NCBI RefSeq assembly: GCF_014303395.1
Contig: NZ_CP060298.1
Location: 2,809,001 to 2,873,000, forward strand
DNA: 64,000 nucleotides
DNA from: Nakamurella sp. PAMC28650
GTDB lineage: Bacteria > Actinomycetota > Actinomycetes > Mycobacteriales > Nakamurellaceae
Direction of reading: 5' to 3'
In this document: positions 1 to 64,000 of the stretch, piece after piece
How positions within the stretch are numbered: position 1 is the first letter of the stretch
How the letters are laid out: every line of letters starts with the position of its first letter
Program-made: the position numbers and the translations under genes
The notes under the pieces: model-generated
What the model saw: only the letters and a program-made list of their open reading frames with translations
What the model was told of the DNA's origin: nothing
Databases searched by the model: none

Positions 1-1
1 G

Positions 2-862
2 TCGGTGGCAGCGATCGCCCAGGCCAAGGGTGAACTCGTCGAGGCGCTGCCGGCCGCGGCCGACGGCGGGGTGGCGATCCTGAACGCCGACGATCCACGC
101 GTGCTGGCGATGGCCGACCGGACCACCGCCGAGGTCGTCACGGTCGGCACCGGGGCGGGCGCGACCGTCAGGGCCGAGGACGTGGTCACCGACAGTGGAG
201 CCCGTGCCCACTTCCAACTGGTGACACCGGAGGGTTCGGCCAGTGTCGCCCTCGGCGTCGTCGGTGCGCACCAGGTGTCGAACGCGCTGGCGGCCGCTGC
301 GGTCGGCCGCGCGGTGGGAATGGCCGTGGCGCAGGTGGCCTCGGCCCTGACCGAGGCGAGGGCCCTGTCCAGATGGCGGATGGAGATCACCGAGCGCGCA
401 GACGGTGTCACCGTCGTCAACGATTCCTACAACGCCAACCCCGACTCGATGAAGGCTGCGCTCCAGGCCCTTGCGGTGATCGGCGAGCACCGCCGCACCT
501 GGGCGGTCCTGGGCGAGATGGCCGAACTGGGCCCGCTCTCCCGCCCGGCCCATGACGAGATCGGGCGACTCGCCGTCCGGCTCGGCGTCGACCGGCTGAT
601 CGTCGTCGGGCAGTCCGCCAGGGCCCTGCACCTCGGCGCCCACCTGGAGGGGTCCTGGGGGGGCGAGAGCGAGATCGTCGACGACGTGCCGGCCGTGCTG
701 GCCGTGCTGGCCCGTGATCTCGAGGCGGGCGACGTCGTCCTGATCAAGGCGTCCAGATCCGTCGGCCTCGACCGCGTGGCCACCGCCCTGCTGACCCCCG
801 CAGCAACGACCGGTGCAGTACCGACCGGTGCAGGGCCGACCAGCGAGCAGGAGATGACGTGA
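2..862 (+). CDS. murF: UDP-N-acetylmuramoyl-tripeptide--D-alanyl-D-alanine ligase (MurF), 3' part
   Basis: MurF adds D-Ala-D-Ala to UDP-MurNAc-tripeptide in the cytoplasm, the last Mur ligase step before MraY. The reading frame is open from the first complete codon, and only about 286 residues of a protein that is normally 450-500 aa are present, so the 5' end and ATP-binding loop lie upstream of the window. What remains is the central-domain end (motif AILNADDPR, about residue 24) and the C-terminal ligase domain with the MurF signature NDSYNANPDSMKAAL. The stop overlaps the mraY GTG start as GTGA, so the two are probably translationally coupled. The GTG at base 5 is an internal codon, not a real start. 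Identification is firm from the signature and the following mraY. Confidence 0.93.
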   Translation, partial: SVAAIAQAKGELVEALPAAADGGVAILNADDPRVLAMADRTTAEVVTVGTGAGATVRAEDVVTDSGARAHFQLVTPEGSASVALGVVGAHQVSNALAAAAVGRAVGMAVAQVASALTEARALSRWRMEITERADGVTVVNDSYNANPDSMKAALQALAVIGEHRRTWAVLGEMAELGPLSRPAHDEIGRLAVRLGVDRLIVVGQSARALHLGAHLEGSWGGESEIVDDVPAVLAVLARDLEAGDVVLIKASRSVGLDRVATALLTPAATTGAVPTGAGPTSEQEMT

Positions 863-1965
863 AATCCATCCTGATCGCGGCCGTCGTCGGGTTGGTCGTG
901 TCGATCCTGCTGACCCCCTACCTGATCAAGGTCTTCTCCCGTCAGGGATTCGGCCAGGAGATCCGGGACGACGGCCCGCAGACCCACCTGAAGAAGCGCG
1001 GTACGCCGACGATGGGCGGCACCGCCATCATCATCGCGATGTGGGCCGGCTACATCGTGTCCATCGGCGTGCAGATGGCCGGTGGGGGGGCCGGCCCGAC
1101 CGCGTCCGGATGGCTGCTGCTCTACCTGACCACCGGGCTGGGCACCGTCGGGTTGCTGGACGACTACATCAAGATCCGGCGGCAGCGCAGCCTCGGGCTG
1201 AACAAGCGGGCCAAGCTGATCGGCCAGACCTTCATCGCGGTGTCCTACGGTGTCCTGGCGCTGATGTTCAAGAACGGCAAGGGCCTGGCCCCGGCGTCCG
1301 AGCACCTCTCCTACGCCAGGGATCTCAAGTTCATCACGTTCGGTGCCATCGGTTTCGTGGTGTTCGCGATCCTGGTCATCGCCGCATGGTCGAACGCGGT
1401 CAACTTCACCGACGGACTCGACGGCCTGGCCGCCGGCTCGTCGGTGATGGTGCTGGGCACGTACGTCTTCATCTGCTTCTACCAGTTCCGCAACGCCTGT
1501 CCGATTCCCGGGATCACCTCCGACATGACGGCGGCCGCGTTGAACGGTTGCTACTCGGTGCGCGATCCGCTGGACATCGCCGTGGTCGCCGCCGGCGCCC
1601 TCGGCGGATGCGTCGGGTTCCTCTGGTGGAACGCCCACCCGGCCCGGATCTTCATGGGGGACTCCGGCTCGCTGGCGCTCGGCGGTCTGATCGCCGGTCT
1701 GTCGATCCTGTCCAAGACCGAACTCCTGACCGTCGTCATCGCCGGCCTGGCCGTGGTCGAGATGCTGTCGGTGGTCGTGCAGATCGCGGTCTACAAGACC
1801 CGGAAGGTACGGGTCTTCAAGATGGCACCCTTCCACCACCACTTCGAGGTCGGGGGCTGGACCGAGACGACCGTGATGGTGCGGTTCTGGCTGCTGGCCG
1901 CCATGTCGGCGGCGCTCGGCGCGGCCCTGTTCTACACGGACTGGCTGAGCCGTACCGGTGGCTGA
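859..1965 (+). CDS. mraY: phospho-N-acetylmuramoyl-pentapeptide-transferase (MraY)
   Basis: MraY is the polytopic membrane enzyme that transfers phospho-MurNAc-pentapeptide to undecaprenyl phosphate to form lipid I. The 368-aa product has the family length and about ten hydrophobic segments. Family signatures are visible in order: DDGPQTHLKKRGTPTMGG near residue 36, LLDDYIK near residue 95, NAVNFTDGLDGLAAGS near 179, HPARIFMGDSGSLALGG near 261 and MAPFHHHFE near 322; these carry the catalytic Asp residues and the His-rich loop. The start is a GTG that overlaps the murF stop. The 3' end overlaps murD by 8 bp. No frameshift or missing key residue was seen. Confidence 0.97.
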   Translation: MKSILIAAVVGLVVSILLTPYLIKVFSRQGFGQEIRDDGPQTHLKKRGTPTMGGTAIIIAMWAGYIVSIGVQMAGGGAGPTASGWLLLYLTTGLGTVGLLDDYIKIRRQRSLGLNKRAKLIGQTFIAVSYGVLALMFKNGKGLAPASEHLSYARDLKFITFGAIGFVVFAILVIAAWSNAVNFTDGLDGLAAGSSVMVLGTYVFICFYQFRNACPIPGITSDMTAAALNGCYSVRDPLDIAVVAAGALGGCVGFLWWNAHPARIFMGDSGSLALGGLIAGLSILSKTELLTVVIAGLAVVEMLSVVVQIAVYKTRKVRVFKMAPFHHHFEVGGWTETTVMVRFWLLAAMSAALGAALFYTDWLSRTGG

Positions 1966-3370
1966 GCAGGGGACCCGACCACCGGCACTTCCCGCGGCCG
2001 GGGACCTGGTCGTGGTCGCCGGCGGTGGCGTCTCCGGGATCGCCGTCATCCGGTATCTCGTCGGCCTGGGCGCGCGGGTGCTGGTGACGGCCGATCGGGT
2101 CGCGCCGATCCTCCCGCCCGATCTGCTGCCGTCCGTGCGCTCCGGCGCGGTGGAGGTGGTCGCCGATCTGGCGTCGCCGCCGCCGGGCACCGCACTGCTC
2201 GTCACCTCCCCCGGCTTCCCGCCGGCCACGCCGCTGCTGGTCGCGGCGGCCGCGGGTGGGGTGGAGGTGATCGGTGAGATCGAGTTGGCCTGGCGCCTGG
2301 ACCGAGCCGGGACCGACCCCCGCGAGTGGCTGGTGGTGACCGGCACGAACGGCAAGACCACCACCGTGGGCATGCTCGAGTCCATCCTGCGGGCCGCCGG
2401 CCTGGTCGTCACCGCCTGCGGGAACGTCGGTTGGCCCGGTCTGGAGGCGGTACTCGACGTTCCGCGGCAGCAGCGCATCGCCGCCGAGCTCTCCAGCTTC
2501 CAACTGCACTGGGCGCCGTCGGTCCGGCCCAGGGCCGGTCTGGTGCTGAACCTGGTCGAGGATCATCTCAACTGGTACGGCGGATCGATGGCGGCCTACG
2601 GCGCGGACAAGGCGCTGGCCCTCACCGGCGACATCGCGGTGGCCGTCGTCGACGATCCCGGCGCCGCGGCCATGCTGGTGGCAAGCCCGGCCGCGCGGAA
2701 GATCGCGATCACCGCCTCGGCTCCGCCGGTCGGCGCCCTCGGCGTCCTGGACGGCCATCTGTTCGACGGCGCGTTCGGCAACGGGCCGCTGCTGCCGGTC
2801 ACCGGGATCCGGCCGGCCGGGGTCCACAACATCACCAACGCACTGTCGGCCGCAGCCCTGGCCCTGGCGACGGGGGTGTCGGCGGAGGCCGTGGCGAGCG
2901 GCCTGCGCCAGTTCGAGCCGGGGGAGCACCGCAACGTCGAGGTGGCCCTGATCGACGGCGTCCGCTTCGTGAACGACTCCAAGGCCACCAATCCGCACGC
3001 CGCCGCCGCGTCCCTCGCCGCCTACCACCGGGTCGTCTGGATCGCCGGCGGACAGCTCAAGGGCGCCTCGATCGACGATCTGGTCCGGTCGATCGCCGAC
3101 CGGCTGGCCGGTGTCGTCCTCCTCGGGGTCGACGCTCCGCTGATCGCGGAGGCACTTTCCCGACACGCGCCGAATGTCCCCACGATGAGCGTGCCGGGGA
3201 CCGACCATGGGGTCATGACCGAGGTGGTACGCGCGGCCACGACGATGGCTGCGCAAGGCGATGTAGTGTTACTGGCACCGGCTGCCGCTTCGTTGGACAT
3301 GTTCAGCTCGTACGCGTCCCGCGGTGACTCCTTCGTGGCCGCCGTCCGCGCGCTGGGGGAACACCGGTGA
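1958..3370 (+). CDS. murD: UDP-N-acetylmuramoylalanine--D-glutamate ligase (MurD)
   Basis: MurD adds D-glutamate to UDP-MurNAc-L-Ala in the cytoplasm. The 470-aa product begins with a Rossmann-type segment (VVAGGGVSGIAVIRYL). The ATP-binding loop TGTNGKTTT follows at about residue 128, then the Mur central motif (NLVEDHLNWYGG, about 195) and a C-terminal ligase domain with NDSKATNPHAAAASL (about 336). The start is a GTG lying inside the last codons of mraY (8-bp overlap), and the stop overlaps ftsW as GTGA. Membership of the dcw operon supports MurD rather than a paralogous ligase. Confidence 0.96.
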   Translation: MAEQGTRPPALPAAGDLVVVAGGGVSGIAVIRYLVGLGARVLVTADRVAPILPPDLLPSVRSGAVEVVADLASPPPGTALLVTSPGFPPATPLLVAAAAGGVEVIGEIELAWRLDRAGTDPREWLVVTGTNGKTTTVGMLESILRAAGLVVTACGNVGWPGLEAVLDVPRQQRIAAELSSFQLHWAPSVRPRAGLVLNLVEDHLNWYGGSMAAYGADKALALTGDIAVAVVDDPGAAAMLVASPAARKIAITASAPPVGALGVLDGHLFDGAFGNGPLLPVTGIRPAGVHNITNALSAAALALATGVSAEAVASGLRQFEPGEHRNVEVALIDGVRFVNDSKATNPHAAAASLAAYHRVVWIAGGQLKGASIDDLVRSIADRLAGVVLLGVDAPLIAEALSRHAPNVPTMSVPGTDHGVMTEVVRAATTMAAQGDVVLLAPAAASLDMFSSYASRGDSFVAAVRALGEHR

Positions 3371-5052
3371 CCGCCACCCTGCCGACCGGGCGCACCACAC
3401 CGACCAGGAGGGACGCGGTCGTTACGAGACGCTACCGGTCCATGCCCGGGGCGCTGCGCCGGTCCGCCAAGGACTGGCTGGACCGGCCGATGACGTCCTA
3501 CCACCTGATCACCGCGACCTTCTACCTGCTGCTGGGCTTCGGCCTGCTGATGGTGCTGTCGGCCTCGTCGATCGCCTCGTTCCACGCCAACAACGGATCC
3601 ACCTTCGCGACGTTCGAGAATCAGGCGTTGTTCGCCGTCCTGGGGTTCATCGGGTTCCTGTTCTCGTCCAAGGTGTCGCCCCGGCTGCTGCGGACCTATT
3701 CGTTTCCCCTGGTGGCGATCTCGCTGCTGATGCTCGCGGCGGTGCTGGTCTCGCGGCCGATCAACGGCGCGCACAGCTGGCTGGTGCTCGGCCCGATCCA
3801 GTTCCAGCCCAGCGAGGTGGCCAAGCTGGCCCTGCTGATCTGGATGGGCAACGTGCTGGCCTCCCGGCGGAACACGCTGCGCTCGCTCAGGTCGCTGCTG
3901 ATCCCGGTGCTGCCGGTCTTCGTGATGATGGTCGCCCTGATCATGCTGGAGCCCGATCTGGGCACCACGGTCAGCCTGGGCATCGTCTTCATCGCCGTGA
4001 TGTGGTTCGGCGGCGCCCCGATGTGGATGTTCGCCACCCTGACCGCCGGCGCCGGTGCCCTGGTGGTCTACCTCGCGACGTCGGCCGGCTACCGGTCCGC
4101 CCGCATCGCGTCCTGGCTGCACCCGGGTACCGCGCTGAAGGCGGACACCTACCAGATGAGGCAGAGCCTGTCCGGGCTCGGCAGTGGGCACATCTTCGGT
4201 GTCGGGCTCGGTCAGTCGATCTTCAAGACCGGCTGGCTGCCCAACGCCGACTCCGACTTCATCTTCGCGATCATCGGCGAGGAGCTGGGCCTCATCGGAG
4301 CCGGGCTGGTCCTGGTTCTGTTCAGCCTGCTGGCCTACACCGGCCTGCGCATCGCCCGTCGCAACACCGACCCGTTCATCAAGATCGTCGCCTCGGCCGC
4401 CACCGTGTGGCTGGTCGGGCAGGCGGCCATCAACATCGGCTACGTCATCGGTCTGCTGCCGGTCACCGGCATCCCGTTGCCGATGATCTCCCGGGGCGGA
4501 ACCTCTCTGGTCATCACCATGGTGGTGTTCGGTCTACTGGCGAACTTCGCCCGGCGCGAGCCGCAGGCGGCGGCGGCGTTGCACTCGCAGGGTCCCACCC
4601 GGATGGCGCGGTTCCTCGGGCTCGGCGCCAACGGGCCGAAGCCGCCGAAGGTCCGCACCCCCCGCAAGCCTTCGAAGGTCAGGCCGGAACGGACCAAGGT
4701 CGCCGCCCGGCCGGTGCCGCGCGCGGGCTCGGGGTCCGGCTCGGTGAACGCAACGGCACGGACGGTGGAACGACGTGACGCCGGCCGCCGCTACTCCCCG
4801 GGAGCGCCACCGCCGCCGGCCCGCCGGTCGACGAACCCGGTCGAACACCGTGCCGCCCTCGGTGATCGGCAACGCAACCCGCGGAGCCGCCCCGCCGGTC
4901 AGGATCAGCAGGGGACAGACCGGCAGGGACGCTCGTTCGTCGACCCCGGTCCGGCGCGACGCGTCGATCCACGCGCGGCGGCGCGGCGTCGATCCGAGCC
5001 GCGCGAGGCCGGTGGCCGCGACGACCCGCGCGGCCGGGCGGGTCGCCGGTGA
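3367..5052 (+). CDS. ftsW: septal peptidoglycan glycosyltransferase FtsW (SEDS family)
   Basis: FtsW polymerises lipid II at the septum together with a class B penicillin-binding protein. Residues roughly 40-410 form the SEDS membrane domain with about ten hydrophobic segments; typical motifs are SSIASFHANNGS, NGAHSWLVLGPIQFQPSE and, near the end of the domain, TGIPLPMISRGGTS. At 561 aa it is longer than most FtsW proteins (about 400-450 aa). The excess is a cytoplasmic C-terminal tail of about 150 residues rich in Arg, Pro, Gly and Ala. The gene overlaps murD and murG by GTGA junctions. RodA is the alternative for this family, but position in the dcw cluster favours FtsW. Confidence 0.93.
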   Translation: MTATLPTGRTTPTRRDAVVTRRYRSMPGALRRSAKDWLDRPMTSYHLITATFYLLLGFGLLMVLSASSIASFHANNGSTFATFENQALFAVLGFIGFLFSSKVSPRLLRTYSFPLVAISLLMLAAVLVSRPINGAHSWLVLGPIQFQPSEVAKLALLIWMGNVLASRRNTLRSLRSLLIPVLPVFVMMVALIMLEPDLGTTVSLGIVFIAVMWFGGAPMWMFATLTAGAGALVVYLATSAGYRSARIASWLHPGTALKADTYQMRQSLSGLGSGHIFGVGLGQSIFKTGWLPNADSDFIFAIIGEELGLIGAGLVLVLFSLLAYTGLRIARRNTDPFIKIVASAATVWLVGQAAINIGYVIGLLPVTGIPLPMISRGGTSLVITMVVFGLLANFARREPQAAAALHSQGPTRMARFLGLGANGPKPPKVRTPRKPSKVRPERTKVAARPVPRAGSGSGSVNATARTVERRDAGRRYSPGAPPPPARRSTNPVEHRAALGDRQRNPRSRPAGQDQQGTDRQGRSFVDPGPARRVDPRAAARRRSEPREAGGRDDPRGRAGRR

Positions 5053-6293
5053 AAGGCACCAGGGTGCTGATCGCGGGTGGTGGAAGTGCAGGACACGTGC
5101 AACCGGCGCTGGCCGTCGCCGACGCTCTCGTCGCCATCGACGAGACCGTCCACATCACCTGTCTGGGCACCGCCGGCGGGCTGGAGACGATCCTCGTCCC
5201 GGAACACGGCTACGACCTGGAGTTGATCCCCGAGGTCAAGTTCCGGCGCAAGATCAATGCCGAGGCACTGCGCATCCCCGGGCGTCTGGTGACCACCGTC
5301 CGCGCCACCTCGAAGGTGATCAGGGCCAGGAACATCGACGTCGTCATCGGCTTCGGCGGGTATGTCTGCCTGCCGGCCTACCTCGCGGCCAGGATCTCGC
5401 TGCGGCACCGGATTCCGGTGGTCGTGCACGAGGCGAACGCCAAGGCGGGCATCGCCAATCGGGTTGGGGCACGCTCCGCCGCTGTGGTCCTCGCCGCCGT
5501 TCCGGGCTCCGGTCTCGAGGGGGCCAGGGTGGTCGGCAACCCGGTGCGTCGGTCGCTGTCCGATCTCGACCTGCCGTCCCTGCGGGCGGAGGCACGCGAG
5601 TACTTCGGTCTCGATCCGGCCGCGCCGACGATCCTGGTGATCGGCGGATCGCTGGGTGCCCTCACCCTCAACGAGGCGTTCGCGGGCGTGGCCGCCGAAC
5701 TGGGCGCGGCGGGAGTCGGGGTGCTGCACGGGCACGGCCGGGGCAAGCCGGTCACCCTGCCGCCGCCGGTCGCCGGACAGCCGGCCTACGTCACGTTGCC
5801 GTACCTGGACCGGATGGACCTGGCCTATGCGGCCGCCGACCTGATCGTCGCCCGGTCGGGAGCGATCACGGTGGCCGAGATCGGCGCCCTGCGGATCCCG
5901 GCTGTCTACGTGCCGCTGGCGTTCGGCAACGGCGAGCAGCGACTGAACGCGGCCCCCCAGGTCGAGTCAGGGTCGGCGTTGATGATCGACGAGAAAGTGC
6001 TGGACGGCGCAGCGATCCTCGACCGGATCGTCCCGTTGGTGAAGGATTCGGCCGCGCTGCACAAAATGACGGCAGCCGCCGGGGTCAGCTCGACTAGAGG
6101 TGCGGACGAGTTGATCGCGCGGATCGTCCTGATGGTCGCCGGGGCCGGCGGTCGCAGGGCCCGGTTCGCCCGCCGCGGGGGTGACCGGGCACGCAACCGG
6201 GGACGGGCCTGGACGCGTGGACGGACTCGCGGGCGGACTCTCCACCAGACTCTCGACCAGATGCGTGACGAGACGCCAGGGGCACCGCGGTGA
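5049..6293 (+). CDS. murG: undecaprenyldiphospho-muramoylpentapeptide beta-N-acetylglucosaminyltransferase (MurG)
   Basis: MurG is the peripheral inner-membrane glycosyltransferase (GT28) that converts lipid I to lipid II. The N-terminal Rossmann domain opens with the glycine-rich loop AGGGSAGHVQPALA at residues 9-22. The linker carries VIGFGGYVCLPAYLAA, and the C-terminal UDP-GlcNAc domain shows GGSLGALTLNEAF and then RSGAITVAEI and PLAFGNGEQRLNA. The protein is 414 aa against about 360-380 aa for typical MurG. The extra 40-45 C-terminal residues are strongly Arg-rich and low in complexity. Both ends are GTGA overlaps with ftsW and murC. Confidence 0.95.
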   Translation: MKGTRVLIAGGGSAGHVQPALAVADALVAIDETVHITCLGTAGGLETILVPEHGYDLELIPEVKFRRKINAEALRIPGRLVTTVRATSKVIRARNIDVVIGFGGYVCLPAYLAARISLRHRIPVVVHEANAKAGIANRVGARSAAVVLAAVPGSGLEGARVVGNPVRRSLSDLDLPSLRAEAREYFGLDPAAPTILVIGGSLGALTLNEAFAGVAAELGAAGVGVLHGHGRGKPVTLPPPVAGQPAYVTLPYLDRMDLAYAAADLIVARSGAITVAEIGALRIPAVYVPLAFGNGEQRLNAAPQVESGSALMIDEKVLDGAAILDRIVPLVKDSAALHKMTAAAGVSSTRGADELIARIVLMVAGAGGRRARFARRGGDRARNRGRAWTRGRTRGRTLHQTLDQMRDETPGAPR

Positions 6294-7759
6294 CCGACGC
6301 GAGCCCCCTGATCCCGGCGGCGGCGGACGGCAGTTCCCTGGAGCGCGTCCACATGGTGGGCATCGGCGGTGCCGGGATGAGTGCGATCGCCAGGATCCTG
6401 GCCGACCGCGGCCTCGCGGTGTCCGGCTCCGACGCCAAGGGTTCGCACGTGTTGACCGGCCTCGGTCAGCGGGGTGTGCTGACCGCGGTCGGCCACACCG
6501 CGGGAAACCTCGATCTGCTGCCGGCCGGACCGACGGTGGTGGTGGTCTCGTCGGCCATCCGCGACACCAATCCCGAGGTGGCCGAGGCCCACCGGCGCGG
6601 CATCCCGGTCATCCAGCGCGCGGTGGCCCTGGCCGCCCTGATGACCGGCCACCGCAGCGTCTGCGTCGCCGGCACCCATGGCAAGACCTCGACCACCTCC
6701 ATGTTGACGGTCGCGTTGCAGTCGGCCGGCCTCGACCCGTCGTTCGCCATCGGCGGGGAACTCAACGAATCCGGATCCGGTGCCCACCAGGGCTCGGGCG
6801 ACATCTTCGTCGCAGAGGCGGACGAGTCCGACGGATCCTTCCTGGCCTTCGCCCCGCACGGCGCGATCATCACCAACCTCGAACCGGACCACCTCGACCA
6901 CCACGGAACCGCGGAGGCCTACGCGGCGGTGTTCTCGGCGTTCGTCGACCGGATCACCGCCGGGGGTTTCCTGGTCCTGTGCATCGACGACCGGGGCGTC
7001 CGGAACCTGCTCGCCGAGATCTCCGGAACGCCGGGATCGCCGAGGATCATCACCTACGGGTTCGCTGCCGGCGCCGACCTGCGGATCACCGATCATCGGC
7101 CGGCCGGTCACGGCGGCACCGCGGTCCTGCAGGTGGCCGGCGACTCCGACGTCCGGCTGCGGCTGTCGGTCCCCGGAGCGCACATGCTGTCCAACGCGGC
7201 GGCGGCACTGGCCGCCGGCATCGCGCTCGGTGTGCCGGCCGAGACCATGGCAGCGGGACTGGCCGGGTACACCGGCGTCAGGCGCAGGTTCGAGTACAAG
7301 GGCCGCGCCGCCGGCGTCTCGGTGTACGACGACTACGCGCACCATCCGACGGAGGTGGCCGCCCAGCTGCTGGCCGCGCGATCGGTGCTCGCCGCGATGG
7401 ACGAGGCCGCAGGCCCCGGCGGCCCCGGCCGACTGGTGGTGATCTTCCAGCCCCACCTGTACTCCCGGACGGTGACCTTCGCGACGGAGTTCGCCGGTGC
7501 GCTGTCGGCGGCCGACGTGGTGGTGGTGCTGGAGATCTACGGCGCCAGGGAGGATCCGGTGCCGGGGGTGACCGCCGAACTGATCACCCGGCAGATACCG
7601 GCGGCCCGGGGTCGTCAGGTGCTCTACCTGCCGTCGCTCGCCGCGGTGCCGGCCGCCGTCGGCGACCTGACGGCGCCCGGCGACCTGGTGATCACGATGG
7701 GAGCCGGTGACGTGACGATGCTCGGACCGCAACTGCTGGACTACCTGGAGCATCGGTGA
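6290..7759 (+). CDS. murC: UDP-N-acetylmuramate--L-alanine ligase (MurC)
   Basis: MurC adds the first L-alanine to UDP-MurNAc in the cytoplasm. The 489-aa product has the N-terminal Rossmann motif HMVGIGGAGMSAIARIL at about residue 22, the ATP loop GTHGKTSTTSM at about residue 128, the central EADESDGSFL and LEPDHLDHH motifs (about 178-208) and the C-terminal ligase motif YDDYAHHPTEVAAQL (about 345). All expected catalytic elements are present. The start is a GTG overlapping murG and the stop overlaps ftsQ. No D-Ala-D-Ala ligase gene lies between murC and ftsQ, as is usual in actinobacteria. Confidence 0.97.
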   Translation: MTDASPLIPAAADGSSLERVHMVGIGGAGMSAIARILADRGLAVSGSDAKGSHVLTGLGQRGVLTAVGHTAGNLDLLPAGPTVVVVSSAIRDTNPEVAEAHRRGIPVIQRAVALAALMTGHRSVCVAGTHGKTSTTSMLTVALQSAGLDPSFAIGGELNESGSGAHQGSGDIFVAEADESDGSFLAFAPHGAIITNLEPDHLDHHGTAEAYAAVFSAFVDRITAGGFLVLCIDDRGVRNLLAEISGTPGSPRIITYGFAAGADLRITDHRPAGHGGTAVLQVAGDSDVRLRLSVPGAHMLSNAAAALAAGIALGVPAETMAAGLAGYTGVRRRFEYKGRAAGVSVYDDYAHHPTEVAAQLLAARSVLAAMDEAAGPGGPGRLVVIFQPHLYSRTVTFATEFAGALSAADVVVVLEIYGAREDPVPGVTAELITRQIPAARGRQVLYLPSLAAVPAAVGDLTAPGDLVITMGAGDVTMLGPQLLDYLEHR

Positions 7760-8502
7760 GCACCACCCGCACGCCGGTGCGCCCGGTCGACCGCAGCCTC
7801 ACGACGAGACCTGCGCGGCGGCAGTGGCCCTGGTTCCTGGCCCTGTTCCTGGTGATCGCCCTCGTCGGTGGGGGTGCCTACGTCCTCTACCGCACTCCGG
7901 TGCTGGGCCTGCAGCAGCTCGAGGTCTCGGCCGCGGCCGGCGATCTGAGCGGGGACGTCAGCGATGCGGTCAGGGCGGCCGCTGACATCCCCGAGGGGAC
8001 ACCGCTGATCACCGTCGACCTGGACTCCTTGCGGCGACGGGTGCTCACGGTCCCGCAGATCGCCACCGCGGAGGTCTCGCGCCACTGGCCCAACGCGGTG
8101 GTGATCACCGTGACCCAGCGCCGGCCGATGGCCGTCACCATGGCCAATGGTTCGCTGTACCTGTTGGACGACACCGGTTTCCCGTATCTGAAGGTGTCCA
8201 GGTCCCAGGTCCCGGACGGGTTGCTCACGATTGCGCTGGCCACCCCTGGCCGGGCCGATCCGTCGACCCTCGCCGCCCTTGCGGTGATCGAGGCGGTCAA
8301 GGCGCCGGTCAGAGCGGCCGTCACCTCGGTCAGTGCCCGGTCCGCCTACGACGTCGAACTGCAGTTGCGGGACGGTCGTTCGGTGATCTGGGGCAGCCCC
8401 GACGACGGCGCGAGGAAGATGCAGATCCTGCCGGCCGCGCTGAGCCGCCCTGGCCGGGTCTACGACGTGTCCGACCCCGAAATCGTGACCGTCAGCCCGT
8501 AG
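7756..8502 (+). CDS. ftsQ: cell division protein FtsQ (POTRA domain)
   Basis: FtsQ is a bitopic divisome protein that links early and late division factors. The 248-aa product has a short basic cytoplasmic N-terminus (about residues 1-25), one transmembrane helix (about 28-50, PWFLALFLVIALVGG...) and an extracytoplasmic part starting with a POTRA-type domain (LGLQQLEVSAAAGDLSGD..., with ADIPEGTPLITVDLD and VPQIATAEVSRHWPNAVVITVTQRRPM). It starts with a GTG overlapping the murC stop. Its last bases are only 9 bp from the end of the convergent TSUP gene, so the co-directional run of the operon stops here rather than continuing straight into ftsZ. Confidence 0.9.
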   Translation: MSTTRTPVRPVDRSLTTRPARRQWPWFLALFLVIALVGGGAYVLYRTPVLGLQQLEVSAAAGDLSGDVSDAVRAAADIPEGTPLITVDLDSLRRRVLTVPQIATAEVSRHWPNAVVITVTQRRPMAVTMANGSLYLLDDTGFPYLKVSRSQVPDGLLTIALATPGRADPSTLAALAVIEAVKAPVRAAVTSVSARSAYDVELQLRDGRSVIWGSPDDGARKMQILPAALSRPGRVYDVSDPEIVTVSP

Positions 8503-8511
8503 GAGGCCCAC

Positions 8512-9267
8512 TCAGTCCAGGGCGAGTTTGACGGCGAGGGCGAATCCGGCGATCGCGATGGCCACGCGCATCAGCGTGGGCGGAACGCGGCGCACGATGC
8601 CGGGGCCCAGCCGGCCACCGACGATGCAGCCGATGCCCAGTGGGATCGCCGCGGCCCAGCGCACATCGGAGAACACCATGAATCCGACCGCCGCCACCGC
8701 ATTCGCCACGCCGAGCAGCAGGTTCTTCAGCGCATTGGCCGACGGCAGTGGCTTGTCGGTGGCGAACAGCAGCATGGCCAGGATCATCACGCCGGCGGCG
8801 GCACCGAAATAGCCGCCGTACAGACAGGTGAAGAACAGCCCGACGGGCACCAGAAGCCCGCGGTGCGCGGTCGCCGGGCGTCCGGCCCTGATGGCGCGCA
8901 GTGCCGGACTGGCCAGCAGCAGCACCGACGCGGCGGCGACCAGGTAGGGGACGAGCCGGGAGAAGATCCCGGGCGGAGTGGTCAGCAACAGGGCGGCACC
9001 ACATCCGCCGCCGAGAACGGAAAGACCGATCCAGCGCCGGATGTCGCGACCCTGGCCCCTCAACTCGACCCGCGAACCGGACACCGACCCGATCGAACTT
9101 CCGATCAGTGCCACGGTGTTGGTGACGTTGGCCGTCACCGGCGGCAGCCCGATGGCCAGAAGGGCCGGGTAGGAGACCAGCGACGCCAGACCGGCGGTCG
9201 AACCGGTGATCCCGGCTCCGACCCCGGCCAGCGCCAGCAACGCCGCCGTACCGGGTCCGATGCTCAT
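8512..9267 (-). CDS. TSUP (TauE/SafE) family membrane permease, probable anion transporter
   Basis: The 251-aa product is almost entirely hydrophobic, with seven to eight predicted membrane segments. It shows the two-fold TauE/SafE pattern: an N-terminal half with GAGITGSTAGLASLVSYPALLAIGLPPVTANVTNT and a C-terminal half with GGYFGAAAGVMILAMLLFATDKPLPSANALKNLLLG. Members of this family move sulfonates, sulfite or related organic anions, but substrate cannot be read from sequence. It starts with ATG and faces away from ftsZ. The gene lies between ftsQ and ftsZ, which are usually adjacent in actinobacteria, so it looks like an insertion into the dcw cluster. Confidence 0.85.
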   Translation of the reverse strand: MSIGPGTAALLALAGVGAGITGSTAGLASLVSYPALLAIGLPPVTANVTNTVALIGSSIGSVSGSRVELRGQGRDIRRWIGLSVLGGGCGAALLLTTPPGIFSRLVPYLVAAASVLLLASPALRAIRAGRPATAHRGLLVPVGLFFTCLYGGYFGAAAGVMILAMLLFATDKPLPSANALKNLLLGVANAVAAVGFMVFSDVRWAAAIPLGIGCIVGGRLGPGIVRRVPPTLMRVAIAIAGFALAVKLALD

Positions 9268-9365
9268 GATGTCTTCGAGACTACGTTCAGGATTGAATGG
9301 CGAGACAATCGGCGCGCCTTGCGCGGCGCGGGCCGCCCGGACCTTACTTTCTTATCCAGAACCAC

Positions 9366-9394
9366 TTGACATAACTATAACCATCTGGTTGAGG
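9366..9394 (+). promoter_or_regulatory. Candidate ftsZ promoter with AACCA-TC-TGGTT dyad
   Basis: A consensus -35 hexamer TTGACA (9366-9371) stands about 140 bp upstream of ftsZ in an AT-richer island. A 5-bp dyad AACCA-TC-TGGTT occupies 9379-9390. With 17-bp spacing the -10 would be TTGAGG, which is weak, so the true -10 is uncertain. The 245-bp gap to the divergent TSUP gene contains nothing else I recognise except CAGCAG-like repeats near 9440-9470. Confidence 0.5.
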
Positions 9395-9512
9395 TTCAGA
9401 GTTTGGACGCCTCGCCCGGAGCCACCGCAGGCAGCAGTCGCACACAGCAGCAGACAGCAGTAGCAGACAGTCGAACCGAGAAATCGGACCAGCCAACAGG
9501 AAGGCAAAGGCG

Positions 9513-10700
9513 ATGACGCCACCGCACAACTACCTCGCCGTGATCAAGGTCGTCGGCATCGGCGGCGGCGGCGTCAACGCGGTCAACCGGATGATCGAGG
9601 TCGGCCTCCGCGGGGTCGAGTTCATCGCGATCAACACCGACGCCCAGGCGTTGCTGATGAGCGATGCCGACGTCAAGCTGGACGTCGGCCGCGAGCTCAC
9701 CAGGGGACTGGGCGCGGGCGCCAACCCGGACGTCGGACGGCAGGCCGCCGAGGACCACCGTGCGGAGATCGAGGAGGTCCTCAAGGGGGCCGACATGGTG
9801 TTCGTGACCGCCGGCGAGGGTGGCGGCACCGGTACCGGCGGAGCTCCCGTCGTCGCGTCGATCGCCCGCAATCTCGGTGCGCTGACCATCGGTGTCGTCA
9901 CCCGCCCGTTCGCCTTCGAGGGCAAGCGCCGCGGCGGCCAGGCCGAATCCGGGATCCAGGATCTGCGCAACGAGTGCGACACGCTGATCGTCATCCCCAA
10001 CGATCGGCTGCTCCAGCTCGGCGACCTCGGTGTCTCGCTGATGGACGCCTTCCGCTCTGCGGACGAGGTGTTGCTCAACGGTGTCCAGGGCATCACCGAC
10101 CTGATCACCACCCCCGGCCTGATCAACGTCGACTTCGCGGACGTCAAGTCGGTGATGGCCGGGGCCGGAACGGCGCTGATGGGGATCGGTTCGGCCCGCG
10201 GCGAGGGCCGGGCGGTCCAGGCCGCCGGCAAGGCGATCAGCTCACCGTTGCTCGAGGCGTCCATGGACGGCGCCCACGGCGTGCTGTTGTCGATCGCGGG
10301 TGGCTCCGATCTCGGCCTGTTCGAGATCAACGAAGCAGCCTCGCTGGTCCAGGAGGCTGCGCACGAGGACGCGAACATCATCTTCGGGACGGTCATCGAC
10401 GACTCCCTCGGCGACGAGGTGCGGGTGACCGTCATCGCGGCCGGCTTCGATTCGACACCGTCGATCGTGACCCCGGACCGACGCCCGGCCCGGAACATGG
10501 CCGATGCCACCGCCGGCGAGCTCCGTCCGCCGCCCCAGCCCTACCAGGGCGACGGTCAGCAGGCCCCGCAGGCGCCGTACGTCCCGCACACCCCCGCCGC
10601 GGCCCCGCCGGTCTCCGGCAGTGGTTACGGCGCCCCGCGTCAGGCCCGCCCCATCGATGACGACGACGACGTGGACGTGCCGCCCTTCATGAAGCGGTGA
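9513..10700 (+). CDS. ftsZ: cell division GTPase FtsZ
   Basis: FtsZ is the tubulin-like GTPase that forms the Z ring. The 395-aa product has the N-terminal nucleotide-binding segment [17 protein letters not shown], the tubulin signature [13 protein letters not shown] at about residues 103-115, and the T7 synergy-loop region [22 protein letters not shown] (about 208-229). A poorly conserved Pro/Ala/Gln linker (about 330-380) leads to the C-terminal peptide [13 protein letters not shown], which binds partners such as SepF. The ATG is preceded by CAGGAAGG at good spacing. Its stop overlaps pgeF as GTGA. Confidence 0.98.
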
Positions 10701-11446
10701 AGATCCCCCGTAGGCCGATGTACGACCCACCGGCTCCGGCCCCCACGTCGCTGTTCACCGGACGGCGTGGGCCGGCCGGCCCTGGCGAGTCCAAGCCTGG
10801 CTACGAGTCGTTCAATCTGGGGCTCAACGTCGGTGACGACCCGGTTGCGGTGGTAGCCAACCGGTCCGAGCTCGCCCGTCGGATCGGGTTGTCTCCCACG
10901 CACCTGGTCTTCATGGGCCAGGTGCACGGGACGACCGTCGTCCACGTCACCGGTCCCCGCCCGGACGCGGTCGCCGGGACCGACGCGATGGTCACCGCCA
11001 CACCGGGTCTCGCGCTCGCGGTGCTGGTGGCCGACTGCGTACCCCTGCTCCTGCGCGACCCACGGGCGGGTGTGATCGGGGTGGCCCACGCCGGTCGGCG
11101 GGGAGCCGCCGCCGGCATCGTGCCGGTCGTGATCGATCGGATGATCGGGCTGGGTGCCGGGGTCGTCGACCTGGAAGTCGTTCTCGGACCGGCGATCTGC
11201 GGCCGGTGCTACGAGGTGCCGGAGGCGATGCGCGACGAGGTGGACGCGCAGTTGCCCGGTTCCGCGTGCGTCACCTCCGACGGCACCGCCGGGCTGGACC
11301 TGCGCGCGGGTCTGATCCGTCAACTGCGCGGGCTCGGCGTCGGGTCCGTCGTCGTCGACGAGCGGTGCACCCGGGAGGATCCGGACCTGTTCAGCCACCG
11401 GGGGTCCGCCCCGACGGGCCGATTCGCGGGCGTCATCCGGCGCTGA
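10697..11446 (+). CDS. pgeF: peptidoglycan editing factor PgeF / YfiH family protein
   Basis: PgeF-type multicopper-oxidase-fold proteins remove wrongly incorporated residues from peptidoglycan precursors; members have also been shown to act as purine nucleoside phosphorylases. The 249-aa product has an N-terminal FTGRRG segment and the metal-site motifs GQVHG (about residue 74), VADCVPLLL (about 112) and AHAGRRG (about 134), then [12 protein letters not shown] (about 166). In most homologues the third motif reads AHAGWRG, so W is replaced by R here. It is coupled to ftsZ by a GTGA overlap. The YggS-type PLP protein that often follows is missing. Confidence 0.9.
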
Positions 11447-11458
11447 GGGTCACCCCGT

Positions 11459-11597
11459 CCCGCGCTCATCAACTTCGCCGGCGCTCATCAAATCGTCCAC
11501 TCCTGTCACACGCATCCCAGAACGTCCATCTTCGTGAGCGCGGACGATGTTGATCAGCGCGGGCACGGGAGTTGATCAGCGCGGGCGCGGGAGTTGA
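11459..11597. repeat. Intergenic facing-array repeat, locus A (22-nt units)
   Basis: The left half carries two units of the form CGCTCATCAA (first one CCCGCGCTCATCAAC). After about 42 bases the right half carries three units beginning GTTGATCAGCGCGGG at 11549, 11571 and 11593 (the third shorter and diverged), a period of 22. Left and right units are inverted copies of each other (one mismatch over 15 in the best pair), so the locus can fold as a long hairpin in more than one register. It lies between the co-directional genes pgeF and sepF, and its reverse complement shares sequence with the repeat at 35.6 kb. Confidence 0.75.
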
Positions 11598-11714
11598 CGG
11601 TTTACGGCCGCGGTGACGGTGTGTCGCACCGCGTGGGGTGGCCGTGAGGCCGATAACCTCGTGCCTAGCAGGAGTTCCGGTACACACCGTGCCGGCCGAG
11701 GAAGGAACGGACCA

Positions 11715-12416
11715 ATGGGATCGTGGCGCAAGGTCGGGGCTTTCCTCGGACTCAATCCGGGCGAGAGCCATCAGTACGACGCAGACGGGCACGAGGGTGC
11801 CGGCTACGAAGGCAGCCAGTACGACGAGGCCTATGACGCTCCCCGGGAGCGGGCCTCGTACGCGGGTCACCCGTACTCGCGCGATGGCGATGCGGGCGGG
11901 CTGAAGGCCTATCCCGAGGGCGGCTACACCGATCGGAAGACGGGTCCGCGTCTGGCGGAGCAGTCCGACGGCTACCGCGTCGACGAGGTGGGCGCGAGCG
12001 CCACTCCCGGCGGGCACTCGACGCGTGCCGGCGGATCGACCCGCCGCGGATTCGGCAGCGAACCGGTCACCCAGGGGGCTCTTGCCATGAAAGCCGATCA
12101 GCGTCGCGACGCCGACAGCAGCACCGCGTCCCGTCCCGCCAGCGTCAAGCTGACCGGATTCGGCGAGGCGCGCATCGTCGGGGAGAAGTACCGCGACGGC
12201 CAGTCAGTGATCTTGGACATGACGGGAATGTCCGATGCGGACGCCCGCAGGCTCGTCGACTTTTCCGCCGGACTGGCATTCTCGCTGCGTGGATCCATCG
12301 AGAAGGTGGCCCCGAAGGTGTTCATGTTGCTCCCCGCCGAGGCCGACATCGCGGGCGGATCGGCGACCGCACTGGAGGATGCACGGGCCTACGTCGGTGG
12401 GTACGCCGGTCGCTGA
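11715..12416 (+). CDS. sepF: cell division protein SepF
   Basis: SepF anchors FtsZ filaments to the membrane, a role essential in actinobacteria, which lack FtsA. The chosen ATG gives 233 aa and the expected amphipathic membrane-binding N-terminus MGSWRKVGAFLGL; it has GAAGGAA about 6 bases upstream. Residues about 15-125 are a Tyr/Gly/Asp-rich linker. The conserved C-terminal core (about 135-225) includes YRDGQSVILDMTGMSDADARRLVDFSAGLAF and SIEKVAPKVFMLLP. A possible -10 element TAACCT lies at 11654-11659, so transcription may begin inside the gap after pgeF. Confidence 0.95.
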   Translation: MGSWRKVGAFLGLNPGESHQYDADGHEGAGYEGSQYDEAYDAPRERASYAGHPYSRDGDAGGLKAYPEGGYTDRKTGPRLAEQSDGYRVDEVGASATPGGHSTRAGGSTRRGFGSEPVTQGALAMKADQRRDADSSTASRPASVKLTGFGEARIVGEKYRDGQSVILDMTGMSDADARRLVDFSAGLAFSLRGSIEKVAPKVFMLLPAEADIAGGSATALEDARAYVGGYAGR

Positions 12417-12464
12417 CGTGGGTGGCGGTCAGGTTCGTCCCCGAAATCAGGTAGTAGTAGAGGG

Positions 12465-12764
12465 GTGAACATCGTCTGGCAGGTCGCCTACCTGTTGCTC
12501 TGGATCTTCCGGTTGCTCCTGATCGGCCGGATCGTGATCGAGATCGTCAGGGTGTTCGCGAAAACCTGGCGGCCGATCGGACGACCGGCCGCCTCCATGG
12601 AGATCCTCTATGCGAGCACCGACCCTCCGGTCAAACTGTTTCGCCGGGTGATCCCGATGGTGCGTCTCGGCGGGGTAGGGTTCGACCTCAGCATTTATGT
12701 TCTGTTCATCATCATCTTGATCCTGATGGCCGTGACGCAGAGCCTGGCCTACGCCAGCGCCTGA
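12465..12764 (+). CDS. YggT family membrane protein
   Basis: A 99-aa integral membrane protein with two hydrophobic segments (about residues 4-30 and 70-95) and a cytoplasmic or periplasmic loop containing SMEILYASTDPPVKLFRRVIP, the YggT family signature. Its role is not well defined; the family sits beside sepF and divIVA in many Gram-positive bacteria and is linked to division or osmotic responses. The GTG start follows a purine-rich AGAGGG that is very close, so ribosome-binding spacing is poor. Position in the dcw cluster strengthens the call. Confidence 0.88.
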   Translation: MNIVWQVAYLLLWIFRLLLIGRIVIEIVRVFAKTWRPIGRPAASMEILYASTDPPVKLFRRVIPMVRLGGVGFDLSIYVLFIIILILMAVTQSLAYASA

Positions 12765-12816
12765 GAACCGGTCGTCGTCATCGTCATCGTTGACATCGCC
12801 ACGCAAGGAGTTAGCA

Positions 12817-13668
12817 ATGCGGCTCACGCCAGCCGACGTCCACAACGTCGCCTTCAAGAAGCCCTCGATCGGTAAGCGGGGGTACGACGAGGACGAGGTC
12901 GACGCCTTCCTGGACCTGGTCGAAGCGGAGCTCAGTCGCCTCATCGAGGAGAACAACGAGCTGACCCAGCGGTTGTCCGCGGCCCAGGCCAGCGGATTTG
13001 CTGCCGGTGCACCGGTCGAGCAGGCTCCGCAGCAGCAGCCGGGGGCGGTCCAGCAGTACGTCGACCAGGCGCCCGCCGATGGTCAGCACGAGCACGAGGC
13101 GCCGGAAGCCCAGCCGGAGCCGGTATCGATCGAGAAGACCCCCGAGATCGCCGCGCCGGTCGTCGCGGCTGCTGTGGCGGAGGCCGGTCCGGCCGCTCAC
13201 CACGTACAGGCCGCCAAACTGCTGGGCCTGGCCCAGGAGACTGCGGAACGCCTCACCGGGGACGCAGCGGCCGAGGCCGAAGCCACCCGGAGTGCCGCGA
13301 AGGCGGAGTCCGAGAAGCTGGTCGGGGACGCTCAGAGCGAGGCGAACCGCCTGGTGTCCGAGGCGCAGAACAAGTCGGACGGCATGGTGAACGAAGCCAC
13401 CGCCAAGGCCGAGGCACTGGAGCGGGACAGCCGGATCCGCGCCGATGCCATGGACCGCGAGGCACAGGGCAAGTACTCCCAGGTGATGAGCCAGCTCACC
13501 GAGCAGCGCACCACCCTGGAGAAGAAGATCGACGACCTGCGGGTGTACGAGCGCGAGTACCGCAGCCGCCTGAAGAGCTGGATCACCGATCAGCTGTCGC
13601 AGTTGGACGAGAGCGGCGCTCCGGTCAACGACAACAGCGACCAGCACGTCACCCAGGGTGCCGAGTAA
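12817..13668 (+). CDS. divIVA: DivIVA/Wag31-type polar growth protein
   Basis: DivIVA (Wag31) is a coiled-coil protein that assembles at curved membrane and directs polar wall growth in actinobacteria. The 283-aa product starts with the conserved lipid-binding domain MRLTPADVHNVAFKKPSIGKR... and DEDEVDAFLDLVEAEL (about residues 25-45). It has a Gln/Pro/Ala-rich linker (about 65-135) and a long C-terminal coiled coil (about 140-270) dense in Ala, Glu and Arg. The ATG at the conserved MRLT is preceded by AAGGAG at ideal spacing, which rules out the upstream TTG. The stop is followed almost immediately by the ileS leader. Confidence 0.95.
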   Translation: MRLTPADVHNVAFKKPSIGKRGYDEDEVDAFLDLVEAELSRLIEENNELTQRLSAAQASGFAAGAPVEQAPQQQPGAVQQYVDQAPADGQHEHEAPEAQPEPVSIEKTPEIAAPVVAAAVAEAGPAAHHVQAAKLLGLAQETAERLTGDAAAEAEATRSAAKAESEKLVGDAQSEANRLVSEAQNKSDGMVNEATAKAEALERDSRIRADAMDREAQGKYSQVMSQLTEQRTTLEKKIDDLRVYEREYRSRLKSWITDQLSQLDESGAPVNDNSDQHVTQGAE

Positions 13669-13694
13669 CATCTGCTGTCGAACGTGTAGTCGGC

Positions 13695-13925
13695 GTCGAC
13701 CCGGCCATCACCGGCGAGCCATTCGGAAGAACGACGTAGCAGGTCCCCGGCTTCGGCCGGGGGCTTTGCTCGTTCATTAGAACCGAACGGGACCTGGCCC
13801 GTCACAGCCGGGAGTGCTCTGGCCGCTCTACGAGCGGGCGGCGCACGACGAGTGGTCCCGGGTTCTCCGGGGCAAGCGGGGTGGTACCGCGGTCCGGCTC
13901 TCCTGACGGGAGCCTGGGTCGTCCC
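13695..13925 (+). promoter_or_regulatory. T-box riboswitch (isoleucine type, ultrashort stem I) upstream of ileS
   Basis: The canonical T-box TGGTACCGCGG is at 13882-13892, followed by a hairpin around GGCTCTCC/GGGAGCC and the common tail GGGTCGTCCC. Upstream, CCGG-CCATCA-CCGG (13701-13714) forms a very short stem whose loop carries the isoleucine specifier ATC (13707-13709). This is the ultrashort stem I layout known for actinobacterial ileS leaders, which act on translation initiation by sensing uncharged tRNA-Ile. A perfect 7-bp TTCG hairpin (13745-13762) lies between the two parts. A possible -10 TAACAT overlaps the divIVA stop (13666-13671). Confidence 0.92.
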
Positions 13926-13964
13926 TGTGGCCTGATGCCGGCTGTGGACGAGAGGTACCCCGAG

Positions 13965-16900
13965 ATGAACGACCGCACCGCCTACCCGCTCGCCGGCTCC
14001 GGCGAGGTCACCGCCCGGCCCGACTTCCCGGTCGCCGAGAGCGCAACGTTGGCGTACTGGAAGTCGGACGACACCTTCCAGGCGTCCATCGACCAGCGCG
14101 ATGGCGGCGAGAACGGCTCCAACGAGTTCGTCTTCTACGACGGCCCCCCGTTCGCCAACGGCCTTCCGCACTACGGCCACCTGCTGACCGGGTACGTCAA
14201 GGACGTCGTCCCGCGCTACAAGACCATGCGCGGGCAGAAGGTCGAGCGTCGATTCGGCTGGGACACCCACGGTCTGCCGGCCGAGCTGGAGGCCGAGCGG
14301 CAGCTGGGCATCAAGGGCCGCGGCGAGATCCTCGGGATGGGCATCGAGAAGTTCAACGACGCCTGTCGGGAGTCGGTGATGCGCTACGCCAACGAGTGGC
14401 AGGACTACGTCACCAAGCAGGCTCGCTGGGTCGACTTCGACAACGACTACAAGACTCTCGACCCGTCGTACATGGAGAGCGTCCTGTGGGCCTTCAAGAC
14501 GCTCTACGACAAGGGCTACGTCTACGAGGGGCAGCGGGTGCTGCCGTACTGCTGGGTCGACGAGACGCCGCTGTCCAACCACGAGCTCAAGATGGACGAC
14601 GACGTCTACCAGCAGCGTCAGGACCCGTCGGTGACGATCTGGGTGCAGCTGTCCACGGGCGAGCGGCTGATGGCCTGGACCACCACTCCGTGGACGCTGC
14701 CCAGCAACCTGGCGATGGCGGTCGGGCCGGACCTGGACTACGTCGTCGTCGAGTCCGCCTCCGAGGGTCGGCCCGCGGAGCGGTACATCCTGGCCGAAGC
14801 GCGGCTGGCCTCCTACGCCCGCGAGCTCGGCGAGGACATCGCCGACCACGTGGTCGACCGGCTCAAGGGCAGCGAGCTCGTCGGGCGGACCTACGAGCCG
14901 CTGTTCGGCTTCCTGACGGACGTCGCGGTGTTCGGCACCGAGGCGGCCTTCCGGGTGATCCCGGCCGACCACGTCACCACCGAGGACGGCACCGGCGTCG
15001 TGCACATGGCCCCCGCCTACGGCGAGGAGGACCAGATCGCCTGCGAGGCCGCCGGAATCCCGACGATCCTGACGGTCGACGACCGGGCCCGCTTCCTCCC
15101 GATCGTCCCGCCGTACGCGGGCATGCAGGTCTTCGACGCCAACCCGTTCGTCATCGACGACCTGAAGCGCAGCGGGCACCTGGTCCGGCGGGAGACCTAC
15201 GAGCACAGCTATCCGCACTGCTGGCGCTGCCGGAACCCACTGATCTACAAGGCGGTCTCGTCCTGGTTCGTCGAGGTGACCAAGTTCCGTGACCGGATGG
15301 TCGAGCTCAACCAGCAGATCACCTGGGTCCCTGAGCACATCAAGGACGGCCAGTTCGGCAAGTGGCTGGCCAACGCCCGCGACTGGTCGATCAGCCGGAA
15401 CCGCTTCTGGGGCAGTCCGATCCCGGTCTGGAAGTCCGACGATCCGCTGTACCCGCGGGTCGACGTCTACGGCTCGATCGCCGAGCTGGAGGCCGACTTC
15501 GGCACCACCGTCACGGATCTGCACCGGCCCTACATCGATGACCTGACGCGCCCGAACCCGGACGACCCGACGGGCCGTTCCACCATGCGCCGGGTCACCG
15601 ACGTGCTCGACGTCTGGTTCGACTCCGGCTCGATGCCCTACGCGCAGGTGCACTACCCGTTCGAGAACAAGGAGTGGTTCGAGGGCGGACATTTCCCCGG
15701 TGACTTCATCGTCGAGTACATCGGCCAGACGCGCGGCTGGTTCTACCTGATGCACGTGCTGGCGACGGCACTGTTCGACCGGCCGGCGTTCTCCACCTGC
15801 ATCAGCCACGGCATCGTGCTCGGCGACGACGGACGGAAGATGTCCAAGTCCCTGCGCAACTACCCGGACGTCAACGAGGTCTTCGCGCGCGACGGTTCAG
15901 ACGCCATGCGCTGGTTCCTGATGGCCTCGCCGATCCTGCGGGGCGGCAACCTGATCGTCTCCGAGGCGGGCATCCGCGAAGGGGTCCGGCAGGCCGTCCT
16001 GCCGCTGTGGAACGCTTACTACTTCCTGACGCTCTACGCCGGTGCCGCCGGAAAGGTCGGCCGGATCCGCACGGATTCGGAGGACGTGCTCGATCGGTAT
16101 GTCTTGGCGAAGACTTCGACACTGGTCGACGAGATCACCGCCCAGATGGACGTCTACGACATCGCGGGTGCCTGCGCCTCGGTGCGCAACTTCCTCGAGG
16201 TGCTGACCAACTGGTACGTCCGGCGGTCCCGTCAGCGCTTCTGGGACGGTGACGACGACGCGATCGACACCCTGCACACGGTGCTGGAGGTGGTCTGTCG
16301 GGTGGCAGCATCGCTGCTGCCCCTGACGACCGAGCAGATCTGGCGCGGCCTGACGGGAGGGCGGTCGGTGCATCTGACCGATTGGCCCAGCCTGACCGGT
16401 CCGGGTGCGCTGCCGGCAGATCCGGAACTGGTGGCGGCGATGGACGAGGCCCGTGAGATCGCCTCGGTCGCGCTGTCGCTGCGCAAGGGCGCGAAGTTGC
16501 GGGTCCGCCAGCCGCTGGCCGCCCTGACCGTCGCTTCCGGCGCCTCGGATCGACTGCAGCAGTTCGGCTCTCTGCTCGCGGAGGAGGTCAACGTGCGGTC
16601 GGTGTCGATCACCCCGATCGGCGATGGCGGTGACGACATCAGGGTCGAACGCAAGCTGGCCGTCAACGCCCGCGCTGCCGGGCCACGGCTGGGCAAGCAG
16701 GTGCAGCAGGTGATCGGAGCCGCCAAGAAGGGTGACTGGTCGGTCGACGCGGACGGCGCAGTGGTCGTCGGCGGGGTCGCCCTGGTCGAGGGCGAGTACA
16801 CCCTGGACCTGGTGGCCTCTGGCAGCGGGACCGATGTGATCGGGATGCTCCGATCCGGTGGTTTCGTCTCGCTGGACACCGTGCTGGACGTCGAGCTCAT

Positions 16901-17168
16901 CGAGCAGGGCTGGGTGAACGACCTTCTCCGCCTGGTGCAGCAGGCCCGCAAGGACGCCGGATTCCAGGTATCCGACCGGATCAGCCTCGCTCTGGCCGTT
17001 CCGGACGATCTCTGGGCCGCCGTCGACGTCCGCCGGGAGCAGGTGGCCGCCGAGACTCTCGCCACCGCGATCGGCCGGGTGCCGCACATCGAATCGGAGC
17101 GGGCGGTCACCGGGGAGGTGGGTGACGGCATCAAGGTGGTGCTGGCTGTCGCTCTGGCGGCGGACTGA
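13965..17168 (+). CDS. ileS: isoleucyl-tRNA synthetase
   Basis: This class I aminoacyl-tRNA synthetase charges tRNA-Ile and edits misactivated valine. The HIGH-type motif GLPHYGH is at about residue 65, the CP1 editing domain includes [11 protein letters not shown] (about 242), and the KMSKS loop [12 protein letters not shown] is at about 624. A C-terminal anticodon-binding region follows. The chosen ATG ([11 protein letters not shown]) gives 1067 aa, close to the family size, with GAGAGG about 9 bases upstream. Longer in-frame starts would fall inside the T-box. Regulation by the leader riboswitch is expected: low charged tRNA-Ile should raise translation. Confidence 0.97.
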
Positions 17169-17408
17169 CCGACCACGGTGTGGGGAAACGGCTCGACGGC
17201 TGCGGTGACGGGGCTGCGGGCCGACCCGGGAACTATGCAACCACGCCGGGTGACACGCCTGTACCTCCCGCGGGTGCCTGGCCCGACGGGAGCAGGGAAG
17301 GCCTGGTCACGGCGATTTCGTCGCCAACTCGCCGTGTGACGTTCGCCCAATCCACACCCGGATCTGTTCCGATGGAGAGCCGGACAAGTGCACGATTGTT
17401 CGGACACC

Positions 17409-17428
17409 TGCGCACAACGATGTGCGCA
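17409..17428. promoter_or_regulatory. 8-bp perfect dyad upstream of the cpdA-like gene
   Basis: TGCGCACA-ACGA-TGTGCGCA is a perfect inverted repeat ending 31 bases before the ATG of the phosphoesterase gene. It could be a repressor or activator operator, or an RNA hairpin in the leader. It is not a match to the TGTGA-N6-TCACA cAMP-receptor consensus, despite the predicted cAMP-linked function of the gene. The remaining 17.17-17.46 kb gap after ileS shows no gene I can support. Confidence 0.4.
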
Positions 17429-17459
17429 CGCGAGCGGGACTGACGAACGAGGTTGAGCA

Positions 17460-18407
17460 ATGGTCGAGAATGCGACTCCGGCTGTGGCGGTCCAGTCGGT
17501 GGCGGTCCAATATCCGCGACCCGGGCATTTCTTGCTGCACGTCAGCGACACCCATTTCGTCGGGGACGGCCTGCTCTACGGTGCCGTCGACGTCGAGGGC
17601 CACCTGACGGAATTGCTGGGCCGGTTCGAGGCGAGCCATTCCAGGCCCGAGGCGATTGTCATCACCGGCGACATGGCCGACAACGGCGATCCGGCCGCCT
17701 ATCGCCGCCTGCGAGGCATCGTGGAGCCGGTCGCCCTGCGGCTCGGCGCCCAGGTAATCTGGGTGATGGGCAACCACGACAGCCGCGCCGCCGTCCGCGT
17801 GTGCCTGCTCGACGAGGAGCCCTCCAACGATCCGATCGATCAGGTGCACTGGCTCGGGGGTCTGCGGGTGATCGCGCTCGACACCTCCGTGCCCGGGCGT
17901 CACCACGGCGAGGTGAGCGAGGCGCAGCTCGCCTGGCTGGCGGCCGAACTGGCCACCGGGGCGCCCGAGGGCACGATCCTGGCGATGCATCATCCGCCGG
18001 TCCCCAGCGTGCTGGATCTGGCCGTACTGGTGGAACTACAGGATCAGCAGCGGCTGGCCGCGGTATTGGCCGGTAGCGATGTCCGGACCATCCTGGCCGG
18101 TCATCTTCACTACTCGACCACGGCGATGTTCGCCGGCATCAACGTCTCGGTGGCCTCGGCGAGCTGCTACACGCAGGACCTGGCCGTCTCCGGGGGTGCG
18201 ATGCGCAGCCGGGACGGCGCCCAGGCCATCAACCTGGTGCACGTCTTCGACCACACCGTGATGCACTCGGTGGCACCGATGGGCAGCTTTCCGGTGTTGT
18301 CCGCGGTATCGGCCGACCAGGCGACGGCTCAGCTGGAGAGGGCCGGGATCGTGCTCGCCCCGGTGTCGATCGCTGCCTTCTCCCAGGGCGCCGGAACCGC
18401 GAAGTAG
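17460..18407 (+). CDS. metallophosphoesterase, CpdA/Rv0805-like (possible 3',5'-cyclic nucleotide phosphodiesterase)
   Basis: The 315-aa product has the complete calcineurin-like dimetal motif set in order: DTHF (D-x-H, about residue 30), GDMADNGD (about 69), GNHD (about 105), MHHPP (about 180) and GHLHYST (about 217). This order and the LLHVSDTHF opening match the CpdA/Rv0805 class III cyclic nucleotide phosphodiesterases, which hydrolyse cAMP and other phosphodiesters. The ATG has GAGGTTGAG upstream. The last 79 bp overlap the 3' end of the convergent Stealth gene. Substrate is inferred from family only. Confidence 0.85.
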
Positions 18408-20017
18408 CGGTCGAGGAACAGCCTGACCGCGGCGGCCCGTTCGTCGGCGGGAACCTCGGGGAAACTGCCGTCATTGAGGCAGAAGCAGTCGAAAGACCGC
18501 TGCCGCAGTAGCTTGTCGAGACTGCGCAGTCCTGCGCCGGTCGTGGTGTCGATGTATTCGGCGATCGCCGTCTCGTTGCGCACCGCGCGCCCGGTGAGCA
18601 GTGCGTAGTAGTGGTAGAGCGAATTCGTCACCGATATGTTGGTGCTCGCCCGGAAGGTGCTGGCCATCGTCGACCGGAATTCCTCGGGGAATTCCAGCTC
18701 CATCTCCCGCATCACCGATTTGCGCAGCGGCGCTGCCGCATGTTCCAGATGCCGGGTGGTCAGCTTGCCGAATCGCTGTTGCAGCAGCTGACGATTCACC
18801 CGTGCCGCATTCTCGAAACCGCTTCGTTCCGGGTTGTTGTCCCCGAGGCCGATGCGATTGGGTCCCTCGAGGAATTTGGTGAGCCCGCCCGAGGTGAAGA
18901 AGAGCTCCGGTCGGACCGGCCGGCCGAAGAACATGTCGTCGTTCGAGTAGAGGAAATGCTCGCTCAGGCCAGGGATGTGGTGGAGCTGGCTCTCCACCGC
19001 CATCGAGTTGTGCGTCGGCAGCACCGAGGGGTCGGAGAAGAATTCCTCGCTCCTGACGACCTTCACCTTCGGGTGCTCGTCGAGCCACTGGGGGCACGCC
19101 GAGTCGGTGACGATGAAGATGGTCCGGATCCAGGGCGCGAACAGGTGGACCGATCGCAGGGCGTACTTGAGTTCGTCCAGCTGACGGAAGCGTGCCTCGT
19201 TGTCGTCGCCCTCGCCGACCACGTAGCTGGACATCCGCTTGGCTCGCGCCTTCTGCCACTCGAGGGAGCCGGCATCGACCCAGGAGAAGACGATGTCGAT
19301 GTCGAAGGTGATGTCGTCGCTGAAGTCGGCGAACATGTGCTCGAAGGTCGGCCAGACCCGCCCGTATCGTTCGACCGTGGTTCTGACCAGGGTCTCGTGG
19401 ATCCATTCGCGCCTGGTCAGCCGGTTCTCGGTGGGCGGCTTGGAACGACCGTGCCGGAAGCTCCACAGCTCGAGCTGGACGCCCGTGTCCGACCCGAACC
19501 GCAGCCCACCGCGCAGTTCGATCCGCGGCCGGAACAGCCGGAAGACCCTGGCCTTGGGATTCTCCGAAAGAGTGCCGCCGGCCACGAGCACGGCTGCGCC
19601 CTTCCGGTGGCCGATGGGCTTGGAGTACAGCGGCTCGCGGTTCGACTCGGCCTGCAGGGCCAGCGCCAGCCGGTGGCGTTCGCGCCTGTCGACGGCCAGC
19701 ACCGGGCGGTCGTCGGACCCGCGCACCAGCAGGTACGCGATGTCGGCCCGATCCAGCGCGTCACTGACGAACAGCAGGTCGGCGATCATCGCCTCGCTCG
19801 GGGTGAGGGTGGAGTTCACCAGTGAGAACCGTCCGTCGACGAGCACGACGTCCTCTCTGGCCAGCAACTGCGGCCAGGCGTCGACGTGGGCGTGCGGTCG
19901 GTTCAGGTCAGCGGTGATCAGAACTCCCGGGGTGTCGTACTTCGCGGTCGGTTCGGCGGGGGCGAGCTTTACCTCATCATGACCTGTCCATGTTTCGGCT
20001 GGTACCAAATCAGACAT
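18329..20017 (-). CDS. Stealth family sugar-phosphate transferase
   Basis: Stealth proteins transfer sugar-1-phosphate units to build phosphate-linked glycans, such as capsular polymers. The 562-aa product has Stealth conserved regions: CR1 [17 protein letters not shown] (about residue 239), CR2 with [25 protein letters not shown] (about 275), then [13 protein letters not shown] (about 345) and a C-terminal CR3/CR4 region with [10 protein letters not shown] and FCLNDG. The N-terminal about 200 residues are less conserved. The start ATG ([10 protein letters not shown]) was chosen because sequence before it is low-complexity and crosses a hairpin. Its 3' end runs 79 bp into the convergent phosphoesterase gene. 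The acceptor glycan is unknown. Confidence 0.85.
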
Positions 20018-20039
20018 GGGTGCTCTCGACCACCCGTTG

Positions 20040-20081
20040 CGTCCTGCAAAGTGACGGCTATCGCCGTCACTTTGCAGGACG
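20040..20081. terminator. Perfect 19-bp inverted repeat, likely terminator or REP-like element
   Basis: CGTCCTGCAAAGTGACGGC and its exact reverse complement flank a TATC loop. The element lies between the sirtuin stop and the downstream Stealth start, both on the minus strand, so it may end the sirtuin transcript. It has no U-tract. The perfect arms are unusually long for a terminator, so a dispersed palindromic repeat is an alternative. Confidence 0.6.
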
Positions 20082-20115
20082 TCAGCGGGGGCGGGGGGAG
20101 CGGAGGGGGCGGGGG

Positions 20116-20994
20116 CTAGGCGCCGAGTTGGTGGGCCAGATCGGTGAGGGTCTGGGAGCAGCCGGCGTCGATCTTGTAGCTGGCCTGGTCGTCGCCCCTG
20201 GTGACACCCCGATTGAAGATGACCACCGGGATCCCGCGCCGTCTGGCGTAGCGGACGAACCGCAGCCCCGACATCACCGTCAGCGAAGAACCGGCCACCA
20301 GCATGCCCTGGGCGGCGTCCACGGCCGAGAAGCAATGCTGGACAGTCGATTTCGGCACGCTGTCGCCGAAGAACACCACGTTGGGCTTCAGCGGCCCGCT
20401 ACAACGGCGGCACGCGGCGACGCGGAACCCGGAGGTGTCGTCGAACTCGACGTCGCCGTCGGGTGCGCTGATCAGGTCGAGTTCGGCGCCGAAGTCGGGA
20501 TTGAGCTGCTCCAGCCGGTGGTGGAGCTCGATCCGGGGGGTGATCTGGTGGCAGTTGAGGCAGATGACCTCGTCGATCCGTCCGTGCAGGTCGACCACCC
20601 GCCGACTGCCCGCCTGCTGGTGCAGACCGTCCACGTTCTGGGTGATCAGCTCGGTCAGGTATCCGGCGCCTTCTAGCGCGGCGATCGCGAAGTGACCGGC
20701 GTTCGGTACCGCCGTACCCATCCTCCGCCAACCCAGATGACTTCTGGCCCAGTACCTCTGCTGTGCCACGGCACCGGACCGGAACTCGCTGATCGTCATC
20801 GGCGCCCGCACCGGGGCTCCAGGACCGCGGTAGTCGGGGATGCCGGAGTCGGTGGACAACCCGGCGCCGGTCAGCGCGACCATGGATCCGGCCGCGACCA
20901 TGTCGACGGCCGCAGCGAACGCACGTTCGTCGAACCCGGCCGTTGAGGTCTGCGGCAGGGCCGGAAGCTGCTCCGGAAGGCGGGTCACAGGCAC
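20116..20994 (-). CDS. NAD-dependent protein deacylase, sirtuin (class II-like)
   Basis: Sirtuins remove acyl groups from lysine using NAD+. The 292-aa product contains TGAGLSTDSGIPDYRG (residues 42-57, NAD binding), TQNVDGLH (118-125), the catalytic His137 in VVDLHG, zinc ligands Cys145/Cys148 and Cys195/Cys198, and VAGSSLTVMSGLRFV near 233. The STDSGIPDYRG wording resembles the SIRT4-like (class II) group, whose members may prefer acyl groups other than acetyl. It is in the same window as the acuC and patA-like genes, about 11 kb away, so lysine acylation control may be shared, but that is inference. Confidence 0.92.
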   Translation of the reverse strand: MPVTRLPEQLPALPQTSTAGFDERAFAAAVDMVAAGSMVALTGAGLSTDSGIPDYRGPGAPVRAPMTISEFRSGAVAQQRYWARSHLGWRRMGTAVPNAGHFAIAALEGAGYLTELITQNVDGLHQQAGSRRVVDLHGRIDEVICLNCHQITPRIELHHRLEQLNPDFGAELDLISAPDGDVEFDDTSGFRVAACRRCSGPLKPNVVFFGDSVPKSTVQHCFSAVDAAQGMLVAGSSLTVMSGLRFVRYARRRGIPVVIFNRGVTRGDDQASYKIDAGCSQTLTDLAHQLGA

Positions 20995-21188
20995 ACATCA
21001 ACGGTACGCGAGCTCCCGCCCCCCGCCCCGTCGAGCGGTGAGGTACAGCGGGCAAATCGGACAGAATTAGCCCATAGATCACCGCTCGATCCGCGGGTGG
21101 GCCAGGACTTTATCGATACTGATTCGCGTTACAACGGACAGGACCAACAGCGAGGGCGCAAGCCGCCGGAGCAGGAAGCAGGCGCACG

Positions 21189-21446
21189 ATGAAGAAGAAC
21201 ATCCACCCCGACTACCACCAGGTCGTCTTCCGGGACTCCAGTACCGGGGACGAGTTCCTGACCCGCTCGACCGCCTCCAGTTCCGCGCGCGTCGAACTCG
21301 CGGACGGCAGCCGCTACCCCTTGATCGTCGCGGACGTCACCAGCGCGTCCCATCCGTTCTGGACGGGCAACGCGCGGATCGTCGACACCCAGGGGCAGAT
21401 CCAGAAGTTCCACCAGCGGTTCGGGCAGCGCGTACGTCAGGGCTGA
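21189..21446 (+). CDS. rpmE2: 50S ribosomal protein L31, type B (zinc-independent)
   Basis: The 85-aa product matches type B L31: [28 protein letters not shown] at the N-terminus and [26 protein letters not shown] at the C-terminus. It contains no cysteine, so it lacks the zinc ribbon of type A L31 and is the C-minus paralogue that replaces it when zinc is scarce in many bacteria. The ATG follows GGAGCAGGAAG. I did not see a convincing Zur box in the 194 bp upstream. A strong hairpin follows the gene, so it is probably monocistronic. Confidence 0.95.
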
Positions 21447-21465
21447 TCGACCGTCGGAAGTGTCA

Positions 21466-21495
21466 GGAGCCGGACCGCACCAGCGGTCCGGCTCC
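21466..21495 (+). terminator. Rho-independent-like hairpin after rpmE2
   Basis: A perfect 13-bp stem (GGAGCCGGACCGC pairing with GCGGTCCGGCTCC) closes a four-base ACCA loop 20 bases after the rpmE2 stop. There is no T-run, as is common for actinobacterial hairpin terminators. Confidence 0.75.
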
Positions 21496-21645
21496 GGCGT
21501 ATCAGGACGTCACCGGCCCACGACAGCACGAGCGTCACACCGGGCCCCACACCTCATACCCACACGAAGCCCCGCTCCCGTCGCCCGGCGTCCCACCCCC
21601 CCGCATAGGCTCGGACGATCGATTCGGCAGCAGTGAGGGAGTCAC

Positions 21646-22419
21646 GTGCGTCAGCTCTTCGTCATCGGGATCGGCGCGGGCGATCCCGAACAGGTCACGG
21701 TGCAGGCGATCAACGCCCTGAATCAGGTCGACGTCTTCTTCGTGGCCGACAAGGGCGCCGGCAAGGACGATCTCGTCGCCCTGCGCACCGAGGTCTGCCG
21801 GCGTTACATCACCGGGAAGCCCTACCGCATCGTCGAGGTCGAGGATCCCGAACGGGACCGCAGCACGACGGTCGCGACGACGGACGGCTACCGCACGGCC
21901 GTCGTCGACTGGCACGAGGCCAGGGTGGCAACCTGGGAATCGGTGATGCTGGCCGAACTGGCGCCGGGCGACAACCCGGGGTTCCTGGTGTGGGGCGACC
22001 CGGCCCTCTACGACAGCGTCCTCCGGATCGTCGAACGACTGCAGGCCAGGGGGGCGCTCGAATTCCAGTACCGGGTGATCCCCGGGATCAGCAGCGTCCA
22101 ACAGCTGGCGGCCGCCCATCGGATCGTGCTCAACCGGATCGGCGGACCGATACACATCACCACCGGGCGACGACTCCGGGACGGTCTGCCGGCCGATCAG
22201 CACGACGTGGTGGTGATGCTCGACGGGGAACTGGTCTGCCGGCACTTCACCGAACCGGATCTCGAGATCTACTGGGGCGCCTATCTCGGTACGCCTGACG
22301 AGATCCTGGTCGCCGGGGTGCTCGTCGAGGTGATCGAAGAGATCATCAGGGTGCGGGCGGAGGCCAAGTCGCGCAAGGGTTGGATCATGGACACCTACCT
22401 GATCCGTCGCGGGAGCTGA
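21646..22419 (+). CDS. cobF: precorrin-6A synthase (deacetylating)
   Basis: CobF methylates C1 of precorrin-5 with S-adenosylmethionine and releases acetate in aerobic cobalamin synthesis. The 257-aa product is a SAM tetrapyrrole methylase: VIGIGAGDPEQVTVQAINAL at the N-terminus, GFLVWGDPALYDSVLRIV (about residue 110), YRVIPGISSVQQLAAAH (about 142) and VVMLDGELV (about 190). The GTG start follows GAGGGA and a TAGGCT -10-like element is about 35 bases upstream. No other cob gene is in the window, so the rest of the pathway must lie elsewhere. Confidence 0.92.
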   Translation: MRQLFVIGIGAGDPEQVTVQAINALNQVDVFFVADKGAGKDDLVALRTEVCRRYITGKPYRIVEVEDPERDRSTTVATTDGYRTAVVDWHEARVATWESVMLAELAPGDNPGFLVWGDPALYDSVLRIVERLQARGALEFQYRVIPGISSVQQLAAAHRIVLNRIGGPIHITTGRRLRDGLPADQHDVVVMLDGELVCRHFTEPDLEIYWGAYLGTPDEILVAGVLVEVIEEIIRVRAEAKSRKGWIMDTYLIRRGS

Positions 22420-22446
22420 CCTCACCCGGGCCGGCGTGGTTGATCG

Positions 22447-24024
22447 TCAGACCTTCGGTGCCGGGGACGCACCGCGCAGGCCTGCGTCGCTGATGGTGAA
22501 GAAGGCCAGCACCCCGCCCAGCGCGCAGAGTGCGCCGGCGATCAGCACGGCGCGGTGGAAGCCGATCGAGAGCAGCGCAGGGTCGGCGTAGGCCTGCGGG
22601 GTGATGCCGGCGATCGACGGGAGCACCGCCACCGCGAGCAGGCCGGCGATCCTGGCCACGTCGTTGTTCACCGCGGACGCCACGCCGGTGAGGTGATCGG
22701 GCGCGGCTGCCAGCACCGACGAGGTCAAGGGGGCGACGGTGGCGGACAGTCCGAGCGCGAAGACCAGGACGGCCGGCAGCACCCCGCCGAGGTAGGTGGA
22801 GTGGGCGTCCAGCCGGGCGAACAAGGCGATGCCGGCGCCGGCCACGATCGGGCCGACGGTCATCGGCCAGCGGGGGCCGATCCGTTGGGCCAGCGCACCT
22901 CCTCTGGCCGACAGCGCAAGCATGACGACGGTCAGCGGCAGCAGGGCCGAACCGGCCGCCACGGGCGAGAAACCCGACACCAGTTGCAGTTCCACCGGCA
23001 GCAGGAAGAGTCCACCGGACAGCGCCGCGTAGACCGCGAAGGTGACCAGGTTGGCCGCGGTGAACTGATGCACACCGAACAGACCCAGTGGCAGCAACGG
23101 GTCGGGATGACGGTGTTCGAACAGGACGAACCCGGCCAGCACCACGGCGCCGAGCACGACGGCCGCCACCGTGTACGCAGGCCATCGCTCCGCCGGCCCC
23201 TCGGTCAGCCCGAACACCAGCGCGGCGAGCCCGACCGAGGCCAGCACCGCCCCCACGCAGTCCAGGCGTCCGGTCGCCTCCTGGTCCCGCGTCTCCGGGA
23301 TGAACTTCTGCGAGGTGACCACCACGACGACCGCCAGTGGGACGTTGATCAGGAAGACCAGCCGCCAACCCCACGGCGCGACCCCGACCAGGACACCGCC
23401 GATCACCGGCCCCAGAGCCGTCGCGACGCCACCCAGTCCGGACCAGGCCCCGACTGCGGTGGCGCGGTCCTCCTTGCGGAACACCGACTGGAGGATGGCC
23501 AGCGAGCCCGGAGTCAGCAGCGCCGCCCCGACGCCCTGCAGCGCTCGCACCAGCACCAGCACGGTGGCGTTCGGCGCCGCCCCGCACAACACGGACGCCA
23601 CGGTGAACCACACCACGCCGATGACGTAGATGCGTCGACGGCCGAGGCGGTCGCCCAGCGATCCGCCCAGCAGCAGCAGCCCGGACAGGGCCAACGTGTA
23701 GGCGTTCAGCGTCCACTGGAGGCTGGTCAGACCGGCGTGCAGATCGGTACCGATGCGCGGCAGGGCGACGTTGACCACGGTGCCGTCCAGTTGCGCCAGC
23801 CCGCTGCCGAGCACAGTGGCCAGCAGCACCCACCGGCCCTGCCGGGAGGCATAGGCCAGCGACGGTCCCACCACCGGTAGGCCGCGATCCGGGGCGGCCC
23901 CAAGACTCGGCAAGTCGGCGCCGTCGCGCGTCGAGGACTGGCCGTCCGAACCGTCCGGAATGGGCACGTTGGTCTCCTCGAGCACGGCCGGTGAGCGCTG
24001 TCGATGGCTGGTGAAGCGGTTCAC
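22447..24024 (-). CDS. MFS transporter, DHA2 (EmrB/QacA-like) family
   Basis: A 525-aa membrane protein with about 14 hydrophobic segments after a 65-residue hydrophilic N-terminus. DHA2 drug:H+ antiporter motifs are visible: LAQLDGTVVNVALPRIG in TM1 (motif D1), the A-type loop GGSLGDRLGRRRIYVIGV (about 120), LQGVGAALLTPGSLAIL (motif B/C region, about 160) and GPVIGGVLVG (motif C, about 205). Such proteins usually export toxic compounds or metabolites; the substrate cannot be deduced. No regulator gene is adjacent; it is transcribed away from the Septum_form gene. Confidence 0.9.
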   Translation of the reverse strand: MNRFTSHRQRSPAVLEETNVPIPDGSDGQSSTRDGADLPSLGAAPDRGLPVVGPSLAYASRQGRWVLLATVLGSGLAQLDGTVVNVALPRIGTDLHAGLTSLQWTLNAYTLALSGLLLLGGSLGDRLGRRRIYVIGVVWFTVASVLCGAAPNATVLVLVRALQGVGAALLTPGSLAILQSVFRKEDRATAVGAWSGLGGVATALGPVIGGVLVGVAPWGWRLVFLINVPLAVVVVVTSQKFIPETRDQEATGRLDCVGAVLASVGLAALVFGLTEGPAERWPAYTVAAVVLGAVVLAGFVLFEHRHPDPLLPLGLFGVHQFTAANLVTFAVYAALSGGLFLLPVELQLVSGFSPVAAGSALLPLTVVMLALSARGGALAQRIGPRWPMTVGPIVAGAGIALFARLDAHSTYLGGVLPAVLVFALGLSATVAPLTSSVLAAAPDHLTGVASAVNNDVARIAGLLAVAVLPSIAGITPQAYADPALLSIGFHRAVLIAGALCALGGVLAFFTISDAGLRGASPAPKV

Positions 24025-24127
24025 CGAGCCCCACCCTAATCGGGCGAAGGCCGGCGGGCACAGCGCAGGGCCCGTGAGAGGTTCGCCAACAGACCTCCGT
24101 TGTTCGTGAAGTCATGGCACCCTTGGG

Positions 24128-25003
24128 GTGACTACGACATCCGGGACGGACATGAGCACAGACCGCGACCTCTCGAAGGGATCAGGGACCGAGGGTCCCG
24201 ACGAGTTCGACTCCGTCGTCCTCGATGAGAACTTCATCAAGGGTGGTGTGTCCGAGGCCTCGCTGCGTCGCTACCAGGTGGTTCGCGAACAGAAATGGGA
24301 GCGACCGCCGCGGCCGTCGTCCCCGGCGAACGGGGAGTCATCCGGTCCGGTGGGGGGGCCTGCCGTATCCCGGTCCCCGACGCCGGGTCCGACGGACCAC
24401 AGCTCTCCGACCGCGCATCTCGGGACCGGTGAGAGCTTCTCCGCAAGTGGGTTCGGGAATGGCCGGCCCCGTTCCACCGGACTGCTGGTCGGCGCGGCTG
24501 CACTGGTGGTCGCGCTGGTCGTGTTGACCGGGCTGATCCGCCTCGGACGTGGATCGGCCGGATCCACCGGAACCGGGAACCTTCCGGTGGCCGCGCAGGC
24601 GGGGCCCGGGTCCGGTCAGAACGTCGTGCTCAGCGCGTCCGTGCCGCCGGGCACCTGCTTCAACGTCCCCACCGACAACAGCGCGACCACCACGACCGTC
24701 ACCATCGTCACGTGTTCGGTGGCCCACCAGTACGAGCTGGCCGATCTCCAGCAGGGCACCGGCGGCAACGACCAGTACCCGACGCAGCCGACCTGGACGA
24801 ACGTGGGGAACCAGTGTTCCAGCGATCTGCAGACCTACACCGGCAAATCCTCCAGCAGCTGGCCCGGCAGTCTCTACCCGGCGATCATCCCGCCGACCGA
24901 GACCGGCTGGTCCAAGGGGGACCGGACGATCTACTGCGTCGCCGTGACCCGGCCCTCCGGCACCGGCAGCGTGCGTGGCTCCGCCACCTCCCCGACCGGC
25001 TGA
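24128..25003 (+). CDS. membrane-anchored protein with Septum_form-like extracellular domain
   Basis: The 291-aa product has an acidic cytoplasmic N-terminus with FDSVVLDENFIKGGVSEASLRRY (about residues 28-50), a motif seen in many actinobacterial membrane proteins. A Pro/Ser-rich stretch follows, then one transmembrane helix (about 120-138) and an extracytoplasmic domain with GTCFNVP, TIVTCSVAHQYELADL and GDRTIYCVAV. Paired cysteines and this pattern fit the Septum_form (DUF4190-associated) family, whose function is poorly defined. Both the GTG at 24128 and the ATG eight codons later are possible starts; the latter has GGGACGG upstream. Confidence 0.7.
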   Translation: MTTTSGTDMSTDRDLSKGSGTEGPDEFDSVVLDENFIKGGVSEASLRRYQVVREQKWERPPRPSSPANGESSGPVGGPAVSRSPTPGPTDHSSPTAHLGTGESFSASGFGNGRPRSTGLLVGAAALVVALVVLTGLIRLGRGSAGSTGTGNLPVAAQAGPGSGQNVVLSASVPPGTCFNVPTDNSATTTTVTIVTCSVAHQYELADLQQGTGGNDQYPTQPTWTNVGNQCSSDLQTYTGKSSSSWPGSLYPAIIPPTETGWSKGDRTIYCVAVTRPSGTGSVRGSATSPTG

Positions 25004-25106
25004 GAACGCCGGCCTTGCCGGGCCGTCGACCCCGGACCCGCCCCGGCGTACGCTCGCGCGTCGGAGCCGGATCCCGCTGGCGGTGAAGATTGTGGGGGTT
25101 GTGTCG

Positions 25107-25685
25107 ATGACGGCTGGACGACTGGCTCGTCGACCGCAGCCGGTCCTGGTCGTCATGGGGGTCTCGGGATCGGGGAAGTCGACGGTGGCCGGTGTCCTGG
25201 CCGTCCGGCTGGGTTGGGACCTCGCCGAGGGCGACGACATGCACCCTGCGGCGAACGTCGAGAAGATGCGTCTGGGTCATCCGCTGACCGACGAGGACCG
25301 CTGGCCCTGGCTGGCGACCGTCTCGTCATGGATCGCCGAGCATACGAGGGCCGGGCGACCCGGAATCGTCACCTGCTCGGCACTGAAACGCGTCTACCGA
25401 GATGTGCTGCGCGGCAACGATGTCGTCTTCGTCCACCTGGTCGGATCCAGGGATCGGATCGCGGATCGGATGGCGGCCAGGCAGGGTCATTTCATGCCGA
25501 CCGGCCTGCTGGAGTCGCAGATCGCGACCTTGGAGCCACCCGGGCCGGACGAGAACGTCCTGGTCGTGGATGCCGGACGTACGCCGTCCGAAGAGGCGGC
25601 CGACATCATCTCCCGGCTCGGGCTCGTTCCGGAAGCCGGGTCCTCGGCGCCGACGGCACCGGAGCGGTGGTCAGACCGCGGCTGA
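25107..25685 (+). CDS. gntK: gluconokinase, GntK/IdnK type
   Basis: Gluconokinase phosphorylates D-gluconate to 6-phosphogluconate for the pentose phosphate pathway. The P-loop GVSGSGKS is about 15-20 residues from the start and GDDMHPAANVEKMRLGHPLTDEDRWPWL follows, the signature of the AAA/NMP-kinase-like gluconokinases; TCSALKRVYRDVLRG (about 95) and GHFMPTGLLESQIATLE (about 135) complete it. The ATG giving 192 aa was chosen from family length; longer in-frame starts would run into the preceding gene. The 3' end overlaps the convergent ideR by 15 bp. No gluconate transporter is nearby. Confidence 0.92.
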   Translation: MTAGRLARRPQPVLVVMGVSGSGKSTVAGVLAVRLGWDLAEGDDMHPAANVEKMRLGHPLTDEDRWPWLATVSSWIAEHTRAGRPGIVTCSALKRVYRDVLRGNDVVFVHLVGSRDRIADRMAARQGHFMPTGLLESQIATLEPPGPDENVLVVDAGRTPSEEAADIISRLGLVPEAGSSAPTAPERWSDRG

Positions 25686-26363
25686 CCTGACGTGGATGCC
25701 GTGCGCGACGTCCGCCGGGAGCTCGGTGGTGGTGGCCCCGTCGATCACGAGAAGGGCACTGTCCCTGACGATGAACTCGAGCACCGCGCCGGGCTTGATG
25801 CCGCCCCGTTGCAGGCGGTCCATCACACCGGGCTGGTTCTGCACGATCTCGATGATGCGACGCACCTCGAACTTCCCGCCCTTGGCGGCGGCGGCGTCGG
25901 CACCGATCAGATCGGCATGCGTCTCGGTGACCGCCGGTTGGTCAACGCCCAGCTGATCGAGGCCCGGGATCGGGTTGCCGTAGGGGGAGATCTGCGGGTG
26001 ACCCAGCAACGCGACGAGCCGCTGCTCGACCTCTTCGCTCATCACGTGTTCCCACCGACAGGCTTCGACGTGCACGTCCCGCCAGTCCAGCCCGATCACG
26101 TCCAGCAGCAGGCGTTCGGCCAGGCGATGCTTGCGCATGACCGAGACCGCACGCTCACGGCCGAGATCGGTGAGCTCGAGATGACGATCGTCCGACACCA
26201 TCAGCAGCCCGTCACGCTGCATGCGCGCCACTGTCTGGCTGACCGTCGGTCCGCTCTGGTTCAGCCGCTCCGCGATGCGGGCACGCAGAGGAAAGATGCC
26301 CTCCTCTTCCAGTTCGAAGATGGTGCGGAGGTACATCTCGGTGGTATCGATCAGATCGTTCAC
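25671..26363 (-). CDS. ideR: iron-dependent transcriptional repressor IdeR/DtxR
   Basis: IdeR represses siderophore and iron-uptake genes when bound to Fe2+. From the GTG start (AAGGGG upstream) the protein is 230 aa and its numbering matches DtxR/IdeR exactly: Met10, Cys102, Glu105 and His106 for one metal site and His79, Glu83 and His98 for the other. Residues 1-73 form the winged helix DNA-binding domain (GPTVSQTVARMQRDGLL), 74-140 the dimerisation domain and the rest an SH3-like domain. The perfect register of the ligands decides the start; an upstream ATG would add 25 residues. Whether it is IdeR or an MntR-like manganese sensor is settled for IdeR by Cys102. Confidence 0.95.
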   Translation of the reverse strand: MNDLIDTTEMYLRTIFELEEEGIFPLRARIAERLNQSGPTVSQTVARMQRDGLLMVSDDRHLELTDLGRERAVSVMRKHRLAERLLLDVIGLDWRDVHVEACRWEHVMSEEVEQRLVALLGHPQISPYGNPIPGLDQLGVDQPAVTETHADLIGADAAAAKGGKFEVRRIIEIVQNQPGVMDRLQRGGIKPGAVLEFIVRDSALLVIDGATTTELPADVAHGIHVRSAAV

Positions 26364-26580
26364 GCCGGCGACCCCTTCTACGAAGTCCGAGCTTACCCGG
26401 CCGGGTCGCGTCGCCCCTGCCATGGTCGCCCCGGCCATGACAGATCACTGGGGCGCGAACAGATCTCCCGTCGAAACGAGCGGCTCACCCGCGTGGATAC
26501 GCCGACGGCCGGTCCCCGTAACCTCATCTTGCCCGCGCCCGGACACCCGTCACCGAGCCCCGTCACCCCGGAGGACTTCT

Positions 26581-27477
26581 GTGTCTTCAGCTTCCCCAGC
26601 GCCTCGTTCGTTCATCGGGTGCCATGCGCTGGTCTGGACCGGGACCTTCGACGCCGCCGGTATCCGGTTGTCGGTCGAGAAGACCGCAAGGGCCGGCTTC
26701 GATCTCGTCGAATTCCCCCTGATGGACCCGTTCACCTTCGACACCGCGGTCGCTGCAGCTTCGCTCGCCGAACACGGCCTGTCCGCCAGCGCGAGTCTCG
26801 GCCTGTCACCGGCGACCGACATCAGCAGCGAGGATCCGGAGATCGTCGCGGCCGGCGAGGCACTGCTCATGCGGGCGGTCGAGATCGTCGGGGAACTGGG
26901 CGGCACCCAGCTCTGCGGGGTGATCTACAGCGCGATGAAGAAGTACATGGATCCGGTGACGCCGAAGGGACTGGACAACAGCATCACGACCATCGGACGC
27001 GTGGCCGATCGCGCCGCCGATCTCGGCCTGTCGCTGGCACTGGAGGTCGTCAACCGCTACGAGACCAACATCCTGAACACCGGCCGTCAGGCGCTGGCGT
27101 ACACCGATCGGGTCGCCCGCCCGAATGTGGCCGTCCACCTGGACAGCTACCACATGAACATCGAGGAATCCGACATGTACTCGCCCGTGCTCGACTGCGG
27201 CGACCGCCTCGGCTACGTCCACGTCGGCGAGAGCCACCGCGGGTACCTGGGGACCGGCAACGTCGACTTCGACTCGTATTTCAAAGCTCTGGCCCGGATC
27301 GGATATCAGGGCACCATCGTCTTCGAGTCCTTCTCCTCCGCGGTGGTCGCACCGGATCTGAGCCGGATGCTCGGAATCTGGCGGAACCTCTGGCAGGACA
27401 ACGAAGAACTCGCGAGCAACGCCAACGACTTCATTCGCGGGCACCTCACGGCGGTGAAATCAATCGACCTGCACTGA
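26581..27477 (+). CDS. sugar phosphate isomerase/epimerase, ketose 3-epimerase-like
   Basis: A 298-aa xylose isomerase-like TIM barrel. Motifs match the D-tagatose/D-psicose 3-epimerase group: LALEVVNRYETNILNT with the metal-binding Glu (about residue 155), VHLDSYHMNIEE with Asp and His (about 190), HVGESHRGYLGTG with His and Glu (about 217) and IVFESFSS with the final Glu (about 248). These enzymes invert C3 of ketohexoses with Mn2+ or Co2+. The GTG start has GGAGGA six bases before it. It is divergent from ideR; the 217-bp gap has no other clear feature. Substrate is not determined by sequence. Confidence 0.85.
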   Translation: MSSASPAPRSFIGCHALVWTGTFDAAGIRLSVEKTARAGFDLVEFPLMDPFTFDTAVAAASLAEHGLSASASLGLSPATDISSEDPEIVAAGEALLMRAVEIVGELGGTQLCGVIYSAMKKYMDPVTPKGLDNSITTIGRVADRAADLGLSLALEVVNRYETNILNTGRQALAYTDRVARPNVAVHLDSYHMNIEESDMYSPVLDCGDRLGYVHVGESHRGYLGTGNVDFDSYFKALARIGYQGTIVFESFSSAVVAPDLSRMLGIWRNLWQDNEELASNANDFIRGHLTAVKSIDLH

Positions 27478-27570
27478 GCTGTCTTTTTGGCTGTACCGAG
27501 CAGCCTTTCGCTTGCACCAGGCGACCTTTCGCCCATGACGAACCTCGCTCTATCTGTCCACGAGGTCGCG

Positions 27571-27897
27571 TCAATGGTGCATCTGATTGGGGCGGGGGCG
27601 TTGACTTCTGTCGATCCACGGCGGGGGGATCAGTTCCGGGTGAGCGTCGGCGGCGAATCGGATCACCCATTGCGCTTGGTGGATTTCGTCGTGATGAAAA
27701 CCGCAGAGCAGCACGCCGGTGTGGACGTTCGTCTCCCCCAGATCCCGGACGAACCAATTCACGTGGTGAACATCGCACCAGTTCGCCGGCCGGTCGCAGC
27801 CGGACCAGACGCAGCCCCGGTCGCGGGCGTCGATCGCCTTCCGGAGGGCTCTTGTGACGTTCTCGTGGGTGGTTTGACCCCTGGTTGTGGGCGACAC
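27571..27897 (-). pseudogene. truncated DUF222-type HNH endonuclease, C-terminal part
   Basis: About 108 residues remain with a complete HNH nuclease motif: RKAIDARDRGCVWSGCDRPANWCDVHHVNWF and then VLLCGFHHDEIHQ, with two Cys pairs for zinc. Full-length DUF222-HNH proteins have a DUF222 domain of several hundred residues before this, which is absent. The reading frame breaks off at the left end of the ISL3-type element, so the insertion probably separated or deleted the N-terminal part. Such genes are often multicopy in actinobacteria. A start codon at the listed end is formal only. Confidence 0.8.
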
Positions 27898-29202
27898 ACC
27901 GGGCTGCGTATAGGTTCTGGCTTATCTAGGGTCAGTCACTATCCAGGAGCACGGTGTGCGCGGTGTAACGATATGGCGAAAGCTGCTCGGTGTCGAGCAA
28001 CTGCAGGTGTGCGATGTGGCGTGGGAGGAGGCCGACGACCGGCAGGTGCTGGTCGTTTCGGTGCGTGCGACGAAGGGCGCCCGGAGTAGGTGCAGTCGAT
28101 GCCGGCGTAGACGGCCGGGCTATGACCAGGGCGGCGGAACCCGGCGGTGGCGGTCGCTGGACTGGGGGTCGACGATGGTATTCCTGCAGGCTGCGGCTCC
28201 GCGGGTGAACTGCCGGACGCACGGGGTGGTCGTCGCGGCGGTGCCGTGGGCCCGACCCGGCGCGCGGGCAACCCGAGCGTTTGAAGACCAGTGCGCGTGG
28301 TTGGCGGCGCACACCGCTTCGTCGGTGGTGGCGCAGTTGATGCGGACGTCGTGGCGGCATGTGAGCGCAATCATCGAGCACGTCGTCGCCGACGGTTTGG
28401 CCGGCCGGGACGTGCTCGCGGGGCTGCAGCGGATCGGCATCGATGAAATCTCCCACCGCAAAGGCCAGCGGTATCTGACGTGCGTGGTCGATCAAGACTC
28501 CGGCAGATTGGTGTGGGCCGCACCGGGCCGCAACAGCGACACCCTGGGTCGGTTCTTCGACCAACTCGGCCCAGAACGGGCGGCGGCGTTGACGCACGTC
28601 TCGGCCGACGGGGCGCAGTGGATCCACGACACCGTGACGGCCCGCGCGCCGCAGGCGGTGCTGGGATTGGATCCGTTTCATATCGTGGGGTGGGCCACCC
28701 GGGAGTTGGACAAGGTCCGTCGTCAGACGTGGAACACGCTGCGGGGTAACAGTAGCTCTGCGCAGGCGTCGTCGGTGAAGGGCAGCCGCTGGGCATTGCT
28801 GAAAAACCCGGCGGACCTGTCCCCGGAGCAACGCGGGCCGGTCGCCTCGATCGCCCAGACCAACCGGCATCTGTATCGGGCGTATCTGCTGAAGGAGCAA
28901 CTGCGCGCGGTGTTCCAGGTCAAGGGCCAGGCCGGCCGTGAACTGCTGGCCGGCTGGATCGCCTGGGCCCGCCGCTCCCAACTCCCCGGCTTCATCGCCC
29001 TGGCCGCAACGTTGAAGCGGTTCCAGCAGCTGATTTGGAACACCCTGATCCACCACATGAGCAACGCCCAATCCGAGGCCACCAACACCCACCTACGGGC
29101 CTTGACCCGCAGGTCGTACGGCTTTCACAGCCCAGAAGCGTTGATAGCCATGGCAATGCTCACCCGCGGCGGGTTATGCCCGCCGCTTCCCGGACGCTAA
29201 AC
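27876..29202 (+). mobile_element. ISL3-family insertion sequence
   Basis: The element holds one intact transposase gene. The left and right junctions both read GGGTGGTTT in inverted orientation (just before base 27876 on the left, reverse complement just after 29200 on the right). The inverted similarity continues outward about 50 bases on each side (roughly 27826-27875 against 29201-29250), with about 80 percent identity by eye. I could not find an 8-bp target duplication, so exact ends are uncertain. Confidence 0.7.
27956..29200 (+). CDS. ISL3 family transposase
   Basis: The 414-aa product is a full-length DDE transposase of the ISL3 family. It has an N-terminal zinc-finger region (CSRCRRRRPGYD, and CRTHG near residue 81), a helix-turn-helix segment (SSVVAQLMRTSWRHVSAIIEHV), and DDE-type motifs GIDEISHRKGQRY (about residue 161), SADGAQWIHDTV and LDPFHIVGWA (about 230-247) and SNAQSEATNTHLRALTRRSYGF near the C-terminus with the final Glu. 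It starts with a GTG following AGGAGCACG. No frameshift was seen, so the element may still be active. Confidence 0.93.
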   Translation: MRGVTIWRKLLGVEQLQVCDVAWEEADDRQVLVVSVRATKGARSRCSRCRRRRPGYDQGGGTRRWRSLDWGSTMVFLQAAAPRVNCRTHGVVVAAVPWARPGARATRAFEDQCAWLAAHTASSVVAQLMRTSWRHVSAIIEHVVADGLAGRDVLAGLQRIGIDEISHRKGQRYLTCVVDQDSGRLVWAAPGRNSDTLGRFFDQLGPERAAALTHVSADGAQWIHDTVTARAPQAVLGLDPFHIVGWATRELDKVRRQTWNTLRGNSSSAQASSVKGSRWALLKNPADLSPEQRGPVASIAQTNRHLYRAYLLKEQLRAVFQVKGQAGRELLAGWIAWARRSQLPGFIALAATLKRFQQLIWNTLIHHMSNAQSEATNTHLRALTRRSYGFHSPEALIAMAMLTRGGLCPPLPGR

Positions 29203-29522
29203 CACCCACGAAAACGTCAGGAGACCCTTCCGGAGGACGTCGACGCCGTACCGGACCAATTGTTTGGCCTGGTCGGAATCGACGAATCCGGCTGTCCCCA
29301 TATCGAGAACTTAATCGGCGGGCACCCGACAGCCGACCCCGAAAAGGGCGCCATTTCGTGCCACCCCCAGGTCACAGAATGGTCACGATATCTCTGCCTC
29401 ATTCCGTAGTCCCGAACCTGACAACAATATTGGGCACGCAACCACCACGAAGGCACCTTCCTTCGACCCAGGAGGGTCGAAAAGCCCGTGACCGTAGGCA
29501 CTCCCTGTGGCACGCTGTGCGC
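29201..29522. other. Gene-free stretch with degenerate HNH-like flank
   Basis: The first 50 bases are an inverted, diverged copy of the HNH gene sequence on the other side of the ISL3 element (both encode TTHENV in their respective frames). The reading frame then ends at a stop near 29310. The rest shows lower GC and no gene I can support, apart from a hairpin just before the GNAT gene. Confidence 0.5.
29462..29481. terminator. 8-bp hairpin before the GNAT gene
   Basis: TTCGACCC and GGGTCGAA flank an AGGA loop, followed by AAGCCC. It sits about 40 bases upstream of the acetyltransferase start and could be a terminator of transcription from the IS side or a leader structure. Confidence 0.45.
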
Positions 29523-30047
29523 ATGGCCTCCCCGGGTGCAGCACTCCACCGCGCATCACCGCGGGTCGAGATCGTCCATTTCACCTCCGAGGCGCTGACG
29601 GCCATCGCCGCCGGCGATCTGGGCGCCGCGAATCGCAGATCACCCGTCCTGCTGTCACAATCTTTCGTCGGGTACGACTGGCGCAGCGTCTGGACCCGAC
29701 GACGCGACCAGATCGTCACCGATCCCGCCTGCGCCGATTGGATCACCGGTGCCATCTGGGATCTCGATCGAGAGTTGACGGTGGGGCGAGCCGGGTACCA
29801 CGGGCCACCCGACGAGAACGGCATGGTCGAGGTCGGGTACGCCGTGGATCCCGCTTTCCGGCGTCATGGGTATGCGCGCGCAGCGCTCAACGCTCTGCTG
29901 GAGAGGGCAGCAGGGGAATCATCGGTTCGCACGGTCCGGGCGACGATCTCTCCGGACGACGTGGCGTCCAGAAACCTGGTTCTGCAGCACGGTTTCGTCC
30001 ACGTCGGGCAGCAGTGGGACGACGAGGACGGACTGGAACTGGTCTAA
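29523..30047 (+). CDS. GNAT family N-acetyltransferase
   Basis: The 174-aa product has the acetyl-CoA-binding core of GNAT enzymes: MVEVGYAVDPAFRRHGYARAALNALLERA (about residues 101-129, with the R-x-x-G-x-G/A-type pyrophosphate loop RRHGYA), followed by VRTVRATISPDDVASRNLVLQHGFVHVG, typical of the RimJ/RimL subgroup. The acceptor is unknown. The ATG was chosen because the conserved fold starts soon after it; no clear ribosome-binding site precedes it, and the transcript may be leaderless. It is followed by a convergent Lon-N domain gene 26 bp away. Confidence 0.82.
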   Translation: MASPGAALHRASPRVEIVHFTSEALTAIAAGDLGAANRRSPVLLSQSFVGYDWRSVWTRRRDQIVTDPACADWITGAIWDLDRELTVGRAGYHGPPDENGMVEVGYAVDPAFRRHGYARAALNALLERAAGESSVRTVRATISPDDVASRNLVLQHGFVHVGQQWDDEDGLELV

Positions 30048-30073
30048 GAGATCTCCGCAGGACCAACCTTCGG

Positions 30074-30748
30074 TCAGTTGCTGCTGTAGGGCACCCTCGG
30101 GAGCTCGACTGCGGGCCGCATCGAGAACTGCCTGACCATCGCGGCCTCCCGCCGCAGGTACTCGAGCTCGAGGGTCAGGCGTGCGTCGGTGTCGCGGGCG
30201 GCCAGTAGAGCCTGCTTGTCGTTGACGTCCAGGATCATGCCGTCCGCGACGAAGAAGGACAGTGCCGTCGGATCCGGCGGAAGTTCCTCGTCGTCGTCCT
30301 CGCTGTGGATGCCGCCGGCCTCACGGAGGGCCACCAGGTACCGGGTGAAGAGTCGCCCGACCTTGCCGGCGAGCGCAGGGGAGGCCATCGTGGTCGCCTC
30401 GGTGAGGATCTTCACGGTTCCGCTGAGCAGGTCGGAGGTGGTGTCGACGGAGTCCAGCTGGAATCGGCTCTCACCGATGGCCAGGATGTCGTAGCGCCCG
30501 TCGTGGTAGGCCTCCACCCGCTGGAGCACTGCAGTACAGCCGGTGACGTGCAGGTCGGACAGTCCGTCGTCCCAGGCCTCGCGACCGGCCTTGATGGCCA
30601 CGACGCCGAATCTGCGGCGACCGTCCGACTGGTCCAGGAGGTCCGAGACCATCCGTCGGTATCGGGACTCGAAGATGTGCAGGGGCAGCAGGCTGCCCGG
30701 ATAGAGAACGGTACCGAGCGGGAAAAGGTTCAACGACATCGCAGTCAC
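30074..30748 (-). CDS. LON peptidase substrate-binding domain protein
   Basis: A 224-aa stand-alone Lon N-terminal (PUA-like LAN) domain protein. The opening SLNLFPLGTVLYPGSLLPLHIFESRYRRMVSDLL is the family signature, and FGVVAIKAG, VLQRVEAYHDGRYDILAIGESRF follow. It has no AAA+ ATPase or protease domain, so it cannot be Lon itself; such proteins may bind unfolded clients or act as accessory factors, but function is not established. Two starts are possible, the GTG at the listed end and an ATG three codons in, which lies right before the conserved SLNLF. Confidence 0.85.
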   Translation of the reverse strand: MTAMSLNLFPLGTVLYPGSLLPLHIFESRYRRMVSDLLDQSDGRRRFGVVAIKAGREAWDDGLSDLHVTGCTAVLQRVEAYHDGRYDILAIGESRFQLDSVDTTSDLLSGTVKILTEATTMASPALAGKVGRLFTRYLVALREAGGIHSEDDDEELPPDPTALSFFVADGMILDVNDKQALLAARDTDARLTLELEYLRREAAMVRQFSMRPAVELPRVPYSSN

Positions 30749-30822
30749 ATTTTCACGCTACTCGTGGGGGCCAGACCCGGCCCGAACCACGACGCCCACC
30801 GCGGCGGGGGAGGATGTCCGCC

Positions 30823-31698
30823 ATGACCGACACCGATGCCGACGACGTGCTGATCAGCGCTGCAGACCTGGCCGTCGCGCTCGACGGCGACCACCCTCCG
30901 ATCGTGCTGGACATCCGGTGGGTGGCCGGGAAGACGGACCGGGATGCCCACCTCGCGGGGCACATCCCGGCGGCGTTCTTCCTGGACCTGGACGCGGACC
31001 TCGCGGCTCCGCCCGGCATCGGCGGTCGTCATCCGCTCCCGGCGCCGGCCGATCTGCAGGCCGTCTGGCGCCGGGCCGGTATCGACGACCGGAGTTCGGT
31101 GGTGGTCTACGACAACAGGGACTCCTCGGTGGCGGCGCGCGCCTGGTGGCTGCTGCGCTGGTCCGGCCTCACCGACGTCCGTGTCCTGGACGGCGGCTTC
31201 GCGGCCTGGGTGGACGGAGGAAGCCGACCGGTGGAATCCGGACCCGGCCCCGCACCGGTCCCTGGATCGGTGACCGTGGTGCCGGGCGGTATGCCGACGG
31301 TCGATGCCGACCGGGCGCGCGTGATCACCCTGGGCGGCGGGACCCTGCTCGATGCCAGAGCACGGGAGCGCTACCGCGGCGAGCTGGAGCCGCTGGATCC
31401 GATCGCCGGCCACATCCCCGGTGCGGTCAACCTCCCGCTGACCGATCTGCTCGTACCGGACGGGACCTTCCGGACGCCCGCCGAGATCGCAGCCACGTTC
31501 GACGAGGTGCTGGGTCCGGAAGACGCGGGCGGTTCCGGCGAGGTCGCGGCGTCGTGCGGGTCCGGGGTGACCGCCTGTCACCTGATCCTGGCTGCCGCGC
31601 GGGTCGGCCGCTCGATCTCGCTGTACCCGGGGTCCTACTCCGGCTGGTTGGCGCTCGGCCGTCCGGTCTCCGTCGGGGCGGGCGTGCCGGGCGCCTGA
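30823..31698 (+). CDS. thiosulfate/3-mercaptopyruvate sulfurtransferase (two-domain rhodanese)
   Basis: The enzyme moves sulfane sulfur from thiosulfate or 3-mercaptopyruvate to acceptors. The about 291-aa product has an inactive N-terminal rhodanese domain (VVVYDNRDSSVAARAWWLLRWSGLTDVRVLDGGFAAW, Asp in place of the active Cys, about residues 90-130) and an active C-terminal domain with the loop CGSGVTAC (about residue 244). The CGSGVTA loop is typical of the mercaptopyruvate type. The ATG used is the second of two close ones; it leaves GGAGG nine bases upstream, while the first is directly abutting that site. The next gene begins 21 bp after the stop. Confidence 0.9.
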   Translation: MTDTDADDVLISAADLAVALDGDHPPIVLDIRWVAGKTDRDAHLAGHIPAAFFLDLDADLAAPPGIGGRHPLPAPADLQAVWRRAGIDDRSSVVVYDNRDSSVAARAWWLLRWSGLTDVRVLDGGFAAWVDGGSRPVESGPGPAPVPGSVTVVPGGMPTVDADRARVITLGGGTLLDARARERYRGELEPLDPIAGHIPGAVNLPLTDLLVPDGTFRTPAEIAATFDEVLGPEDAGGSGEVAASCGSGVTACHLILAAARVGRSISLYPGSYSGWLALGRPVSVGAGVPGA

Positions 31699-31707
31699 CC
31701 ACCCGGT

Positions 31708-31713
31708 TAACCT
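31708..31713 (+). promoter_or_regulatory. Candidate leaderless -10 element for acuC
   Basis: TAACCT lies exactly six bases before the acuC ATG, the spacing expected when transcription starts on the A of ATG in actinobacterial leaderless genes. No Shine-Dalgarno sequence precedes the ATG. No convincing -35 was seen. Confidence 0.5.
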
Positions 31714-31719
31714 GTGGTC

Positions 31720-32901
31720 ATGGCATCGCCGCTGGTCATCTGGGATCCGGGCATGCTCGGCTATGACCTGGGCGGATCGCATCCGTTGCATCCACTGCGG
31801 TGGGAACTGACCTGGGACCTGGCCGGGCGGCTCGGAGTGCTGGACGGTCTGGATCTGTTCGCCCCGGAGCCGGCGTCCGAGGTGGCACTGGCCGGCGTGC
31901 ACAGCGCCGCCTACATCGCCGCGGTCAAGGCGGCGTCCGGCCCGTCCGGCCGTGGGCGGTCCTACGGTCACGGGATCGGGACGGACGACAATCCGGCCTT
32001 CGAGCACATGCATGCGACGGCCTCCCTCATCGCGGGTGGTTCGATCGCGGCGGCCGCGGCGATCGCGCGGGGCGACGTGGACCGGGCGGTCAACATCGCC
32101 GGCGGACTCCACCATGCGATGGCCGACCACGCCTCTGGCTTCTGCGTCTACAACGACCCCGCCCTGGCGATCCGGACGCTGCTGGACTCCGGGGTCGGCA
32201 AGGTCGCCTACGTGGACGTGGACGTCCATCACGGGGACGGCGTGCAGGCAGCCTTCTACGACGACCCGAGGGTGCTGACCGTCTCCATCCACGAGTCCCC
32301 GGTGTCCCTCTGGCCGGGAACCGGCTGGGCGATGGAGATCGGTCGGGGGGCGGCCGCCGGTACCGCGGTCAACATCCCGTTGCCGGCCGGCACGGGTGAT
32401 GCGGCCTGGCTGCGGGCCTTCCACGCCGTCGTGCCGGGCGTAGTCCGGGCCTTCAAGCCGGACGTGCTGGTCACCCAGCACGGGGCGGACTCGCACGCAG
32501 ACGATCCGCTGGCCGACCTGAATCTGTCCATCGACGGTCAACTGGCGTCGTACCGGGCACTGCGGGAGCTTGCCGAATCGGCTGCCGGCGGACGGTGGCT
32601 GGCTCTGGGCGGTGGAGGATATTCGCTGGTGAGGGTGGTGCCACGGGCCTGGACGCATCTATTGGCGACCGTGGCCGACCGTGATCTGGATCCCTCGACC
32701 GCGCTCCCGCAGGGCTGGCTCGACCGGGCTGCTGCCGCCCGTCCCGGACTGTCGCTACCGGAGACGATGTCCGACGGCCACCCGGTCGACTTCGAACCGT
32801 GGGGGTCGGACCACGGCGGCCCGGTCGACAAGGCCATCGGCGATGTCCGGGGCCTGATCTTCCCGCTGTACGGTCTCGACCCCTTCGATCCGCGTGACTG
32901 A
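31720..32901 (+). CDS. acuC: acetoin utilization protein AcuC-like lysine deacetylase (HDAC superfamily)
   Basis: Zinc-dependent deacetylase of the arginase/HDAC fold; AcuC homologues deacetylate and so reactivate acetyl-CoA synthetase. The 393-aa product has the HDAC signature GGLHHAMADHASGFCVYNDPALAI (tandem His, about residue 128) and the zinc/catalytic segments YVDVDVHHGDGVQAAF (about 165) and QHGADSHADDPLADL (about 251), and GGGGYS near 296. The ATG is preferred over an in-frame GTG two codons earlier. The gene overlaps the next one by 8 bp. With the patA-like gene it resembles the acetylation/deacetylation arrangement of the Bacillus acuABC operon. Confidence 0.9.
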   Translation: MASPLVIWDPGMLGYDLGGSHPLHPLRWELTWDLAGRLGVLDGLDLFAPEPASEVALAGVHSAAYIAAVKAASGPSGRGRSYGHGIGTDDNPAFEHMHATASLIAGGSIAAAAAIARGDVDRAVNIAGGLHHAMADHASGFCVYNDPALAIRTLLDSGVGKVAYVDVDVHHGDGVQAAFYDDPRVLTVSIHESPVSLWPGTGWAMEIGRGAAAGTAVNIPLPAGTGDAAWLRAFHAVVPGVVRAFKPDVLVTQHGADSHADDPLADLNLSIDGQLASYRALRELAESAAGGRWLALGGGGYSLVRVVPRAWTHLLATVADRDLDPSTALPQGWLDRAAAARPGLSLPETMSDGHPVDFEPWGSDHGGPVDKAIGDVRGLIFPLYGLDPFDPRD

Positions 32902-35575
32902 CGATCTCGCTCCGGGCTATCCGCAGCACTGGGAGGCCGACGTCCTGCTGGCCGACGGCGGAGCCGTGCACCTCCGTCCCTCCGCCGCGACCGACGGGCC
33001 GGCCATCCTTGCCATGCACGACCGGATGAGCGACCGCACCCGTTATCTGCGCTACTTCCAGGCCGTCAGCCACATCTCGCCGTCCCAACTCGCCGTCTTC
33101 ACCGATGTCGACTACGTCAGCGCGGTCGGTCTGGTGGCCGAGCTCGGCGGCCAGTTGATCGCGGCCGGTTCCTACCACCGGGACAAGAACAATCCGGATG
33201 CTGCCGAGGTCGCCTTCGTCGTCGAGGATGCCCAGCAACGGCGCGGTCTCGGCTCGATTCTGCTGGAACACCTGGCCGCAGCCGCCCAGGAACGCGGTGT
33301 CAAACGGTTCACCGCCGAGGTGCTGGGGGAGAACCAGACGATGCTGCGCGTGTTCATCGACGCCGGCTATGCGGTGACCCGCGAGTTCTCCTCCGGGGTG
33401 GTCGATCTCGGTTTCGACATCAAGCCGACCGAGTCGTCGCTGGCCGTCATCACGTCGCGTGAGCACCGGGCCGAATCCCGCTCGATCGCCCGTCTGCTCG
33501 CCCCCCGGTCGGTGGCCGTCATCGGTGCGTCCAACGAGACCCGCAAACTCGGGCATGCCGTCCTGGTCAACCTGCTGCGCGCCGGGTTCACCGGGCCTGT
33601 GTACCCGGTGAATCCGGAAACCCTATCGGTACAGGGTGTTCGGGCCTACAAGTCGGTGCTGGACATTCCGGATCCCGTCGACATCGCGGTGGTGACGGTG
33701 CCGGCCGCCTCGGTCGCGGAGGTGCTGGAATCCTGCCGGGCCAAGGGGGTGCACGGCCTGGTCGTCGTCACCGGCGGGTTCGCCGACGCCGACCCGCTCG
33801 GCGACGCCGGTGATGGCGCGGACGCTCAGCGGCGGATGGTGTCGATGGCCAGGGCCAACGGCATGCGCGTGCTGGGACCGAACTGCCTCGGGGTGGTGAA
33901 CACCGACCCGGCCGTCCGGCTGAACGCGACTCTGGCACCGGTGGTGCCGCCCCCGGGTCGGGTCGGGTTCTTCTGCCAGTCTGGCGCGCTCGGCATCGCG
34001 ATCTTGGCCGATGCGGCCTCTCGTGGTCTCGGGCTGTCCTCGTTCGTCTCGGCGGGCAACCGCGCCGACGTCTCGGGCAACGACCTCCTGCAGTTCTGGC
34101 ATTCGGACGAGCGGACCGAGGTCGTCCTGCTCTACCTGGAATCGTTCGGCAACCCCCGCAAGTTCGCCCGGCTGGCCCGGACCCTCGCGCGGGCGAAACC
34201 GGTCATCGCGGTGAAGTCCGGTCGTCATGCGTTGGTCAGTCCCGGACTCGCGGCCAGCACCGCCGCCGTGTCCGACACCGCGGTGGCGACCCTGTTCGCG
34301 CAGTCCGGCGTGATCCGCACCGACACCCTCGGTGAGGCGTTCGACGCGGCGCAACTGTTGGCGCACCAACCGATCCCGAGAGGCGAGCGGGTGGCCATCC
34401 TGGGCAATTCCACCGCCCTGGGGGTGCTCGCCCTGGACGCCTGTGTGGAGGCCGGTCTGACGGTGGTCGACGAGGTGCCGGTGGATTTCGGCGTGAGCGT
34501 CAGCCCGGAGGAGCTGGGCGGGGCGGTCCGGATCGCTGTCGGCCGGGCCGACGTCGACGCTGTCGTGGTGGTCTACGTGCCGCCGGTGGCGATTCCGGGT
34601 CAGGCTCATGCCGAAGCGTTGCGGGCGGCAGCATCCGGATCCCGGGTCCCGGTGGTGAGCACGTTCCTGGCGGTCGACGGTCTGGCCGACTCGCTGACGG
34701 TGAGGGGTGAGGACGGCGGTGCCGCGAGGGGTTCGGTGCCGTCGTTCCGGACGCCGGAACGAGCGGTGGCCGCGCTGGCCCACGCCGTGCGGTACGGCCG
34801 ATGGTTGGGTCGGCCGACCGGGAAGGTTCCGGCGCTGGAAGGTGTGGAGTCCGCCCGGGCCCGGGAGTCGATGGCCTTGATGCGGCTGGCCGATCCCCGT
34901 GATCGGGACCTCTCCGACGAAGAACTCGTCGATCTCCTGGACTGCTACGGGATCTCGATCGCCCGGTTCGAGAGTGCCGACAACCGGGTTGATGTGCTGG
35001 CGGCGGCCGAGCGCGTCGGCTGCCCTGTCGTGCTGAAGGCGTTCGACCTGTCCTGGCGTCACCGCTACGACCAGCTCGGAGTGCGATTGGCACTGGCCGA
35101 CGCCGACGCCGTCGCGGTGGCCTACGACGAACTGGCCGCCGACGGGATGGGCCACGTGTACGTGCAGGTGATGGCTCCGCGGGATCGTGCGACGGTCCCG
35201 ACCGTTCTGGCGATCACCTCGGACCCGTCGTTCGGCGCCCTGGTGTCGTTCGGCATCGGTGGTGTGGCCACCGAACTGCTCGACGATCTCGCCTATCAGG
35301 CGGTCCCGCTGACCGACGTGGATGCCGCCGACCTGATCGACGGGCCGAAGGCCGCTCCGTTGCTGACCGGGTACCGCGGTGCGGCCGTCGTCGACCGCAG
35401 CGCGATCCTGGACCTGGCGCTGCGGCTCTCGGCGCTGTCGGACGATCTGCCGGAGGTCAGCCAGCTCTCACTGCAGCCTGTGTTGGTCGGGCCCGCCGGT
35501 ACCTGCATCACCTCGGCGGCAGGCCGGATCGGCCCGCCGGCCAGCAGGCCCGACGTCCGCCGCCGCCTCCGCTGA
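32894..35575 (+). CDS. PatA-like protein lysine acetyltransferase: GNAT fused to degenerate acyl-CoA synthetase (NDP-forming)
   Basis: An 893-aa fusion. Residues about 15-175 are a GNAT domain (VAFVVEDAQQRRGLGSILLEHLAAAA with the acetyl-CoA loop QQRRGLG). The rest follows NDP-forming acetyl-CoA synthetase order: CoA-binding domain (RSVAVIGASNETRKLGHAVL, about 205), succinyl-CoA ligase-like domains (CQSGALGIAI, about 360) and an ATP-grasp domain (about 670-880). The phosphohistidine motif (S-H-T-G in true synthetases) is replaced by AASTAAVSD, with the His missing, and the C-terminal LDINP motif reads LSLQP. This fits a Pat-type acetyltransferase, in which the synthetase half senses acetyl-CoA, rather than an active synthetase. 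The GTG start lies inside acuC. Confidence 0.85.
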   Translation: MTDDLAPGYPQHWEADVLLADGGAVHLRPSAATDGPAILAMHDRMSDRTRYLRYFQAVSHISPSQLAVFTDVDYVSAVGLVAELGGQLIAAGSYHRDKNNPDAAEVAFVVEDAQQRRGLGSILLEHLAAAAQERGVKRFTAEVLGENQTMLRVFIDAGYAVTREFSSGVVDLGFDIKPTESSLAVITSREHRAESRSIARLLAPRSVAVIGASNETRKLGHAVLVNLLRAGFTGPVYPVNPETLSVQGVRAYKSVLDIPDPVDIAVVTVPAASVAEVLESCRAKGVHGLVVVTGGFADADPLGDAGDGADAQRRMVSMARANGMRVLGPNCLGVVNTDPAVRLNATLAPVVPPPGRVGFFCQSGALGIAILADAASRGLGLSSFVSAGNRADVSGNDLLQFWHSDERTEVVLLYLESFGNPRKFARLARTLARAKPVIAVKSGRHALVSPGLAASTAAVSDTAVATLFAQSGVIRTDTLGEAFDAAQLLAHQPIPRGERVAILGNSTALGVLALDACVEAGLTVVDEVPVDFGVSVSPEELGGAVRIAVGRADVDAVVVVYVPPVAIPGQAHAEALRAAASGSRVPVVSTFLAVDGLADSLTVRGEDGGAARGSVPSFRTPERAVAALAHAVRYGRWLGRPTGKVPALEGVESARARESMALMRLADPRDRDLSDEELVDLLDCYGISIARFESADNRVDVLAAAERVGCPVVLKAFDLSWRHRYDQLGVRLALADADAVAVAYDELAADGMGHVYVQVMAPRDRATVPTVLAITSDPSFGALVSFGIGGVATELLDDLAYQAVPLTDVDAADLIDGPKAAPLLTGYRGAAVVDRSAILDLALRLSALSDDLPEVSQLSLQPVLVGPAGTCITSAAGRIGPPASRPDVRRRLR

Positions 35576-35590
35576 GCCGGGCCCGGGTTT

Positions 35591-35720
35591 CGCATGGATC
35601 AATATCGTCGGCATGGATCAACATCGTCGGCATGGATCAACTTGGCCCATTTGGGACTGGAGCGACAGAAGTCGTCACTTTCGCCCATGCCTGCGAAGTT
35701 GATCCACGCCGAACCATGCC
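35591..35720. repeat. Intergenic facing-array repeat, locus B (19-nt units)
   Basis: Three direct copies of a GCATGGATCAA(C/T)ATCGTCG unit start near 35592, 35611 and 35630 (period 19; the third diverges after GATCAAC). After about 55 bases comes one inverted copy, GAAGTTGATCCACGCC, followed by GAACCATGCC. The block GATCAACATCGTC and the trailing GCGAAGTTGAT are shared with the reverse complement of the repeat at 11.5 kb, and the segment between them is also similar. It fills the gap between the convergent patA-like and sigB genes, so it could act as a bidirectional terminator. Confidence 0.75.
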
Positions 35721-35741
35721 GGACCAGGGGGACGGAATCGG

Positions 35742-36962
35742 TCAGCTGGCGTATGCCCGGAGCGCCTCGGAACGTTCGCCGACGCGGAGCTTGGCCATCG
35801 AGTCACGCTCGATCTGCCGCACCCGCTCCCGCGAGATCCCGAAGACACGGCCGATCTCGTCCAACGTGTGCGGACGACCGTCGTCGAGTCCGTAGCGGAG
35901 GCGGACCACGGAACGCTCGCGCTCGTCGAGCGTGTGCAGCACCTTGTTGATGTCCTCGTGCATGAAGCCTGCGACCACCTGGGCCTCAGCCGAGGTCGAC
36001 TCGGAGTCCTCGATGAAGTCACCGAGGGGGGCCTCTTCGTCGCTGCCCACGGGCATGTCCAGCGATACCGGATCGCGGGCGTGGTCGAGAAGATCGGCGA
36101 TCTTCTCCTCTGGAATCCCCGACTCCTCGGCGAGCTCGGCCATCGACGCGTCACGGCCCAGCTGCTGGTGCAGTTCGCGCTTGAGCCGGGACAGCTTGTT
36201 GACCTGTTCGACCAGGTGCACAGGCAGCCGGATGGTGCGACCCTGGTCGGCCATGCCACGCGAGATCGCCTGACGGATCCACCAGGTGGCGTACGTCGAG
36301 AACTTGAAACCCTTGGTGTAGTCGAACTTCTCGACCGCGCGGATCAGCCCGAGGTTGCCTTCCTGGATCAGGTCCAGCAGAGGCATCCCGCGTCCGGTGT
36401 AGCGCTTGGCCAGCGAGACCACCAGGCGCAGGTTGGCCACCAGCAGGTGGTTACGAGCCGTAGCCCCGCCGCGGATGACGGCGCGCAGGTCGGCCTTGCG
36501 CTGAGCGGACAGCCGGGAGCCGGTGTCGAGCTTGTGGGCGGCGAAGACGCCGGCCTCGGTGCGCTTGGCCAGATCGACCTCCTGCTCGGCGGTCAACAGG
36601 GCTGTACGCCCGATGCCGTTCAGGTAGACCCTGACCAGATCGGCCGAAGGTCCCTGCGCGTCAAGGTCTTCGGCCTCGCGCTTGGCGGTGGCCGAGGTGG
36701 TCGCGCGCGACGACGGAGCTCTGGTGCCCGCCTTCACGGCGACGGCCGGCGTCACTTCGTCCGGCGTGTCGTCCGATTCCGACTCCGTCGAATCGACGAC
36801 GGAGGCATCGGTCTCGGCGGCTTCGACGAAGCTGTCGTCGATATCGGTCGTGCCGACGTCGGTCGTGTCGATGTCCGGCGTTTGGTTGGATGTCGAGGCA
36901 AGGGCCGTCTCGGGTTCCGGTGCGTCGAAGACGTCCGCGTGTACCCTGGGGGAGTCGGTCAT
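35742..36962 (-). CDS. sigB: RNA polymerase sigma factor SigB (group 2, sigma-70 family)
   Basis: The 406-aa product has complete regions 1.2 to 4: [29 protein letters not shown] (1.2), [62 protein letters not shown] in pieces (2.1-2.4), [23 protein letters not shown] (3.2) and [19 protein letters not shown] (4.2). The [11 protein letters not shown] opening and RAYAS end match mycobacterial SigB rather than SigA/HrdB, pointing to a stationary-phase and stress sigma factor. An acidic Ser/Thr-rich N-terminal extension of about 95 residues is added. The ATG has GGGAG eight to ten bases upstream. A candidate ECF promoter lies 66 bases farther up. Confidence 0.9.
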
Positions 36963-37027
36963 GTTGGTGCTCCCTTTCGTTGCATGTGTCGGTTCAGGCC
37001 GTGGGACGCGGCACCGACATCTGTAGA

Positions 37028-37053
37028 AACGCCCGCTGATACGTTTTCGTTCC
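37028..37053 (-). promoter_or_regulatory. Candidate ECF-sigma (SigE/SigH/SigR-type) promoter of sigB
   Basis: On the minus strand GGAAC is followed after 18 bases by GTT, matching the GGAAT/C-N17-19-GTT consensus of oxidative and envelope stress ECF sigma factors. The element lies 66 bases upstream of the sigB ATG. In mycobacteria sigB is transcribed from such promoters. The remainder of the 321-bp space up to dtd has no gene; no other element was recognised. Confidence 0.6.
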
Positions 37054-37283
37054 CGGTTCGTAGCCGCTTGCCCGAAAGTTTGCTCGCCCTCGAAACCGTG
37101 CCTGCTCGACACCCTGTTACCCACTGCAGAGGGGTTCGGAACTTACCGAGTCAGCGGATGCAGTGACGTGAGAAGAGTTGGTCCAGCCGCTACCTGAGAA
37201 CTCAACACCCCGGCCCGATGAGAGCCGCTGTGTCGTGGATGAGAACGGCATGGGAAACGGGTCGAGCGGGCGGAACCGTTGTC

Positions 37284-37710
37284 CTAGAGGTCGATCACCA
37301 GCGTGAACGGACCGTCATTCACGCTGGTGACAGCCATTTCTGCGCCGAAGACCCCGGTCTGGACCCTCGCTCCCAATTCTTTCAGACCTGTGACGACGGC
37401 CTCGTAGAGTGGCTCGGCGATGGGGCCGGGAGCCGCTTTCGTCCAACTCGGCCGACGACCTCTGGTCGTTTCCCCGTAGAGCGTGAACTGGCTCACCACC
37501 AGCATCGGGGCATCGATGCTCTCGCATGAATCCTCGTTCCGCAGGACCCGGAGTCCGAACAGCTTCTGCGCCAACTGCATAACTTTGTCCGGGTTGTCGT
37601 GGTGGGTCACCCCGACGAGCACCAGAAGGCCCGGCTCGTCGAGTTCTCCGACCACCTCACCGTCGACCGACACCGAGGCGGACGACACCCGGGGCGACCA
37701 CGGCCCTCAC
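37284..37710 (-). CDS. dtd: D-aminoacyl-tRNA deacylase, apparent frameshift near the 5' end
   Basis: Dtd hydrolyses D-amino acids from tRNA. The body SSASVSVDGEVVGELDEPGLLVLVGVTHHD... and the active-site motifs VVSQFTLYG (about residue 75) and NDGPFTLVID at the C-terminus are intact. The expected start MRAVVxRV is encoded by a GTG overlapping the upstream methyltransferase stop (GTGA), but the run CCCCGGG holds one base too many, shifting the frame between residue about 6 and the rest. Read without it the protein would be about 141 aa, the family size. The downstream in-frame GTG at 37688 would yield a 134-aa product lacking the first strand. A real mutation or a sequencing error are both possible. 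Confidence 0.8.
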
Positions 37711-39227
37711 GAATCGACCGGGTGCAGCAGACCACGGGTGATCGCGACCCGGATGGTCGGCAGGACCGCCTCGGCGAGCGCCTCGACATCCAGTCCGTGG
37801 GCGGTGCCCATCAGATCCAGCAACACGGCCATCGGAAGGTTTCCCGTGCAACCGGCCAGCAGCGACTGGCCCCATTCGTCGAGCTGCAGCGTGGCCCCCG
37901 GACCGCCCGGCCGGCGCAGCAACCTCAGCACGGTGCTCCACCCCTCGTGCCCGGCCAGCGCCCGCTGTTCCAGGATCACCGAAGGGGCCAGCGAGAGCCG
38001 GGCGCCGAGCAGGTCGACGTCGGAGGCCCCCCGCAGCCAGGCCCGTCGGGCCAGGAAGGCTGCGGCCTCCGCGCCGGTGACCTCCTCGCCGACGCCGGTG
38101 ATCTCGTCCAATACCACGTCTGGATCGTCGGAGCCGTTGTGCCGCAGCGTGATCAGGCCCATGCCGATTCCGGTGACCTTCTCGGCGGCAAAGTAGTCGA
38201 GCCAGTCGGAGGCGGTTCCGGCCGCCGACCCTCCGGTCTCCCCGGCGTCCTTGAGCCACAGCGCGACGTACTCCGCCGGATCCGCCATCTCGCGCTGGAC
38301 CACCCAGGCGTCGCAGCCCGTTCCGTACACCCAGCCCCCCACCCGTTCGCGCCAGTCCGAGTCCTCCCGGACGATCCAGTTGGCCAGCATCTGCGCCGTT
38401 CCGCCCGGCCGGAGATGGGCGGTCATCCCCCCGACCAGCTCCCGGCACAGACCGTCCCCGGCGATTCCGGAGTCCCGGTACTCGTACTGCTGCCGGCCGG
38501 TGCCGATGACGAACGGCGGGTTGCTGACGATCAGGTCGAACCGCTCGCCCACCACCGGGTCGAACAGCGATCCCTCGCGCAGGTCCCAGCGTTGTCCGTT
38601 CAGCCGTGCGGTGGCGCCGGCCAGTGCCAGGGCCCGCGCGTTGGTGTCGGTGGCGACGATCGAGCCGGAGTGCGAGAAAGCATGCAGCGCCTGAATTCCG
38701 CAACCGGTACCCAGATCCATCACCGCGCCGGCCGGCTCCCGGATGACGGCGTTCGCCAGCGTGATCGACGCCTGGCCGATCCCCAGCACGTGATCGCGGC
38801 GGACCGGCCCCGGCCGGGTGTCGGAATCAAGGTCGGAGACCACCAGGAACTCGCTGTCGTCGTCGGCGTGCGGCCGGATGTCCAGGCCGGCCCTGATGTC
38901 CGCGCCGTCGCGCTCGAGCGCCCCACTGCTCAGCGCCGCCGACAGGCCCGCCTCCGGGAACGCCCTGGCGACGGCGCCCTCGGACTCGGTGGTACCGAGC
39001 AGGAAGAGTCTGATCATGGTCTCCAGCGCCGAGCCGCCGCGGGTGGACCGGAGAGCCGGCCACATCTCGCCGCGGCCCAGCGCGCGGTGGGCACTGCTGC
39101 CCAACAGTTCCGGCACCGCCGTCGTCGAGTAGCCCGCCTCTCTCAGGTCGGTGCCCAGGCGGTCGACGACCTCGAGATCCGTCATCGGGAACACGGCCGG
39201 CTGGTGGTCGGTGGGGGCGGTGATCAC
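37707..39227 (-). CDS. class I SAM-dependent methyltransferase (HemK-like NPPF motif, DUF7059-type N-terminus)
   Basis: The 506-aa product has a helical N-terminal domain of about 130 residues, a Rossmann methyltransferase domain with GIGQASITLANAVIREPAGAVMDLGTGCGIQALHAFSHSG (motif I, about residue 170) and FDLIVSNPPFVIGTG (motif IV, about 231), and a further C-terminal domain. The NPPF motif is found in enzymes that methylate amide or amine nitrogens of glutamine, adenine or guanine. The target is unknown. It lies in a minus-strand run APC permease, methyltransferase, dtd, with an 18-bp gap before it and a GTGA overlap after it. The GTG start lacks a clear ribosome-binding site; an ATG 14 codons in is an alternative. 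Confidence 0.8.
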   Translation of the reverse strand: MITAPTDHQPAVFPMTDLEVVDRLGTDLREAGYSTTAVPELLGSSAHRALGRGEMWPALRSTRGGSALETMIRLFLLGTTESEGAVARAFPEAGLSAALSSGALERDGADIRAGLDIRPHADDDSEFLVVSDLDSDTRPGPVRRDHVLGIGQASITLANAVIREPAGAVMDLGTGCGIQALHAFSHSGSIVATDTNARALALAGATARLNGQRWDLREGSLFDPVVGERFDLIVSNPPFVIGTGRQQYEYRDSGIAGDGLCRELVGGMTAHLRPGGTAQMLANWIVREDSDWRERVGGWVYGTGCDAWVVQREMADPAEYVALWLKDAGETGGSAAGTASDWLDYFAAEKVTGIGMGLITLRHNGSDDPDVVLDEITGVGEEVTGAEAAAFLARRAWLRGASDVDLLGARLSLAPSVILEQRALAGHEGWSTVLRLLRRPGGPGATLQLDEWGQSLLAGCTGNLPMAVLLDLMGTAHGLDVEALAEAVLPTIRVAITRGLLHPVDS

Positions 39228-39245
39228 CGGAGAAGGGTAGTGCCG

Positions 39246-41258
39246 TCAGGCGACGTGCACGGTCGGGCGCCGGTCGCGGTTCGGCTCGGCACGGCGGAGC
39301 ACCTCCCGGGTGGTCGGGGCGACCTCGCCCTCGCCGGTGAACAGGAAGCGGAACAGGTTGGCCACCGGGCTGCCCTCGGTCCACTCGAAGTACACCCCCG
39401 GCAGCACCCCGGTGACGTCCCGGATGTGCAGGAGCAGCGCTGCGATGGAGTTGGGCACCACCGGACTGGTCATCAGCAGCACCTCGAACCCGTCGCGCTC
39501 GATCCCCCGGACGTGCAGGTCGCTCTTGAAGTCCGACGCGTCGGAGACGGTGACCTCGAGGAAGATGATCGGCTCGCCGTCGGGGATGTAGCTGCTGGCC
39601 CGCTCCTGGCGTTCCTTGATGATCAGGGTGTGTTCTTCGTTCTCGTCCGGCTCGTGGGCGACGATGTGGATCGCGCCCTTCGCCGCCGCGAACAGGTACC
39701 CCTTCGCGGCGTCGTCCAGGATCACCTCGTCGGTCCGCAGTTCGAACGCCCGGCCCACTCTGGACCAAAGCGAGACGATCATGATGCCCAGGATGAACAG
39801 CCCGGCGATCCGCACGCCGTCCGGCCGCTCGATGATGTTCAGCACCGTGGTGTAGACGAAGACCGCGGCGATCAGGCCGAAGCCGATGGTGGCAGGGGTC
39901 TTCCGGCGGCGACGCGCGGAGATGGTGACCGCGATGGAAGCGGAGGTCATCAGCACCAGGACGCCGGTGGCGTAGGCGCCGCTCTGCTTGTCGACGTTCG
40001 CGTCGAACACCCAGGTGACCACGAAGGCGATCGACGCGAACACCACCACCAGCGGACGGACGGTACCGGCCCACTCCGGCGCCATCCCGTAGCGCGGCAG
40101 GTAGCGGGGAACGAGGTTGAGCAGCCCGGCCATCGCAGACGCCCCGGCGAACCAGAGGATGAGAATGGTGCTGACGTCGTAGAACGAGCCGAACCCGTTG
40201 CCGAGGTACTCGTGCGCCAGGTAGGCCAGTGCGCGACCGTTGGCGCCGCCGCCGGCCGCGAACTCCTTCTGCGGGATCAACACGGTGGTGATGACGCTGG
40301 TGACGAGCAGGAACACGCTCATGATCACCGCGGCCGTGCCCAGCAGTCGCCGGGTGTTGCGGATCCGGCCGGCCGGGTGGTCGTCGGTGTCGCCCTCGTC
40401 GCCCTTCACCTGGGGCATCACCGCCACGCCGGTCTCGAAGCCGGACAGACCGAGCGCCAGTTTCGGGAACACCAGCAGGGCCACGCCGACCATCGCGAGT
40501 GGGTTGCTGTGGGCGGTGGTGAGGGCCGAGCCCCAGTCGCCGATCAGGTGGGGCGCGGAGATCAGATGCGCGACCCCGACCACCGCGACGATCAGGTTGA
40601 GGGTGAGATAGACGCCGACCAGGACGACGGCGATGCCGATGGCCTCCGCGAAACCGCGGAGGAAGACACCGCCCAGCAGGGCCAGCAGCAGCAGGGTGAT
40701 CAGCAACTTGTGGTCGACCCAGCCGCTGGGTGCGTACGGGTTGCTCACCAGGTGCTCGGTGGCGTCGGCAGCCGAGAGCGTCATGGTGATCAGGAAGTCG
40801 GTGGCAGCGAAACCGAGCAGCATCAGCACGAAGAGCTTGCCGGCCCAGCGCGGCAACAGCCGTTCGAGCATGGCGATCGAACCCTCGCCCCGGAAGCTCT
40901 CCTTGGCGACGCGTCGATACACCGGTAGGGCACCGAACAGGGTGAGCAGCACCAGCACGAGGGTGGCGATCGGCGACAGCACCCCGGCGGCCAGGGCGGC
41001 GATACCGGGCTGGTAGCCGAGGGTGGAGAAGTAGTCGACACCGGTGAGGCACATGACGCGCCACCACGATTTCTGGTGGGTGGTGTTGACCTCGACCCGG
41101 TGCGGGCCGGGATGGCCGGCGGCCCGCTCGCTCAGCCCCTGGAAGAACCACCGGCTGAAGCCGGACCGTGTCCGGGGCGTCGTGTGGTCAGCGACTCCGG
41201 GGACCGTTGCTCCGGGGTGGGTGGCGCCGGGGTGTTCCTCGTCCCTCACAACGGTCAT
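39246..41258 (-). CDS. APC superfamily permease with C-terminal cytoplasmic domain
   Basis: A 670-aa protein with about 12 membrane segments between residues 70 and 510, opening with [28 protein letters not shown], the TM1 unwound-helix pattern of the amino acid-polyamine-cation superfamily. [14 protein letters not shown] (about 280) is the TM6 region. A soluble C-terminal domain (about 515-670) contains [28 protein letters not shown] and [35 protein letters not shown]. Such long members include amino acid and potassium transporters; substrate is unresolved. ATG start with weak upstream signal. It is divergent from an HhH-GPD gene across 118 bp. Confidence 0.8.
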
Positions 41259-41376
41259 TCCGGGATGGTCGCACAGCCATGTTGCCGCCGGACGGTGCCG
41301 GACGCCGCCGGGCGGCGCCCCCTGGTGCCACCCGACGGTGCTGCGCGCGCCGTGGTGTTGTGGAACGCTGACCGGC

Positions 41377-41964
41377 ATGACCGCAGATCGTCTGTACCTG
41401 ACCGGCCGGGACGAGGCAGATGCGCTGCTGGCCCGCGACCCGAACGCGCTGCTGCTGGGCATGGTGCTGGACCAGCAGATCCCGATGGAGAAGGCGTTCA
41501 GCGGGCCGGCGGTGATCGCGCAACGGATGGGCGGCCTGGACGTCGCGGTGATCGCGGCGACCGATCCGGAGGTATTCAAGGAGATCTGCTCCCGCCCGCC
41601 GGCCGTGCACCGGTTCCCCGGATCGATGGCCGGCCGGGTGCAGAGCGTCTGCCAGGTGCTCGTCGAGCAGTACCACGGTGATGCCGCCGCCATCTGGGCG
41701 GACGTGCCCACCGGGGCGCAGCTGTTGGAACGGATCGGAGCGCTTCCGGGCTTCGGGGCGCAGAAGGCCGCCATCTTCGTCGCGCTGCTGGGAAAGCAGT
41801 ACGGTGTCGAGCCCGACGGCTGGCGCGAAGCCGCCGGCGCCTACGGGGAGCCGGGCAGTCGCCGTTCGGTCGCGGACGTGGTCGACGACGAGTCGCTGGA
41901 CGAGGTCCGAGCGAGCAAGAAGGCAGCCAAGGCGGCGGCCAGAGCTGCCTCCGGACGCCCGTAG
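41377..41964 (+). CDS. HhH-GPD family base-excision repair protein
   Basis: The 195-aa product begins with [44 protein letters not shown], a helical start common to actinobacterial HhH-GPD-type glycosylase-like proteins, and has the helix-hairpin-helix [28 protein letters not shown] (about residues 115-142). The expected catalytic Asp of many HhH-GPD glycosylases is not obvious in the C-terminal part, so the biochemical activity is uncertain. A Lys/Ala-rich tail ends the protein. ATG was chosen because the family consensus starts here. Confidence 0.78.
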
Positions 41965-42170
41965 GGACGGACCGCCGCCCAGCGGACAGCCGCGAGGCAT
42001 CGGGTGTGCGGCGACACATGCCGCCCCCTGTGCTGCATAGGTTGTCCGCCCCGGAAGCTCGTGCTCTGCGGAGTAACGTGAATCACGGGTGTGGACACCT
42101 GCCTCGGCAGTTTCGGGGTGTCGGGATCGGAAGGACAAGCGATCCGGACAATTTGTGGATGGAGCGTCGA

Positions 42171-42515
42171 ATGGCCAAGTCTCCTGCGCATGACGCATCA
42201 GCGCGCAAGGCAGAGCCGATCATCATCACCGCGGCGGAACCGTCGTACGACGAGCAGCTCAGTGCCCGCCGCAAGCGTTACGTCATCACCATGGGCACCC
42301 GTGTCCCACTGCTGATCGTGGCCACCCTGCTCTACCAGCACCTGTGGATCGCGATTCCGCTGCTGCTGATCTCCATCCCGCTGCCCTGGATGGCCGTGTT
42401 GCTGGCCAACGACCGCCCGGCCCGCAATTTCAAAGTCAAGGCGCCCCTGCCCGGCGTGATCAACTACGAGCGGGCCCTGCCGCCTTCGCGTCAGGACGTC
42501 ATCGACGGCGACTGA
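42171..42515 (+). CDS. DUF3099 family small membrane protein
   Basis: The 114-aa product has a hydrophilic N-terminus with EPIIITAAEPSYDEQLSARRKRYVITMGTRVP (about residues 12-45), two membrane helices close together (about 46-85, LLIVATLLYQHLWIAIPLLLISIPLPWMAVLLAN) and a short tail ending in Asp residues. This is the actinobacterial DUF3099 layout; its function is unknown. The ATG has GGAG six bases upstream, better than the ATG four codons earlier. The 206 bp before it hold no recognisable gene. Confidence 0.82.
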   Translation: MAKSPAHDASARKAEPIIITAAEPSYDEQLSARRKRYVITMGTRVPLLIVATLLYQHLWIAIPLLLISIPLPWMAVLLANDRPARNFKVKAPLPGVINYERALPPSRQDVIDGD

Positions 42516-42575
42516 GGTCGGCGGTCGCACCGGCCCGGATGGGCTGATGCCGGACTCCTGGCATACGGTGGTCCG

Positions 42576-43439
42576 ATGATCGACAGTGACGTCATCGCCA
42601 GTGCAGGCCGCGTCCACCGGGCGACGAACATGCTGCATTCGATGGTGTATTTCGTGCCCGAGGGCGACGAGGAGTACGTGGCCGCCGGGCTGCGCCCCGG
42701 CCGAATGGGCTATTTCGCCTCGCGGAGCGCCCCGATGGGTGCGGTCGGGCCCGAGGTGGTGACTGCGACCTTCTACAACTTCAACCCCGAGCTGGTCGCC
42801 CGGCACATCCCCAGGGCGTGGACCCTGGTCGCCCCGGAGCAGGTCCTCGAGGCCCGCCTCCGGGTGGCCGACCGGGCACTGCGGCGCCTGCTCGGCGAAG
42901 AGGTGATCGCGTCGAGGGAGCTGGCGCAGGCCACCGAACTCCTGACGCACGCGGCACTGCGCTGCGAGGTCGAGGGACGGGCACTGTTCGCCGGTCACTC
43001 CGGCCTTGCGTGGCCCACCGCAACACATCTGCGGTTCTGGCACGCGGTCACCCTGCTGCGCGAGTATCGGGGCGACGGCCACATCGTCGCGCTGGTGCAG
43101 GCCCAGCTCTCGGGGGTGGAGGCGCTCGTCACCCATACCGCCACCGGCCGCGGGTTCAGGGTCCCGGCCGCCAAGGCCCTGCGGATGTGGTCCGACGAGC
43201 AGTGGGGCGCCGCACAGGAGGGCCTGCGAGCCCGGGGGCTGCTGGCGCCGGACGGCACGTTGACCGCAACGGGCACGGCCCTGCGCGAACGAATCGAGCG
43301 GCAGACCGACGAGCTGGCCGCGAAGCCCTGGGAGGGAGTCGATCTCGAGGCGATCGACGCGCTCGTCGACTACGGGAAGTCGCTCAGTCGCCGGATCGTG
43401 GCCGCCGGCGCCTTCCCGGACGAGGTCTTCGCCAATTGA
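42576..43439 (+). CDS. SCO6745 family helical protein of unknown function
   Basis: The 287-aa product resembles the actinobacterial SCO6745 family: LHSMVYFVPEGDEEYVAAGLRPGRMGYFASRSAPMGAVGPEVVTATFYNFNPELVARHIPRAW near the N-terminus, LAWPTATHLRFWHAVTLLREYRGDGHIVALV in the centre and an ArsR/MarR-like winged C-terminal segment (GLRARGLLAPDGTLTATGTALRERIERQTDELA). No enzyme motif is recognised. The stop overlaps the korA start as TTGA, so it appears to be translated with the 2-oxoglutarate:ferredoxin oxidoreductase genes, though a functional link is unproven. Confidence 0.75.
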   Translation: MIDSDVIASAGRVHRATNMLHSMVYFVPEGDEEYVAAGLRPGRMGYFASRSAPMGAVGPEVVTATFYNFNPELVARHIPRAWTLVAPEQVLEARLRVADRALRRLLGEEVIASRELAQATELLTHAALRCEVEGRALFAGHSGLAWPTATHLRFWHAVTLLREYRGDGHIVALVQAQLSGVEALVTHTATGRGFRVPAAKALRMWSDEQWGAAQEGLRARGLLAPDGTLTATGTALRERIERQTDELAAKPWEGVDLEAIDALVDYGKSLSRRIVAAGAFPDEVFAN

Positions 43440-45406
43440 CCGGGCCGGGTGCGGTCGGCACTGCGGGCGAGAAGACGATCGAGGTGCTCTCGCAGGTGGT
43501 CATCCGGTTCGCCGGTGACTCGGGCGACGGGATGCAGCTGACCGGCGATCGGTTCACGGTGGAGACGGCGGCCTTCGGCAACGGGCTGTCCACCCTGCCC
43601 GACTTCCCGGCCGAGATCCGTGCGCCGGCCGGTACTCTCCCCGGGGTCTCGGCGTTCCAGCTCCAGTTCGCCGACCACGCCGTCCTCACCCCGGGCGATG
43701 CGCCGAGCGTCCTGGTCGCGATGAATCCGGCCGCTCTCAAGGCCAACCTGGCCGACCTTCGGGCCGGCGGCATCGTCATCGTCGATACCGACGATTTCGG
43801 CCCGCGAAACCTGTCCAAGGTCGGCTACGCCGAGAACCCCTTGCTGGACGGAAGTCTGGCCGCCTACCAGGTGCACGCCGTGGGGCTGACGTCGATGACG
43901 GTGGATGCGGTGAAGGAGGTCGGTCTGCACCGCAAGGAGGCCGAACGGGCCAAGAACATGTTCGCCCTCGGTCTGCTGTCCTGGCTCTACCACCGGCCGT
44001 TGGAGGGGACCCGCCGGTTCCTGGAGTCCAAGTTCGCCGGAAAGGCGGACGTCCTGCGCGCCAATCTGATCGCTCTGGAGGCCGGTTGGTCCTACGGCGA
44101 GACCACCGAGGGGTTTGCGGTCCACTACGAGGTGAAGCCCGCGCCGCTGGCGCCCGGCATCTATCGGACCATTCGCGGGAACCAGGCGATGGCCCTCGGT
44201 CTCGTCGCGGCCTCCCGGCAGACCGGACTACCGCTGTTCCTCGGCAGCTACCCGATCACCCCGGCCTCGGACATCCTGCACGAGCTGTCGGCCCTGAAGA
44301 ACTTCGGTGTCCGGACCTTCCAGGCCGAGGACGAGATCGCCGGTGTCGGAGCGGCGATCGGCGCGTCCTACGGAGGCAGCCTGGGGGTGACCAGTACATC
44401 CGGCCCGGGCATCGCCCTCAAGAGCGAGGCGATCGGTCTCGCCGTGGCGCTGGAACTCCCGCTGATCGTCATCGACGTGCAGCGGGGCGGCCCGTCGACC
44501 GGGCTGCCCACGAAGACCGAGCAGGCGGACCTGCTCCAGGTGATGTTCGGCCGCAACGGGGAGGCCCCGGTCCCGGTGGTCGCCGCCTGCTCGCCGTCGG
44601 ACTGCTTCGACGCCGCGCTGGAGGCGGCCAGGATCGCCACCACCTACCGCACACCGGTTTTCCTGCTCTCCGACGGCTACCTGGCCAACGGCTCGGAGCC
44701 CTGGCTGATCCCGGAGGTCCACGACCTTCCGGACCTGGGCGTCGACTTCGCGACCGAACCGAATCACGGCGACGACTTCTGGCCGTACCTGCGCGACCCC
44801 GGGACGTTGGCCCGTCCATGGGCGATCCCCGGGACGAAGGGTCTCGAGCATCGGATCGGCGGAATCGAGAAGGCCGACGGCATCGGCACCATCTCCTACG
44901 ATCCGGCCAACCACGACCACATGGTGCGGACCAGGGCGGCGAAGGTGGCCGGTATCGCCCGCACCATCGCCCCGCTGGCCGTGGACGACCCGACCGGCGA
45001 CGCCGAGATCCTGGTGCTGGGCTGGGGATCGACGTTCGGGCCGATCACCGGTGCGGTGCGGGCCCTGCGTGCGTCCGGTCTTCCCGTGGCGCAGGCCCAT
45101 CTCCGTCACCTCAATCCGATGCCGCCGAATACCGAGGACGTACTGCGTGCCTATCCCAGGGTGGTGGTGCCGGAGATGAACCTCGGTCAGCTGGCGTTGC
45201 TGCTGCGCGGGCTGTTCCTCGTCGATGCGGTCAGCGTGAACCAGGTGCGAGGACTGCCGTTCCGGATCGACGAACTCGCCGCGGCGATCAGATCCGTGGT
45301 GGCCGGTACGTTCTCGCCGGCGGATGTCGGGTCGGCCGGTGCTTTCGGGCGGTTCTCGATGCACGTCGGGACTCGGGTCGACTCCGGAACGGGGGAGTCA
45401 CGGTGA
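43436..45406 (+). CDS. korA: 2-oxoglutarate:ferredoxin oxidoreductase, alpha (gamma-alpha fused) subunit
   Basis: KorA with KorB oxidatively decarboxylates 2-oxoglutarate to succinyl-CoA and reduces ferredoxin. The product of about 656 aa has an N-terminal gamma domain (VVIRFAGDSGDGMQLTGDRFT, about residues 20-42) and an alpha domain beginning at GNQAMALGLVAAS (about 250) with PITPASDILHELS, EDEIAGVGAAIGASYGG and TSTSGPGIALKSEAIGLAVALELPLIVIDVQRGGPSTGLPTKTEQADL in pieces. It is the KorA type seen in mycobacteria. The start is a TTG overlapping the previous stop; no in-frame ATG or GTG lies near the family start. It overlaps korB as GTGA. Confidence 0.92.
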   Translation: MTGPGAVGTAGEKTIEVLSQVVIRFAGDSGDGMQLTGDRFTVETAAFGNGLSTLPDFPAEIRAPAGTLPGVSAFQLQFADHAVLTPGDAPSVLVAMNPAALKANLADLRAGGIVIVDTDDFGPRNLSKVGYAENPLLDGSLAAYQVHAVGLTSMTVDAVKEVGLHRKEAERAKNMFALGLLSWLYHRPLEGTRRFLESKFAGKADVLRANLIALEAGWSYGETTEGFAVHYEVKPAPLAPGIYRTIRGNQAMALGLVAASRQTGLPLFLGSYPITPASDILHELSALKNFGVRTFQAEDEIAGVGAAIGASYGGSLGVTSTSGPGIALKSEAIGLAVALELPLIVIDVQRGGPSTGLPTKTEQADLLQVMFGRNGEAPVPVVAACSPSDCFDAALEAARIATTYRTPVFLLSDGYLANGSEPWLIPEVHDLPDLGVDFATEPNHGDDFWPYLRDPGTLARPWAIPGTKGLEHRIGGIEKADGIGTISYDPANHDHMVRTRAAKVAGIARTIAPLAVDDPTGDAEILVLGWGSTFGPITGAVRALRASGLPVAQAHLRHLNPMPPNTEDVLRAYPRVVVPEMNLGQLALLLRGLFLVDAVSVNQVRGLPFRIDELAAAIRSVVAGTFSPADVGSAGAFGRFSMHVGTRVDSGTGESR

Positions 45407-46476
45407 ACCTCGACGGGCCTGGTCCGGAGTCGCTGACCCTGGTGCCGCGGTCGGAGACCAGGCAGACCGGCAAGGATTTCAGGAGCGACCAGGAGGTGCG
45501 CTGGTGTCCCGGCTGCGGGGACTACGCCATTCTTGCTGCGGTGCAAGGTTTTCTACCCGAACTCGGCCTGGCCCGCGAGAACGTCGTCTTCGTCTCCGGC
45601 ATCGGGTGTGCCGCGCGTTTCCCGTACTACCTGAACACCTTCGGCATGCATTCCATCCACGGCCGTGCGCCCGCGATCGCCACCGGCCTGGCCGTCACCC
45701 GGCCGGATCTCTCGGTCTGGGTGGTCACCGGTGACGGTGATGCTCTCTCGATCGGGGGCAATCATCTGATCCATGCGTTGCGGCGCAACGTGAATCTGAA
45801 GATCCTGCTGTTCAACAACCGCATCTACGGATTGACCAAGGGTCAGTACTCTCCCACCTCCGAGGTCGGAAAGCTGACGAAGTCATCCCCGATGGGGTCG
45901 GTGGACGCACCGTTCAACCCGATCTCGCTGGCGATCGGGGCCGAGGCCACCTTCGTCGCACGGACGATCGACTCCGACCGCAAGCACCTCACGTCCGTGC
46001 TCAGGGCCGCCGCGGCGCACCGGGGTACCGCCCTCGTGGAGATCTACCAGAACTGCAACATCTTCAACGACGGCGCGTTCGATCCGTTGAAGGATTCGGC
46101 GACCAGGGACGACGTGACCATCCGACTGGAGCACGGCGCGCCGATCGTCTTCGGCGTCGACGGCGAGCACTGCGTGGTGCGGGACGAATCCGGTCACCTA
46201 TCGATCGCCGAGACCGTCTCGTTGCCAACGGGTGTCACACCGGTCGTGCACGACGCGCGTGACGTGGACCCCACGTTCGCGTTCGCGCTGTCCCGGTTGT
46301 CGCAGCCGGAGACGTTGGCCAATACCCCGATCGGCGTCTTCCGGGACGTCGACCGGCCCACCTACGACACCGGGATGGCCGAGCAGATCGAGTCGGCCAT
46401 CACGCGGCAGGGGCACGGTGACCTTGCTGCCCTGCTCGCCGGCCGGGACACCTGGACCGTCGCGCCCCCGACCTGA
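45403..46476 (+). CDS. korB: 2-oxoglutarate:ferredoxin oxidoreductase, beta subunit
   Basis: KorB binds thiamine diphosphate and a [4Fe-4S] cluster. The 357-aa product shows WCPGCGDYAI (about residue 30) and GIGCAARFPYYL (about 66), which hold cluster cysteines, the TPP-binding motif GDGDALSIGGNHLIHALRRNVN (about 109-130) and LFNNRIYGLTKGQYSPTS (about 136). The GTG start has GGGGGAG upstream and overlaps korA. No ferredoxin gene is adjacent. In actinobacteria KorAB can bypass or complement 2-oxoglutarate dehydrogenase in the TCA cycle. Confidence 0.94.
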   Translation: MNLDGPGPESLTLVPRSETRQTGKDFRSDQEVRWCPGCGDYAILAAVQGFLPELGLARENVVFVSGIGCAARFPYYLNTFGMHSIHGRAPAIATGLAVTRPDLSVWVVTGDGDALSIGGNHLIHALRRNVNLKILLFNNRIYGLTKGQYSPTSEVGKLTKSSPMGSVDAPFNPISLAIGAEATFVARTIDSDRKHLTSVLRAAAAHRGTALVEIYQNCNIFNDGAFDPLKDSATRDDVTIRLEHGAPIVFGVDGEHCVVRDESGHLSIAETVSLPTGVTPVVHDARDVDPTFAFALSRLSQPETLANTPIGVFRDVDRPTYDTGMAEQIESAITRQGHGDLAALLAGRDTWTVAPPT

Positions 46477-46523
46477 TGACCCCGTCCCACACGATCAGCA
46501 CAGAAATGGAAGTGGAACAGAAC

Positions 46524-47777
46524 ATGGCACAAGCAGTGATCGTCGCCGCCACCCGCTCACCGATCGGCCGGGCCTTCAAGGGCTCGCTGCGCGGTATGCG
46601 GCCCGACGACATGGTGGTCCAGATGGTCAGGGCGGCACTGGATCAGGTACCCGAACTGGACCCGACCACCATCGACGACCTGCTGCTGGGCTGCGGGTCG
46701 CCCGGTGGTGAGCAGGGTTTCAACATGGCCAGGGTGGTCGCGGTCGCGCTGGGTCTGGACACCGTGCCGGGTGCCACCATCACGCGCTACTGCTCCTCGA
46801 GCGTGCAGACCACCCGGATGGCGATGCACGCGATCCGCGCCGGTGAGGGCCACGTCTTCGTCTCGGCGGGCGTGGAGGCGGTCAGCCGCGCCGGCCTGGG
46901 CGCGGCCGACAACCCGCCGTTCGACCCGAAGGCCGACCCGCACGCCCGCAACCCGTGGACCAACGCCACCTATGCGGACGCCCAGATCCGGTCGGCCGCG
47001 AGAGCCGCGGCCGGCGCCGGTGTCTGGCACGACCCGCGCGTGGACGGGGAGGTCCCCGACATCTACATCGCGATGGGACAGACCGCCGAGAACGTGGCCG
47101 GGCTGCGGTCGGTCAGTCGGGCGGAGCAGGACGAGTTCGCCTGCAGGTCGCAGAATCTGGCCGAAGCTGCTGCCGCCGACGGCTTCTGGAAGCGGGAGAT
47201 CACCCCGCTGACCCTGCCGGACGGGTCGGTGATGGAGGCAGACGACTGCCCGCGGCCGGGAACCACTCTGGAGGCGCTCGCCGGGCTCAAGCCGGTGTTC
47301 CGCCCGGACGGCACCGTCACCGCGGGCAACGCCTGCCCGCTGAACGACGGCGCGGCCGCCCTGGTGATCATGAGCGACACACGGGCCGCCGAGCTGGGCA
47401 TCACGCCGCTGGCGCGCGTGGTGGCCACCGGCGTCTCGGGTCTGTCGCCGGAGATCATGGGGCTCGGTCCGGTCGAGGCGAGTCGCAAAGCCCTTGCGCT
47501 GGCCGGTATGTCGATCAACGACATCGATCTGGTCGAGATCAACGAGGCCTTCGCCGCCCAGGTGATCCCCAGCTACCAGGAACTCGGCATCGATCTCGAC
47601 CGGCTGAACGTCAACGGCGGCAGCATCGCCGTCGGCCACCCGTTCGGGATGACCGGCGCCCGCATCACCAACACGCTGCTCAACGGACTTCGCAGCCGTG
47701 ACAAGACCTTCGGTCTGGAAACCATGTGCGTGGGCGGCGGCCAGGGCATGGCGGTGATCTTCGAGCGGCTGAGCTGA
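46524..47777 (+). CDS. acetyl-CoA C-acyltransferase (thiolase, FadA-like)
   Basis: Thiolase cleaves 3-ketoacyl-CoA with CoA, or condenses acetyl-CoA, in fatty acid metabolism. The 417-aa product has the acylation Cys in ITRYCSSSVQTTRMAMHA (about residue 92), the INEAFAAQV loop (about 347), GHPFGMTGAR with the catalytic His (about 375) and the second Cys in MCVGGGQGMA (about 402). ATG before AQAVIVAATRSPIGRA was selected from family starts; an upstream ATG overlapping the korB stop (TGATG) would add 16 residues and may serve for coupling. The link to KorAB may be shared provision or use of acyl-CoA. Confidence 0.92.
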   Translation: MAQAVIVAATRSPIGRAFKGSLRGMRPDDMVVQMVRAALDQVPELDPTTIDDLLLGCGSPGGEQGFNMARVVAVALGLDTVPGATITRYCSSSVQTTRMAMHAIRAGEGHVFVSAGVEAVSRAGLGAADNPPFDPKADPHARNPWTNATYADAQIRSAARAAAGAGVWHDPRVDGEVPDIYIAMGQTAENVAGLRSVSRAEQDEFACRSQNLAEAAAADGFWKREITPLTLPDGSVMEADDCPRPGTTLEALAGLKPVFRPDGTVTAGNACPLNDGAAALVIMSDTRAAELGITPLARVVATGVSGLSPEIMGLGPVEASRKALALAGMSINDIDLVEINEAFAAQVIPSYQELGIDLDRLNVNGGSIAVGHPFGMTGARITNTLLNGLRSRDKTFGLETMCVGGGQGMAVIFERLS

Positions 47778-47809
47778 GGCCCGCCGCCTGCTGCGGGGTC
47801 GCCCCCTGC

Positions 47810-48718
47810 CTATGCCCGGGGGCGCGCCCCGACGTGCGCTGCGGCGGCGGTACCGGCTGCCACCCCCGCGCGCAGCGAGTCCAGCGGCGGGGCCCCGGCC
47901 AGCCAACTGGCCAGCAGGCCCGCGTTGAAAGCGTCACCCGCACCGGTGGAGTCGGTCTCGTGGACCTGCGGGGCCGGGACGGTGACCCTGGCCTCCGCGT
48001 CGTACCAGGACGCACCGTGCCGCCCGTGGGTGACCACCACCGCGGTGACGACCCCCAGGACGGCCTCGACCCCGCCCAGCGCTCCCAGTTCCGCGTCGTT
48101 CGGGAGGAGGAGGTCGATGCCGGCGACCCAGGACAGGAAGGTCTCCGCCCCCACCGCCGGGATGTGGTTGGCCGCCTGCGGGTCGACCGAGGTCGTCCAT
48201 CCCGCTGCCCTGGCCCTGGCCAGCGACGCCAGGCCGGCGGGCCGGGAACCCTCGTCGAGCAGCACGTAGCCCGAGAGATGAAGGTGGCCACGGCCTTCCA
48301 CGGCGGGCAGAACGACATCGGCGGGGCAGAACGCCGCGTTCGCGCCACGGTCGGCGAGCATCGTCCGATCCCCGTCGGGAGCCACCAGCACGACCACGCA
48401 GCAGGTGGGCAGCAGCGGATCGATGGCGAAGTGGCAGTCCACTCCCGCGGCGGTCAGTTCGGAGGCGGCCGTCCGGCCGGCCTCGTCCGCACCGACCCTG
48501 GCGATCAGCGAGACGTCGACGTCCTGCCTGGCCAGCCAGGCCGCCGTGTTGCCCCCCGCCCCGCCCGGGGCCACCGCCACCGTGGCCCTGGTGTCGTGAC
48601 CGAAGACGACGGCTCCGGCCAGTTTGGCGACCACGTCGAGCCCGACGTCGCCGACCACCGTCACATGGGGCCGGGAGGATTTCACGTGCGGTCGGGAGGA
48701 TGGGGTCACGGCGGTCAT
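47810..48718 (-). CDS. PfkB family carbohydrate kinase, probable pseudouridine kinase partner
   Basis: The 302-aa ribokinase-like product has the N-terminal PfkB signature GGAGGNTAAWLARQDVDVSLIARVGADEAG (about residue 52) and the C-terminal DSTGAGDAFNAG with the catalytic base Asp (about 262). Its ATG overlaps the psuG stop as ATGA. In many bacteria psuG is paired with a PfkB-type pseudouridine kinase (PsuK) that makes pseudouridine 5'-phosphate, and the context suggests the same here. Other PfkB substrates (ribose, adenosine) cannot be excluded from sequence. Confidence 0.85.
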   Translation of the reverse strand: MTAVTPSSRPHVKSSRPHVTVVGDVGLDVVAKLAGAVVFGHDTRATVAVAPGGAGGNTAAWLARQDVDVSLIARVGADEAGRTAASELTAAGVDCHFAIDPLLPTCCVVVLVAPDGDRTMLADRGANAAFCPADVVLPAVEGRGHLHLSGYVLLDEGSRPAGLASLARARAAGWTTSVDPQAANHIPAVGAETFLSWVAGIDLLLPNDAELGALGGVEAVLGVVTAVVVTHGRHGASWYDAEARVTVPAPQVHETDSTGAGDAFNAGLLASWLAGAPPLDSLRAGVAAGTAAAAHVGARPRA

Positions 48719-49641
48719 GCAGCCTTCGACGCCTTCGCCAGCGCGACCGCGACGTGTCCGGCCAGATCGGCGTTGCTCAGCACCAGGTCGACGTTCACCC
48801 TCAGGCTCGCTCCGTGGGTGGCGTCGTGGAAGAACTCCAGCAACCGGGGCGTGACGGCCTTGCCGGTGATGTCCTCCGACTCCAGCAGCTCCAGACCTCT
48901 GGCCAGCGTCTCGTCGTGCAACGCCAGGTCGAGTTGGAGCTCGGGGGGCAGCGGATTGGCCAGCACGACGCCGGCCGGGTCGGTGGCCAGTTCACGCCTG
49001 GCCAGCACGACCGCGGCGGCCTGCTCGGGCGTGTCGATCCGCCACGGCACCTGGTAGCCGGAGTCGGAGAGGTAGAAGCCAGGGAAGGCATCGGTGCGGT
49101 AGCCGATCACCGGGACCGACAGTGTCTCCAGGTACTCGAGGGTGCCGGGCACGTCCAGGATCGATTTGACGCCCGCGCAGACCACCATCACCGGGGTACA
49201 AGCCAGGATCCCGAGGTCCGCCGAGACGTCGAAGCTCTGCGCGGCCCCCCGGTGCACGCCCCCGAGGCCGCCGGTGGCGAACACCGAGATCCCGGCGCGG
49301 TGGGCCAGGGCCGAGGTGGAGGCGACGGTGGTGGCACCGTCCTGCCCGAGCGCCAGCGCGACGCCCAGGTCGCGGACCGACAGCTTGGCGATGTCGTCCG
49401 ACTCGCAGAGACGGTCGAGGTCCCTGGGCAGCAGCCCGATCCGGACCTTGCCGTCCAGCACGGCGATCGTGGCCGGCACCGCTCCGGTGCTGCGCACCCG
49501 GTCCTCGATCTGGTCGGCGATCACCCGGTTGTCCCCGCGGGGGAGGCCGTGGGCCAGGATCGTCGACTCCAGCGCCACGACGGCGCCGCCGCGCGCCAGG
49601 GCATCGGCAACTTCGGGATGGATCTCGATGATCGTACTCAC
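48715..49641 (-). CDS. psuG: pseudouridine-5'-phosphate glycosidase
   Basis: PsuG breaks the C-C glycosidic bond of pseudouridine 5'-phosphate, giving uracil and ribose 5-phosphate. The 308-aa product has ALARGGAVVALESTILAHGLPRGDNRVIADQIED (about residues 12-45), VPATIAVLDGKVRIGL (about 53), a Lys-containing KLSVRDLGVALALGQDGATTVASTSALAHRAGI (about 84-115) and FATGGLGGVHRGA (about 120), all typical. The GTG start gives the family start STIIEIHPEV but has no clear ribosome-binding site. The gene runs into the PfkB kinase with a 4-bp overlap. Confidence 0.93.
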   Translation of the reverse strand: MSTIIEIHPEVADALARGGAVVALESTILAHGLPRGDNRVIADQIEDRVRSTGAVPATIAVLDGKVRIGLLPRDLDRLCESDDIAKLSVRDLGVALALGQDGATTVASTSALAHRAGISVFATGGLGGVHRGAAQSFDVSADLGILACTPVMVVCAGVKSILDVPGTLEYLETLSVPVIGYRTDAFPGFYLSDSGYQVPWRIDTPEQAAAVVLARRELATDPAGVVLANPLPPELQLDLALHDETLARGLELLESEDITGKAVTPRLLEFFHDATHGASLRVNVDLVLSNADLAGHVAVALAKASKAA

Positions 49642-49736
49642 GGTGTTGATGGCATCATGGGACGAGCCATGGTGCCAAACCCGGGACCGCCGGAGACGCC
49701 GTGCCGCACATCTCCACCACCGGAAAGGGACCTGCC

Positions 49737-49979
49737 ATGACGTCGACCGAGGTGCTCGAGAAGCCCGATGAGCAGACCATCGACCGGTCGACCGACGACG
49801 GTCCGAAGATGTTCCACTACGTCCGGAAGGCCAAGATCGCCGAGAGTGCGGTGATGGGCAACATGGTCGTCGCCCTGTGCGGAGAGACCTTCCCGGTGAC
49901 GAAGTCCGCCAAGCCCGGCTCGCCGGTGTGCCCGGACTGCAAGAAGATCTTCGACTCGATGCCCAAGGGCCGCGACTGA
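49737..49979 (+). CDS. DUF3039 family putative zinc-ribbon protein
   Basis: The 80-aa product has FHYVRKAKIAESAVMGNMVVALCGETFPV and then PVCPDCKKIFDSMP: one His, one Cys and a CxxC pair that could form a small zinc site. The family is restricted to actinobacteria and has no assigned function. The ATG has a strong GGAAAGGGA at ideal distance; an upstream GTG would add 12 residues. It lies about 1.5 kb from the SF2 helicase gene, separated by the yihY-like gene on the other strand. Confidence 0.85.
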   Translation: MTSTEVLEKPDEQTIDRSTDDGPKMFHYVRKAKIAESAVMGNMVVALCGETFPVTKSAKPGSPVCPDCKKIFDSMPKGRD

Positions 49980-49990
49980 CGCTGACCGAA

Positions 49991-50117
49991 CACCCACTCT
50001 CGTCACCGAGCACCTGCCGTCGCCACCGACCACCCGCTCGTTGTGATCGTCGGGGTGTGGCGTGGCGACAGCAGGTGCGGCGTGGGGACAGCAGGTGCAC
50101 CGCGGCGACAGCAGGTG
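49991..50117. repeat. Intergenic facing-array repeat, locus C (20-nt units)
   Basis: The left half has degenerate 20-nt units beginning CACCCACTCTC (49991), CACCTGCCGTCGCCACC (50011) and CACCCGCTCG (50031). The right half has three units in opposite orientation, GTGGCGACAGCAGGTG at 50062, GTGGGGACAGCAGGTG at 50082 and GCGGCGACAGCAGGTG at 50102, again a period of 20. The best left/right pair is complementary over 16 bases with one mismatch. It occupies the gap between convergent DUF3039 and yihY-like genes and so may terminate both. Confidence 0.78.
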
Positions 50118-50120
50118 TGG

Positions 50121-51413
50121 CTACTCGGCCACGGGTCCGCGTTCGTCGAAGCGTTCCGGATCGAACCGCTGCCAACGGCGGATCTCCCGTTTCGGGATCT
50201 TGGGCGGGTAGTACTCCAGCAGGGCGTTGTTGAACTGCGCCCCGATGATGATCGCCATCGCGACGAAGTAGTAGAAGAGCAGGAACGTGATCGGGACGGC
50301 CAGCGCCCCGTAGGTCAGGCCGTGCGAGTAGACGTACGTCAGGTACAGCCGCAGTCCGAAGCTCGCCACCAGGAAGACGGCCGCCGCCAGGAAGGCCCCC
50401 GGCAGGCCGCGTTTCCAGGCGTGGCGATGCTTCGGGGCCAGCTTGTAGAGGGTGGCCAGCAGCAGCACCAGTCCGATCACCAGCACCGGGTAGTAGACGA
50501 TCCCGACGATGGTGCTGACCTGGCTCTGGAAGTTCTTCGGGAACAGCTCCGGGAGCGTGGTGGGGCCGATCGCCAGGAGCGGCAGCAGGAAGACGCCGGA
50601 GACCAGGGCGGCCAGGTACAGGCCCAGGGCGAAGAACCGCTCGGCCACCGGATGCCGGGCCTCGTGCTGCCCGTAGGCGATGGTGATCGACTCGACGAAG
50701 GCGCTCATCGCCGAGGAGCCGGCCCAGAGGCTGATCACGAAGCCGACGGAGACGACGTCGGCCTGTCCGTTGCGCAGGATGGTGTCGACCGTGTTGCCGA
50801 CCAGGTTCTGGGCGACCTCCTGGTTGAAGATGCCGTGCAGGAAGATGTCGATCTGGTCGCGGACCTTGTTGATGGTGTCCTTGCCGAACCAGTTGGCCAC
50901 GAACCCGACCGAGCCGAGCAGGGCCAGCAGGAGTGGAGCGGTGGACAGGGCCGACCAGAAGGCCGCCTGCGAGCTCATCCCGAACAGCGAGTCGCTCCAG
51001 GCCTTGGACAGGGTCCGTCCGGCCACCTTCCGCCAGCGATGACGCACCGGGGGCTCCACCGGGGGGACGGACGGCACCGGACCACTGGACAGCATTCCGG
51101 TGGCCAGTCGGTGCCACGGCACGGTCAGGTTGTCGGCGGGCGAGGTGGCGGTGTGCTCGGATCGTCCTGGGTGCTCGACCGGGGTCACCGGCCGGGCCAC
51201 CTGCGGTCGGTGCAGGGCCACGGTGGCGCTGGAGTCTGGATCGGTGGGGTTCCGGCGGTACTGGTCGGTCGTGGCACGCGGTGCGGCGCGGGCGGTCGGC
51301 AGGCGCCCGGGGCGCTCTTCGTCCGAGTGGCTGGCACTTGTCACCCCCCGAGCATGCCCGCTCGCAGCACCGTCCGCGGTCAGACATTCCACACCGGGAC
51401 GAACTTGTGACAC
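50121..51413 (-). CDS. YihY/virulence factor BrkB family membrane protein
   Basis: The product (up to 430 aa) has a low-complexity hydrophilic N-terminus of about 120 residues and a BrkB/YihY membrane domain with six or so helices: SLFGMSSQAAFWSALSTAPLLLALLGS, VGFVISLWAGSSAMSAFVESITIAYG, GLYLAALVSGVFLLPLLAI and PITFLLFYYFVAMAIIIGAQFNNALLEYYPP. The family was once described as RNase BN but that is not supported; its role is unknown. The start is uncertain: the GTG used has GGAG 11 bases upstream, and another GTG lies 23 codons downstream. Confidence 0.82.
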   Translation of the reverse strand: MSQVRPGVECLTADGAASGHARGVTSASHSDEERPGRLPTARAAPRATTDQYRRNPTDPDSSATVALHRPQVARPVTPVEHPGRSEHTATSPADNLTVPWHRLATGMLSSGPVPSVPPVEPPVRHRWRKVAGRTLSKAWSDSLFGMSSQAAFWSALSTAPLLLALLGSVGFVANWFGKDTINKVRDQIDIFLHGIFNQEVAQNLVGNTVDTILRNGQADVVSVGFVISLWAGSSAMSAFVESITIAYGQHEARHPVAERFFALGLYLAALVSGVFLLPLLAIGPTTLPELFPKNFQSQVSTIVGIVYYPVLVIGLVLLLATLYKLAPKHRHAWKRGLPGAFLAAAVFLVASFGLRLYLTYVYSHGLTYGALAVPITFLLFYYFVAMAIIIGAQFNNALLEYYPPKIPKREIRRWQRFDPERFDERGPVAE

Positions 51414-51544
51414 TTGCCGCTGCTCCGGCTCGGGGTGCGGCGCGGTGTCGGCCGCCGCCGGTAGCCTCTACCCGGCGGTGCGATCAGGGCGCCGCCGTCG
51501 TCGGTTTCGATGCGGTTCGTGAGTGATGGGCGGGGGAGCGGGAA

Positions 51545-53296
51545 GTGGCCTTCGTCCCCGTCGGAGTCGATCCGGCACGCCTGCGACGCTGGCAGCGGGA
51601 GGCCATGGCCTCCTACGAAGAAGCCGGTGCCAAGGATTTCCTGGTCACCGCGACGCCCGGTGCCGGCAAGACGACGTTTGCGCTGGCCGTGGCCTGTCGC
51701 CTGCTGATCAGCCGCGTCGTCGACCGCATCGTCGTCGTCGCCCCGACCGACCACCTGCGCACCCAGTGGGCCGATGCCGCCGCCGAGGTCGGACTCAACC
51801 TCGACCCGACGATGACGAACGCCCAGGGCCCGGTGCCCGACGGCGCCCACGGCTACGTCACCACCTACGCGCAGGTGGCCGGCCGGCCGATCATCCATGC
51901 CGCGCGGTCGGGCCGGAAGCGTTCGCTGGTGATCCTGGACGAGATCCACCATGCCGGCGACGGCCTGAGCTGGGGCGAGGCGGTCGCCGAGGCCTTCAGC
52001 GACGTGCACCGCCGACTGTCGTTGACCGGCACACCCTTTCGGACCCGACCGGACGAGCGCATCCCGTTCGTCGGCTACGAGATGGACGGCGAACTGCTGC
52101 GCTCGATTGCCGACTACACGTACGGATATCGCCAGGCGCTGGCCGACACCGTCGTGAGACCGGTCGTGTTCGCCGCCTATACCGGCGTCTCCCGCTGGCG
52201 CAACAACGCCGGTGAGGTGGTCGCCGCGTCGCTCACCGACGCCGGGACCAGGTCCGTCGAGGCGGCGGCCTGGAAGACCGCGCTCGACCCGTCCGGCGGA
52301 TGGGTGCCGCACGTCATCGCGGCGATGGACGAGCGGATCACGCACCTGCGCGCCACCGGTATGCCCGACGCGGCCGGCCTGGTGCTGGCCAGCGACCAGG
52401 ACGATGCGCGTGCCTATGCCGACGTCGTCAAGCGGCTGACCGGTGAGCAGCCCATGCTGATCCTGTCGGACGATCCGAGAGCGTCCAGGAAGATCGAGGA
52501 GTTCCGCACGTCGACCAGGCGGATCGCGGTCTGCGTCCGGATGATCTCGGAGGGGGTGGACGTGCCCCGCGCGGCCTGCCTGGCGTGGATGACGAGCTAT
52601 CGCACCCCGCTGTTCTTCGCGCAGGCCGTCGGCCGCGTCGTGCGGGCCAGGGGCGTCCACGAGTCGGCCACCGTGTTCCTGCCGGCCGTGCGTCCGCTGC
52701 TGACGCTGGCCGCCGAGATGGAGATCGACCGCAACTACGTGATGGCGCCGCCTCCGAAGGGGGTGGACGACGAGGATGCTCTTGACATGCCGGTACCAGA
52801 GCCGGCCGAACGTGAGCAGGGCGAGTTCGAGATGCTCGACTCGCAGGCCGAGTTCGCCCACGTACTGCACTCCGGCCGTGCTGTCACCGCCGAACCGCTG
52901 GTGGGTGGTCCGGTCAGCGAGGACGACGAGGCATACCTCGGTCTGCCCGGGCTCCTGACGGCCGAGCAGACGGCGGCCGTGCTGGCCCGGCGCGATTCGG
53001 ACCTACGCCGCCGGGTCGACACGGCGGCCCGCGACCATCAGATGGCCGGCGGGAACCTGTTCACCGCCTCCGAGAAGTCCTCCGAGGGACTGTCGGACGG
53101 TCACGCCGGCTGGCGGGCCGCCGCCGAACTGCGCCGCGAGGTCAACCAGCTCGTCGGGCGGGTCGCCGCACGCACCGGATCACCGCACGCCCAGGTGCAT
53201 TCGCAGATCCGGCGCGCCGTTCCGGGACCACCGTCCGCGGCCGCCGCGGCCGAAGTGCTGGAACGCCGCCGCGACCATCTGCTGGGCATGCTGTAG
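51545..53296 (+). CDS. DEAD/DEAH-box SF2 helicase
   Basis: The 583-aa product has an N-terminal RecA domain with LRRWQREAMASYEEAG (Q-motif-like), Walker A ATPGAGKTTFALAVA (about residue 36), VVVAPTDHLRTQW (motif Ia), LVILDEIHHAG with the DEIH box (about 130) and LSLTGTPFR (motif III, about 160). The C-terminal RecA domain has RIAVCVRMISEGVDVPRA (motif V, about 325) and FAQAVGRVVRARG (motif VI, about 363). An additional tail of about 180 residues is not conserved. GTG start with GGGGGAGCGGGAA immediately upstream. Substrate, DNA or RNA, is unknown. Confidence 0.9.
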   Translation: MAFVPVGVDPARLRRWQREAMASYEEAGAKDFLVTATPGAGKTTFALAVACRLLISRVVDRIVVVAPTDHLRTQWADAAAEVGLNLDPTMTNAQGPVPDGAHGYVTTYAQVAGRPIIHAARSGRKRSLVILDEIHHAGDGLSWGEAVAEAFSDVHRRLSLTGTPFRTRPDERIPFVGYEMDGELLRSIADYTYGYRQALADTVVRPVVFAAYTGVSRWRNNAGEVVAASLTDAGTRSVEAAAWKTALDPSGGWVPHVIAAMDERITHLRATGMPDAAGLVLASDQDDARAYADVVKRLTGEQPMLILSDDPRASRKIEEFRTSTRRIAVCVRMISEGVDVPRAACLAWMTSYRTPLFFAQAVGRVVRARGVHESATVFLPAVRPLLTLAAEMEIDRNYVMAPPPKGVDDEDALDMPVPEPAEREQGEFEMLDSQAEFAHVLHSGRAVTAEPLVGGPVSEDDEAYLGLPGLLTAEQTAAVLARRDSDLRRRVDTAARDHQMAGGNLFTASEKSSEGLSDGHAGWRAAAELRREVNQLVGRVAARTGSPHAQVHSQIRRAVPGPPSAAAAAEVLERRRDHLLGML

Positions 53297-53339
53297 CCGG
53301 CGATCACGACGATCGCCGTGGTCGCGGCGGGCCGGATGA

Positions 53340-55853
53340 TCAGGGGTGCAGTAGTTGGTTCGCCGAACGCAGCACCTCCGAACCGAGCAGCGACTCGGGA
53401 TCCAGAGTCGCGGTGGTTCGGACGAGGAACACAGCGCTCTCCCCGGGCAGCAGGGTGACGAGCTGGTCGTCCACCTCCGCTGCCGGATCGATCTTGTCGG
53501 CCAGCAGCGCGAGGTCCTTCAACAGCGTGGTGGCGGTGACCTCGACGCGGTAACCTCCGGGGACCGCGGTGACGGCACCCCGGAACTCAGGCGGCGGAAG
53601 TTCGGAATCCTTGTCCTGGACGAAGAAGTGCCACCCCTGGACCGCACCGGCGCTCACCTGGAGGAGCTCCCCGGCGGCGTGGCCGGGGACACCGACTGTT
53701 TCGTGCAGCATCACCGTGGCCGAACTACGCGGCGCCACGTCGATCTGCTGGTGCTGGGAGTTGATCTCCACGCCCTTCAGGTCCAGCCGCCTGGCCGACA
53801 GCGACTCCTGCCACGGGTCGTCGGTGTTGTTGACGACCACCACCGCGAGTCCGTCCGGACGCGGCTGAACCGTCAGAAGCCTGGCCCGGTAGGCATGTGC
53901 GAGAGCGTAGAACAACGGCTTCCGGCGCCCGTCGCCGTCGATCGCCGCCCACGAGGTGACCGGCCAGCAGTCGTTGAGCTGCCACACCACGGTGCCGGCA
54001 CATCGGGAGCCGAAGGAGCGGAAGTGCTCGATGCCGAACTGCACGGCGCGGGCCTGGTTCAGCGAGTTCGCCCAGTGCCAGTCGGAGAAGTTGGACGGCG
54101 CAGGCAGGTGCGGTGCCAGACCGCGGGCCAGTTTGTCGTTGCCGTCCTCGGCCTTCTGGTGCAGCAGCATCTGCGGCGAGTCGGCGGCCATCTGGTCCGG
54201 GTCGATCGCCCGGCGCAGGGTGGCCCAGGTCGGCGGGCCCTGCCAGCCGAACTCCGACAGGAAGCGCGGCACGTAGTCGGCATAGCCCGTGTAGTCCCGC
54301 TGGTTCCAGACGTCCCAGATGTGCATGGAACCGGTCGTCGGATCGTTCGGATGCACGGTCGGGGACGGCGAGAACGGACTTCCGGGGCAGTACGGCCTGG
54401 TCGGATCCAGTTCGGCGACGATGGCTGGCAGGACCTCCTGGTAGTAGTCGATACCCCAGCCGAGGTCGCCCAGCTTCTCCTTCCATCCCCAGTCCCAGTG
54501 GGCCCAGATGTTCTCGTTGCCTCCGTTCCAGATGGCCAGGCTGGGATGGGAGACGAGGCGGGTCACCGCTTCTCGCGCCTCGGCGATCACTTCGCCACGC
54601 AGCGGCTCCTGTTCGGAGTAGGCGGCACAGGCGAACAGGAAGTCCTGCCAGACCAGGACACCTGCCCGGTCGCAGGCCGCGTAGAAGTCCTCCGATTCGT
54701 AGAGGCCTCCGCCCCAGACGCGGAGGAGGTTGATACCGGCCTCCACGGCTTGATCGACCCGCCGGGCATACCGATCCGGGCCGATCCGGTGGGGGAAGCA
54801 GTCGTCCGGGATCCAGTTCGCTCCGGCGGCGAAGATGGGCCGGCCGTTGATCCGGAGGGTGAAGGACGAACCGATGTCATCCAGAGCGGTGTCGACGGTG
54901 ACGCTGCGGAAACCGATGTCGTGGTGACGGCGGTCCCGTTCCCGGCCACCCGCGGACAGCACCACCTCCAGCGGGTACAGCGGCTGTTGCCCGTAGCCGT
55001 GTGGCCACCACAGCTGCGGGTCAGGGACCTCGACGGTCAGGACGACCGACGGCTGTCCCGAGCGGATCGACATGTTGGCGTAGCTGCCCGCGACCTCGGC
55101 GCTGAGCTCGGCCGGTTCGGCACCGTCGGCCCATTCCAGATCCACGTGCAACGCGACCTCCCCCTGGCCGACCCCGGCCGGTTCCGCCCCGGTCGGCCCC
55201 TGGTCTACCGTGACCAGCGGTCGCAGGGCGGCGATCCGCACGGTTTCCCACCGATCCAGGAACACGGATTTCCAGATCCCGGACGTCACCAGCTCCGGGC
55301 CCCAGTCCCAGCCGTAGTTGCAGGCCATCTTCCGGATGGCGTTGTAGGGGAACGAGTTCACGTGTGGACGGGGGCCGAGCTCTTCGCTCCTGCGCTGCAC
55401 CGCCTCGATCGGGGCGTCGAACGTCACGACCAACTGGTTGTCACCCGCGACGAGGTGGGCGCGGACGTCGAAGCGGTAACTGCGGTGCATGTTGGCCGTC
55501 CGGGCCAGTTCCGAGCCGTTCAGCGAGATCGTGACGATGGTGTCCAGACCCTCGAAGACCAGATCGGCCCTTTCTCCGACCCGCAGTTCCTCGGCGTGGA
55601 AGGTCGTCGAGTACCGCCAGTCGGTGTGCCCGATCCATCGCAATCGATCCTCTGCGTCGGTGAGGTAGGGATCGGTGATCAGGCCCGCGGCCAACAGGTC
55701 GGTGTGCACCGATCCCGGAACCCGAGCGGGGATGGATCGTCCGGAAACATGATGCGGGACCGCACTGTTCGGAACGGGCAGGTGGGCGTCCGGCGTTGCG
55801 GACGACGGATCGGCGACACGGAGGGTCCAGTCGGCGGGCAGTGCAAGTCTCAC
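53340..55853 (-). CDS. glycoside hydrolase family 2 beta-mannosidase
   Basis: GH2 beta-mannosidases release terminal beta-mannose from manno-oligosaccharides. The 837-aa protein has the jelly-roll sugar-binding domain (ARVPGSVHTDLLAAGLITDPY..., WIGHTDWRYSTTF), an Ig-like domain, and the TIM barrel with WNGGNEN carrying the acid/base Glu (about residue 444) and LSEFGWQGPP carrying the nucleophile Glu (about 533). CNYGWDWGPEL (about 177) is diagnostic of the mannosidase subgroup. No signal peptide, so it acts on imported sugars. The GTG start has GAAGGAA upstream; it follows the ABC transporter genes by 28 bp in the same operon. Confidence 0.92.
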   Translation of the reverse strand: MRLALPADWTLRVADPSSATPDAHLPVPNSAVPHHVSGRSIPARVPGSVHTDLLAAGLITDPYLTDAEDRLRWIGHTDWRYSTTFHAEELRVGERADLVFEGLDTIVTISLNGSELARTANMHRSYRFDVRAHLVAGDNQLVVTFDAPIEAVQRRSEELGPRPHVNSFPYNAIRKMACNYGWDWGPELVTSGIWKSVFLDRWETVRIAALRPLVTVDQGPTGAEPAGVGQGEVALHVDLEWADGAEPAELSAEVAGSYANMSIRSGQPSVVLTVEVPDPQLWWPHGYGQQPLYPLEVVLSAGGRERDRRHHDIGFRSVTVDTALDDIGSSFTLRINGRPIFAAGANWIPDDCFPHRIGPDRYARRVDQAVEAGINLLRVWGGGLYESEDFYAACDRAGVLVWQDFLFACAAYSEQEPLRGEVIAEAREAVTRLVSHPSLAIWNGGNENIWAHWDWGWKEKLGDLGWGIDYYQEVLPAIVAELDPTRPYCPGSPFSPSPTVHPNDPTTGSMHIWDVWNQRDYTGYADYVPRFLSEFGWQGPPTWATLRRAIDPDQMAADSPQMLLHQKAEDGNDKLARGLAPHLPAPSNFSDWHWANSLNQARAVQFGIEHFRSFGSRCAGTVVWQLNDCWPVTSWAAIDGDGRRKPLFYALAHAYRARLLTVQPRPDGLAVVVVNNTDDPWQESLSARRLDLKGVEINSQHQQIDVAPRSSATVMLHETVGVPGHAAGELLQVSAGAVQGWHFFVQDKDSELPPPEFRGAVTAVPGGYRVEVTATTLLKDLALLADKIDPAAEVDDQLVTLLPGESAVFLVRTTATLDPESLLGSEVLRSANQLLHP

Positions 55854-55881
55854 GGAGTTCCTTCGGGCAGGTGGAGCGTGA

Positions 55882-57594
55882 TCAGTGGGATGAGTCGATC
55901 CGCTGGCTGGGATCGGGTGCGGCCGCCAGCAGAGTCCTGGTGTATTCGTGCTGCGGGTTCAGGATGACGTCGTCGCTGGGTCCGCGTTCGACGATCCGAC
56001 CTCGGTAGAGCACGAGGATCTCGGAGGAGAAGTGCCGGGCGGTGGCCAGATCGTGGGTGATGTACAGCACCGCGAGGTTGTCCTCCTGCTTGAGCGTGTC
56101 CAGCAGGCCCAGCACCTCCAGACGGATGGACACGTCCAACATGGAGACGGGCTCGTCCGCCAGCAGGACGCTGGGTCTGGAGGCCAACGCCCTGGCGATG
56201 GCAACCCGCTGGCGTTGACCGCCGGACAGCTCGTGCGGGCGCTTGCGCATGATCTCGTCGACGGGGGTGAGATTGACCCTGGTCAGCAACCGGCGGATCT
56301 CCTCCCGCTCGGCAGCGATGCCCTTGACGATGCCGTGCACCCGGATCGGCCGCAGCAGGTGGTGCTCGACCGTGTGGAACGGGTTCAGCGATGCGAAGGG
56401 ATCCTGGAACACCATCTGGACCTGGTTGCGGTAGTTCCGCAGGGCCTTCCCCCGCCGGCCGATCGGCTCCCCGTTCAGGGTGATCTCGCCACTGGTGGGA
56501 CGTTCCAGCTGCGACAGCATCCGCGCCAGGGTGGATTTGCCCGACCCGCTCTCACCGACGAGGGCCACCGTCCGGCCCGAGGTCAGTTCGAACGAGACGT
56601 CGTCGACGGCCACGAGTCTGCCATGGCGGATGCGGAACTCCTTGCTCAGATGACTGACCACGAGAGCGCTGTCGGCGGTGTTGCGCTGGGCGAAACCCGT
56701 GCCGCCGGCGCGGGAGTAGTCGCGGCGCGGCCCCGTCAGGCTGGGAAAGGAACCCAGCAGCTTGCGGGTATAGGCGTGCTGTGGACGCCGGTAGAGATCC
56801 TGCGCCGCGGCGAGTTCGACGATCTGCCCGCGCAGCATCACCGCGATACGGTCGCTGATCTCCAGCAGCAGGGCCAGGTCATGGGTGATGAAGATGACTG
56901 CAAATCCGTATTCGTCCCTTAGCCGCAACACCTCTCGCAGAATCTCCCGCTGCACGACGACGTCGAGGGCGGTGGTCGGCTCGTCCATGATCAGCACATC
57001 CGGCTGCAGGGCCAGGGCCATCGCGATCATCACCCGCTGCCGCATCCCTCCCGACAGCTCGTGCGGAAAACTCGACAGACGGGAGGGGTCGACGTTCACC
57101 GTCCGCATCAGTTCCGTGCACCGGTCGGCCCGTTGACGTCCGGACATCTCCGGCTGGTGAGCGGCCAGGACATCCTCGAGTTGCGCCCGGATGCTCAGCA
57201 CCGGATTCAGGGCGTTCATGGCGCCCTGGAACACCATGGCCATCTTCTTCCACCGGAACAGGCGCAGCGGTTCACCGGACAGGGCAAGGACATCCGTGGT
57301 GGTGCCGTCCTTCTCGTGCAGCACCACCGACCCAGAGGTGATCAGGGCCGGCGGGCGGGTCAGTCGGTTGATCGCATAGGCGATGGTCGACTTGCCGCAG
57401 CCGCTCTCACCGGCCAGGCCGAGAATCTCACCGCGATGCAGGGTCAGATCGACGTCGACCACGGCATGGGTGTCGCCGAATTCGCCCTGGTAGTCCACCG
57501 ACAGCCCTGAGATGGTCAGGACCGGCTCCTGCCTGTCCGCCTCGGGTCGGGTGAGGGTGATGGAATGGTGTGGTTCGTTCGCGGGAGGGTTCAT
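55882..57594 (-). CDS. ABC transporter, fused double ATPase (Dpp/Opp type)
   Basis: The 570-aa protein joins two ABC ATPase domains equivalent to DppD and DppF. Domain 1: Walker A GESGCGKST (about residue 65), signature LSGGMRQRV and Walker B DVLIMDEPTTALD (about 190). Domain 2: GESGSGKST (about 350), LSGGQRQRVAIARALASRPSVLLADEP (about 460). The QHAYTRKLL and QHEYTRTLL segments after each domain are typical of the oligopeptide type. AAGGAAA precedes the ATG, which overlaps the permease stop as ATGA. Dpp-type transporters also import oligosaccharides; the mannosidase next to it favours that here. Confidence 0.93.
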   Translation of the reverse strand: MNPPANEPHHSITLTRPEADRQEPVLTISGLSVDYQGEFGDTHAVVDVDLTLHRGEILGLAGESGCGKSTIAYAINRLTRPPALITSGSVVLHEKDGTTTDVLALSGEPLRLFRWKKMAMVFQGAMNALNPVLSIRAQLEDVLAAHQPEMSGRQRADRCTELMRTVNVDPSRLSSFPHELSGGMRQRVMIAMALALQPDVLIMDEPTTALDVVVQREILREVLRLRDEYGFAVIFITHDLALLLEISDRIAVMLRGQIVELAAAQDLYRRPQHAYTRKLLGSFPSLTGPRRDYSRAGGTGFAQRNTADSALVVSHLSKEFRIRHGRLVAVDDVSFELTSGRTVALVGESGSGKSTLARMLSQLERPTSGEITLNGEPIGRRGKALRNYRNQVQMVFQDPFASLNPFHTVEHHLLRPIRVHGIVKGIAAEREEIRRLLTRVNLTPVDEIMRKRPHELSGGQRQRVAIARALASRPSVLLADEPVSMLDVSIRLEVLGLLDTLKQEDNLAVLYITHDLATARHFSSEILVLYRGRIVERGPSDDVILNPQHEYTRTLLAAAPDPSQRIDSSH

Positions 57595-58487
57595 CGGTTG
57601 GATTTCCTTCGTTTCATCCGGCCGGCCACCTTGAGCTGGGGGTTGATCACCTCGTCGATCGAGAAATTGATCAGTGAGAGTCCGCAGCCGAAAAGGGCGA
57701 TCGCCAGCCCGGGCGGTACGAACCACCACCAGGCGCCGACCGTCAGGGCCTGCCCGTTCTGCGCGAAGTAGAGCATGGTGCCCCAGGTGATGGAGTTGAT
57801 GTTGCCCAGGCCGAGGTAGGACAGACCGGCCTCGGAGAGAATGCCGAGGATCACCGCGAAGACGAACTGCGAGGCGATGATCGGCAGCAGGTTCGGCAGG
57901 ATCTCGACGCCGATGGTGCGGGGGGTGCGTTCGCCGATGGTGCGCGAGGCATTGACGTAGTCCCGGCTCCGTAGCGAGAGCGTTTGCGCCCGAAGCACTC
58001 TGGAGGACGCGGCCCAGCTGGTGATGGCAATGATGAGACCGATCACCACCTCGCCGCTGTTCTTGAGGTACGCCGTGATCATGATGAGCAACGGCAGTCC
58101 GGGTATCACCAACACGACGTTGGAGAACAAGGACAACGCCTCGTCCCACTTTCCGCCGAGGAAACCCCCGACCACCCCCACCAGCACCGAGAGGATCGTC
58201 GCGGTCACCCCGACGATCAAACCGACCAGCAGCGACGATCTGGTCGCCACCATCATCTGGGTGAAGACGTCCTGCCCGGTCTGGGTGGTGCCGAGCCAGT
58301 GGGCGGAGCTGGGAGCGGCCAGCAGGTCGTTGGTCTGGTTCTGCGGGTCGCCGGTGAAGAGGGGTCCCAGCACCGCGATCAGCAGGAAGAAGCCCACGAT
58401 GATGCAGCCGATCGTGAGCTTGAGTTCCGGACGTCTGGACCTCGCGGCCTTGGTCCGGACCTGGACGGCCTTGTCCTCAACCGACAT
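57591..58487 (-). CDS. ABC transporter permease, DppC type
   Basis: The 298-aa inner-membrane protein has six predicted helices. N-terminal SSAHWLGTTQTGQDVFTQMMVATRSSLLVG is the OppC-family N-terminal motif. The EAA loop is at about residues 175-200 (RDYVNASRTIGERTPRTIGVEILPNLLP), which contacts the ATPase. It begins inside the DppB-type gene (11-bp overlap) and ends overlapping the ATPase gene. Confidence 0.92.
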   Translation of the reverse strand: MSVEDKAVQVRTKAARSRRPELKLTIGCIIVGFFLLIAVLGPLFTGDPQNQTNDLLAAPSSAHWLGTTQTGQDVFTQMMVATRSSLLVGLIVGVTATILSVLVGVVGGFLGGKWDEALSLFSNVVLVIPGLPLLIMITAYLKNSGEVVIGLIIAITSWAASSRVLRAQTLSLRSRDYVNASRTIGERTPRTIGVEILPNLLPIIASQFVFAVILGILSEAGLSYLGLGNINSITWGTMLYFAQNGQALTVGAWWWFVPPGLAIALFGCGLSLINFSIDEVINPQLKVAGRMKRRKSNR

Positions 58488-59469
58488 GTCGCGTCCTCGG
58501 GTCGATGACTCCGTACAGCAGGTCGACGAGCAGGTTCGCGCCGAGCACGGCCAGGGTGATGATCAGGAAGATCCCCTGCATGAGCGCGTAGTCGTTGTTC
58601 TGCACGGCCTGCAGCAGTGCGAAACCGATTCCGGGATAGGAGAAGACGGTCTCCGCCACGATCGAGCCACTGACCACGAAGCCCAGGGAGATGGCGAACC
58701 CGGCCACCGACGGCAGCACCGCGTTGCGGGCCGCGTAGCTGACCAGGATCCGTCCGTTGCGGAGACCTTTGGCCTCCGCGGTGACGACGTAGTCCTCGGA
58801 CAGCGTCGTCACCATCATGTTCCGCATCCCGAGCAGCCATCCCCCGACCGAGGAGATGATGATGGTGATGGCGGGTAGCACCGCGTGGTAGACCGCGCTG
58901 CCGATGAAGTCGGAGTAGAAGCCGATCTCGGTGTTGTCCACGTCGTAGCCACCGGCCAGCGGGAACCAGCCCAGCTTGAGCGCGAAGAAGTAGATTAGGA
59001 CCAGGGCGAGCCAGAAGTACGGAACCGAGGCCAGGAAGGTGGTCGAGGGCACCAGGGAATCGAGCCATGTGCCCCGTGGCCACCCGACGAACGTCCCCAG
59101 CACCACGCCCAGGACGGACGAGATCACCGTGGCCACACCGATCAGGAACACGGTCCAGGGCAGGGAGTCCCTGATCACCGAGCCCACCGAGGAGGGGTAG
59201 AAGGTGACAGAGGTACCGAAATTCCCACGGACCAGATGAGCCCAGTACGAGAAGTACTGATCGACGATGTTCTGGTTCCCGTTGACGCCCAGCATGGCCT
59301 CGATGGCCTCGCGTTGGGCCGGCCCGCTGGCACCGCCTGTCTTCTGCAGGCGGGCCAGCAGGGCATCGACCGGACTGCCCGGCATCAACCGCGGGAGGGC
59401 GAAGTTCAACGTGATGGCCGCCCAGGCCGCCACCGCGTAGAACGCGACCTTTCGCAGGACGTATCTCAT
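58477..59469 (-). CDS. ABC transporter permease, DppB type
   Basis: The 330-aa inner-membrane protein has six predicted helices and the OppB/DppB opening MRYVLRKVAFYAVAAWAAITLNFALPRLMPGSPVDALLARL. The EAA loop is at about residues 225-245 (EDYVVTAEAKGLRNGRILVSYAARNAVLPSVAGFA). GNQNIVDQYFSYWAHLVRGNFGTS is a family motif in the first extracytoplasmic loop. It starts six bases after the solute-binding gene stop and overlaps the DppC-type gene. Confidence 0.92.
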   Translation of the reverse strand: MRYVLRKVAFYAVAAWAAITLNFALPRLMPGSPVDALLARLQKTGGASGPAQREAIEAMLGVNGNQNIVDQYFSYWAHLVRGNFGTSVTFYPSSVGSVIRDSLPWTVFLIGVATVISSVLGVVLGTFVGWPRGTWLDSLVPSTTFLASVPYFWLALVLIYFFALKLGWFPLAGGYDVDNTEIGFYSDFIGSAVYHAVLPAITIIISSVGGWLLGMRNMMVTTLSEDYVVTAEAKGLRNGRILVSYAARNAVLPSVAGFAISLGFVVSGSIVAETVFSYPGIGFALLQAVQNNDYALMQGIFLIITLAVLGANLLVDLLYGVIDPRTRHVG

Positions 59470-59475
59470 CCGCGA

Positions 59476-61188
59476 CTACTTGGCGGTGAGGTTGGCTGCG
59501 ACGATGCCCAGGTCAGGGTGGGCCCACGGTGCCGGAATGGCGAACAGATTGGATGCAGTCGGCCACCCGCCCGTGTTTCCGTCCTTGAATTCGGTCAGCG
59601 AACTGGACTGCCCGATCGGAATGTAGGGAAGGTCCTTGACCACCTGCGCCTGGATCACGCCGTACGCCTTCTGCTGGACGGCCGCATCGTTGGTCCCGGC
59701 GATGGTGGCCAGGGCCTTGTCGACGTCCGGGTTGGAGTATCGGGCCGAGTTGTTGCCGTTCGGCGCCTGGCTCGCCGTGTTGAGCCAGGTGTTGTAGAGG
59801 TAGTACGGCGTCGGTCCACCGAAGAGGTTCTGCAGCGCGAAGGTGAAGTTGCCGCTGTTCAGATCGCTGTTCCAGGCGGTGTTGGAGACACCGGTCGGGC
59901 GCAGATCGATACCGACGGCTTTCAGCTGCTGCTGCATCACCTGCAGTGCGGCGACCCAGTCCGAGTATCCGGAGGGAATCTCCACCGGGAAGGAGAGTTT
60001 CTTCCCGCCCTTCGCGTAGATGCCGTCGGACCCCTTGACCCAGCCGGCGGATTCCAACGTGGTCTGCGCCTTTGCGGTGTCGGTGGCGATCTTGGCGCCG
60101 GCGGCGACCGACGGGTCGAGGTACTTGGCGTCCCGGGGGGAGAGCAGCAGGGCGGTGTTGGCGTCGGTGTCCAGTCCGGAGAACGCCTTCTTGTTGATGC
60201 CGTCCCGGTCCAGGGCCAGGTTGAGCGCCTGCCTGACCGCCGGGTCGTTGCCGGGGAACTTGGTCAGATTGGGGAGCAGCACGGTGGTGAACAGTGGCGT
60301 GTTGATGTATTTGTTGTTGGGCCCCTTGCTCGCGTAGACCTGGTCGATGTCGGCGATGAATCCGCCCTCCCAATCGATCTGGCCCCCGATCAGGCTGGTG
60401 AGCGAAGAGTCGTTGCCCGAGAACGCCTTGAACCGCAACCCGGCGATCTGTGGCTTGCCGGCCTGCCAGTAGCCGGGATTCTTCTTCAGCACGTAGACCT
60501 GCGGGGCGAAGGACTGCAACATGAACGGGCCGGTGCCCACCGGCTGGGAGTTGAGGTCGGTCACCACATCGGCCATCTTGGAGAAGATGTGCTGGGGCAC
60601 CATGTACGTCTGCCCGGCGATGTACCAGAGGTTCGAGTACGACGGAGCCGTGAAGGTGAGCTTGACGTGGCTCGAGTCGGTGGCCGTGATGGTGCCGAAC
60701 GGAATACCGTTGCCGTTCAACGCCTTGTGGTCCTTCAGGACCTGGAAGGAGTAGGCGACGTCAGCGGCCGTGAATGGCTGTCCGTCCGTCCACTTGACGC
60801 CGTCGCGGATGGTGAAGGTCAGCGTTTTCCCGCCGTCGGACCAGGCGTAGGCCGTGGCCAGCATCGGCATGGGCGGATCGGCCCGCAACTGGTTGAAGAA
60901 GTAGAGGGTCTCGTACATGGGACCGGGCGCGCCCGAGTTGACGCTGGTCGACTGCAGGGGATTGAAGTTGGCGGTGTAGGAGCCGCTGCGACCGTCGTTG
61001 ACGTTCAGGATCGTCGTGCTCCCGGCCGCTGCCGGAGTGCCCGAACCCGACGCGGCGGATTGACCGCTGGGCGTCGAACTCTGCGACTTTGGACTGCTGC
61101 TGCAACTCGACATCACCAGTGCGGCGAAGACTGCGACTGCCAACACCGCCGTACGGCCGCGACGCCGTGACCATCCGATGGTCGCCAT
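59476..61188 (-). CDS. ABC transporter solute-binding lipoprotein (family 5), likely oligosaccharide
   Basis: The 570-aa protein has a lipoprotein signal (RRRGRTAVLAVAVFAALVMSSCSSS, with the lipid-attachment Cys at about residue 29), a Ser/Ala/Gly spacer, and an SBP_bac_5 domain with YAWSDGGKTLTFTIRDGVKWTDGQPFTAADVAYSFQVLKD (about 115-155) and QALNLALDRDGINKKAFSGL (about 325). The ATG has AAGGAGGATC directly upstream, a near-perfect ribosome-binding site. It is the first gene of the operon. Family 5 proteins bind peptides or beta-linked oligosaccharides; the beta-mannosidase suggests mannosides. Confidence 0.92.
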   Translation of the reverse strand: MATIGWSRRRGRTAVLAVAVFAALVMSSCSSSPKSQSSTPSGQSAASGSGTPAAAGSTTILNVNDGRSGSYTANFNPLQSTSVNSGAPGPMYETLYFFNQLRADPPMPMLATAYAWSDGGKTLTFTIRDGVKWTDGQPFTAADVAYSFQVLKDHKALNGNGIPFGTITATDSSHVKLTFTAPSYSNLWYIAGQTYMVPQHIFSKMADVVTDLNSQPVGTGPFMLQSFAPQVYVLKKNPGYWQAGKPQIAGLRFKAFSGNDSSLTSLIGGQIDWEGGFIADIDQVYASKGPNNKYINTPLFTTVLLPNLTKFPGNDPAVRQALNLALDRDGINKKAFSGLDTDANTALLLSPRDAKYLDPSVAAGAKIATDTAKAQTTLESAGWVKGSDGIYAKGGKKLSFPVEIPSGYSDWVAALQVMQQQLKAVGIDLRPTGVSNTAWNSDLNSGNFTFALQNLFGGPTPYYLYNTWLNTASQAPNGNNSARYSNPDVDKALATIAGTNDAAVQQKAYGVIQAQVVKDLPYIPIGQSSSLTEFKDGNTGGWPTASNLFAIPAPWAHPDLGIVAANLTAK

Positions 61189-61354
61189 TGATCCTCCTTG
61201 ATGGGGTGCGCCGCCCGTACGACGACAGGAACGGACCCGACCCGACCCCGACGTCAAGGAAAGCAAGCACAGAAGTGAGACCTGTCTTTCTTAACCGATT
61301 TGGTGAACTAAGGACGTGCCGGGTAATTACGTAGGTTTGATTGGTTCTTTTCGC

Positions 61355-61360
61355 TAGAAT
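61355..61360 (+). promoter_or_regulatory. Candidate leaderless -10 element of the ISAzo13 transposase gene
   Basis: TAGAAT, a near-consensus -10 hexamer, lies six bases before the transposase ATG, fitting leaderless transcription. No ribosome-binding site is present. Confidence 0.5.
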
Positions 61361-61366
61361 TGTGCT

Positions 61367-62605
61367 ATGCCCCTACCCACCACCGATGTGGAAGTCCTCA
61401 CGTCACGGTTGTTGCTGATCAGACCCCATCTGGATGAGCGGGCCTGGCGGTTGTTGCTCGGCTCGGAAGCCAAGGCGCTGGGCCGGGGCGGGATCAAAGT
61501 GGTCGCCGGGGCGATCGGTGCGCACCCGGACACCGTGGCCCAAGGAGTCCGCGAATTGGACTACCCCGACCAGATCCCGGGCCGGGTCCGGCGCCCCGGC
61601 GCCGGCCGGCCCAGCGCGGCGGTGACCGACCCCACCCTGTGGGAAGCGTTGGATGCCCTGGTGGATCCGGTGACCCGCGGCGATCCGATGTCGATGCTGC
61701 GGTGGACAACGAAATCGACGTCGAAACTAGCCGCCACGCTGACCACCAACGGCCACCCGGTGTCGGCATCCACAGTGGGAAACTTGTTGAAGGCCAACGG
61801 ATACAGCCTGCAAGCCAACGCCAAGACCCTCGAGGGCAACCAACACCCCGACCGCGACGCCCAGTTCAACTATCTCAACGATCAGGCCACCGCGTTCAGC
61901 GCCGCCGGTGAACCGGTCATCAGCGTCGACACCAAGAAAAAGGAGCTGATCGGGAATTTCAGCATCGGCGGCAAGGAATGGGAACCCCAGGGTGAACCCA
62001 CCCGGACCAGCGTCCACGACTTCATGGACAAAACCCTGGGCAAGGTCGCCCCGTACGGGGTGTACGACATCGCCGCGAACACCGGATGGATCAACGTCGG
62101 CACCGACGCCGACACCGGGCAGTTCGCCGTGGAATCCATCCGCCGATGGTGGAACACTGTGGGCACCAACACTTATCCAAGCGCAACAAGGTTGATGATC
62201 ACCGCTGATTCCGGCGGGTCCAACGGCTCCCGGCTACGGTTGTGGAAAACCGAACTCGCCGCGCTGGCCACCGAAACCGGCCTGGCGATCACCGTGTGCC
62301 ACCTTCCGCCGGGCACCTCGAAATGGAACAAGATCGAGCATCGCCTCTTCTCCGCGATCAGCCGTAGCTGGCGGGCCCGACCCCTGACCTCCCACGAAGT
62401 CGTCATCGAAACCATCAAAGCCACAACCACCACCACCGGGCTCAGCGTCCACGCCGAACTGGACCTGGGCATCTACGAGAGGGGAATCAAGATCAGCGAC
62501 CGCCAGATCAAAGAACTTGAAAGCAGCCAGCTACACCGCCATGACTTCCACGGCGACTGGAACTACAGCCTGCACCCCGCGACACGCCCGGACACACCCA
62601 AATAA
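61367..62605 (+). CDS. ISAzo13 family transposase
   Basis: The 412-aa product is intact. It has an N-terminal helix-turn-helix region (IKVVAGAIGAHPDTVAQGVREL and GRVRRPGAGRPS), then VSASTVGNLLKANGYSLQANAKTLEGNQHPDRDAQF, and the DDE residues in ISVDTKKKELIGNF (about residue 185), ITADSGGSNGSR (about 283) and WNKIEHRLFSAISRSWRARPL (about 323). The C-terminal YERGIKISDRQIKELE segment is characteristic. No frameshift was seen. Confidence 0.93.
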   Translation: MPLPTTDVEVLTSRLLLIRPHLDERAWRLLLGSEAKALGRGGIKVVAGAIGAHPDTVAQGVRELDYPDQIPGRVRRPGAGRPSAAVTDPTLWEALDALVDPVTRGDPMSMLRWTTKSTSKLAATLTTNGHPVSASTVGNLLKANGYSLQANAKTLEGNQHPDRDAQFNYLNDQATAFSAAGEPVISVDTKKKELIGNFSIGGKEWEPQGEPTRTSVHDFMDKTLGKVAPYGVYDIAANTGWINVGTDADTGQFAVESIRRWWNTVGTNTYPSATRLMITADSGGSNGSRLRLWKTELAALATETGLAITVCHLPPGTSKWNKIEHRLFSAISRSWRARPLTSHEVVIETIKATTTTTGLSVHAELDLGIYERGIKISDRQIKELESSQLHRHDFHGDWNYSLHPATRPDTPK

Positions 62606-62619
62606 TTCGCGGGCGGGCC

Positions 62620-64000
62620 CTAAGCCTCGATCAGTGGACCTGCCTGGATGATGATCTTGCTGCGGAGGCGGACGGTCGTTCGTGTGTCGTTTTTGGGGTC
62701 GGGCGTGGTTGATCTGCTGGTCTGCTCCAGCGTGTCCAATGTGGTTCCTGTGGCGGCGTTCTCGGCCGGGTTCGGGTAGTTTCAGGCTGCGGACGATTGT
62801 TGGTGCGGCGGGCTGAACACGTTGTCCCATAGCTGTTTCCACTGACGTTGGTGGGGGTGGTGGGTGGGTAGGTGCAGGATGCGGCGGCCTTGGGGTCGGG
62901 CGATCCGGGCGGGGACGTTGATCAGCCGACGCCGCAGCGTCGCTCCTCGCGCGACGGCGTGGGCGGTGTCGATGCAGGTGCCGGCGGCGCGGAGCAGGTT
63001 GTGGGCGATAGCGCCCAGGATGGTCCAGGCGCAGTTCGCCGGAAAGTGGCCGGAGGGCTGGTGGGCCCAGGGCCCGTCGATCAGGTCGGCGAACACCGAT
63101 TCGATGATGGCGTGTTGGCGGTGGGTGATGTCGGCGTCGGTCACTGTTTCGGTGCTGTTGGTGAAAAAGGGGTGGTAGCGCCAGACGGGGAACAGTTCGT
63201 CGAGGTGGTTGCGGTCTTTGACGCGGCGGACGATCAGCCGGGCGGTGGTGGCCTTTCCGGTGCCGGCCAGCAGGGTGTAGCTGATCTCGGCGACTTCGGC
63301 GTCGGAGATCCATTCTCCGGTGTCCGGGTCGATGACGGCGCCGGGATACCGTACCGGCGTCCACGCGTCGGCCGGGATGGCGCCGATGGCCCGGTTGACT
63401 GCTTTGTTCTTGGTGAGCACGAACGAGAACTTGGCGCCGGCTCGCAGGACCGCCGCGATGACATCGCTGTAGCCGTAGGCCGAATCGCCGCGGACCAGGA
63501 TGGTCGCCGGCTTGGCACCAGCGGCGAGGGCCAGGTTGATCGCTTCGGTGACCATGGAGGCGGCGCCCCGCCCGGATCCGGCTTTCCCGGCCCGCAGGCG
63601 GACCCCGGCGATCACCGGTGCGGCGATCGCGGTGCTGATGGTGGTGACCAGCGGTGAGAGTCCTTTGCGCAACACCTGCCGGTTGGCGATCTTGGTGTGC
63701 CCGAAGCTGGCGCCCTGTTTGGCGTGTCCGTAGACCGGTCGTAGCAGCGAGTCGATGTCGATGAACGCCTGCACATCGATGCCGGCCAGCACCCCGGTCC
63801 GCCGGGTCAGGGCCAGCAGGTGCCGGGCCAGGACCGCCGACAATTGGCGGGTGTGTCCGTGGGTGAATTCCCGCAGGAACATCCCCAATGTCGAAGGTGC
63901 GTAGACCGCGCCGAACAGTTTCTGCGATCCGCCAGAGCGGATGATCTGCAGATCGGCGATGGAGTCGGCGCCGGTCAGCATCCCGGCGATGATCGACATG
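62620..64000 (-). mobile_element. IS1380-family insertion sequence, cut by window edge
   Basis: It begins just after the ISAzo13 element (left boundary estimated; candidate end sequence AGCCTCGATCAGTGGACC near 62622). The first about 160 bases are non-coding, and the transposase gene fills the rest and extends beyond the window. The far terminal repeat is outside, so the end cannot be confirmed. Two elements abutting suggest an insertion hotspot. Confidence 0.55.
62782..64000 (-). CDS. IS1380 family transposase, 5' end outside the window
   Basis: About 405 residues are present; full-length members have about 460, and the first residues here (MLTGADSIADLQIIRSGGSQKLFGAVYAPSTLGMFLREFTHGHTRQL) correspond to the region about 60 residues in, so the true start lies upstream. 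DDE motifs: FIDIDSLLRPVYGHAKQGASFGH (about residue 82 of this part), LVRGDSAYGYSDVIAAVL (about 167) and HRQHAIIESVFADLIDGPW (about 290). GAIAHNLLRAAG near the C-terminus is typical. No internal stop was seen. Confidence 0.9.
   Translation of the reverse strand, partial: MSIIAGMLTGADSIADLQIIRSGGSQKLFGAVYAPSTLGMFLREFTHGHTRQLSAVLARHLLALTRRTGVLAGIDVQAFIDIDSLLRPVYGHAKQGASFGHTKIANRQVLRKGLSPLVTTISTAIAAPVIAGVRLRAGKAGSGRGAASMVTEAINLALAAGAKPATILVRGDSAYGYSDVIAAVLRAGAKFSFVLTKNKAVNRAIGAIPADAWTPVRYPGAVIDPDTGEWISDAEVAEISYTLLAGTGKATTARLIVRRVKDRNHLDELFPVWRYHPFFTNSTETVTDADITHRQHAIIESVFADLIDGPWAHQPSGHFPANCAWTILGAIAHNLLRAAGTCIDTAHAVARGATLRRRLINVPARIARPQGRRILHLPTHHPHQRQWKQLWDNVFSPPHQQSSAA

Follow-up and report, generated by a model that had tools for sequence, protein, structure and literature searches.

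The window analysed here, a 64,000-nucleotide stretch of the Nakamurella sp. PAMC28650 genome, contains two loci, A and B, in which short repeats face each other across a spacer and the same sequence blocks recur. The question raised by these loci is what kind of sequence recurs in this way, and how it came to do so.

Anatomy of the two loci

Pfam matches place locus A between a laccase-domain (PgeF-type) gene (PF02578) and sepF (PF04472), and locus B between two convergent genes, one of a CoA-ligase/GNAT type (end at 35575) and one of a sigma-70 type (end at 35742). The loci share one plan – at least one 19-nt unit, a 21-nt inner unit, a 23-nt core, and two facing units. Their parts are listed below by position in the window, with the evidence for each in parentheses; G000 is the host genome and R1 a covariance model described in the next section.

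11462–11582, core on the minus strand: locus A, whole copy, GCGCT subfamily (R1 match G000:C1:2820458-2820542:-)
11561–11582, minus strand: extra outer unit of locus A, 22 nt, GCGCTGATCAACTCCCGTGCCC (direct repeat D1)
11542–11560, minus strand: outer left unit O of locus A, GCGCTGATCAACATCGTCC (sequence and pairing geometry)
11521–11541, minus strand: inner left unit I of locus A, GCGCTCACGAAGATGGACGTT (sequence and pairing geometry)
11498–11520, minus strand: conserved core of locus A, CTGGGATGCGTGTGACAGGAGTG (core search with up to 6 mismatches; 2820520, 4 mismatches)
11481–11497, minus strand: inner right unit I' of locus A, complementary to I (sequence and pairing geometry)
11462–11478, minus strand: outer right unit O' of locus A, complementary to O (sequence and pairing geometry)
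35592–35709, plus strand: locus B, whole copy, GCATGG subfamily (R1 match G000:C1:2844629-2844713:+)
35592–35610, plus strand: extra outer unit of locus B (direct repeat D1, period 19)
35611–35629, plus strand: outer left unit O of locus B (direct-repeat analysis)
35630–35650, plus strand: inner left unit I of locus B (sequence and direct repeats)
35651–35673, plus strand: core of locus B, TTGGGACTGGAGCGACAGAAGTC (core search, G000:C1:2844651-2844673:+, 2 mismatches)
35674–35690, plus strand: inner right unit I' of locus B (sequence and pairing geometry)
35693–35709, plus strand: outer right unit O' of locus B (direct sequence reading)

The original prediction, made from the sequence of the window, described two units facing three at locus A across about 42 bases. 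The facing arrays are real, as are the two units of CGCTCATCAA, which start at 11463 and 11482, but GTTGATCAGCG has only two full units, exact at 11549–11559 and 11571–11581 (period 22), and the third, at 11593, is a fragment consisting of GTTGA and then CGG. An extra arm between the arrays, TTCGTGAGCGC at 11531–11541, had been left out; the gap between the arrays is about 40 bases when measured to this arm and 57 when measured to GTTGATC. The blocks named for the reverse complement of locus A, GATCAACATCGTC, TGGGATGCGTGTGACAGGAGT, and GCGAAGTTGAT, were found there, and in the same order in locus B. Rfam had no match within the 64-kb window at gathering thresholds.

Copies in the host genome

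The host genome (G000) is a single contig of 5,629,850 bases. A search with the conserved 23-nt core pattern, TTGGGAC..GAGTGAC..GAGTC, gave 91 matches with up to 3 mismatches (51 forward, 40 reverse), compared to 1 for the reversed control. Covariance model R1, built from 31 copies, gave at least 146 matches in 130 distinct places. The curated set holds at least 122 copies, in 122 stretches totalling 422,075 bases, and was obtained from 126 fuzzy core matches by removing four with six mismatches that were coding-like or inside another copy. All but one of the 122 are also model places, the exception being 81614. Nine of the 130 model places are outside the curated set – the core rule failed to pick up two (1179559 and 3258974), and seven were unfetched (492897, 1199224, 1494933, 1627419, 1639852, 2303219, and 4087813). 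All counts from model searches are lower bounds, because the best 10 to 150 candidates per genome were scored. With 116 of the curated copies between two called genes, the loci belong to a dispersed non-coding family, as had been proposed. The 13-mer GATCAACATCGTC, suggested as a genome probe, proved unspecific: most of 30 inspected matches, including four exact ones, had no element.

One sorting rule divides the host copies into GCATGG/GCGTGG (77 copies) and GCGCT (45 copies) subfamilies. Of 164 spacings between successive units, 134 are exactly 19, and one side of a copy can hold as many as seven units. The sequence thus supports the predicted growth in unit number, and slippage is a plausible step by which it may have happened. 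Whole elements are also found in tandem, at G000:C1:5096054-5096278 (three elements, at 5096054, 5096166, and 5096278), 3553954-3554057, and 4457348-4457512, with steps of 112, 103, and 164 bases, respectively; in-place multiplication thus affects complete copies and not units alone.

Two further repeats deserve mention. A 299-base repeat with 99.7% identity, 15 kb apart (G000:C1:5219428-5219726 and 5234024-5234322), is cut off by the end of a fetched locus and belongs to a recent duplication of at least that length. The genome statistics table in the N. multipartita report gives nine CRISPR repeats (PMC3035273), a count that could include arrays of the 19-nt units of this element.

Distribution across Nakamurella and beyond

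Six of the 17 genomes of the genus have the element in high copy number, one (G010) has 2 matches, and ten have none. The five high-copy species other than the host have 51 to 99 matches each, in line with the expectation that related genomes would hold further copies. Model R2 gave at least 88 matches in G001, 64 in G002, 99 in G008, 93 in G013, and 51 in G016, some of these being both strands of one copy. These carrier genomes serve as the positive control for the null result in the other ten. In a protein tree of SepF, YggT, and DivIVA (491 columns), the carriers are in three groups (support 0.977 to 1.0), all of them mixed with non-carriers, and so the carriers are not a clade.

Outside the genus, there was one weak single match (G021) among 44 genomes from other genera of the order, and one (G300) among 393 further genomes of the class, for which the best 10 candidates each were scored with strict filters, so that the lack of matches there is a weak negative. 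In G010, locus L097 is a diverged hairpin with GCATGGATCAAC units whose core is altered; it may be a relic or represent a separate subfamily. No report of the element was found in the Nakamurella literature within reach of the search, which most subscription papers lie outside.

Hairpin structure and covariation

In its full form, the element is one long imperfect hairpin in which position i pairs with position 100-i without gaps. At least 10 of the 17 inner-arm pairs are present in 122 of 122 host copies, and a full outer arm (at least 12 of 17 outer pairs) in 45 of the 122 and in 13 of 47 copies from the sister species G001. Many copies that lack the full outer arm have one left unit and two right units, and the single left unit could pair with either of them. 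Both strands of loci A and B fold as DNA into structures 3.4 to 4.8 standard deviations more stable than shuffled sequences, and a set of seven DNA folds had z scores of -3.4 to -11.8 relative to shuffles.

The arms differ between species – GCATGG, GCGCT, GCGCGG, GCGCTT, and GCGAGG were found – and pairing is retained. Alignment A3 contains 36 copies from five species (G000, G001, G008, G013, and G016), selected for pairing. Two-sided changes were found in 17 of its 31 pairs, with 123 two-sided-change cells compared to 53.6 (sd 6.6) in shuffles, and such paired substitutions are what the original prediction had named as support for an element family. The covariation score of A3 was 0.307, compared to 0.147 when shuffled and at most 0.078 when slid; pair 28:72 is unpaired in 25 of the 36 copies.

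Because the A3 copies were picked for pairing, less selected checks weigh more. The inner arm covaries in 70 copies from six species that were chosen on the outer arm alone: pair 23:77 is CG in 34 and TA in 32, and pair 25:75 is GC in 43, CG in 13, and TA in 8. Within the host, pair 6:94 covaries in GCGC copies (p = 0.004; 31 of 36 copies, leaving out four with GG and one with GT), and there was no covariation at 13:87 in GCGC copies or at 3:97 in GCRTGG copies. In the 47 G001 copies, the third letter of the left unit covaries with the outer right unit (22:97, p = 0.01), and there is no clear covariation with the position it faces under the i to 100-i rule (22:78). This agrees with the alternative pairing. 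The GATCAAC of the outer unit is nearly invariant, and the core varies little.

Copied blocks and empty sites

The copies at 2665942 and 3221771 have a common block of 87 nt, from -25 to +62 relative to the core start, with 2 differences (97.7% identity), and their flanks are unrelated beyond this block.

Nine orthologous gaps have a core in one of G000 and G001 and no core in the other, with the core in G000 in eight cases and in G001 in one. The nine regions were preselected by synteny for likely absence, so this number is not a rate. The dnaN-recF gap, which with 4969112 and 2747759 is among the three clearest cases, is 232 bp in G000, where it is occupied, and 4 in G001. At 4969112, two genes with a 4-base overlap in G001 (gap -4) are separated by 126 in G000, and the gap at 5230887 is 260 in G000 and 52 in G001. 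Both flanks align at 2747759, where the gap is 412 in G000 and 225 in G001 and the insert is an array of GCGCTGGTCAA-type units. The cases at 2281458 and 4588074 are weaker, with a G001 gap of more than 1 kb that holds other sequence. The arms are of the GCGCT type at six of the eight sites where G000 has the core and G001 lacks it.

No target-site duplication was visible in the one recent copy pair or in the empty-site comparisons, in which the flanks are much diverged. There is no strand bias relative to the replication fork (56 of 122 copies), and a lagging-strand route like that of IS200/IS605 is therefore without support.

Persistence and flipping in the sister species

The 47 G001 copies were taken from the best-scoring matches in that genome. 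Thirty-three of them match a G000 copy in lying on the corresponding side of an orthologous gene. The orientation agrees in 26 of these and is reversed in 7; locus B is one of the seven flipped copies. The 40-nt flanks of the 26 same-way pairs have an identity of 0.62, compared to 0.60 for random pairs. At six of the 33 shared positions, the arms are of the GCGCT type in G000 and of the GGCRTGG type in G001. Locus A is one of these six, and its neighbouring gene also differs there. At the corresponding gap before sepF in G001 (L207), the laccase-domain gene is absent, and the order is ftsZ, a terminator-like hairpin, and then the element; the other 15 SepF loci of the genus have no R1 match.

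Twenty-seven orthologous pairs are 79.2% identical, compared to 77.9% for non-orthologous pairs (permutation p = 0.005) and to 79.9 and 80.7% within species. This fits constraint and homogenisation equally well and does not tell them apart. Shared positions with distant species were also considered and not accepted as conservation: a few sites are shared among 58 (L299 and L355, with both flanks, and L333 with the model match at 3258974), a number informally judged to be near chance.

Placement relative to genes

According to gene calls made with our own gene caller, 42 of the 122 host copies are flanked by convergent genes, 67 by tandem genes (27 oriented like the gene, 40 against it), and 7 by divergent genes; 4 are inside a called ORF and 2 at the end of a stretch. 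Element-free gene pairs in the window and in long stretches comprise 22 convergent, 120 tandem, and 20 divergent. Relative to these, the host copies are enriched between convergent genes (p = 1.3e-5), and their depletion between divergent genes falls short of significance (p = 0.10). A baseline limited to element-free gaps no shorter than 85 bp, taken from the window and from the neighbourhood of the copies, has 5 convergent, 53 tandem, and 32 divergent.

The 58 copies placed in G002, G008, G013, and G016 are 27 convergent, 30 tandem, and 1 divergent (p = 0.018 for divergent, relative to the host baseline), after duplicates were taken out and with loci L327 and L330 giving no copy by the midpoint rule. 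Gaps with a copy also include the one between the S14 and S8 ribosomal protein genes and that between dnaN and recF. There is no clear clustering at the origin or terminus (KS p = 0.056).

Search for a mobilising enzyme

The RAYT family (PF01797) was rejected as a partner: G000 has no match, while 5 of 14 control genomes do, and only one genome (G016) in the 17-genome genus set has a match, with a stop inside it. A search for the Y2 transposase (PF04986) was uninformative, as it had no match anywhere, controls included. By eye and BLAST, no recurrent transposase, nuclease, or integrase was noticed between neighbouring host copies or beside copies in four other species, and no recurrent transposase that might mark the parent insertion sequence of a MITE was noticed beside the copies with compared flanks.

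Five G000 copies, among the most alike, adjoin degenerate DUF222/13E12-type sequences. Two of these sequences match PF02720 with internal stops, three are linked to them by nucleotide similarity, and they presumably carry an HNH motif. Each has an element copy at one end; their approximate positions are:

G000:C1, 1513482–1513966: degenerate DUF222/13E12 sequence
G000:C1, 4009974–4010845: degenerate DUF222/13E12 sequence
G000:C1, 4587987–4588859: degenerate DUF222/13E12 sequence
G000:C1, 4840574–4841477: degenerate DUF222/13E12 sequence
G000:C1, 5058777–5060113: degenerate DUF222/13E12 sequence

Comparison with known repeats

Dispersed palindromes are best described from Proteobacteria, many of them with RAYT enzymes. 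The Nakamurella element has two facing inverted units with a spacer that form a hairpin, as a REPIN does. In the REPIN/RAYT report (PMC3116915), those repeats are likewise high-copy extragenic inverted doublets that form one hairpin, with compensatory changes, higher-order tandem clusters, and a non-autonomous nature, but it is their ends that are conserved and the spacer less so, whereas here the loop core is conserved. The element also differs from REPINs in its 19-nt units added in register, and in that there is no RAYT-type gene found in the host, no visible small palindromic unit, and no GTAG tag; the unit consensus, GCATGGATCAACTTCG / GCGCTGATCAACTTCG, read by eye, lacks a GTAG and forms by itself no stem apart from GATC. 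It works like a REPIN, but these last three differences keep it from being classed as one.

The CGTC-tagged REPs are also dispersed palindromes, mostly head-to-head dimers, for which the authors found no dedicated transposase, but they have stems of 8–9 bp, loops of 4–5 nt, and a CGTC tag; the five phyla from which they are reported do not include Actinobacteria (PMC3733652). Since these REPs show that dispersed palindromes without a known transposase are already known, the Nakamurella family is a new variant of such repeats.

Terminal inverted repeats, short length, lack of genes, and high copy number are traits that the element has in common with MITEs. Reports on bacterial MITEs describe short, non-autonomous elements with inverted repeats, one of them, in another bacterium, containing a minisatellite (PMC10969869, PMC4596501). 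Neither a parent insertion sequence with these ends nor a target-site duplication, both features of MITEs, was seen among the flanks compared, which are much diverged. The MIRU and REP13E12 repeats of mycobacteria are likewise dispersed and come from the same taxonomic order. MIRUs, however, are minisatellites made of direct repeats, whereas REP13E12, which carries DUF222, is coding and about 1.4 kb long.

Nature of the element

Loci A and B are most probably copies of a non-coding, non-autonomous Nakamurella element that acts as a miniature mobile hairpin, similar to a REPIN or MITE. The observations that bear on this are the dispersal of the copies, the edges of one copied pair, the structure and its covariation, the occupied and empty sites, and the positions shared with the sister species. 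Judging from the sequences, the element was most likely present in the ancestor of G000 and G001 and kept spreading in G000; the continued spread is suggested by the GCGCT arms at six of the eight G000 sites that are empty in G001. The retention of 33 of 47 G001 positions is more persistence than active jumping needs, and counts against a mobile element.

The mobile unit would be about 85–100 bp, made up of one or two 19-nt units, the 23-nt core, and two facing units. As a single strand or cruciform, it would fold into one long, imperfect hairpin whose loop contains the core, and it may be copied in trans by a putative enzyme that recognises the hairpin or the core. Most copies would survive behind genes and in convergent gene pairs, as these are probably the places where an insertion is least harmful. 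The arrays could then grow by slippage of 19-nt units, and the complementarity of the arms and the flipping of the element may come about via template switching or recombination between the arms.

A different account of the arms is possible, if on balance doubtful: the element may be a self-editing hairpin. Template switching between the arms (quasipalindrome correction) and 19-nt slippage would copy units onto each other, so that the arms turn over together and the core is inverted in situ without an RNA being under selection, and spread would be due to an enzyme class not yet linked to such repeats. The reported outcomes of template switching between inverted repeats include arm homogenisation and spacer inversion (PMC8604942), and template switching is reported to be able to create and maintain RNA hairpins (PMC8794818). 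The arm changes and flips in the element are of the kinds expected from this process, and a link between them is what we infer.

The same placement and persistence could reflect a function in transcription, with the element kept as a bidirectional terminator or 3'-UTR stabiliser that ends or protects transcripts from both sides. The enrichment between convergent genes and close behind stop codons, the stable hairpin on both strands, and the 33 of 47 positions shared by the sister species all agree with this, but it is unlikely given the copies in the S14-S8 and dnaN-recF gaps, where a strong terminator would be expected to do harm, barring a separate promoter for the downstream gene within the widened gap. 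Consensus sequences of 69, 45, and 47 copies have no flanking T-run, and 10 of the 17 species of the genus gave no match; the conserved core is the loop, which a terminator does not need, and the G001 ftsZ (identified by Pfam) has its own terminator-like hairpin ahead of the element. An array of binding sites for a nucleoid, segregation, or regulatory DNA-binding protein, whose drifting specificity drags all of the arms along, seems less probable again. It would account for the nearly invariant GATCAAC with preceding letters that change together in the arms, for the 19-nt period, and for the persistence of positions, but not for the signs that copies have entered new sites, something not seen with operator sites; the lack of clear concentration at the origin or terminus and the ten species without a match also stand against it.

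The DUF222/13E12-type neighbours of five G000 copies would be explained if the element were the 3' part of a REP13E12-like HNH-endonuclease repeat mobilised by the HNH protein. This is very improbable, the most so of the readings considered, as the five copies look like one amplified segment. DUF222/HNH was rejected as a general partner, since PF02720 has matches in 17 of 17 genomes of the genus, including those without the element, and an R1 match within 1.5 kb is absent from all 30 of the PF02720 loci that were fetched, G000 contributing two of these.

High-copy hairpins in an actinobacterium in which no RAYT-type gene was found pose the question of which enzyme moves such repeats. The positions shared by sister species, some of them flipped, together with arms that change in concert, provide a ready test between selection and template switching. 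If the self-editing account is true, the family would be a natural record, in dozens to more than 100 copies per genome, of compensatory change by mutation alone.
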